DNA of 36,019 nucleotides from Methanosarcinales archaeon (GTDB taxonomy: Archaea; Halobacteriota; Methanosarcinia; Methanosarcinales; Methanocomedenaceae): positions 1 through 36,019 of the forward strand of contig JAUWRA010000005.1 in NCBI GenBank assembly GCA_030610815.1. Direction: 5' to 3'. Under the pieces are notes generated by a model that was not told the origin of the DNA, ran no database searches, and worked only from the letters and a program-made list of their open reading frames with translations. Both the position numbers and the translations under genes were made by a program. Positions 1-36,019 of this stretch are shown here, piece by piece (positions within the stretch are counted from its first letter, which is position 1; the number at the start of each line of letters is the position of its first letter).

Positions 1-980
1 GTCTTGTTCATCTTCTGCTGTTTAAGACCCAGACTCCCATCCTCAACCCTCGTCTTCATTTCAACCAAAAAACCACTAAGATCAACATCAAGCGCAGACA
101 CCGGCTCATCTTTCACAATCTTCAGACACCTCCTGCTCTCAGCAGACATAGTATGCCGCCCGCTCCCATCCTGTTTCTCCATCCTGGAAAGAGCCTTGGA
201 CAGCGGAGCAAACAAACCCGCCAGGTTCGAATCAACCTCAGATATCTGACCCTTAAGGGTTCGGGCCTGCTCATCCAGTTCCCGTGCCCTGGTAAACTCA
301 TCACCCGCCTCTATCTCTTCCAGCCTCGCCTCTCCAGAACCCAGTTCAACCTTCAATGTCTCGTACTTGCCAGTGAGGTCATTGATGTTCTTCTGCCCTG
401 CCGGAATCTGCTGCTGCATCTGCCTGATAAGTTCAATATCCCCAGGCAGCTTATCATATGCCTCCAGTTCATCCTTTACCTCATTGATAGGGGCAACAAG
501 CTCATCCAGCAGGACATCCAGGTGCTTCAGCCCGCCCCAGATATCCTTATATTCCTCTGGAAAAAGTGCCTTGACATACTGCTGGCTCCTGACAGCGTTT
601 TCAAGGCAAGTCTTTAGTACTGATTTAGCATCCAGGTGGAATTGGTATGCTTCAGACGGGTCCGCATCCTCAGGGATTGCAGTCTTATCTATAATAACAT
701 CCAGGTTCTTTACAAGATTATCCCTGTTAGATGCGCCAGCCTTGGCTAAGCGCTTATACACCTTCTCACCAAAAGACGCATCCACCAGGCGCACTTTAGC
801 TTCAGAAAGGTCTTCAAGGGCAGTACTGATCTCAGTATACTTGTGCCCGATATGTGTCCTCAGGTCAGCAAATCTACTCTCGCCTTCCTTTTCCAGCCAA
901 GCCGCAAGCTCATTGGACTTAAGAGTCAGTTTGGAAGGTGCTTCGTCCTTTTTCCCGAAAATCTTCTCAATGAATTTCAA
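1..980 (-). CDS. Coiled-coil-rich hypothetical protein, 3' end truncated by window edge; TTG start at 980 (MKFIEKIFGKKDEAPSKLTLKSNELAAWLEKEGESRF...)
   Basis: Minus frame open from 980 to the window edge, missed by the ORF track because of the TTG start. Heptad-like E/K/L-rich translation. The plus-strand ORFs here are antisense artefacts. Confidence 0.75.
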   Translation of the reverse strand, partial: MKFIEKIFGKKDEAPSKLTLKSNELAAWLEKEGESRFADLRTHIGHKYTEISTALEDLSEAKVRLVDASFGEKVYKRLAKAGASNRDNLVKNLDVIIDKTAIPEDADPSEAYQFHLDAKSVLKTCLENAVRSQQYVKALFPEEYKDIWGGLKHLDVLLDELVAPINEVKDELEAYDKLPGDIELIRQMQQQIPAGQKNINDLTGKYETLKVELGSGEARLEEIEAGDEFTRARELDEQARTLKGQISEVDSNLAGLFAPLSKALSRMEKQDGSGRHTMSAESRRCLKIVKDEPVSALDVDLSGFLVEMKTRVEDGSLGLKQQKMNK

Positions 981-1054
981 ATATATTCAGGCTAAAAGGG
1001 TATTCAAAAATTAAAAAGTTATGGGAAGGATACCAGTCAGGCATCCATCTCATA

Positions 1055-2359
1055 TTATTCGTTTGTCATTTCACCACTGAAATAGGTATCGTATGCAGCC
1101 ATATCGAAATGACCGTGACCGCTAAAGTTGAACAGGATAGTCTTTTCCTCGCCAGTCTTCTTGCACTTCAGGGCCATATCAATGGCACACTTGATAGCAT
1201 GGGCCGCTTCCGGTGCAGGTACAATACCCTCTGTTCTGGCAAAGGTCTTAGCAGCATCAAATATCTCGGTCTGGTGGTATGCCACAGCCCTCATTATACC
1301 ATCCGCATACAGCTGGCTAATGATCGGGGAATCACCATGGTATCTCAGTCCGCCTGAATGTATTGGAGGCGGTACAAAGTCATGTCCCAGTGTATACATC
1401 TTAAGCAAGGGTGTCATCTCTGCCGTATCCCCGAAATCATACCTGAAATCTCCTCCTGTCAGGGTGGGACAAGCCGTTGGTTCCACAGCCACAAGATCAA
1501 TGTCCTTGTTATCCTTCATCTTATCGCGAACGAATGGGTAGCTGATACCTGAAAAGTTACTACCTCCACCCACGCAGCCAATAATAACATCCGGATAATC
1601 ATCCACCATATCCATTTGCAGTTTCGCTTCCAGGCCGATCACTGTCTGGTGCAGCATAACGTGGTTCAACACGCTACCCAGTGCATACTTGGTATTGTCA
1701 TGGGTTGCGGCATCTTCCACAGCCTCGCTGATGGCAATCCCAAGACTGCCTGAAGTATCAGGATGTTTTTCAAGGATAGACCTGCCAGCCTGTGTTTCGG
1801 TACTGGGTGAGGGTATGACATTAGCACCCCACAGGTTAATTAGGGATTTACGGTAGGGTTTCTGGTAAAAACTTGATTTTACCATATATACCTTACATTC
1901 CAGGTCAAATAAAGAGCAAGCGAAAGCCAGGGCACTGCCCCACTGTCCTGCTCCGGTTTCGGTGGAAAGGCGTTCTACACCCTCTTTCATATTAAAATAT
2001 GCCTGGGCGATAGCTGTATTGGGCTTATGGCTGCCTGGCGGGCTTACTCCTTCATTCTTATAATAGATCCTGGCAGGTGTCTTGAGGGCAGCTTCCAGGC
2101 GGTGTGCCCTGTATATGGGAGAAGGTCTCCACAGGCGGTAAATATCCCTTACTTCTTCAGGAATGTCAATGAACCTGTCCTGGCTCATTTCCTGTTCAAT
2201 AAGACTCATTGGGAATATGGGTGAAAGGTCGTCCGGTCCGATAGGCTCTTTGGTCGCAGGGTTCAGCGGCGGTTCAAGGGGAGTCGGAAGGTCGGGCAGT
2301 ATGTTGTACCATTGCTTTGGAAGCTCGTTTTCGTCAAGTATGATTTTTGTTCTTTCCAT
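1055..2359 (-). CDS. trpB2: Tryptophan synthase beta chain, TrpB2-type
   Basis: 434 aa; PLP-enzyme motifs [25 protein letters not shown]; long N-terminal region typical of TrpB2. Confidence 0.92.
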
Positions 2360-2865
2360 GTTAAATCACAGCCATTTTGAATAATAGATATGAATATTTT
2401 AGCACTTTTTAAAATACAGTTATTTTGGCATTTGTCGCATACTCATATTATCTGGATTTATGCCGGTGCAAATCGAAACCAGTGCAAATCACTGTTAATT
2501 AATGCTTTGTAATAACTGAAAAATATATTGTGCTATATATTTGTAATAACATTATATTAATAATAGTATATTAATCTAACTTTTTATGATCTCAGCCACT
2601 TTTATATATGGATTGAAACTTTAGGAATGGATATGCAGATACGCTTTAATCATTATGATTGGAGCACTTTTACTCCATATGGAAAACCAATATAGGAATA
2701 TTTTACACTCCCTTTTTTTCCACAAAATTACAAGAAAAACCTCCTATCACCCGGATTTACCTGAGTACATAATCTTATAGATCTATACAGTAAGAAAATG
2801 TATACTAATTCGGAAGCAAGGGTTTTAGGAAGTACTGATTTTTTATTTTCCTTGTTTAGCCACCA

Positions 2866-3576
2866 TCAACCCACACAATAAGTAACCATCTTACGGTCCT
2901 GCTTCAGATCCTCTGGGTCGTCCTCCACGTCCACATGTGGCACCCCGTACTCATCGTTCATCTCTGCCACAATTGTCTTAAAATCCGACCCTGCCATCAA
3001 TTCCTTCAACAGCACCACAACGGGCCCGATAATAATATAATTGCAGAACCACTGATGCAGTATCAGGTCCACCCCTTCATATCCCACATACTCCCGGAAC
3101 ACGTCCCTGTAATACATCTCACTCTTGCAGCAATCAAGGTAATACAACTGGTATGGTTTCCTGTCCGGATGACTGAATCCTTCCTTCATGGCATCGGTAA
3201 AGCAGCTCACATCATCGCTCAGGCTCAAGTGTTTCCCGTATCCCGCATGGCTTTTAAGATATACCATGTCCTCATATGCCAGTGATTCCCGCCAGAGTTC
3301 CTGCAGGTTCCCTGAATAACTCCGGCCATGGACCAGCCTTATCCGTGCCCTGATACTGTTACCATCATAGTTGAACACAGTTTCAAAGGTATCCATCCCG
3401 ACCTTGTGTCCGGTAAGTTCAAAACCGATCTTCTTAAGTTTGAGCCTGGCTCCCTGGAAGACACTGTAATCATAAAAAGCACCGAATGGGTCAGGTCCTA
3501 TCAGGAGGGTGGCATTGAATTTGCCGTCACCAAACATCATATCATATCTGGGGGCAGTACGGGCAGTTATTGTCAT
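2866..3576 (-). CDS. Conserved hypothetical protein
   Basis: 236 aa uninterrupted ORF with good codon usage; no family recognised. Confidence 0.6.
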   Translation of the reverse strand: MTITARTAPRYDMMFGDGKFNATLLIGPDPFGAFYDYSVFQGARLKLKKIGFELTGHKVGMDTFETVFNYDGNSIRARIRLVHGRSYSGNLQELWRESLAYEDMVYLKSHAGYGKHLSLSDDVSCFTDAMKEGFSHPDRKPYQLYYLDCCKSEMYYRDVFREYVGYEGVDLILHQWFCNYIIIGPVVVLLKELMAGSDFKTIVAEMNDEYGVPHVDVEDDPEDLKQDRKMVTYCVG

Positions 3577-3721
3577 TTTGTGGCTTTTTGTCTATTTTTT
3601 ACAAATATAACATTAACGTTCAATGAAAAGCTGGAGTGTTATCCTGATAAAAACCCACCTGACTTCAGGATAATATTATAATTAAGAAGGTATTGGTTAT
3701 TTAAGAAACGGAGAATTTTAA

Positions 3722-4045
3722 ATGGATATACAGGTCATAGATTTTGAAAAGGAAGTATGTAAACTGGAATCGCCCCGCCGCCCCCATGATATGGTGTTCA
3801 TTGACGACTCTCTGCTTCGCGCCGTGCTGTGTGAGGGGGAAGGAAAATGGTACGTCCACGATTACGACGAGTTCTTCCTTCACCACAAGGGAGAAGTTGT
3901 CATTGAATCAGACAATTCTACCATTGAGTTGAAACCGGGCACAGGCATACTGGTGCCTGCTGGAGTGCGGCACAGGACCAACTCAGAGGAACCGGCTGTG
4001 TTCTTTGTATTCAGGCACAAGCAGACTGCCTGCATGCTGGCGTAG
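3722..4045 (+). CDS. Cupin-domain protein
   Basis: Cupin-like pattern: FFLHHKGEVVIESDNSTIELKPGTGILVPAGVRHRTNSEEPAVFFVF. Confidence 0.8.
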   Translation: MDIQVIDFEKEVCKLESPRRPHDMVFIDDSLLRAVLCEGEGKWYVHDYDEFFLHHKGEVVIESDNSTIELKPGTGILVPAGVRHRTNSEEPAVFFVFRHKQTACMLA

Positions 4046-4055
4046 GGGAGGATGA

Positions 4056-4688
4056 ATGGGGATGGGTTTCCTGGAAAAACTTGAAGACATTAATCTTCCC
4101 ATAGTCCTGCTCCTGGCCCAACTGGTTACCTATCCTTTTGCCATAGGCATCAGGAACCATGAGGACCCGGTTGGCAATGTTATCAGTGCCCTACTCATCA
4201 TAATTCCTGTATTTGCCATGCTGGGCCTTGTCCTGAGGCTATTTTTTAAAAGGATACATACGGGAAAAAATATGGTGATATTTCTTGACCACAGGGGAGT
4301 TAAGCTTAAAGAGATTCCAGGTCTTATCGGCATCATGATACCCATGTCGTTCGTAATGCTCATCGTGCTGCTTTACGGCATTATCCTCTTCATCTATTTC
4401 TTCTTTATTACCATACCTATGTACCTCATTTTCAGGTTAGGTAAGAAAAAGGGCATGAGGTATCTGCTGAAATGGCTGTTCAGACTGGAGGCAAAGGTAT
4501 GCATAAGGCTTAGGCAGTACGAACGGCTGGGATATGTGCTGCCATTTGTTTTCGGCACACTGTTCTCGCTGGTACTGACCCAGGGACATATAGCGCTGGG
4601 ATTGCTGTACATGCTGATACTGATGCAGTTCTCATTTGTGGTGGCATTGTATAATGTGATCGGGCAGCAGGAAGTGATTGTCGGGTAA
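4056..4688 (+). CDS. Multi-pass membrane protein of unknown function
   Basis: 210 aa with several hydrophobic segments; 10 nt after the cupin gene. Confidence 0.65.
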   Translation: MGMGFLEKLEDINLPIVLLLAQLVTYPFAIGIRNHEDPVGNVISALLIIIPVFAMLGLVLRLFFKRIHTGKNMVIFLDHRGVKLKEIPGLIGIMIPMSFVMLIVLLYGIILFIYFFFITIPMYLIFRLGKKKGMRYLLKWLFRLEAKVCIRLRQYERLGYVLPFVFGTLFSLVLTQGHIALGLLYMLILMQFSFVVALYNVIGQQEVIVG

Positions 4689-4838
4689 ATGGTTTTATCA
4701 GTGTCTTGCCTGATAGATTACTTTTATAAAATTTTTATAAATTTATAACAAATAATCAAATCAATCAAAAGACATAAGTATTTTAAAATTCATGATTATT
4801 ATGCATATCAAAGAAGTTATTTTTAGGAGAGTTGACAA

Positions 4839-5447
4839 ATGGTTTCAGTTGGACAAGAATTATTAAACGTTCCCTTTGGTGAAATGATAAGAGAAATGGC
4901 CCTCGCTATTGCAGAGGGACAGATGGCCCTTGATATGAACTCAGTAAAAGTCGCACAGGCACTCGCAGACACGGAACTGGAAGTAGGAAGCGTGGTGATG
5001 TACATTGAAGAAACTGTTGATGCAGACGGCAACGTCACAGCAACTGATGTGGTTACTAATGATGCGCCCATGTCACTGCTCACCTATGGTCTTGAACCCA
5101 GGTTCTATGAATTTACTGAATCTATCATTGAGGTAAAGATGGCTATCTCAATGAAAAGGGAAATGTCGACTGAGAAAAAATACGGAAGGGAATTCAATTT
5201 AACGAACAAAAGTAAAGTAAGCGGCAGTATTAGTACTGGTGGTTTGACCAGTTTTCTGTTCGGTAAAGCATCTACAAAATTTGAAAATACCACAACAGTG
5301 GCATATTCATCAACCTACGATGCAAAATACAGTTCCAAGTATTCATTCAAAGAATCGGGCACAAGCCTGCTGCGTACCACATTAAAGCCTGTACCCCCCC
5401 CATCCAGAGTAGTACCAACAATAAAAGTTATAGAAGCATCCACATAA
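4839..5447 (+). CDS. DUF2589-like protein, paralogue 1
   Basis: N-terminal ELLNVPFGEMIREMALAIAEGQMALDMNSV, central YEFTESIIEVKMAISMK, C-terminal LKPVPPPSRVVP; good SD (aggag) upstream. Confidence 0.7.
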   Translation: MVSVGQELLNVPFGEMIREMALAIAEGQMALDMNSVKVAQALADTELEVGSVVMYIEETVDADGNVTATDVVTNDAPMSLLTYGLEPRFYEFTESIIEVKMAISMKREMSTEKKYGREFNLTNKSKVSGSISTGGLTSFLFGKASTKFENTTTVAYSSTYDAKYSSKYSFKESGTSLLRTTLKPVPPPSRVVPTIKVIEAST

Positions 5448-5488
5448 CGGTTATCTCCTCCCCATTTATTTTTTTTGGAGATACAATC

Positions 5489-5896
5489 ATGGCCAACAGT
5501 AATACTAAGATAATCTCGGAAGTATTGGTAAATCCTTTATCCAGGATAATCACAGAAGTCGGAAAATCCATTTCCGAAACACAACAGGCAATGGATAGAA
5601 ATTCCATTGACACCCAGCTTGCTATTGATAACGATGAGATTTTGAGCCAATATGATATCCAGGCTACATGGCATCATATTCCAGAGGTAGAACTTGAACT
5701 CAAAATGGCACTCACAATGAAATGCAAAGAAGAAAAAGATTCGAAAGGAGTGATTCGAGGTTATCGGCACATATTACATGCCGCACCATTGAATGCATCA
5801 TATAAAAACTACCATGAATATGATGTGGAAGGGGCAAGTACCGTTAAAGCCAAGTTTGTCTCAATCCCGCCTTCCAGCCAAATTGTGAGTGAATAG
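5489..5896 (+). CDS. DUF2589-like protein, paralogue 2 (shorter)
   Basis: Same three blocks as the upstream gene: VLVNPLSRIITEVGKSISETQQAMDRNSI, HHIPEVELELKMALTMK, AKFVSIPPSSQIV; SD tttggaga. Confidence 0.68.
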   Translation: MANSNTKIISEVLVNPLSRIITEVGKSISETQQAMDRNSIDTQLAIDNDEILSQYDIQATWHHIPEVELELKMALTMKCKEEKDSKGVIRGYRHILHAAPLNASYKNYHEYDVEGASTVKAKFVSIPPSSQIVSE

Positions 5897-7646
5897 ATTC
5901 AGGTATGAGAATGAGGATGATATGACTTTCATTACTAATCTTCGGCAAAACCTGAAAGACCTCAGGATCGCAAAGGAAATTGACGATGCAAGTCTCATCG
6001 AAGTCCGCAATACCATTGATAATGTGGAAGTTGAACTGCAAAACAAGGATAGACTGATAAACGAGCTGAGAAATAATACCAATACTATCATATCTGAGAA
6101 AATCGTGCTCGAACAGGAGAACATTGTCCGGTCGAACCAAATTGCCGGATTATTAGAGGAAAAAGCAAACCTCGAAAATAATATCCGGATACTCCAGCAA
6201 GAGCGAGCACAGATTCCATCGAAAAACCTGGTAACCACGTTCAGGCAATCCCTGGACAGCATGGCCGGAAAGCTTGATGAGCCAGAGTCAAAGGCAAACT
6301 ACATTATCAGCAGCATGAATGTGAAACTAAGGACAAACCTTTCCTTACAAGATGATGAACTCCAGTTCCAGCTGCCTAAGCCAGATGATATCATCCCTCC
6401 TGAAAATCTCAGCACGATTGAATTCACAATAAGATCAACACCTAAAGAACTTGATCTTTCTGAATATATTGAAGTACCAGACCTCACAGGAATGACCTTG
6501 GAAGAGGCAGAGTATGCAATAACTGATGCCGGTTTCAAACCGGGTACGACCAGTGAGAAGAATAGTAATTCACCCCAGGGTATGGTCATTGACCAGATGC
6601 CCTCGGCTTGTTCATTAGCAATCCCCGGGGCTGCCATTGACATAACGATCTCAAAGATCATTTATGTGGAAATGCCAAATATCGTTGGGCTGGATATTGA
6701 CAGTGGAGAGGAGGTTCTAATAAACAGCCAGCTTGAAGTGGGAGAAATTACAGAGCAATCATCAAAATCCACATCAGGAACCATCCTGAACCAAAGTATT
6801 GAGGCAGGAACAAACACATTGATCGGTACGCCTGTTGACATTGTAATAGCAGCAAGAGAAACTGTGGAAGTTCCCGGACTTATCGGTAAAAAGCTGGATA
6901 TGGCAAAATACCTGATACGTTCAGCAAAACTAAAACCTGGGAATATCGTAAAGCAGGTCAGTACAAAGAAAGCAGATACGGTACTTGAACAGGACCCGCC
7001 AGCAGGTACAGCGGTTCTGGAAGGTGAATGTGTGGATCTGGTAATCTCTATTATTGAAGCCCTTAAAGTTCCGGATGTCACTGGAAAGCTCATCAATGAA
7101 GCCAGGACAATACTGGAAAACAAGGAATTGAGAATAGGAAGGATCATTAAACGCACAAGTACCCTGGGTACAGGTACTGTCCTGGACCAGAATCCAAAAG
7201 CCGGTACAGAGGTTGATGCGGGAATGACATTGGACCTGATAGTGGCAAACCAGGATATTGAAATGATCGAAGGTATCGGACCTGAAAGAGGTTCAAAACT
7301 GAAGGATATAGGCATCAATACCATCAAAGACCTGGCTGTTGCAGATACTGAAACTGTGGGTGAACTGGTTGGCAAAAGTACTGCAACGAAATTTATTTCC
7401 ATGGCAAAACTCATTGACAGCACTTCACAAATTGGCAGTTTGGGGATTGACAGGCAATCGTCAGAACTTCTGGTAAAGGCGGGCGGAATCTATTCTGTTG
7501 ATACGCTGAAGAATGCCGAGGCCGGTGAGCTGTACAATTTATGCGAGGAAGCGATTGCTTCAGGCAAAGTAGAGGTTCCAATGGATTATTCCCTTACACA
7601 GGATGCAGTGAAAAGGTGGGTAGAACTGGCACAACCGGATAGATAA
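5889..7646 (+). CDS. Coiled-coil protein with four PASTA repeats and C-terminal helix-hairpin-helix (DUF4332-like) domain
   Basis: GTG start overlapping the upstream stop by 8 nt. PASTA repeats begin VEVPDLTGMTLEEAEYAI, VEMPNIVGLDIDSGEEVL, VEVPGLIGKKLDMAKYLI, LKVPDVTGKLINEARTIL. C-terminus IEMIEGIGPERGSKLKDIGINTIKDLA is HhH-like. Confidence 0.85.
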   Translation: MNRFRYENEDDMTFITNLRQNLKDLRIAKEIDDASLIEVRNTIDNVEVELQNKDRLINELRNNTNTIISEKIVLEQENIVRSNQIAGLLEEKANLENNIRILQQERAQIPSKNLVTTFRQSLDSMAGKLDEPESKANYIISSMNVKLRTNLSLQDDELQFQLPKPDDIIPPENLSTIEFTIRSTPKELDLSEYIEVPDLTGMTLEEAEYAITDAGFKPGTTSEKNSNSPQGMVIDQMPSACSLAIPGAAIDITISKIIYVEMPNIVGLDIDSGEEVLINSQLEVGEITEQSSKSTSGTILNQSIEAGTNTLIGTPVDIVIAARETVEVPGLIGKKLDMAKYLIRSAKLKPGNIVKQVSTKKADTVLEQDPPAGTAVLEGECVDLVISIIEALKVPDVTGKLINEARTILENKELRIGRIIKRTSTLGTGTVLDQNPKAGTEVDAGMTLDLIVANQDIEMIEGIGPERGSKLKDIGINTIKDLAVADTETVGELVGKSTATKFISMAKLIDSTSQIGSLGIDRQSSELLVKAGGIYSVDTLKNAEAGELYNLCEEAIASGKVEVPMDYSLTQDAVKRWVELAQPDR

Positions 7647-7649
7647 AAC

Positions 7650-7892
7650 ATGGTTTTTGAAACCTATCTGATCAGCCTTAATGATAGTATTTCTTCCACT
7701 GAAGTGGAACATATTTTAAAAACACTTACAAGTTTAGGCGGGAATGTCAATATGGTTGTGAAAAGGAGTATCATTGCCAGTTTCGATAGTGCCCATTTGG
7801 ATATCATCAGGAAAAAAACAGGCGTCAAACTGGTAGGCGGCATTAATTTTAAGGGACGAAAGGTAAGGAAGATCGTGAAAAGGGAGTCATGA
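7650..7892 (+). CDS. Small protein resembling the peptidase inhibitor I9 fold
   Basis: 80 aa; [62 protein letters not shown]; starts 3 nt after the PASTA gene. Confidence 0.5.
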
Positions 7893-7944
7893 TCAACCAT
7901 GCTGCAATAATTTTATTATATTTCCGCCCCTATACATTCATCCT

Positions 7945-9222
7945 ATGACCACTGATAATCTCACGATCACAGAAAAGATCTTTTCAAAAGCTTCAGGCAG
8001 GCCGGTCAGGGCCGGCGAGTTTGTTATGGCAGACATTGACTGCGCTATGACCCACGATATCACCGGACCCCTGGCTGTGCAGGGTTTTAAGGAGATCATG
8101 AAGGACAAAGCCGAGGCAAAGGTCTGGGATCCGGACAAGATCGTGATCCTGTTCGACCACCAGGTACCTGCCGACTCGCTGAATGCGGCAGAGAACCACA
8201 TAATGCTGAGAAAATTCGCAGCCGGGCAGGGCATCACTAACTATGATGTCTTTGAGGGTGTGTGCCATCAGGTAGTACCGGAAAAGGGCTGGGCCAGACC
8301 AGGCGACCTTGTGGTGGGCAGTGACAGCCATACCTGTGCCTACGGCTCGCTGGGAGCTTTTTCAACAGGCATCGGCAGTACGGACATGGCTGCGGTTTTC
8401 GCTACAGGCAAGCTGTGGTTCAAGGTGCCGCAGACCATCAGGTTCGAGGTGAACGGACGCCTGCCTGATAAGGTGTACAGCAAGGATATTATCCTGCACC
8501 TGATAGGGGATGTGGGTGCCGATGGTGCTATGTATATGGCGGCAGAGTATGGCGGCGAGTCTATAAGAAGCCTGGATATCAGCCAGCGCATGACCATAAG
8601 CAACATGGCGATCGAGATGGGCGGCAAGGCTGGCATCATTGAGCCTGACGCTACTACTGAAGATTACCTGAAAGAACGCATTCCCGGCTTCACTCTTGAC
8701 CCTGTCTGGAAGAGCGATGAGGGGTGCGAGTATGCCGATTTCCGCGAATATGACATCTCAGACCTGTCCCCGCAGGTGGCATGTCCCCATAATGTGGACA
8801 ATGTGAAATCTGTGGAGGAAGTGGAGGGCACCCATATCGACCAGATACTTGTGGGTTCCTGTACTAATGGCAGGTTCGAGGATATCAAGATAGTGGCAGA
8901 CATCATGGGTGATGAGCCTGTGGCAAAAGGCCTGAGGCTGCTGGTCATCCCGGCGTCGCGTACTGAGTATATGAAGGTGCTGCGCGCAGGATTTGTGGAG
9001 CAGTTCATGGAGGCTGGTGCAATTGTTGAGAGTCCCTGCTGTGGACCCTGTATGGGCGGCAGTTTCGGGCTGCTGGGTGATGGCGAGGTAGGGCTTGCCA
9101 CGTCCAACCGCAACTTCCAGGGCAGGCAGGGCAGTGCGAAGGCGTTTGTGTATCTTTCTTCTCCGGCCACTGCGGCGGCATCTGCACTTACGGGTGAGAT
9201 AACTGATCCTAGGAAGGGTTAA
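7945..9222 (+). CDS. leuC: 3-isopropylmalate dehydratase / homoaconitase large subunit (aconitase family)
   Basis: [71 protein letters not shown]. Confidence 0.9.
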
Positions 9223-9493
9223 ACGGGTGTTGGTGTTTTCGTAGTTAGGGGGGAAATTATGAAAATTTGTATTGACGGATGAGATGGAAAAACGGGTGGG
9301 AGGTATTGGATACAGGGTTGCGGTAGTTAAGTCTGGGGCATGGTGACTGCGGGATGGATATACTGTGCATCAAATTAAATACTAGAATTAATATATTATA
9401 TATGTTCAAATAACTGGGCACATTTCTATTAAATGATTTGAAATATAAAGATTAAGTAGTATTAAATAACTTCAGAGACCTACATTTTATACT

Positions 9494-10156
9494 TTGGTGG
9501 TAATTTTGCAAATAGAATCTTACGAACCGTATCACATCGGTAATAAGTTAAATCCAGCTACAAATTTTGATAGCTTAAAAAAGAAGTTAAAAGAAAAACT
9601 TCAAACTGCAGAATATAAAATTACTGAAGAAACTCTTTCTGGACAGCAAGTAATTTTTGATAAGCCAATTGAGGTATTGGGTTTAAAAAATGATGTAAGA
9701 ATAGAATTAAATCATTTAGCACAAGCTCTTAATGTAATAGGTACAAATCCAGAGAATGTATCATCAATTTATATGGAAATTAATTCTTTTTTACCTGAAA
9801 TTGGATATGAAATCGAAAATTTATCTTTATTTTTTGAAATTGTTACCTCTATCATAGTAAAATCTGATGGAAAATCCCCAAAAGAAATTCTCAATGATTC
9901 CATAAAATTAAATATGGGTTCTTTTTTTATAAATGATATTCAAAATACAAATATAATTGGAATTCGAATTGGCGGTGAAAATACCGAGAATGATAATAAT
10001 TTTACTTTGTCAATCGAACCAAGTACAACAAGTCCAAATAGTAGATTTATGTTGAATTTACGGTATCGTTCAAAAGATAAAGAAAATATTCAAATATTTC
10101 ACCAAGAATTGGATGAAAAAATTATGCAATTGCTTACTCAATTGGAGTGGAAATGA
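9494..10156 (+). CDS. Hypothetical protein (island module 1, gene A)
   Basis: 220 aa AT-rich ORF; overlaps the next ORF by 10 nt. Confidence 0.65.
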   Translation: MVVILQIESYEPYHIGNKLNPATNFDSLKKKLKEKLQTAEYKITEETLSGQQVIFDKPIEVLGLKNDVRIELNHLAQALNVIGTNPENVSSIYMEINSFLPEIGYEIENLSLFFEIVTSIIVKSDGKSPKEILNDSIKLNMGSFFINDIQNTNIIGIRIGGENTENDNNFTLSIEPSTTSPNSRFMLNLRYRSKDKENIQIFHQELDEKIMQLLTQLEWK

Positions 10157-10770
10157 TATCCATAATTGATAGTACATCAATTCCATTATGTAATGAGGAA
10201 TATATAGATTCAACTACTACTCCAAATAACGAAATTTGTGAAAATTTTAAGTACCAGATGGCAGGTTATTATTTCAAACCTCCAGTATCTTCACTACAAG
10301 TGAGGGATGAACTGACAAATTCATGGTTAGATGATTCTTACTTGAATTCCATTTTAACAATTTTGGAAACTACAGCTTTAGTATCCGAGATTGCTTCAAT
10401 TCAATCTGAAACATCTAGGAGATTATCATTGGAAAAAATCACGGAAGTTAGTTCTGAAATAAGAGAACTTTCAGAAAAAGATGTACATTTCAATAAAATT
10501 TTGGCAAATACTTTAACCGAAGTAGATTTTATATTGGATAAAGATGGGATAAATTATCGAATTAGAGTGGAAATAGAAGAAGATATTGAAATTCCTGAAT
10601 GGAAAGAATTTTTGATTTTAATTCAAATTTCAATTACGAATCACAAAGAACTTGTCCAATTATGGAGAAAAATATCAGAAAATGTTAGGAATAAAATCGA
10701 ATCAATTAAATCTGAAAATGAAATTCTAAGGGAATATAAAAATTTTACAATAATTTTAGAAGAAATTTAA
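10147..10770 (+). CDS. Hypothetical protein (island module 1, gene B)
   Basis: 207 aa AT-rich ORF in an overlapping operon arrangement. Confidence 0.65.
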   Translation: MEMISIIDSTSIPLCNEEYIDSTTTPNNEICENFKYQMAGYYFKPPVSSLQVRDELTNSWLDDSYLNSILTILETTALVSEIASIQSETSRRLSLEKITEVSSEIRELSEKDVHFNKILANTLTEVDFILDKDGINYRIRVEIEEDIEIPEWKEFLILIQISITNHKELVQLWRKISENVRNKIESIKSENEILREYKNFTIILEEI

Positions 10771-10782
10771 TGATTAAATATT

Positions 10783-11139
10783 ATGACCTTCGATCCACTA
10801 CATTTTTTAAATTTAGCAACTAGCTTAAGCGTCGATGAAAAATATGACATTGAAGCAAGATGTAGAACATCTATTAGTAGAGCATATTATGCAGCTCATT
10901 TGATAAGCAGAAATAAATTGGAATCGAAAAGTAGTCGTTTTTCAAAAGACGGAAAAGCTCATGAAGAAGTAATAGAGCAAATGAAGAAAAAAAATCCACA
11001 TATAGGTGATATGCTTTATCAATTAAGAAGAAAAAGAAATGATGCTGATTATAAGTTAAATATAAATTTTTCACCATTTACAACAAATACTTACATTTCT
11101 TATGCCGAAACAATAATAGAAGAAGTAATGGAATTATAA
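10783..11139 (+). CDS. HEPN-domain-like protein (island module 1, gene C)
   Basis: 118 aa, SRAYYAAHLISRNKL followed by LRRKRNDADYKLN, characteristic of small HEPN proteins. Confidence 0.75.
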   Translation: MTFDPLHFLNLATSLSVDEKYDIEARCRTSISRAYYAAHLISRNKLESKSSRFSKDGKAHEEVIEQMKKKNPHIGDMLYQLRRKRNDADYKLNINFSPFTTNTYISYAETIIEEVMEL

Positions 11140-11160
11140 TAATATAAATCATTATTTATA

Positions 11161-11198
11161 ATATTGTGCATTTTTTAAAATATTGTGCATTTTTTAAA
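11161..11198. repeat. Perfect tandem duplication of 19 nt (atattgtgcattttttaaa x2)
   Basis: Direct reading of the sequence after the HEPN gene. Confidence 0.9.
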
Positions 11199-11280
11199 AA
11201 TTTTTATCCAATATAATTATTATGTTTAACTAATTGATGCACGGTCCTGATGCTCCGGATTTTGCGAAACAACCCGGAGA

Positions 11281-11496
11281 GTGTCACTTGAGTTTATAAA
11301 GCAGATTTTGATAAATCCCGAGATAATAAGAAAAGAACTGCATGATACTGAATATTTTCCAACAAGATACCTATGCGAATCGGAATTAAATGAGCATATC
11401 TATCCATGTATTTTAGGTATCGAAAAGTCAGATCAAGGTCTTATTATTGTGATAACTTTGCTCAATCGAAAGAAAAAACGTACATTACGGAAGTGA
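11281..11496 (+). CDS. Small hypothetical protein, possible toxin/antitoxin-type component
   Basis: 71 aa; immediately followed by another small ORF; its 5' end is repeated at 13905. Confidence 0.5.
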   Translation: MSLEFIKQILINPEIIRKELHDTEYFPTRYLCESELNEHIYPCILGIEKSDQGLIIVITLLNRKKKRTLRK

Positions 11497-11500
11497 AAAT

Positions 11501-11677
11501 ATGAAAAAGAATGACGAGTTTGAGGAAGTATACGAAGATGTTGTAATAGAGAACTATGGCATTCCTATAGTTTTTACAGACGTTCTTGTAAGAAAGCACA
11601 AAAGTACGGGAAGAAATATATACTTCAATCATCCGGATTCTATACACAAAATAGAAAAGGGACTGGAATTAGTATAG
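11501..11677 (+). CDS. Small hypothetical protein, partner of the preceding ORF
   Basis: 58 aa MKKNDEFEEVYEDVVIENYGIPIVFTDVLVRKHKSTGRNIYFNHPDSIHKIEKGLELV; 4 nt gap to the upstream ORF; missed by the ORF track. Confidence 0.5.
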   Translation: MKKNDEFEEVYEDVVIENYGIPIVFTDVLVRKHKSTGRNIYFNHPDSIHKIEKGLELV

Positions 11678-11722
11678 AGTTTGAATGAACATCAAATTGC
11701 GCCTAAATTGAAACGTTCAAAA

Positions 11723-11897
11723 CTGCACATACGGTCCACTTGGAGCATTTTCTATAGGCATCGGTAGTACGGACATGGCTGCGGTGTTCGGTACAGGCAG
11801 GGCAGGGCAGTGCCAAGGCTTTTGTGTATCTTTCTTCTCCGGCCACTGCGGCGGCATCTGCACTTACAGGCGAGATTACTGACCCGCGAAGGGGTTA
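11723..11897 (+). pseudogene. Decayed, internally deleted copy of leuC
   Basis: ctGCACATACGGTCCACTTGGAGC...GGCATCGGTAGTACGGACATGGCTGCGGTG matches 8332-8409; then jumps to cagggcagtgccaaggcttttgtgtatctttcttctccggccactgcggcggcatctgcactta, matching 9122-9222, with a frame change at the junction. Confidence 0.9.
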
Positions 11898-12090
11898 AAC
11901 GGGTGTTGATGGTTTGATTGTGGGATGCTTTCTGAAGTTGTTCAGGAAGCATTATACTTAGGTGGGTTCTATGGTATAGATAGGAAGGAATATGCAAATC
12001 TATATTGACGGACGAGATGGAAAAACGGGTGGCAGGTATTATATACAGGCCTACGGTACTTAAGTCCGGGGTATAGTGACTGCGAAATAG
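11898..12090 (+). repeat. Second copy of the leuC downstream flank
   Basis: attgacggacgagatggaaaaacgggtggcaggtatt...acttaagtccggggtatagtgactgcg versus 9273-9352 attgacggatgagatggaaaaacgggtgggaggtatt...gttaagtctggggcatggtgactgcg. Confidence 0.85.
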
Positions 12091-12165
12091 CAAATCTCAT
12101 GCTCGGAAATGAATAGATATATACTATAACTCTATTCTATCTAAAATTAGGCGTGAGGAAATTAA

Positions 12166-13767
12166 ATGTTTTTTGAATCTCCATTAACTGAAGAATTACA
12201 TAAGTATAAAAGAAAAAAGATTAATTCAGAATTTCCAATTTTGAATACTTCCAATTACGCATATTTATCAATCTGGGAATATTTAAATAATATCCCAAAA
12301 AGATTTTACTCTAAAAATGCATGTGAAGATATTTATGATTTTCTCGAAAGTATTAAAGAAGAAGAACCAAACACTCTTGTTGAAATTCTAAATGATTATG
12401 ACAAAATTTTATCTATATGATTTAGATCACTAAGTGAAATTAATTCATTAAACTTTCATGATATGGTATTACCGTCCAATGAATACGATTTAATGAGCTT
12501 CCTTGATATTTATATTCACCCAAATTACTTAAAACTAATTGAGGGAGTGTATTCAAATTTGATACTTCCTATCAGTGCTAATCAACGGATTAAACGAGGA
12601 GCTGGATTCGAAAGATTTGATGTATTTAACCGAGTCGAAGAGTTGAAAGGTACTTCATATAAATATTTATCAACTCCTTATAGTAACACAATCAGAAATG
12701 CAATTGCTCATGGTAAAGTTGTTTTCAAACATGGGAATATTATTTATGAAGATAAAAAGAAAAAAATCGTTTTGTCATCTAGAAATACCATTAATCTATT
12801 CGATGACATGTTAGACATTTCTAATGGATTATCTCTGGGTTTTTGTTTATTTTATTTTACAAACCTAGAATTTCTTGAAGAATATGGCATTAAAATCCCT
12901 CTTCCTATCATGATAGAAGAACTAAGAGCTGAAACTAACGCCCCAGGATGGAAAATCAGAGGATATCTTGAGTCTGAGATATTTGATAATAGAAGTCAAC
13001 TGATAATTTTCGTGAAAAACTGTTTTCTTGACAGAATAATGCTAAATTACCATGTATTCAGTTCAGCTATCTTTGCTGAAAAATTTACTCCTGGTTACCA
13101 AAGATATTTCTTCTCACTCGATTCAAAATATTCCCTGCCTGGATGGGCAGCATTTGATGGATTTGAATTATCTAAATTAAGAAATCAACATATTAATAAT
13201 ATTCAAGATTATTATAAAACTTTAGAGGATGGAATGATATTTTTCATTCCGAAATATAAATTGCCCAGAATCGTTTTTAAGATGGCAACATTTATCTCTA
13301 TTATTAGGATTAATTTACGAGTTACTTGGCGTGAGTTTAAAGAAAACTACTATAAATTATTCATAAAACCAAGAGAGATGACAATTCATCAAAATAAATT
13401 TCATTCTATCATAAAGGGAAGTATTATTGTGAAGCCAAATTCAAATATGCCAATTGATGAGTTGATTCGAAATTATAGTGGGTCCATTGTAAGAAAATCG
13501 ATTAAAACAGCCCGAAAAAATGCAAAAATAACTGATATTTCAAAATACTTACCTGTAGGCTACTTAAGAATTAGTATATATACTAAAGATTTCCGAGTAA
13601 GAAAATTAAAAAACGCTGGTTTAATTCCTGAATTATTATGCACAATTGAATTTAAAAGATTAGAAAGGATTCGAACAATTGATATCATTGGAGGAAGACC
13701 TGAAATAATCAAAAAAATCAGAATTGTCTGGAATGAAAAAGCTAAAATTATTGAGCATTCAGGATAG
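12166..13767 (+). pseudogene. Single ~533-codon reading frame split by one in-frame TGA (12418-12420); HEPN-like motif RNAIAHG
   Basis: ORFs 12166-12420 and 12463-13767 share a frame, and the 42 nt between them are open (FRSLSEINSLNFHD-M). Motif YSNTIRNAIAHGKV. Confidence 0.6.
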
Positions 13768-13904
13768 TCAACTTTTTATAAACATCTTTATAATTAAAAT
13801 CTACGCCTCAATTTTATAAGAAATAAAAAATAGATGGTAATATGATTCCATGAACATCAACTGTATGCCCGGGATTTGAGCGTTAGCGAAATCTAGGGTA
13901 CGTG

Positions 13905-13959
13905 ACTTGAGTTTATAAAGCAGATTTTGATAAATCCAAAAATAAAAAGAAAAGAACTG
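13905..13959 (+). repeat. Truncated copy of the 5' end of the small gene at 11281
   Basis: acttgagtttataaagcagattttgataaatcc identical at 11286-11318 and 13905-13937; then ..agaaaagaactg also shared. Confidence 0.88.
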
Positions 13960-13973
13960 AGCTAATGGTCAGA

Positions 13974-14029
13974 TTCGGCATCAATCGACTACCACGTTGG
14001 TTACAAACTTATCTTAAATTGATGCCGAA
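13974..14029. repeat. 12-bp perfect inverted repeat (TTCGGCATCAAT / ATTGATGCCGAA) with 32-nt spacer
   Basis: Direct reading; lies at the right edge of the island just beyond the stop of 14042-14431. Confidence 0.85.
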
Positions 14030-14041
14030 ACTTTTGAAATA

Positions 14042-14431
14042 CTATGATTTCAGGACCGTTAGCGCACCATGAGGACACATCGTCACACACGCACCGCACT
14101 GCACACACTTATCCAGGTCCATCTGCACACTCCAGTCCTCCCTAAAGGATATCACACCCGTAGGACACACAGATATACATGCACCGCAATTCACGCACTC
14201 ATCATCGTCCTTGATCAACGGCTGCTCCAGGGCTGTTATGGTGGCACCGCGCTTCTCAAAAGCTACTGCAACCTGGTCGTATATATCCGGTGGCACATCT
14301 ATCACAACTTCGCCACCTTTAGGTTTCACATCTGCCCTGTCAATATTCAGCAATGCCCTGGTCTCCAGTATCACCTCTGCTATCAAAGGTCTTGGAGTAA
14401 TATCCGGGGTTGCATGTAATGTTATCTTCAT
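14042..14431 (-). CDS. NIL domain + 2x[4Fe-4S] ferredoxin protein
   Basis: CVNCGACISVCPTG and CVQCGACVTMCPHG; N-terminal NIL-like region; adjacent to the DUF39 gene. Confidence 0.88.
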   Translation of the reverse strand: MKITLHATPDITPRPLIAEVILETRALLNIDRADVKPKGGEVVIDVPPDIYDQVAVAFEKRGATITALEQPLIKDDDECVNCGACISVCPTGVISFREDWSVQMDLDKCVQCGACVTMCPHGALTVLKS

Positions 14432-14436
14432 ATCTC

Positions 14437-15948
14437 CTACCTCCTGGCGACCAGTTTACTGATATCATCACTTGTGATAATACCACTTACCCTGCTGTGC
14501 TTATCCACCACAGGCAAAGCACTGATGTTATGCTGCTCCAACCTTCGTGCCACTATATCGATGGGTTCAGAGGCATCAGCAGTGACCACAGTCCTGGTCA
14601 TGATATCATCAAGTTTGTCCCGCTTGTTCTTTGCCACAGCCTTGGCAATATCCCATGCCGTGATAATTCCGACCAGCCGGTCCTCATCCGACACCACAGG
14701 CAGGTGGTTGAAGTTCCCTTCCATGATCACCTTTGCAGCATTCTCCACAGTCAGCCCCTGCTGAATAGTGATCACCCGCTTTGCCATAACATCAGCTACT
14801 GTGGGCTGCTCACCTATCTGTTTCATGGGCTTGAACACCACGCCAGTGTTGGGCAAACGCTCCACCGGAAGCGTCGGATAGAACGTCCCCTTTTGTATCC
14901 AGTCCTTCAATTCCCCTGCAATGGCCCTGGCATCATGAAAACTGGACATGGGTGACGTTGTAATTTCCCTGCCGTTAATGTCTATCATGCCTGACTTCAA
15001 TTCCTCATAGGTAACCTGGCGCAGTATAGGTCTGCTCCTGCGTGCCACGCCGTAGTCCAGCACGTTAGTGGTGATATCAGCATCGGTCACTGCAGTGGCC
15101 TTTGCAATATCAGCGTTTAAGATCGGTATGGGTATGCCGATACCTACATACAGGGAAGTGCCATATCCGTGGAAGGTGGCACCCCTCAAGTATTTTTTAT
15201 CCATCTGCTTCAGGTCGCCCTGTACCATCATTGTCGCAAAATTATTGTCCGGGTCGTGCTGGGTACCTTGCCCGGTCACATACCCCTGACCTCCGCACAG
15301 GAAAATGCGGCTCCCCACACCTATGGTCTGGTAAGTGGGGTCATTGTACATTGGCGAGAGTACCCCTGCACCCGAATATGTAACATTGCCGCAGTCGGGC
15401 AGTAGTGTTCCCATATAAGTATACAGGGTACGGTCTGTGCAGTTTGTAGCAACATTGTACTTCTGGTAACCGTTTCTGGGATTGAACATTGTTGCCTGGT
15501 TCAAGTCGTCTATTGTCACAGTAGTATCCAGCACCTTGCGGGGATAGCAGTCGGTGCCGTAGGCTGTGGCATGGATATCTATGGACTTACCTGCCACAAG
15601 GTCCTCTATTACATGGGCTCCTCCGTACTCCATGCCCCTGCTCTCACTAAGCTGGGTTGCACCTATATAGGCATCGATGGCAGCCAGACCGGCATAGGCC
15701 TCAACATCATTGAGCCATACCTTTTGCATCTTGATGGGAGGGTCTGAATGCCCGAAATTGAGAAAGGCACCGGATGAGCACATGGCCCCGAAAGTACCTG
15801 TAGTAACTATATCTATTTCTTTTGCAGCGCCAACTGGCCCCAGTTCTGCCACGATGTCCGGCATCTCTTCTGCCGTAACTACATGGACGCTGCCGTCAGC
15901 GATCTTAGCATTGATGTCCTGTATTGTTTTATCAGTCACTGTAATCAC
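14437..15948 (-). CDS. DUF39 / homocysteine biosynthesis protein with C-terminal CBS pair
   Basis: VTTGTFGAMCSSGAFLNFGHSDPPIKM, CGGQGYVTGQGTQHDP, two CBS repeats (MAKRVITIQQGLTVENAAKVI, MTRTVVTADASEPIDIVARRL). Confidence 0.88.
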   Translation of the reverse strand: MITVTDKTIQDINAKIADGSVHVVTAEEMPDIVAELGPVGAAKEIDIVTTGTFGAMCSSGAFLNFGHSDPPIKMQKVWLNDVEAYAGLAAIDAYIGATQLSESRGMEYGGAHVIEDLVAGKSIDIHATAYGTDCYPRKVLDTTVTIDDLNQATMFNPRNGYQKYNVATNCTDRTLYTYMGTLLPDCGNVTYSGAGVLSPMYNDPTYQTIGVGSRIFLCGGQGYVTGQGTQHDPDNNFATMMVQGDLKQMDKKYLRGATFHGYGTSLYVGIGIPIPILNADIAKATAVTDADITTNVLDYGVARRSRPILRQVTYEELKSGMIDINGREITTSPMSSFHDARAIAGELKDWIQKGTFYPTLPVERLPNTGVVFKPMKQIGEQPTVADVMAKRVITIQQGLTVENAAKVIMEGNFNHLPVVSDEDRLVGIITAWDIAKAVAKNKRDKLDDIMTRTVVTADASEPIDIVARRLEQHNISALPVVDKHSRVSGIITSDDISKLVARR

Positions 15949-16222
15949 ACAGGATGTAATAAAATTGCATCATATATATTACTTGTGGTAATATGTGTGT
16001 GGGGAATAATGCAACAATTTAATTCACCAACACCAGCAACCCACGCATTTAATGTTGAGAATAATCTTTGTTCCTTATTGTTTATTCCCGGTTCCAAGAG
16101 TATATATTTTTAAGATTTTTTAACAATATGCAATGTATGAAACAACACCTCATTAGCCACGTGAGGGGATAAATGGATTTTGTCCCAATGCCCAACCCAG
16201 AGTAAACTATATATATTATTAT

Positions 16223-16309
16223 TGTCAGACATATAGCATACAGATGTCATACATCTGTCAGACAGTCAGCAGACATGCGTCAGTCGTGTGTCTGACACAC
16301 GTCTGACGG
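16223..16309. promoter_or_regulatory. Operator-like cluster of GTCAGAC / GTCTGAC and dyad ACAGATGtcataCATCTGT upstream of the RHH-ftsZ genes
   Basis: gtcagacatatagcatacagatgtcatacatctgtcagacagtcagcagacatgcgtcagtcgtgtgtctgacacacgtctgacg; TATA-like aaactatatatatta just upstream. Confidence 0.7.
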
Positions 16310-16338
16310 AATTATTACATCAAAGGGAGTAAACCCCG

Positions 16339-16530
16339 ATGGAGAGAATAACAATAAGGCTCCCCGAGAAACAATTAGAAATGATCGACGTCATGGTAAA
16401 CATGGGTGAATTTCCGTCCACAAGTGAAGCAATCAGGGCGGCTATACGGGACCTGATAGATCAACGAAGTGATAAACTACTCCGTAACATGCAATTATTG
16501 GAACGGGTAGGTACGGCTAAGGTCGTATGA
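16339..16530 (+). CDS. Ribbon-helix-helix transcriptional regulator, CdrS-like by context
   Basis: [40 protein letters not shown] is an RHH signature; 22 nt upstream of ftsZ. Confidence 0.88.
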
Positions 16531-16552
16531 ATTTGCAGGGGATGAATATAAA

Positions 16553-17680
16553 ATGCAAACTATTGTACAAGAAGCATTGAAACATACAGAAAAAGAAAAA
16601 CTCCTTCGGGAGTCCAGACAAATTGAAGAAATGTGTGAAGACTTCGGCGAACCGCAGATCGTGATCGTGGGTTGCGGCGGAGCAGGCAATAACACAGTTA
16701 ACCGACTCTATAATATGGGAGTCAGCGGCGCAGAGACTATTGCCATCAATACAGACAAGCAGCACCTGGACATGATCCAGGCAGATAAAAAGATCCTTAT
16801 AGGCAAATCCCTTACCAGGGGACTTGGTGCAGGCGGCTATCCTGAAACTGGCCGTAAAGCAGCCGAACTTGCAAGAGGGACACTGGAAGAAGTTCTGAAG
16901 GGCGCAGACCTGGTCTTTATTACAGCAGGCATGGGCGGCGGAACAGGCACAGGTGCTGCACCTGTTGTAGCTGAGATCGCCAAACAACAGGATGCCATTG
17001 TAGTCGGTATGGTATCAAGCCCCTTCAGGGTTGAAAGGGCAAGAGCCATTAAAGCCGAAGAAGGTCTTGAGACCTTCAGGAAAGCCGCAGATACAGTGCT
17101 GGTGCTGGATAATAACAGACTGCTGGACTATGTACCTAACCTGCCGATCGAACAGGCATTTTCTGTCATGGACCAGTTGATAGCTGAGACCGTAAAAGGT
17201 ATCAGTGAGACCATTACCCAGCCTTCATTGATCAACCTGGACTATGCTGATGTCAAGACCATCATGGGCTGCGGCGGTGTAGCAGTGATGCTTGTCGGCG
17301 AGGCAAAGAGCCAGGACAGAGGCGATAATGTAGTGCGTGCAGCACTGAACCATCCGCTGTTGGATGTTGATTACAGAGGTGCCACCGGATGCCTGGTACA
17401 TATTACAGGCGGTCCTGACCTTACACTGTCTGAGGCAGAAGCAGTCGCAGAGTCTCTTACCTATGAACTGGATGACAGGGCAAATGTCATCTGGGGTGCA
17501 AGGGTCAATAAGGAATATGAAGGCAGGATACGTGTCATGGCTATTATGACCGGTGTCCAGTCCGCACAGATCCTGGGTCCCCAGTCCTATGGCATAAATG
17601 AAGGCCAGAAGGAAGGAATGGCAGTTGGTGCCGCAATTAGTGGTAGCAACAACGGCGGCTCTATCATAGATATAATATGA
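16553..17680 (+). CDS. ftsZ: Cell division GTPase FtsZ
   Basis: [13 protein letters not shown], tubulin signature [29 protein letters not shown]. Confidence 0.96.
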
Positions 17681-17693
17681 TAAGTGTAAAAAA

Positions 17694-17732
17694 ACAGGCT
17701 GGCAAATGTCGGCCTGTGCTTTTTCTTTTTTT
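17694..17732 (+). terminator. Putative terminator hairpin followed by T-rich tract
   Basis: acaggctggcaaatgtcggcctgtgctttttcttttttt downstream of ftsZ. Confidence 0.6.
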
Positions 17733-17735
17733 AAA

Positions 17736-17797
17736 CGTATAGGAAAGCATATACTTTCCTACAGGCTTAGAAAATGCGAACGAAGTGAGCATTTTCT
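17736..17797 (+). repeat. 62-nt intergenic double-hairpin repeat, copy 1
   Basis: cgtataggaaagcatatactttcctacaggcttagaaaatgcgaacgaagtgagcattttct; near-identical to the reverse complement of 25056-25117. Confidence 0.9.
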
Positions 17798-17862
17798 CTT
17801 GAACTTCGATACTTTTTTATAACTTAACATTATTTTAAGCCTACCTAAGTAGGTGATAAATT

Positions 17863-19360
17863 ATGGCAAGAAGGGATCGTTTTATTTGTCAATAGAGATA
17901 TCCGATTTTTAGATACAACACTCCGGGATGGCGAACAAACCCCGGGAGTTGCGCTTTCGACTAAAGATAAGTTGTTAATTGCACACAAACTTGATGCCCT
18001 TGGTGTCAATATTATCGAAGCTGGTTCTGCAATCACTTCTAAAGGTGAGAGAGAGGCCATACGTGCCGTTGCCAATGAGGGGCTAAATGCTGAGATCTGC
18101 AGTTACTGCCGGGTACGCAATGAAGATATAGATCTTGCGCTGGAATGCGATGTGGATTCAATCCACCTGGTCGTACCGGTATCTGACCTGCATATCAAAA
18201 GCAAGCTTAAAAAAGACAGGGAAACTGTAAAACAAATGGCCCTGGATGCCACAGAGTATGCCAAGGACCACGGCCTCATCGTGGAACTTAGCGGTGAGGA
18301 CGCCTCACGGGCAGATTTGGACTTTTTAAGGTCCCTGTACAGTGAAGGTATTGAAGCAGGAGCTGACAGGGTCGTGTTCTGCGATACTGTGGGACTACTG
18401 GTCCCTGAAAAGACCTATGAGATATTCAAGGAACTCTCAACACTCAGCAAGCCCATAGCAATACACTGCCACAATGATTACGGGTTTGCGACCGCCAATA
18501 CAATATCGGCCCTGAGAGCCGGTGCATCTGAAGCACATGTTACTATTAACGGCATAGGTGAGAGGTCGGGCAATGCATCTCTTGAAGAGGTTGTAATGAG
18601 TCTGGAAAACCTATACGATTATTCCTCAAATATCAAACTGGATGAAATATACACAGCCTCCAGGCTTGTGAGCAGACTGACAGGCATCCCGGTGGCCCCA
18701 AATAAGGCCATTGTGGGTGGAAATGCTTTCACACATGAAGCAGGTATCCACGTCCACGGCCTGATAGCTGACACATCCACCTATGAACCCATGAAACCCG
18801 AAACCATTGGCAGGCAGAGAAAGATCGTGCTTGGCAAACATGCGGGCAAGAGTTCGGTTATACTGGCATTGAAAGAGCTGGGTCTTGATGTAAGTGATGA
18901 ACAGCTGAATGAGATCGTGGCCAGGATCAAAGAGCTTGGTGATAAAGGGAAACATGTTACTGATGCAGACCTGGAGATCATAGCCGAGACAGTACTGAAC
19001 ATCACATGTGAACCAAAGGTCAAGCTGGAAGAATTGACAGTAGTATCGGGTAATATGGTTACACCAACTGCTTCTATCAAGATAAAGGTCAACGGGGTCG
19101 AGATAGTGGAGGCTGGTGTGGGAGATGGTCCTGTAGATGCGGCCATTGCAGCCCTGCGTAAAGGTATAGCAGGTGTTGCCGATATCAGGCTTGAAGAATA
19201 TCATGTTGACGCCATCACCGGCGGAACTGATGCCCTGGTGGAGGTTTGGGTAAAACTGAACAGGGACGGTAAGGTGATCACCGCCAGGGGTGCAAGGACA
19301 GATATTATCATGGCATCCGTGGAAGCTGTTCTTGAAGGGATTAACCGGCTCATGAAATAG
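17863..19360 (+). CDS. leuA: 2-isopropylmalate synthase / citramalate synthase family, apparent frameshift near the start
   Basis: [24 protein letters not shown]...[23 protein letters not shown]...[18 protein letters not shown]. LeuA and CimA not distinguished by eye. Conserved N-terminus is upstream of the tracked start (17972). Confidence 0.85.
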
Positions 19361-19460
19361 GGCTGTGATAATAACATTAATGTAGTAAAACTATCACCTC
19401 TGATACTATATTTATTGAAATAACATCATGGATGAAAAAAATAATCGGAGGAACAAATAG

Positions 19461-21155
19461 ATGGGTAAAAAGACCAGGATGACGGGCGCAAGAGCCCTTA
19501 TAGAATGCCTGTACGCTGAGAAAGTCGAAGTTATGTTCGGGTATCCGGGCGGCGTACTACTGCCTATCTATGATGAATTGTATGATGCGGATATTGACCA
19601 CATCCTGGTCAGGCATGAGCAGGCTGCAGCACACGCAGCAGATGGATATGCCCGTGCCACAGGTAAAGTGGGGGTCTGCCTGGCAACTTCCGGTCCGGGA
19701 GCCACCAACCTGGTTACAGGCATAGCCAATGCCTACATGGATTCTGTTCCAATGGTTGCCATCACAGGCCAGGTACCAAGGCCGCTTATCGGGAATGATG
19801 CTTTCCAGGAAGCAAATATTACAGGCATCACTCTTCCCATCACAAAGCACAATTACCTTGTAACAGATGTGAACGACCTGCCCTGGATAATCAAGGAAGC
19901 GTTCCACATCGCCTTTACCGGAAGACAGGGGCCGGTCCTTGTCGATATTCCAAAGGATGTGACCACTGACGAGTTCGATTTTGAATATCCTGATAAAGTA
20001 GACCTGAGAGGATACAAGCCAGTGAAAACCGGGCACAAAATGCAGATAAAACGTGGCGCTGAAGCCATTATAAAAGCCAGGCGTCCTGTCATTTACATTG
20101 GTGGAGGCATAATCTCATCAAATGCCAGCAAGGAATTACTTGAACTGGCAGAGATCATCAATGCACCTGTGACCACCACACTCATGGCCAAAGGTGCTTT
20201 TCCTGATTCCCATCCATTATGTGTGGGTATGCCGGGGATGCACGGTACTAAATATGCCAACTTTGCTATCCAGGAATCGGACCTGCTGATAGCTATAGGT
20301 GTCAGGTTTGATGACAGGGTTACAGGCAAGGTGGATTCCTTTGCACCCAATGCCAGGATAATTCATATAGACATAGACCCGGCCGAGATAAGTAAGAATG
20401 TACGTGTGGACATACCAATCGTGGGCAATGCAAGATCCATACTAAAGATGCTTGTGGAATTTATTAGTGAATTAAAGAAAAGCAAATCCACGACCACCCA
20501 GTGGATCAAGAAGGTTGAGAAGTGGAAACAGCAATATCCACTGAAGTATCTTATGGGTGATACATTGAAACCACAGTATATTGTTGAGCAGATACATGAA
20601 TTGTATCCGGATAGCATCATAGTAACTGAGGTTGGCCAGAACCAGATGTGGGCTGCCCAATACTTTAAATATTCCCAACCGAGGACTTTCATATCATCGG
20701 GTGGGCTCGGAACTATGGGATTCGGTTTCCCAGCTGCCATGGGTGCCAAGAAGGGATGCCCTGATAAAGTAGTCTTTGACATTGCAGGGGACGGTTCCTT
20801 CCAGATGAACAGCCAGGAACTTGCCACAGTGGTGAAGAACGATATACCGGTTATAGTGGCTATCCTGAACAACGGGTTTTTGGGCATGGTCAGGCAGTGG
20901 CAGGACCTGTTCTTTGATAAAAGGTATTCATTTACCAGTATTGATGATAGTGTTGACTTTGTCAAACTGGCAGAGGCTTATGGTGCGCTTGGTCTTAGGG
21001 TTACTAAACCAGATGAGGTGGCACCGGCATTAAAGGAAGCCGTTGATTCGGGCCGGCCAACTGTAATAGACTTTGTAGTTGAGCGGGAAGAGAATGTGTC
21101 GCCCATGGTACCAGCCGGGGCAGCCATAAATGAAATACTTGACCTGGAGGCCTGA
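19461..21155 (+). CDS. ilvB: Acetolactate synthase large subunit
   Basis: [46 protein letters not shown]; followed by ilvN and ilvC. Confidence 0.95.
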
Positions 21156-21157
21156 AA

Positions 21158-21655
21158 TTGAAACACACACTTGCAATACTTGTGGAAAACAGATCCGGGG
21201 TCTTAACAAGAGTGGCAGGATTATTCAGCCGCAGGGGTTTTAATATAGAAAGCCTTGCAGTTGGAATAACGGACAATCCTGATATATCCAGAATGACCAT
21301 TGTCGTATCAGGTGATGACCATGTGCTTGAACAGGTGATCAAGCAGTTGAATAAGCTCATTGATGTTATCAGGGTCAGTGATCTTGAACCAGGCGAGACC
21401 ATTGAGCGGGAACTTGCACTTTTCAAGGTCAAGGTCGATAAGGGCAACCGTTCAGAGGTTATGCAGATAGTGGATGTCTTCAGGGCACAGATCGTAGATG
21501 TCGGTGTAAAGAGTTTGATAGTGGGTGTTACCGGAACAAATGATAAGATCGATGCCATAGAGAAACTCCTGCGGGGTTTCGGGATCGTGGAAGTTGTGCG
21601 TACAGGCACAGTTGCAATGAACCGCGGTGCTAAGACGGTAAAACCGGGAAAATAA
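21158..21655 (+). CDS. ilvN: Acetolactate synthase small subunit
   Basis: HTLAILVENRSGVLTRVAGLFSRRGFNIESLAVG (ACT domain); TTG start. Confidence 0.95.
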   Translation: MKHTLAILVENRSGVLTRVAGLFSRRGFNIESLAVGITDNPDISRMTIVVSGDDHVLEQVIKQLNKLIDVIRVSDLEPGETIERELALFKVKVDKGNRSEVMQIVDVFRAQIVDVGVKSLIVGVTGTNDKIDAIEKLLRGFGIVEVVRTGTVAMNRGAKTVKPGK

Positions 21656-21709
21656 TAGTTATTCAGAATAATAATTGATGTATAATTTCAGATACAGGAG
21701 AGAGAATAT

Positions 21710-22705
21710 ATGGTTAAGATGTATTATGATTCAGATGCCGACCTCGGTGTACTGAAAGGCAAGAGTATAGCAGTAATTGGATACGGTAGCCAGGGTCATG
21801 CCCAGGCACAGAACCTGCACGATTCAGGTATTAATGTAGTGGTTGGACTAAGGAAAGACAGCAGTTCATGGGCAAAAGTCGAAGCTGACGGCCTGATTGT
21901 CAAGACTGTAGCAGAAGCGGCTGCAGAGGCTGATATTGTCCAGATGCTGGTGCCTGATGAGATTGCCGCATCCATATATGCGGATGATATCGCAGCCAAT
22001 CTAAAACCTGGAAATGCGCTTTCATTTTCACACGGGTTCAACATACATTTCAACCAGATTGTCCCTCCGGCAGATGTGGACGTGTTCATGGTGGCTCCAA
22101 AGAGTCCGGGGCACCTGGTCAGGCGGACATATGTGGAAGGTAACGGTGTACCCGGCCTGCTTGCTGTACATCAGGATGCAACAGGGAATGCCAGACAGAT
22201 CGGACTGGCTTATGCCCGTGGCATAGGTTGCACCAGGGCCGGTGTTATCGAGACTACGTTCCTTGAAGAGACCGAGACCGACCTGTTCGGTGAGCAGGTG
22301 GACCTGTGCGGCGGTGTGGTCAGCATGATCAAGGCTTCCTTTGAGACACTGGTGGATGCGGGATACCAGCCCGAGATAGCTTATTTCGAGACATTGCATG
22401 AATTGAAGCTTATCGTTGACCTGATCCATGAAGGCGGGCTTGCCAATATGTGGGATTCGGTGTCCAATACTGCAGAGTATGGCGGTATGACAGTAGGTCC
22501 TACGATCATAAATGAGGAATCGCGGGATGCAATGCAAGAGGCACTGTACAGGATACAGAGCGGTGAGTTTGCCAGGGAGTTCGTGCTTGAGGGGAAGGCT
22601 AACAGTCCGGTGTTGAAGGCCATGGAGCGCATGGAGAATGAGCATCCTGTTGAAGTGGTGGGCAAGAAACTGCGCGCTATGATGCCCTGGCTCAACCCTG
22701 ATTGA
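21710..22705 (+). CDS. ilvC: Ketol-acid reductoisomerase
   Basis: [51 protein letters not shown]-type motif. Confidence 0.97.
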
Positions 22706-22808
22706 GCCTTTTTTTTTATATTTTTTCATTACTTCATACATATATATATATGCATATTATATTTCCATAGAGATTGCAAGAGCAAGATCTATTATACATA
22801 TGTGCGTT

Positions 22809-23216
22809 TCATAATAAAAAAAGTTCCTTGATGCCGGTCATTCCATCTTTCGATATTGAAATTTTTACCTCTATATCCTTAAATGCCGGTATCCCGCCGG
22901 GCGTTTCATCTGAAACCAATGCATTTACCCACGGCCCATTAACCATAAATCCCAGACCTTTTTGTTCTTCCCTGGGTGATGCCATGGCCCTGACCACCAC
23001 ACTGCCCCATATTGATGTGAGCCTGACGTTTGCCCCATCCTGGATACCCATACGCTTCATTTCGGCAGCGTCCAGCACTATCAAGGCAGACAGCTCCAGG
23101 CATTCATCACTAAAACAGTCCTCTTCACATACACTGGCCTGGAACACGTCCCTGCGGGTTATGATCTTGATATCGTATTCCGGGGCCTTGATGAACTTAC
23201 CAACATCCAGTGCCAT
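22809..23216 (-). CDS. fmdD: Formylmethanofuran dehydrogenase subunit D-like (molybdopterin dinucleotide-binding)
   Basis: 135 aa; ...MKRMGIQDGANVRLTSIWGSVVVRAMAS, GFMVNGPWVNALV; adjoins the subunit B gene. Confidence 0.82.
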   Translation of the reverse strand: MALDVGKFIKAPEYDIKIITRRDVFQASVCEEDCFSDECLELSALIVLDAAEMKRMGIQDGANVRLTSIWGSVVVRAMASPREEQKGLGFMVNGPWVNALVSDETPGGIPAFKDIEVKISISKDGMTGIKELFLL

Positions 23217-24493
23217 CAGCTCACCTCCTCCATGATACGTCTTACTATCATTTCATCAGACAATCCATCTCCCTGGATAAGGGGAGAAATGTCCATTTTC
23301 TTGCCGTCCAACCTGATGGCAGTTCCACCCACTTCTATACCAGAGACCCCACATGGAATTGTCACATCCGCTACCCTGGTGGTCAGGTTTGAACATGGGT
23401 CCACCAGGATTAACGGAATATCCTTCAACCGCCTGGAAATGGATAAGGGTAAGCTTGCCAGGGGGTCGGAACCCACAACCATTACGGCATCGGCACCGTG
23501 CTTCAACTGCTCTACTACGGAATATTCAACACCGGATACCGGACCATTTTTTGTGAATCCGACCCTGTGAATAAATCCTGTTTCCTCATGCAGATTATGA
23601 TTAAAACCCCTCATATTAAAATGACCTGCCATTGGGATTAAGAAGAAGTTTGAGAAACGGTTCAATGTGCTCATAAATTCTGAAATGAGGTCAAATTCTT
23701 CTTTAATGGAATAAACCAGCCCCAATCCTGCAAAAATGACCCCGAATTCTGCTTTTTTTAATACAGCAGCCAGTTCCAGGATGCGTTTTACATCAAAATC
23801 ATAGGATAACTTAGGTACACGACCAGCCAACCCATCCATCAATGCCTGCATGAACTCAGCATCACCACCGGGCGGAATGCTGAAGAACATACCCTTACAT
23901 ATCTTTGCGGTCCTGGACTGCGTAACATCAATGCAGATGGCTGTCCTGTCCTCTTCATATCCCCGCTGCCTCAACTCACCCCTGGGAAAATATGAATACC
24001 TGGAAAGGTGGCGGGGATGGGAACTCATGGGGTCAGCACCCCAGTAGATTACAACATCTGCCTTTTCCCTTACTTCATCCAGAGTGCATGAAGGGACGCT
24101 GCCGTTTATTATCTCGTTAATAGTGATACCCTGGCAGAAGGATGAAGTGGAATCTATGCAGGCACCCAGGGTCTGTGCCAGTTCTATACCTGCAACCTGG
24201 GCCTCTGAAGTGGAATTACTCCAGCCGTAGAGCAATGGATTCCTGGCCTCTTCAAGTATCTCCGCCGCCTGTCTAATAGCATTATTTACATCAACTTCCT
24301 CTTGATCCACTGTGGACATGGCAGTATGTTTACACCCATATACCCTGGCTTTGCCCTTAAGACAGGCATGTTCCACCTTCTCGACCCTGTTATCTTTGAT
24401 ATATACCTGGATATCCTCACAAAGCAGGGCACAACCAGTGCAGGTCCATGTGATCGGTTCAGTCATTTCCATCTCGACCTCATACGAACTCAA
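23216..24493 (-). CDS. fmdB: Formylmethanofuran dehydrogenase subunit B-like
   Basis: CTGCALLCEDIQVYI, PLLYGWSNSTSEAQVAGIELA, DVVIYWGADPMSSHPRHLSRYS, IPMAGHFNMRGFNH. Confidence 0.9.
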   Translation of the reverse strand: MSSYEVEMEMTEPITWTCTGCALLCEDIQVYIKDNRVEKVEHACLKGKARVYGCKHTAMSTVDQEEVDVNNAIRQAAEILEEARNPLLYGWSNSTSEAQVAGIELAQTLGACIDSTSSFCQGITINEIINGSVPSCTLDEVREKADVVIYWGADPMSSHPRHLSRYSYFPRGELRQRGYEEDRTAICIDVTQSRTAKICKGMFFSIPPGGDAEFMQALMDGLAGRVPKLSYDFDVKRILELAAVLKKAEFGVIFAGLGLVYSIKEEFDLISEFMSTLNRFSNFFLIPMAGHFNMRGFNHNLHEETGFIHRVGFTKNGPVSGVEYSVVEQLKHGADAVMVVGSDPLASLPLSISRRLKDIPLILVDPCSNLTTRVADVTIPCGVSGIEVGGTAIRLDGKKMDISPLIQGDGLSDEMIVRRIMEEVS

Positions 24494-24941
24494 TAGCCTC
24501 GGTTGGGCATGGGTCTATGCATGCCCTGCATAGTATCTTGTCCTTACCAAAACGCCTGCACTCCTTTACATTGGCAGCTTTTACCTTTCCGTTTTCGACT
24601 CTGAAAATGACCTTCTCATTTGTCGGACCAAAACCCCTGCCTGAACCATGAGGGTCATTGGCAACATTTACAGGACAAGCGACTACACAGTTACCACAGC
24701 CTGAGCAGAGTTCATCATGTATAATGAGCCCGGTCTCCTCTGCACCTTCCATTGGCTTTAATATAATTTCCAGTTTTTGCCTTGAGTCGATGTATTTATC
24801 CTCTTCCATTAGCGGCGGGCATTCGGTGTACTGTTTGGTGCGTGAAAGTAATGCCACGGCAAATGCCATGCAGGTGGATTCATTGCATTTCTTGCAATTG
24901 GTTTTTGGCAGTAATTGATATATTTCCATTGCACTTGTCAT
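24480..24941 (-). CDS. Fe-S protein: corrinoid/ACDS-type [4Fe-4S] domain plus ferredoxin domain, Fwd/Fmd-associated
   Basis: LPKTNCKKCNESTCMAFAVALL, CSGCGNCVVACPVNV, CRACIDPCPTEAI; overlaps fmdB by 14 nt. Start at internal ATG 24941 preferred over tracked 24998. Confidence 0.82.
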   Translation of the reverse strand: MTSAMEIYQLLPKTNCKKCNESTCMAFAVALLSRTKQYTECPPLMEEDKYIDSRQKLEIILKPMEGAEETGLIIHDELCSGCGNCVVACPVNVANDPHGSGRGFGPTNEKVIFRVENGKVKAANVKECRRFGKDKILCRACIDPCPTEAIEFV

Positions 24942-25055
24942 TTTGTAACCACGTAGTAGGGAAGTAACGAACCTCGTATAGCTGTCAATTGAATACAATT
25001 GTAGATAGTGCGGAATATAAATAAAAACTTCCTGTGGCCTGGAAAGCCAATGTTA

Positions 25056-25117
25056 AGAAAATGCTCACTTCGTTTGCATTTTCTAAGCCTACAGGAAAGT
25101 ATATACTTTACTATACG
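25056..25117 (-). repeat. 62-nt intergenic double-hairpin repeat, copy 2 (inverted)
   Basis: Reverse complement cgtatagtaaagtatatactttcctgtaggcttagaaaatgcaaacgaagtgagcattttct. Confidence 0.9.
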
Positions 25118-25234
25118 TTAAAAAAGCATCCGAAGTAAAAAAAAGAAAACAAGAAACTGCTCACTTGCGTTTGCAGTTACTTGAGTACACAATCTTATAG
25201 ATCATACACAAAAAGAAAAAACAAACTGATGTTT

Positions 25235-26173
25235 TCACACCAGTTTATTGATCGGATGGTTCGGATCCATTATTTCTATGCCAAGATCTTTTGCAGTCTC
25301 TGCCAGCATGATATCCACTAAGGCAACTGCCGGGAATACTGACCTGACATTTTCAATAGGACCGTACAGCAGACAGTCTGCACCAACTACCTGACACACA
25401 AGGTTGGTTCCGATATCTGTGGGCATGTAGGCTTCCTTATGTTCCTTTTTGAACTTCTTAAGCCAATCCCATGCAGATGCCATGTTATGGAAACCGCCGC
25501 CTGTGGGAAGTCCCAGATGTCCCTTGACTGCCATGATAGACCGGACCGTTGCACCAGCACCTGCACCGGGTGGCATAGCTGCCACATCGACAATTGGTCT
25601 GGTTATTCCACAGTCCTTGGCAACTTCAAGCATACCTTTCGCCTGGCCAGTACCGCCAATCTCAAGGATGTCCATCTTGCCTTTCACTGAAGGGTCTGTA
25701 GCATTGAATGCCAGTACTATGGCTGCATCCAGATCGCTTTCCGTGACTGCTGCAATCTCTTCTTCATTGATACTGGCATTGATAGAGTTGTGTATGGCCC
25801 TATCTGCCACGCCAATCTCAGTACAATACTTTGCTGCTGCAGCTCTCACATCACCGGCTGAAGAGTCTATCAGGAATGCAGTTTTATCATCTATTTCGAC
25901 AAACCAGTCTATAAAATTTATTATAGCTTCTGATGTTTCACCCACGATCTGGTTAATATAGGGAACACCTGTTATGTCTCCCATCTCTTGTTGTATGTGC
26001 CACAGATCATCTGCCTGATCTTTGTTAAATATACCTTTATCTTCGTCAGTCACAATTTTGTGCTTGCCGTAGAACATAGTACTGATCAGGACAGTGGGAT
26101 ACTGTCCAGGCTGCCCTCCCATCTTTACGCCGCCAAATTCGAAAACTTCCTGTTCTTTATCAAACCTAAACAT
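25235..26173 (-). CDS. mtrH: Tetrahydromethanopterin S-methyltransferase subunit H
   Basis: MFRFDKEQEVFEFGGVKMGGQPGQYPTVLISTMFYGKHKIV. Confidence 0.97.
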   Translation of the reverse strand: MFRFDKEQEVFEFGGVKMGGQPGQYPTVLISTMFYGKHKIVTDEDKGIFNKDQADDLWHIQQEMGDITGVPYINQIVGETSEAIINFIDWFVEIDDKTAFLIDSSAGDVRAAAAKYCTEIGVADRAIHNSINASINEEEIAAVTESDLDAAIVLAFNATDPSVKGKMDILEIGGTGQAKGMLEVAKDCGITRPIVDVAAMPPGAGAGATVRSIMAVKGHLGLPTGGGFHNMASAWDWLKKFKKEHKEAYMPTDIGTNLVCQVVGADCLLYGPIENVRSVFPAVALVDIMLAETAKDLGIEIMDPNHPINKLV

Positions 26174-26188
26174 TTATTATCACCTCTT

Positions 26189-26485
26189 TCACTTAAACAG
26201 AATTCTTATTACTGCATCCAAAAGGGATTCATTTACCTCTAATGGAATCGGATTTATTGGGGATAATCCCAATGTTGTTACTATCAACAGATACATCACC
26301 ATTATCATCAGGCCGACACAAATGCCATATAGTATTCCGATATCCCTGCCAAGGCGTTTACCTATTCTCTGCTGGATCTCGCTGTGAGTGAATTCGATCT
26401 TCTCATCAATGTGGTCCAGTTTCTTGATAACCTCCTGGTAGTCAGCCGGGTCAACGATTATCTCCGGAATTGTATTTTCAGCCAT
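26189..26485 (-). CDS. mtrG: Tetrahydromethanopterin S-methyltransferase subunit G
   Basis: Position in operon; IPEIIVDPADYQEVIKKLDHIDEKIEFTHSEIQQRIGKRLGRDIGILYG. Confidence 0.94.
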   Translation of the reverse strand: MAENTIPEIIVDPADYQEVIKKLDHIDEKIEFTHSEIQQRIGKRLGRDIGILYGICVGLMIMVMYLLIVTTLGLSPINPIPLEVNESLLDAVIRILFK

Positions 26486-26489
26486 TTTA

Positions 26490-26732
26490 TTAACCTCCCT
26501 TCACGATAATGGGCAGTCCGATCATAATGACCGCTAATACGAATCCGTACACAAGTCCTTTGAAACCTCTGGAGACTCCTGAATCAAGTTTTTGGTTTCT
26601 GGCAATAAGCTGTCCCCTGTACCTGATATCCTCAAGAAGTTTATCGAAAATCACAGCTCCGGGTGGGGTAACAACCATAGGAACTCCTTTGCCGTAAACA
26701 TATTCATCGGTTTCTTCAGCCATGTTATACAC
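26490..26732 (-). CDS. mtrF: Tetrahydromethanopterin S-methyltransferase subunit F
   Basis: 80 aa with C-terminal [20 protein letters not shown]; operon position. Confidence 0.92.
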
Positions 26733-27450
26733 CTCCCATGATCAGTAATCCAAGAAGTCCAAGTGTCAGGGTAAGCCCCATCATAACACCTTCGATCTTT
26801 CCTGAATAAACACCTGATGCAAACTTGTTCATGTTACCTATATCTATAGTTTGGGCCTGGATATTCCGGATCCTCGATTGGATCAGTGCTACTTCGGCAG
26901 CCATAGGCCTGATACCCTCAAATTCTTCTTCGCCCTCACCATCTTCCGATACCTCTATGATCATTGCTTCAGCATCAAACGCTCCGGGATCACGGCCTGC
27001 CAGTTCTTTGATCTTTGCAGTTATCTGTCCCTGGTCTTCCGTGCCTATCATGTCAATACATTCAACCTGTTCCTGCAATCTGGCAATGGATTCCTCGGTC
27101 AGGTTCTCGATGTAGGGAATGGCTCCTACTGCACCGACAATCCTGTTCTCCTTGGTACCATTGGCATGGAATTGCATAATGGCATCCCCGGTCAGGTGAC
27201 CTTTAACCTCAGAACCGGTGACCAGGAGGAACCTGATGTTCGGGTTAGAGATGATATTGGCCACAAGCTTTTCGATACCGATATTCTCGGTCTTACAGGG
27301 ACCTGTGATAGATGCACCTGCCTCAAGATGTGGTGCTCCAGGGAGATGGGATCCTAATGTGGCAACAGCAACAGGGTTATTCACATCACCTATCTCATAC
27401 TCACCTTTCAGGACAGGCCATCCAACTGCCGTTTCTCTTTTATCAGCCAT
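26725..27450 (-). CDS. mtrA: Tetrahydromethanopterin S-methyltransferase subunit A
   Basis: [30 protein letters not shown]-terminal TM helix. Confidence 0.97.
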
Positions 27451-27762
27451 TTACAAGCCTCCTATCTTCATTAATACGGTAAACAGGAACATCAATATAA
27501 GACCTCCTATAAAACCGTAAAATATATTTGTCCAGACACCTGCAGTAACGGCTGCTTTTTCACGACCCGGGAAGGAAGCAAGTAGTGGATGATCCGGACC
27601 AAGTGAGTACATCATATCATCTACTATTTTATCCAGTTCTTCCACTAGTGTTGAAATATGGTCAAGGGAGTATTCCAGCACATCATCCTTTTCCTCTGCC
27701 AGGATTCCCGACATGGGTTCCAGGATCAGGTGGAGTTCGGGTGCAATTCTTATGTGGCTCAT
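27451..27762 (-). CDS. mtrB: Tetrahydromethanopterin S-methyltransferase subunit B
   Basis: 103 aa; operon position; single C-terminal TM. Confidence 0.93.
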   Translation of the reverse strand: MSHIRIAPELHLILEPMSGILAEEKDDVLEYSLDHISTLVEELDKIVDDMMYSLGPDHPLLASFPGREKAAVTAGVWTNIFYGFIGGLILMFLFTVLMKIGGL

Positions 27763-28598
27763 TCTAATTCCTCCGCTGATGGCAGTAAACCTGTACCAAC
27801 GACCTTATATGCTTCACGGTGGACAGATTTCATGAATTTATTGAAGTATACCAGGAATATGAGCAGACCTACTAACATGGTCAGTGCTGCCGAAACCGCA
27901 TCGATAGCGGTTAATGAGGCAAAACCTGCAATTACCATAATAATGGCTGCTTTTTCAACGGCCACGTACAATGTCCTGTATTGTGATTCATCGGGTCCGA
28001 GGTTTGCATTGAATGGATGAAGTATAGTCATTGCACCGCCAATAAAGACTAGGGCAATGTATCCTGTACTTACCACACTCGGGAGTATGGCATCATTGAA
28101 AGCAAAACTTCCGGCGATAGAGGCACTAAGACCCATCATCACCAGGCATCCTGCACCTGCGATCTCGATCATGGATTTCTCCATAATAGGGATGTTCATA
28201 TTCAGGATCTTGTTCGATAATAAACCAATTACCAATCCGATCAAGGCTGCCACAATAAAAGATATTACCGGGCCTAATATAGCGGGAATTTGCAATATAC
28301 CTGTTTCGGGCAGGATCAATCCGAATATGGCTGCTACAATACCCATACCCAGAGCCACCATACCAATGGAAGGCACACCTGTACCAAGACCATAACTACA
28401 TACCCTGCGTACCGCATCAGCACCCCATACTACAGCGAATATGGAACCGATACCGCCCATAACAGAGAATATTGTGGTATTGAATGTCTGGTTCAGCATT
28501 GTTAAGTATATTCCTGCAAGTCCGCCGATCACACCGATCGCGATTACTTTATTTGGGGGCAGACCACCACTTGCCGGTCCTCCTTCTACAGCTGACAT
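27759..28598 (-). CDS. mtrC: Tetrahydromethanopterin S-methyltransferase subunit C
   Basis: Multi-TM; PPNKVIAIGVIGGLAGIYL, WGADAVRRVCSYGLGTGVPSIGM; operon position. Confidence 0.95.
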   Translation of the reverse strand: MSAVEGGPASGGLPPNKVIAIGVIGGLAGIYLTMLNQTFNTTIFSVMGGIGSIFAVVWGADAVRRVCSYGLGTGVPSIGMVALGMGIVAAIFGLILPETGILQIPAILGPVISFIVAALIGLVIGLLSNKILNMNIPIMEKSMIEIAGAGCLVMMGLSASIAGSFAFNDAILPSVVSTGYIALVFIGGAMTILHPFNANLGPDESQYRTLYVAVEKAAIIMVIAGFASLTAIDAVSAALTMLVGLLIFLVYFNKFMKSVHREAYKVVGTGLLPSAEELE

Positions 28599-29320
28599 TA
28601 ACTAACACCTCCCATAATAGGTACGGCAATGATTGCACATAGAAGTGAAGCGACCAGGCATGATATGATAGCCTTTGGTACCCTCTTGAACTTGGGGTCA
28701 TGGAATCCTTCGATAGTGCCCCCGATATTATACGAGGCCAGCACCGCGTTCACATAGAACACACCAGTGGCAAATATTCCTGCAAGAGCGACTATGGCCG
28801 GATCAGATGGAGCGTTTCCTATCTGCATTAACTGCACATAGACCAATGAACCGCCCATTCCTCCGAACAGAGCGCCAATAGTACCGCTTACAAAACTGAC
28901 AGTCGGGACGCCGTGGCCTTCAGTACCTTTCGAAACATAGATATCCTGTCTATCTCCTGTTATTGGGTCAACATCGACCTTTGCAGATACCGGGGGAACA
29001 CCCACACAGTATACATATACTAACTGCCCGATGAACATTGTCACCGTGATCATGATCATAGCACCCACGGCACCAGAGGCCAGCACAAGTATGAAATCCG
29101 ATGTAGTAAAACTACCTGAGGTTGCAAGGAAATTATACATAAATCCTGCACTGATCAGGCCGGTAAGTCCCGCACCTGCAGCCAGCTGCACTGTACCTGT
29201 ACCCACACCTGTTGCCTGGGCCATTGCAGCCGGTGCACCACCTACTGGAATAAAGTGGACACCTAAGCCGATAAGCACTCCGCCCAGAGTTATAAGGGCA
29301 ATAGAAATTAGATCAATCAT
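28598..29320 (-). CDS. mtrD: Tetrahydromethanopterin S-methyltransferase subunit D
   Basis: Multi-TM; GVHFIPVGGAPAAMAQATGVGTGT; operon position. Confidence 0.95.
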   Translation of the reverse strand: MIDLISIALITLGGVLIGLGVHFIPVGGAPAAMAQATGVGTGTVQLAAGAGLTGLISAGFMYNFLATSGSFTTSDFILVLASGAVGAMIMITVTMFIGQLVYVYCVGVPPVSAKVDVDPITGDRQDIYVSKGTEGHGVPTVSFVSGTIGALFGGMGGSLVYVQLMQIGNAPSDPAIVALAGIFATGVFYVNAVLASYNIGGTIEGFHDPKFKRVPKAIISCLVASLLCAIIAVPIMGGVS

Positions 29321-30210
29321 GCTGTTTCAGCACCTCCATCTTCATCCTTGAACGGTCCGTAAGCCTTCCTGCCCTGAACCTCGACCAACCTGTTTGCAAG
29401 TATAAGTATCAAGACAATTATCAGGCCGGCAATTACTGCATTCACCCCACTAAATACTGTGGATCTCCAGTTATCAAAGAACACTGTAAAGCCAAGGGCG
29501 AGCCCGGTAACGGGTCCTCCGAACTTTGCGCAGGCCCACACATTATCAATACCATTCCTCAGACCTGATTCGGCCTTTCTCACAATATTCCCTGAGTATG
29601 CTGCATTCAATCCACAGCCGAACGGCTGGTTCTGGAACTCTCGCTCAGCACCATAATGAACGTCACCTGTAGACGACCCTATAGCTCCTGCGGTTATTCC
29701 CCAGAGGAACGCCAGTAATGGCAACGGGAATGGGTGTGACAGTACATGGTCCATGATATAAGAAAAACTAATAATACAAAATACTGCAATAAACCCATGT
29801 GCAATTATGGAAGGCACATGACCGATAACCATGTCCATATAAATTGGTTGTTTGAATCGTTTCTGACTTGCTGTACGTCCCATATGGGCGGTCACTGAGA
29901 ATAGGCCAAGCAATATTGCACCAGCAAGAGAGCCGATGGCAATTGCGAAAATCACTGACATATTCTGTGCCAGCAATACACTGGCCACTGTTGCTCCGGT
30001 CGCACACCATAGCCCGTAAGCCGGTGGTTCCCCGGAAATAGCTTTGTTAAATATCCTATGTGGAAAATCCATTTGGGCGGCAAGCTGCACCTGTGAGTTA
30101 GGATTGCTCTGAGAACCGACGTCTGATTCCAAATCTTCAGCAGCACCGGCAATCGTTGCAAGAGCACCCATCAGCGCAACAATACCTAGACCCGTAATTG
30201 GATCAATCAT
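29317..30210 (-). CDS. mtrE: Tetrahydromethanopterin S-methyltransferase subunit E
   Basis: AAEDLESDVGSQSNPNSQVQLAAQMDFPHRIFNKAISGEPPAYGLWCATG. Confidence 0.97.
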   Translation of the reverse strand: MIDPITGLGIVALMGALATIAGAAEDLESDVGSQSNPNSQVQLAAQMDFPHRIFNKAISGEPPAYGLWCATGATVASVLLAQNMSVIFAIAIGSLAGAILLGLFSVTAHMGRTASQKRFKQPIYMDMVIGHVPSIIAHGFIAVFCIISFSYIMDHVLSHPFPLPLLAFLWGITAGAIGSSTGDVHYGAEREFQNQPFGCGLNAAYSGNIVRKAESGLRNGIDNVWACAKFGGPVTGLALGFTVFFDNWRSTVFSGVNAVIAGLIIVLILILANRLVEVQGRKAYGPFKDEDGGAETA

Positions 30211-30507
30211 TTATTTTCATCCTCCTGTACTTTTTATAATCATTACTGATGAAATCAAATTATACATAATAAATAACTTGATTACACTAACAGTCTTATC
30301 CAAAAACTAGCACTTTGACTAGCTTATATTGGATTACCAGAAACCCCATATAAATGTTTCTAAATTAATATGCAGTGAACTAGTTAAGGGTATAGGATTG
30401 CATTAATTTGACTAATTGGCATTTAAAAAATAAAATGGATTATTAGCAGATGTCCTTGATATAAAATTGGAAAAGATCACATGGCATCTGCCAGGTTGAT
30501 AGGTCGG

Positions 30508-31740
30508 TTATGTGCCTGTTTCCCACCCTTCCATATATTCGAATTGATGGGGTTTTATCTTGTCTATAGTTATCCCCATAGCCTCAAGTTTCAAACCTGC
30601 CACCTTCATGTCGATATGTTGTGGCACAGGATGAACCCCGGGTGTAAGCTTGTGAGTAGCTATATGTTCCACGCACATAGCCTGGTTGGCAAAGCTCATG
30701 TCCATGACCTCGGCAGGGTGCCCGTCCGCAGCAGCAAGATTAACCAGCCTACCGTCTGCCAGTACATTGATGCGACGCCCGTCAATGTTGTATTCCATGA
30801 TGTTGTTGCGTGCTTTTTTTGTTGATGTTGCCATGGCCTTTAACTCATCGAGGTTGATCTCCACATTGAAATGACCGGCATTGGCAAGTATTGCCCCGTC
30901 TTTCATCACCTCGAAGTGTTCCCTGGTAAGTATATCCACATTACCGGTAGTGGTGACAAATATCTCACCAATGGCTGCTGCTTCGATCATTGGCATTACC
31001 CTGTAACCATCCATCCTGGCCTCCAGTGCACGTATCGGATCTATCTCGGTCACAATGACATTAGCTCCCAGACCCACTGCCCTCATTGCTGTTCCCCGAC
31101 CACACCATCCATATCCTGCTATGACCACGTTCTTACCAGCGATCAAAAGATTGGTGGTGCGTATAATACCATCCCAGCTTGACTGACCGGTCCCATAGCG
31201 GTTATCGAACAGGAACTTGGTCAAGGCATCATTTACGGCTATCACCGGTATCTTCAGTGCCCCGTCCCGTTCCATGGACTTGAGCCTGTGCACACCGGTA
31301 GTGGTCTCTTCACATGCACCCAGGATATCTGGCATCATGTCCTGTCTTTCTGTGTGAAGCTTAAAGATCAAGTCGCCGCCATCATCTATGGTAATATCAG
31401 GCTTGTGGTCAAGTACCGCATCAATGGCAGTATAATATTCATCATTGGAACAGGCATGGATAGCATAGCACCTGATATTCTTCCTTGTATCAAGGGCCTG
31501 TGCCACATCATCCTGTGTGCTTAAAGGGTTACAACCGCAAATTGCCACTTGTGCACCCCCGGCTGCCAGGGTTTCCACCAGCACCGCTGTCTTTGCCTCA
31601 ACGTGCAGTGCCATTCCCACGGTGTGGCCGACAAGAGGCTGTCCTGTTATGAATTCTTCCCTGACATGGGCCAAAACCGGCATATGGTTCCTTGCCCATT
31701 CAATCTTCATGTTACCTGATTCGATCATATCTTCTGTCAT
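30508..31740 (-). CDS. ahcY: Adenosylhomocysteinase-family enzyme (possibly S-inosylhomocysteine hydrolase)
   Basis: IEWARNHMPVL, CNPLSTQDDVAQAL, GYGWCGRGTAMRAVGLGANVIVTEIDPI. Confidence 0.93.
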   Translation of the reverse strand: MTEDMIESGNMKIEWARNHMPVLAHVREEFITGQPLVGHTVGMALHVEAKTAVLVETLAAGGAQVAICGCNPLSTQDDVAQALDTRKNIRCYAIHACSNDEYYTAIDAVLDHKPDITIDDGGDLIFKLHTERQDMMPDILGACEETTTGVHRLKSMERDGALKIPVIAVNDALTKFLFDNRYGTGQSSWDGIIRTTNLLIAGKNVVIAGYGWCGRGTAMRAVGLGANVIVTEIDPIRALEARMDGYRVMPMIEAAAIGEIFVTTTGNVDILTREHFEVMKDGAILANAGHFNVEINLDELKAMATSTKKARNNIMEYNIDGRRINVLADGRLVNLAAADGHPAEVMDMSFANQAMCVEHIATHKLTPGVHPVPQHIDMKVAGLKLEAMGITIDKIKPHQFEYMEGWETGT

Positions 31741-31783
31741 TCAATTAACTCCGTAAATAGAAATATCACTCAACTTTAAAATA

Positions 31784-33076
31784 TCATTTAACTTTAGCTT
31801 TATCAGCAAGTCTCCTTGCCGCAATGGAAGCTTGCTCTATTACCTTTTCCTGGTCAATTGACAGGACTATACCATCTTCCATCAACACCTGTCCGTTTAC
31901 GATGGTGGTCTTCACATCCGAACCCCTTGCAGCATATATTAGATGCGATATTGGTTCATGGACCGGGGTTAAGCCTGGTGTGTGCATATCTACCAATATA
32001 ATATCTGCTGCCATACCCTGCCTTAATATCCCGGCAGGAATGCCCAGTGCCTTTGCACCATTGGACGTACCCATCTTCAATACCTCTCCTGTTGGCATGG
32101 CAGTTGGGTCCATTGTATTTACCTTATGCAGCAAGGCTGCAGTCTTCATCTCGCCGAACATGTCCAGGCTGTTATTAGAGGCACATCCGTCCGTACCCAG
32201 TGCAACATTCACGCCCCTGCTTAACAGTTCAGGTACCGGCGCGATCCCTGATGCCAGCTTCATATTGCTTACAGGACAGTGCACCGCATTGACATTCTTT
32301 TCTGCCATGATATCCATATCTCCTGAAGATAGCCATATACAATGGGCAGCAAGCACATCAGTTCCCAAGAATCCGATCTCGTCCAGCATGTTCACGCTGC
32401 ACATTCCATATTGTTCCTTCATCTGGTTCAGTTCGGCCTCGGTCTCCAGCATATGTATATGGATGCGGGCATTATCTTCAACTGCCTGCTCCTTGACCTT
32501 TGACAGGAACTCCCGGCTGCAGGTATTGGGTGCATGGGGCCCGTACATAGTAGTAATTCTACCATCAGCGGCATTGTTCCATTGTCTCACAAACCTACCC
32601 CCTTCCTGTAATTCGGTCTTAGCCTTAGCTTCATCGAACAGTTCTATCATACCATAAGATAAGGATGCACGTATGCCTGATCCATCCACTGCCCTGGCCG
32701 CATGATCCATGTGAAAATACATATCAGCAAAGGCTGTAGTACCTGAGCGTATCATTTCCAGGCATGCCAGCATTGTTCCGGTATACACATCATTATCCGT
32801 AAGATGAGCCTCTACCGGCCAGATATGTTCTTCCAGCCACTGTTGCAGAGGCATATCATCCGCATAGCCCCTGAATAGTGTCATTGCAGCATGGGTGTGG
32901 GCATTTACCAACCCCGGCATAACAGCACAGCCCTTTGCACTTATGACCTGGTCCGCTTTTTGCTCTTCGCGGCCCACATAGGCTATCCTGTCATCCTCTA
33001 TAAGAACATGCCCTCCCTCGATCGGCGGGCCGTCCATAGTAATTACATAACCGTCCTTGATGAGTATTCGAGACAT
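31784..33076 (-). CDS. Amidohydrolase-family 5'-deoxyadenosine / S-adenosylhomocysteine deaminase
   Basis: VMPGLVNAHTHAAMTLFRGYADDMPLQQWLEEHIWPVE, HIHMLETEAE, LGTDGCASNNSLDMFGEMK. Confidence 0.9.
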   Translation of the reverse strand: MSRILIKDGYVITMDGPPIEGGHVLIEDDRIAYVGREEQKADQVISAKGCAVMPGLVNAHTHAAMTLFRGYADDMPLQQWLEEHIWPVEAHLTDNDVYTGTMLACLEMIRSGTTAFADMYFHMDHAARAVDGSGIRASLSYGMIELFDEAKAKTELQEGGRFVRQWNNAADGRITTMYGPHAPNTCSREFLSKVKEQAVEDNARIHIHMLETEAELNQMKEQYGMCSVNMLDEIGFLGTDVLAAHCIWLSSGDMDIMAEKNVNAVHCPVSNMKLASGIAPVPELLSRGVNVALGTDGCASNNSLDMFGEMKTAALLHKVNTMDPTAMPTGEVLKMGTSNGAKALGIPAGILRQGMAADIILVDMHTPGLTPVHEPISHLIYAARGSDVKTTIVNGQVLMEDGIVLSIDQEKVIEQASIAARRLADKAKVK

Positions 33077-33146
33077 ATAATCCGTGTTACTGTTTCAATA
33101 TTCTATAAGGTTTACCGTAGGATGATCACAATAAAAAAAACACGTA

Positions 33147-33218
33147 TGCGCCGATCGGGATTCGAACCCGAGTTCATGGCTTGGCAAGCCACGGTGATAA
33201 CCACTACACTATCGGCGC
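33147..33218 (-). tRNA. tRNA-Gly (GCC)
   Basis: Cloverleaf GCGCCGA..TAGTGTAGTGGTTATCA..GTGGCTTGCCAAGCCAT..GGGTTCGAATCCC..TCGGCGC+A; anticodon GCC in loop TTGCCAA. Confidence 0.95.
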
Positions 33219-33406
33219 ACAGTGGAATCAGAGGAATCCACATACGAGAATATAGTATATAGGTTTTTGGTTTGAAAAATCACACAATTATATCTGCACC
33301 ACAGGACAACTGATTGCAGTACAGGACAAACGATGCTGCAATGCAGGACAACGAATGCATTTGGCTGCATATCTTGAAATATATCCCCTCCCATTTACAC
33401 CCTGAT

Positions 33407-34483
33407 ATGAGGCTCAACTCAATCCAGTTTTTTACCAGCGCATCCATGATGATGTCCATAATGCTCATCCCCCTCCTGGCTAAGGAGATGGGTGCAACCT
33501 ACATTCAGGTGGGCATTATAATGAGTGTGTACGGTGCATGCTTGTTCTTTTCATCCTACATTTTCAGTAAAGCGGCAGATGCATGGAACATCAAAAAACT
33601 ACTGCTTTTTGGACTTACATGCTCGGCCGTAGCTTATTTCCTGCAGATATTCGCCTATGATCCATTGAGCCTTGCACTGCTGCGAGGATTGCTGGGTATA
33701 TGCGTGGGCATGTATCCGGCAGCCTTTATCATGCATGTCTACGGGCTAAAGCGCAGCATTGGGAAATTTAGCTCCTTTGGTGCCCTGGGCTGGGCGTTCG
33801 GGTTTTTCGGAGCAGGGTTGATAGGGGACTTTGACCTGATATTCCTTGTCAGTTCATTAATGGTGATATTGTCCCTCATCATCGCGGTCCGTATGCCTGA
33901 GGTACAGGTGGATAAGATAAAAGTGAATTACTTTTCATTTTCCACAATTAAAAATAACTGGAGTATTTATCTTCCGTTCTTCATCAGGCATACAGGGGCA
34001 GTTGGATGCTGGACCATTTTCCCGCTGTACATGATCAGCCTGGGAGCGGATAGGTTCTGGATAGGACTGCTCTTTACTATAAATCCGTTAGTCCAGTTCT
34101 TTATAATGCGGCGGATGGACGGATGGAACATGGAACTTGTAGTAAAGGCTGGATATCTGTTGTCTATACTGGCATTTGCCAGCCTGGTTCCTGCCACTAT
34201 ATATTACCACATCATACCCAGTATGTTCCTGGTGGCCTTATCCTGGTCATTCCTGTTTGTGGGTTCCACTGAGCTGCTTCTCATGCGCAATAAGGATAAG
34301 GCTACATCGGCTGGATATATTAATTCGGTGATCGCCCTGTCCATGATAACAGGGCCTTTGCTTGGGGGTGCTCTCTCAGGCATGTTCGGGTTTACTGCAG
34401 TATTTTTTGTTGCGGCAGGACTAAGCCTTGTTAGCCTGCTGATATCCCTTACCAGTCTAACTCACCGGCCTGTTCAGGATTGA
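33407..34483 (+). CDS. Major facilitator superfamily transporter
   Basis: Multi-TM (LIPLLAKEMGATYIQVGIIMSVYG, GALGWAFGFFGAGLIGD); ATG 33407 favoured over tracked 33314 because MRLNSIQFF precedes TM1. Confidence 0.82.
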   Translation: MRLNSIQFFTSASMMMSIMLIPLLAKEMGATYIQVGIIMSVYGACLFFSSYIFSKAADAWNIKKLLLFGLTCSAVAYFLQIFAYDPLSLALLRGLLGICVGMYPAAFIMHVYGLKRSIGKFSSFGALGWAFGFFGAGLIGDFDLIFLVSSLMVILSLIIAVRMPEVQVDKIKVNYFSFSTIKNNWSIYLPFFIRHTGAVGCWTIFPLYMISLGADRFWIGLLFTINPLVQFFIMRRMDGWNMELVVKAGYLLSILAFASLVPATIYYHIIPSMFLVALSWSFLFVGSTELLLMRNKDKATSAGYINSVIALSMITGPLLGGALSGMFGFTAVFFVAAGLSLVSLLISLTSLTHRPVQD

Positions 34484-34782
34484 AATGAGAATGAGATATA
34501 TTATCATGCAGCATCGGATTTCTATTTGATTAGCTCATGCACAATTCTTGCCTGGGTGGTTGCACCGGTTCTTCTAAATCATTTTTGCCCTGTAACCTCC
34601 AGTCAGCCAATAAAGAGCAGATTGAGTAATTTCATCTAAAGGCCTCATTTATATCTTTCCGATAACATTTAAATGCAAAGTAATTATAAACTGTTAACAT
34701 AAGTAATCAAATTGAAATCGCAATATTTGCTAAGATAGTAAAGGGTCTAGGAAATAATTCAATAAATGGGAGTGGTCCTAAA

Positions 34783-34962
34783 ATGAAAGATTCCAGGGGA
34801 AGACATATCTTAATTGGTGATCGCGTAAAAGTTCTCTGGAACTTTGACAATAAGATTCATGTGAAAGACATTATCAAAATTGGTCGGAAACATGTAGAAG
34901 TAGACATCACACTGCGTAGAATATCCATATATGACCACACAAAAATAACCAAACTTCGCTAA
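34783..34962 (+). CDS. Small basic hypothetical protein
   Basis: 59 aa MKDSRGRHILIGDRVKVLWNFDNKIHVKDIIKIGRKHVEVDITLRRISIYDHTKITKLR; missed by the ORF track. Confidence 0.4.
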   Translation: MKDSRGRHILIGDRVKVLWNFDNKIHVKDIIKIGRKHVEVDITLRRISIYDHTKITKLR

Positions 34963-35190
34963 ACCAAAAAAACCACTGATAATTGTTCTCGCTATTCCTA
35001 ATAATATATATAGAAAATTATACATTCTTATATGAATTTCTCAATTTCATACAACTGATATTGTGATCAAGAACTACAATGCAGTTCCATATTTTTTTAT
35101 TCACTCAGTAGTCCATCTGTGACAAATGGTTGTTCCGGTGTTATTTACCAAAGTATTTATCAGGTTTGTTACCAATACCAATTATTATAC

Positions 35191-35781
35191 ATGTCTGAGA
35201 AATTCTTTAATGTAATCATAAATATGCTAAAGGAACGCCAGCTTTCAATAAGTAGCATATCCAGGGAACTGAAATCAGAAGGATATGACCAGCACAGGTT
35301 GATCATTACAGGATACCTCAGGGCGTTATATGACACTGGTTACCTTGTAGAACAGGAAATTCCCCCTTCAAAGGTATATTCATATAATCAAAAGGGACAG
35401 GAAACAGACATCTACCGGATACTGGAGAATAGTTTAAAGGATGTGGATCCAGGGTACAGGTACCCAGTTGCAGTATACATATTAACAAGCCTGTTGAACC
35501 GGCCGTGTTTCAGGTATGAACTAAGCCTTGTCGGGATTACGCCAAAAACCAGCTCTTATGTAAGAGAATCCAGGAGTGAGAGGCTCAAGGAGTTCAGGGA
35601 GGACATAAGCAGGTTTGATGTCCCTGAAGGTGACAAAGCATATGAGATGAACGGACATGATGCAGGTGTGATCTTGCACAGCTCTGATGTCATCAATGGC
35701 ATTATGAAAAACCTGCTGGACCTGACAGGACTCAAATCCAGGTACCATTCCACCCGGATAACAGAGTTTATGGAACACTGA
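35191..35781 (+). CDS. Winged-helix-like hypothetical protein
   Basis: MSEKFFNVIINMLKERQLSISSISRELKSEGYDQHRLIITGYLRALYDTGYLVEQEIPPSKVYSYNQKG resembles a wHTH; internal ATG 35191 preferred. Confidence 0.6.
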   Translation: MSEKFFNVIINMLKERQLSISSISRELKSEGYDQHRLIITGYLRALYDTGYLVEQEIPPSKVYSYNQKGQETDIYRILENSLKDVDPGYRYPVAVYILTSLLNRPCFRYELSLVGITPKTSSYVRESRSERLKEFREDISRFDVPEGDKAYEMNGHDAGVILHSSDVINGIMKNLLDLTGLKSRYHSTRITEFMEH

Positions 35782-36019
35782 GACCGCCAGGTGGATGATA
35801 ATTGGGAAGGTCTCACCAACATTCTATAGAATATACATCAAAATATGGTATCCATTTCAAAAAGTATGGCAAAATGCAAAAAGTGGGGTATCCACTTAAC
35901 TCCCGTTCTATAAACACTTTCCCCTACCAATAATAGATTTGTATGGATTAGGGTCTGTTGATACGGCTTTTTCTATAAGCCGATAGAACAATATCCCCCT
36001 AGATCGTGAAGTATGAAGT

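Follow-up and report, generated by a model that had tools for sequence, protein, structure and literature searches.

The window analysed here is the whole 36,019-nucleotide stretch of a methane-cycling Methanosarcinales archaeon (contig JAUWRA010000005.1, forward strand), to which all unprefixed positions refer. A sequence-only reading had described four co-directional open reading frames between 4839 and 7892, here termed g1 to g4, as a candidate archaeal system, and all four are present where that reading placed them. The features of the locus are as follows.

3722-4045: cupin gene, preceding g1
4056-4688: gene for a multi-pass membrane protein (210 aa) outside known families, preceding g1
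4839..5447, + strand: g1, DUF2589-superfamily protein, 202 aa
5489..5896, + strand: g2, g1 paralogue lacking the inserted hairpin extension, 135 aa
5889..7646, + strand: g3, protein with coiled coil, N-domain, PASTA and HhH/DUF4332, 585 aa from a GTG start
g3 residues about 15-105: coiled coil
g3 residues about 109-192: conserved N-domain
g3 residues about 195-454: four PASTA repeats
g3 residues 457-582: HhH/DUF4332 C-terminus
7650..7892, + strand: g4, small protein with a weak Inhibitor_I9 profile match, 80 aa

The spacing originally read (41-nt gap, 8-nt overlap, 3-nt gap) holds for the longest ORFs, but the g2-g3 overlap is probably false. Conservation of g3 begins at an in-frame ATG at 5922 (M12) with GAGG just upstream, and the upstream start is absent from two relatives. 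These observations point to ATG 5922 as the probable true start, in which case the g2-g3 spacing would be +25 nt. In related genomes, the four proteins are 65-97% identical and their order is maintained, within a larger order that is largely preserved (cupin, membrane protein, g1, g2, g3, g4, aconitase-family gene). Together with the recurrence of the set elsewhere, this establishes g1 to g4 as genuine genes; the reality of the system is near certain. The cupin gene is retained within the family wherever the contig reaches, the membrane protein gene is missing in L010, and both lie outside the wider g1-g4 set. Promoter and terminator scans at the locus gave results near chance.

By hydropathy, all four window proteins are free of signal peptides and transmembrane segments, and transmembrane-like stretches occur in just 9 of the 289 homologue ORFs. 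Profile searches placed none of g1 to g4 in an enzyme or catalytic family. Pfam hmmscan gave no match above threshold for g1, g2 or g4, and Pfam (2025), NCBIfam (2026), PADLOC and PHROGs hold no above-threshold family for these three proteins or for the g3 N-domain. Beyond the aconitase-family gene lies an AT-rich island (9300-14000, 28-36% GC), whose ORFs lack Pfam matches and include a 118-aa protein weakly like Imm44. The near relative L008 has different genes at this spot (3987-5056), and the island looks like a variable insertion site.

The paralogous pair g1 and g2 and the small protein g4

Profile-profile comparison with hhalign identifies g1 and g2 as homologues (99.8%, E 2.5e-30), g1 being g2 plus an insertion; across many genomes, the g2 profile matches both flanks of the insertion in g1. 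Alignment of g1 with genuine PF11655 (DUF2589) members is also significant over nearly the full length (97%, pairwise E 9.9e-11), so that g1, a distant DUF2589 relative, falls in a broad DUF2589 superfamily by homology over the full domain, which g2 enters only via g1 (99.8%). The PF11655 model itself has no match in the whole genome, and places none of 15 g1 members and none of 14 g2 members above its gathering threshold. Direct Pfam assignment to DUF2589 was thus rejected, the support coming from profile-profile comparison only. The earlier description of a paired DUF2589-like gene set is correct at the superfamily level, as far as profile homology goes, but not as family membership. A profile search of the PDB with g1 and g4 returned nothing significant.

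The AlphaFold2 model of g2, built from 46 sequences, consists of a 47-residue helix (2-48) and a four-stranded antiparallel sheet (pLDDT 79). For g1, the model is of low confidence (pLDDT 59): a helix at 13-44 is fairly confident, and a disordered insert is bracketed by two long strands. The model depicts g1 as a putative g2-type helix and sheet into which a long amphipathic hairpin is inserted. In sequence, the N-terminal helix of g1 is followed by a long Ser/Thr-rich beta-hairpin with the hydrophobic tip LTSFLFGKA. Homologues carry a corresponding region of 49-100 residues with 16-40% Ser/Thr and alternating hydrophobicity, and the hydrophobic or aromatic tip recurs as LFGK, GWGPFS, FAIWS and GLWGG, and in DUF2589 as AGWGWGS. 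The alternation reaches a mean z of 2.6 over 39 sequences, versus about 0 for other window proteins as controls; this test was post hoc and the samples are related, which makes it a lead only.

This hairpin sustains the main rival to the intracellular assembly that we favour below, namely a conflict or stress system in which the g1 (and DUF2589) hairpin inserts into the cell's own membrane while g3 senses or scaffolds and g4 inhibits. The Ser/Thr-rich alternating region and its recurrent tip are what such an effector might display, the patchy distribution, remnants and domain mixing of the gene set fit, and several sub-significant Foldseek matches of the g2 model are to proteins that form pores or rings (SpoIIIAG, CDTb, lysenin, perforin-2 and alpha-hemolysin). 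However, no Foldseek match lies below E 0.09, the best for g2 in the PDB being SpoIIIAG at E 0.098 with nothing significant in BFVD, and no beta-pore-forming family of Pfam matches g1 to g4. Long amphipathic hairpins are also found in soluble assemblies, and g2 lacks the extension. Among known anti-phage defence systems, PADLOC matches in bacterial members are confined to models of PASTA-kinase and coiled-coil type; its PD-T4-6 matches were read as PASTA-driven and rejected. We consider this alternative unlikely.

The sequence-only reading had also called g4 I9-like. A distant profile match agrees with this: g4 and Inhibitor_I9 members can be aligned along most of the g4 protein (84%, E 7.7e-6), and every other profile pair with g4 stays below 1%. 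The Pfam model (PF05922) gives no match above threshold. The resemblance is suggestive.

Domain architecture of g3

The call of four PASTA repeats and an HhH region in g3 is confirmed by hmmscan: PASTA (PF03793) scores 168 bits against a cut-off of 23.2 (3.7e-50, four repeats), DUF4332 (PF14229) 37.4 bits against 23.2 (3.4e-9) and HHH_5 (PF14520) 34.9 bits against 27 (2.2e-8). A match to NF033483 covers the PASTA part only (positions 361-563; 162 bits versus a 450 cut-off). By Pfam, g3 contains no kinase domain of the PknB/Stk1 kind, and its maximal 19-mer hydropathy is 1.52. Within g3 there are no DNA repeats, and profile-profile comparison does not support homology of the N-domain to g1 or g2.

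The homologues show that PASTA does not define the system. The number of PASTA copies in g3 varies between 0 and 14 in archaea and between 0 and 4 in bacteria, where 18 of 28 homologues have none. In Halanaerobiaceae/Bacillaceae, DUF4332/HhH sits at the N-terminus of g2, which can also carry PASTA there. Such movement between g2 and g3, and such variation in number, are as expected of a spacer, and PASTA and HhH behave in the sequences as variable, exchangeable spacers or adaptors. What stays constant is a core made up of the g1/g2 helix-plus-beta module and the g3 N-domain. Giant second g3-like proteins (1324-1526 aa) occur directly upstream of g1 at three loci, those of G175 and of contigs JAENZL and DUKH (L066:9550-13524, L120:932-5512 and L126:659-5167), and the G175 protein (L066) has 12 PASTA repeats by Pfam.

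The HhH region invites a reading in which HhH/DUF4332 of g3 would bind DNA and g1/g2 would coat or compact it, in a nucleoid or segregation role. HHH_5/DUF4332 does recur, fused either to archaeal g3 or to the g2 N-terminus in Bacillota, and coiled-coil members match SMC-like models weakly. Many members lack HhH, however, and the SMC matches are those of a generic coiled coil, which leaves a DNA-tethered structure distinctly unlikely.

PASTA is an established peptidoglycan-binding module, and this counts for an envelope-associated structure whose PASTA, OmpA and LGFP parts would touch the cell wall. One g1-like Archangium protein contains an OmpA domain, a GH108 endolysin (Pfam) adjoins the Pleionea cluster (L171:11159-11668), and an LGFP-repeat protein with a matrixin-like metallopeptidase end lies directly 3' of g3 in Polaromonas (L172:9821-11245). 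Against this stand the lack of signal or transmembrane segments in g1 to g4 of the window, the frequency of the set in archaea that lack peptidoglycan, and the many bacterial g3 homologues devoid of PASTA; an envelope role for the system is improbable. A GH19-like lysozyme gene, recognised by eye, is also found near the Polaromonas cluster (L172:2601-3374).

Distribution, layout and possible transfer

The neighbourhood recurs in other genomes, as the sequence-only reading had required of its own proposal. Of 298 sampled phylum genomes, 25 contain g1 and 23 the g3 N-domain; these two groups of genomes nearly coincide, and the two genes are neighbours in the regions inspected. Within the order, g2 occurs in 43 of 151 genomes (34 of 109 good genomes), and the set is therefore patchy. 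Pattern scanning across 85,488 species genomes yielded 157 g1 relatives; when the loci of the best 80 of these (44 archaeal, 36 bacterial) were scanned with HMMs, most had the same gene set and several others were cut by contig ends. The arrangement g1-(g1b)-g2-g3 with an adjacent g4 extends over Methanosarcinales, ANME-2, haloarchaea, Archaeoglobus, Bathyarchaeota and at least 10 bacterial phyla. Carriers include the bacterial isolates Xenophilus, Archangium, Pleionea, Sandarakinorhabdus and Plastoroseomonas, so the set is not merely a metagenome binning artefact, and the label of an archaeal system proves too narrow.

Archaeal layouts are mostly g1-g2-g3-g4 (29 loci) or, in haloarchaea, g1-g1b-g2-g3-g4. 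Bacterial ones are mostly g4-g1-(g1b)-g2-g3, or g2-g3-g1-g1 in Bacillota, Fibrobacter and a deltaproteobacterial bin. Where detected, g4 adjoins the set, 3' of g3 in most archaea and before g1 in most bacteria. Median gaps between adjacent genes are 41 nt for g1-g2 (61 cases), 11 nt for g2-g3 (66), 5 nt for g3-g4 (36) and -4 nt for g4-g1 (17). The 79 bacterial neighbours include no recurrent partner family beyond TPR and families present as pairs or singletons, among the 25 of 70 families listed.

Paralogue expansion is seen in bacteria: the Pleionea cluster encodes seven proteins of g1/g2 type, the Archangium cluster six. A structural gene cluster of many paralogues with an endolysin gene, as in Pleionea, might recall a provirus, tailocin or other phage-derived module. 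Yet g1 relatives are absent from 50,697 phage records and from a pattern scan of 2.9 million viral contigs, g1 and g2 have no PHROG match, and tail, capsid and portal genes were not noticed in the window; such an origin is very improbable.

Maximum-likelihood analysis of g1 intermingles archaeal and bacterial sequences at strongly supported nodes. Methanocalculus groups with a proteobacterial bin (100/100), Halorubrum with Gemmatimonadota/Chloroflexota/Sandarakinorhabdus (100/99) and Methanophagales with WOR-3/Spirochaetes (97/85). This interleaving suggests transfer of the set between domains, with the qualification that some tree partners are bins and that more than one change is no proof. 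The system also decays in some lineages: certain Methanosarcina-type genomes are left with pieces only, or with a copy interrupted in frame by a stop codon. Such g1/g2 remnants lie at L080:6087-6293 and in G136 (C85:112-661), one of them containing an in-frame TAA. In Methanosarcinaceae (L068:9326-12504, also L069, L070 and L078-L080), the operon or its remnant adjoins the L3-L4-...-L2 cluster of ribosomal protein genes, recognised by Pfam in L068 and, in the remaining loci, from gene lengths that match.

Proposed assembly and comparison with known systems

With no signal or membrane segments and no enzyme domain in the four window proteins, we favour an accessory system, exchanged horizontally, whose proteins form a single heteromeric assembly inside the cell (ring, tube or filament), a reading to which we give somewhat less than even confidence. 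The helix-plus-sheet modules of g1 and g2 would co-polymerise through their edges, g3 would join the polymer via its N-domain, and the coiled coil and PASTA array of g3 might form a variable-length spacer acting as scaffold or ruler. The HhH domain could bind DNA or a protein, and the I9-like g4 may be an assembly chaperone or cap. A cytoplasmic scaffold, as originally inferred, remains the best mechanism and is still inference; what is established for it comprises sequence homology, operon structure and the predicted fold of g2.

Several observations are consistent with an assembly: the maintained operon layout and the same set in archaea and bacteria, g1/g2 homology with the g2 model and the bacterial paralogue expansions, DUF2589 clusters of the same layout, mobile HhH/DUF4332 and PASTA modules with variable PASTA number, and window proteins that contain neither transmembrane-like segments nor a catalytic family. 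Others speak against it, namely the low confidence of the g1 model and the lack of a significant Foldseek relative, an HhH region that suggests DNA contact, needless for a pure scaffold, and the OmpA domain, endolysin and LGFP/metallopeptidase neighbour, which may point towards the envelope in some bacteria. A bolder version is doubtful: a cross-domain machine in which a DUF2589-superfamily hetero-oligomer would use g1-type beta-hairpins to form a large beta-barrel or tube, with a coiled-coil/PASTA/HhH ruler and an I9-like chaperone, and of which DUF2589 clusters would be a second lineage. In any case, a compact operon is common to archaea and at least 10 bacterial phyla and its genes have apparently crossed between domains together; should the assembly reading hold, the operon would represent a new class of intracellular protein structure.

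We know of no described system with the g1-g4 gene set, and none was found. In the open-access literature searched, DUF2589 appears in one paper, in passing, with description elsewhere possible; DUF4332 is likewise named in one paper, and on archaeal PASTA proteins no relevant paper turned up. Like PASTA Ser/Thr kinases and PBPs (PknB/Stk1, PBP2x), g3 has tandem PASTA repeats with strong HMM scores, but it carries no kinase, transmembrane or PBP domain, and its PASTA repeats are dispensable. Like the subtilisin propeptide/Inhibitor_I9, g4 aligns over most of its length, whereas the operon contains no subtilase and the Pfam I9 model misses g4. A possible likeness to Trypco2-bearing NTP-dependent conflict systems (PMC7159879) comes from one g1-family member that scores Trypco2 at E 0.011, a lead only, with 0 of 149 genomes matched; unlike in those systems, no trypsin-like protease, MoxR or vWA is present among the 25 of 70 neighbour families listed.

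A further likeness is to DUF2589 (PF11655). In Archaeoglobi, haloarchaea and others, DUF2589 genes come as neighbouring pairs with a third gene after them. In one such cluster (L099), the third gene carries an HhH-like stretch (SVDAVRGIGPEFSNDLEAAGVESIADLV, recognised by eye), and the Archaeoglobus-type third gene gives a weak profile alignment to the N-domain of g3 (41%, E 2.8e-4). On these grounds, the DUF2589 clusters may represent a second lineage of such systems. In Archaeoglobus fulgidus, AF0414-AF0417, called DUF2589-related, are reported as specifically up-regulated on lactate (PMC3949148). The two kinds of cluster differ in that g1/g2 stay below the Pfam threshold, that the g1-g4 set adds the PASTA/coiled-coil partner and g4, and that different genomes are matched in the phylum sample. 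They agree in the homology of g1 and in pairs of adjacent paralogues with a third gene, sometimes with HhH. Even without the assembly reading, this two-lineage layout (g1-g2-g3 and DUF2589-DUF2589-third gene) offers a way to approach a widespread DUF by experiment.

Follow-up and report, generated by a model that had tools for sequence, protein, structure and literature searches.

A conserved three-gene archaeal cassette ending in a HEPN gene of AF0298 type, a candidate modular toxin-antitoxin system

Related systems and the A-B-C cassette

Few accessory genes are commoner in archaea than those for HEPN proteins, and the HEPN genes that have been explained are mostly paired with MNT antitoxins. 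Archaeal antiviral systems in general are poorly known. TAC chaperones occur in combination with several toxin types, and TIGR04255 is a sporadically distributed protein family of unknown function. The type VII MNT-HEPN toxin-antitoxin systems (PADLOC PDC-M05), which are enriched in archaea (PMC12988326), consist of small co-oriented genes with the HEPN gene in the last position. In the HEPN-T or UPF0332 group (AF0298, PDB 2hsb, PF05168) the partner of the HEPN protein is a minimal nucleotidyltransferase. Proteins of the AF0298 family have the arginine of the Rx4-6H motif, lack its histidine and carry a second conserved histidine upstream, which was proposed in a 2013 survey of HEPN proteins to form an alternative active site (PMC3710099). 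According to the same survey, the AF0298 group clusters with restriction operons, and HEPN domains devoid of the motif act elsewhere as binding domains (PMC3710099). In the Panacea systems (DUF4065) one conserved partner is joined to unrelated toxins (PMC8832971).

The window analysed here is an entire contig of 36,019 nucleotides (G000:C116) from the 2.37-Mb draft genome of an archaeon of the methane cycle. It contains three genes on the forward strand, designated A (positions 9494-10156; 220 aa, TTG start), B (10153-10770; proposed antitoxin or adaptor) and C (10783-11139; 118 aa, proposed RNase effector). Open reading frames of 220, 207 and 118 aa had been listed in the initial annotation, and all three were found at the positions given there. 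The 10-nt overlap between A and B claimed at the same time is correct if B starts at GTG 10147 (207 aa). In our view the likelier start is ATG 10153, which has a GGAG upstream; from this codon B is 205 aa long and the overlap shrinks to 4 nt (ATGA).

In its small co-oriented genes and terminal HEPN gene the cassette resembles the type VII systems. It differs from them in having three genes, and it can be ruled out as a member of the MNT-HEPN class because both the nucleotidyltransferase gene and the RX4HXY motif are missing: neither A nor B matched a minimal nucleotidyltransferase, and no such reading frame was recognised nearby. The HEPN protein itself resembles the HEPN-T group, and shares with AF0298 the profile match, the retained arginine, the missing Rx4-6H histidine and an upstream histidine. 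In contrast to the minimal nucleotidyltransferase of that group, the partners of C are B plus either A, a TIGR04255 protein or a DUF3467-like protein.

The same gene order was found in five further genomes, so that A-B-C is now represented by six loci in two classes of the phylum, which bears out the view that A and B accompany the HEPN gene elsewhere. In three Methanosarcinaceae genomes (L003/L007, L004/L008 and L005/L009) homologues of A with 45-49% identity are followed by homologues of B and C, the identity of B being lower (29-30%); two more loci (L033 and L035), from another class of the same phylum, were added by profile search. The dN/dS values across the orthologues of A, B and C ranged from 0.17 to 0.82, showing that the three genes are under purifying selection. 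These values, together with the recurrence of the orthologues elsewhere in unchanged order, indicate that the reading frames are more than chance. Small co-oriented genes that overlap or nearly adjoin and are kept together across genomes are also a trait of type II-like toxin-antitoxin systems. The distribution is patchy: a single-sequence search detected a relative of A, of any kind, in 5 of 238 genomes of the class. Viral contigs yielded no relatives of A (searched in two ways), of a distant A protein or of C, and plasmid searches with queries from the A family were likewise negative.

The most economical reading, and one that we consider probable, is that A-B-C is a mobile three-component toxin-antitoxin module, presumably of the abortive-infection kind. 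In the proposed mechanism B, encoded just before C, would bind and restrain C through its conserved C-terminal domain, and A would be a trigger-sensing or regulatory partner acting on the B-C complex, a place that might also be taken by TIGR04255 or DUF3467-like proteins. Upon infection or stress the restraint would be lifted, C would cut RNA and growth would stop. The roles suggested for A and B are read solely from gene position.

HEPN identity and invariant residues of C

With C of the window as the only query, no match to PF05168 was obtained at E values up to 1. Its orthologues, however, scored 31.3 (L033), 25.4 (L035), 29.1 (L003) and 27.5 bits (L004), all above the 22-bit cut-off of this family, and the C profile matched the solved HEPN chains 9xbd (E 2.5e-8), 9xbc (E 1.6e-7) and AF0298 (2hsb; E 0.0015). 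Judged by sequence profile, C is a HEPN protein of the AF0298 type. This agrees with the initial annotation, which had called C HEPN-like and had quoted two stretches, SRAYYAAHLISRN and LRRKRNDADY, both of which are present in the protein.

Ten residues (E24, R28, R33, A34, Y35, Y36, H60, R85, D89 and Y90) are the same in all 21 archaeal relatives of C. Four of them lie in the SRAYY stretch (residues 32-36, positions 10876-10890), and three are in the segment R-N-D-A-D-Y (residues 85-90, positions 11035-11052), which stands in place of the canonical Rx4H. The Rx4-6H motif is absent from C and from all its relatives. At this place the sequence reads R85-x3-D89-Y90, so that the usual histidine is replaced by a tyrosine. 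H60 (positions 10960-10962) fits the description of a second conserved histidine N-terminal to the motif, and is thus a candidate for the alternative catalytic histidine (PMC3710099). The PDB entries 9xbd and 9xbc differ by a Y to F exchange at the position that corresponds to Y90, and presumably the depositors tested this residue; a literature search found no paper on 9xbd.

If C is a HEPN ribonuclease, its active site may be formed from R28, R33, H60, R85, D89 and Y90. Since the canonical histidine is missing, in C as in all relatives, C could also be a catalytically dead binding protein, comparable to the motif-less HEPN domains that have a binding function elsewhere (PMC3710099). A, B and C would then make up a regulatory complex for stress or expression control, in which the task of C would be to bind RNA or a ligand, and no toxin would be present. 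We regard this as unlikely: invariance of the six putative active site residues in 21 of 21 proteins would be unusual for a mere scaffold, and these first genes are found elsewhere in front of genuine toxin families (PemK and GNAT, see below). A ribonuclease effector as the product of gene C is the reading that we prefer.

Families of A and B, alternative first genes and alternative effectors

Searches of Pfam, NCBIfam and PADLOC assigned neither A nor B to a family above cut-off. A belongs to an unclassified family of proteins of about 220 aa, of which 18 members were aligned; they constitute a single family, and leave-one-out profiles regained each divergent member with E values between 1e-44 and 5e-8. 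The AlphaFold models, built from four sequences, were weak (pLDDT 56 for A and 53 for B), and Foldseek searches with them gave no match below E 1e-3. In the model of B the first 93 residues are of low confidence, and the N-terminal half is probably disordered; the C-terminal half is predicted to have an alpha-beta-beta-alpha-beta order, and the conserved C-terminal domain comprises approximately residues 98-206. A TBP-like fold of A, hinted at by the order of strands, was rejected (profiles 0.1% and 3.6%, no structural match), as was an internal duplication of A, the two halves of which failed to align by profile.

At other loci the A family was found in front of different third genes. These include a PemK/MazF gene (L006, 36.8 bits, truncated reading frame), a GNAT gene (L015, 34.8 bits) and, with weak scores of 15 bits that are below cut-off, HicA-like genes (L011 and L013). 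We read the proteins encoded at L014, L030, L034 and L037 as winged-helix-like, and could not name those at L029 and L031; the third genes of L014, L029, L031 and L034 are not recognisable as toxins. In L006 (1309-2555; L018) the A-family gene is followed by a 60-aa reading frame and then by the PemK/MazF reading frame, which ends early (88 aa) and is possibly frameshifted.

Conversely, a search with the B profile revealed B-HEPN pairs without A in further genomes. In archaea some of these pairs are preceded by a DUF3467-like gene (L109, 24.5 bits compared to a cut-off of 25; L111 and L112 weaker) and in one case, L107, by a gene for an unnamed 138-aa protein. On cyanobacterial plasmids a B-like gene is accompanied by a HEPN gene, with no obvious first gene, and the cyanobacterial B proteins compare with archaeal B at z 6-7. 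In the Thermus plasmid pTB1 a TIGR04255 gene is followed by a B-like gene and a HEPN reading frame that is matched by the C profile with E 2.6e-17. This reading frame (L134:2501-2866, Thermus brockianus) is absent from the gene table of the plasmid and lies about 1.6 kb from cas6.

TIGR04255 was detected in 57 of 394 archaeal genomes of the phylum, and the genes downstream of it were read at 26 archaeal loci. The layout TIGR04255, B, HEPN, identical to that of A-B-C except for the first gene, was present at nine of them (C profile against C profile, 99.4%). At one locus TIGR04255 precedes, like the A family, a PemK/MazF gene (38.4 bits), and at four loci it precedes a gene for a 178-197-aa protein of the SQSCD family. 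Members of the latter family occupy the effector position at L150:2672-3208, L160:2705-3244, and L154 and L161:2579-3172; they share the conserved C-terminus YREHLSQAFARFFMRVGLP and have no Pfam match above cut-off. The B proteins of the TIGR04255 loci are strongly similar to those of Thermus (z 24.7) and cyanobacteria (z 14.6), and moderately so to archaeal B of the A/DUF3467 type (z 6.1, with controls reaching 4.3). Because profile comparison of the two archaeal B groups gave a weak match (6.8%), the two are linked by their position, by the clearly homologous C genes and by the pairwise z values. None of the 18 A members is recognised by the NCBIfam TIGR04255 model and profile comparisons were negative; single pairs, with z up to 6.6 among 486, are suggestive of A as a possible remote TIGR04255 relative. 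In the literature searched, from which most subscription journals are absent, neither the name TIGR04255 nor a joint mention of DUF3467 and HEPN turned up.

These loci show that the first gene is exchangeable and that, for both A and TIGR04255, the toxin is exchangeable as well. A-B-C is one form among several, and HEPN genes have entered a second partnership, without MNT, that was assembled repeatedly. As far as can be told from sequence comparison, the conserved order with a swapped first gene or toxin suggests a modular system, toxin-antitoxin or antiviral in nature, that has not been described before. More tentatively, with chances that we put slightly short of even, the first protein (A, TIGR04255 or DUF3467-like) may be the general sensor or control unit of an undescribed combinatorial three-gene class, present in archaea and on bacterial plasmids, in which a middle adaptor would join the control unit to one of several effectors that can replace each other (HEPN, MazF/PemK, GNAT, HicA-like and the SQSCD protein of about 178 aa). 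This proposal offers a testable role for two families without known function, TIGR04255 and the DUF3467-like proteins, and, if these swaps of first gene and effector are real, archaea would have a new combinatorial toxin network.

The swapping of partners resembles that of the Panacea and TAC systems; A differs in having no DUF4065 or SecB match, and A-B-C possesses in addition a toxin-specific middle gene, B. A could be imagined as a chaperone-like partner that B needs to fold and to restrain C, loss of A freeing the toxin. Such an addiction mechanism would suit the invariable first position of A and its better conservation relative to B (see above), the probably disordered N-terminal half of B and the combination of A with several toxin types, as with TAC chaperones. 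However, none of the 18 A members matched SecB, a common N-terminal segment, as expected for addiction, was not significant among the B proteins of different toxin types, and the cyanobacterial B-HEPN pairs do without an obvious first gene. We consider this mechanism improbable and retain A as a putative sensing or regulatory partner of the B-C complex.

Genomic setting of the cassette

The initial annotation had proposed to look for such loci near defence genes, and three of the six A-B-C loci indeed have a restriction system no more than about 2.1 kb away, a raw count uncorrected for genome background. At L007 the cassette lies behind HsdRMS, 0.4 kb from A; at L022 McrBC is about 2.1 kb from C; and at L099 a DNA methyltransferase gene and a 250-aa reading frame end about 0.1 kb from C. 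This proximity to type I, McrBC and methylase genes could mean that A, B and C are accessory subunits of the neighbouring systems, through which restriction of DNA would be linked to the cutting of RNA, but the restriction types are unrelated to each other and none is in view at the window copy, L035 or L005, which makes this idea very unlikely.

In the window the cassette lies in a low-GC stretch (28-36% over 9-14 kb, as opposed to about 40-55% in both flanks) bounded by leuC (7945-9222) and a gene at 14437-15948. The left edge of the cargo site is at 9211-9351, which comprises the 3' end of leuC and downstream sequence common to relatives. This segment recurs at 11944-12084 (74%), and 11283-11340 recurs at 13902-13959 (91%). 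To the right of C there is a remnant of another accessory gene pair (11288-11673, forward strand), which has 96% identity with cargo that the congeneric genome G011 carries at this site. It is followed by decayed leuC fragments (11712-11895) and by the downstream flank of leuC in its second copy, which together occupy 11712-12084. Low GC content and a decayed-duplication island had both been asserted before, and both are evident from these data.

No such cargo is present behind leuC in G016 and G022. In G011 leuC is followed by different cargo and by leuC remnants, and in the congeneric G012 by four genes. The site behind leuC is thus a variable cargo hotspot. The accessory origin postulated for the cassette is supported by its patchy distribution and by the empty or otherwise loaded site in relatives.

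At the leuC site of G012 (L082, reverse strand, about 4137-5729) the last cargo gene encodes a 174-aa SQSCD protein, which by eye is related to those of L150, L154, L160 and L161. A second cargo gene of the window (12463-13767) lies beyond the leuC remnants and the duplicated leuC flank, which stand between it and A-B-C. It is a 434-aa reading frame without a Pfam match and includes a stretch that looks like a canonical R-x4-H (IRNAIAHGK); an 84-aa reading frame is located upstream of this gene at 12166-12420.
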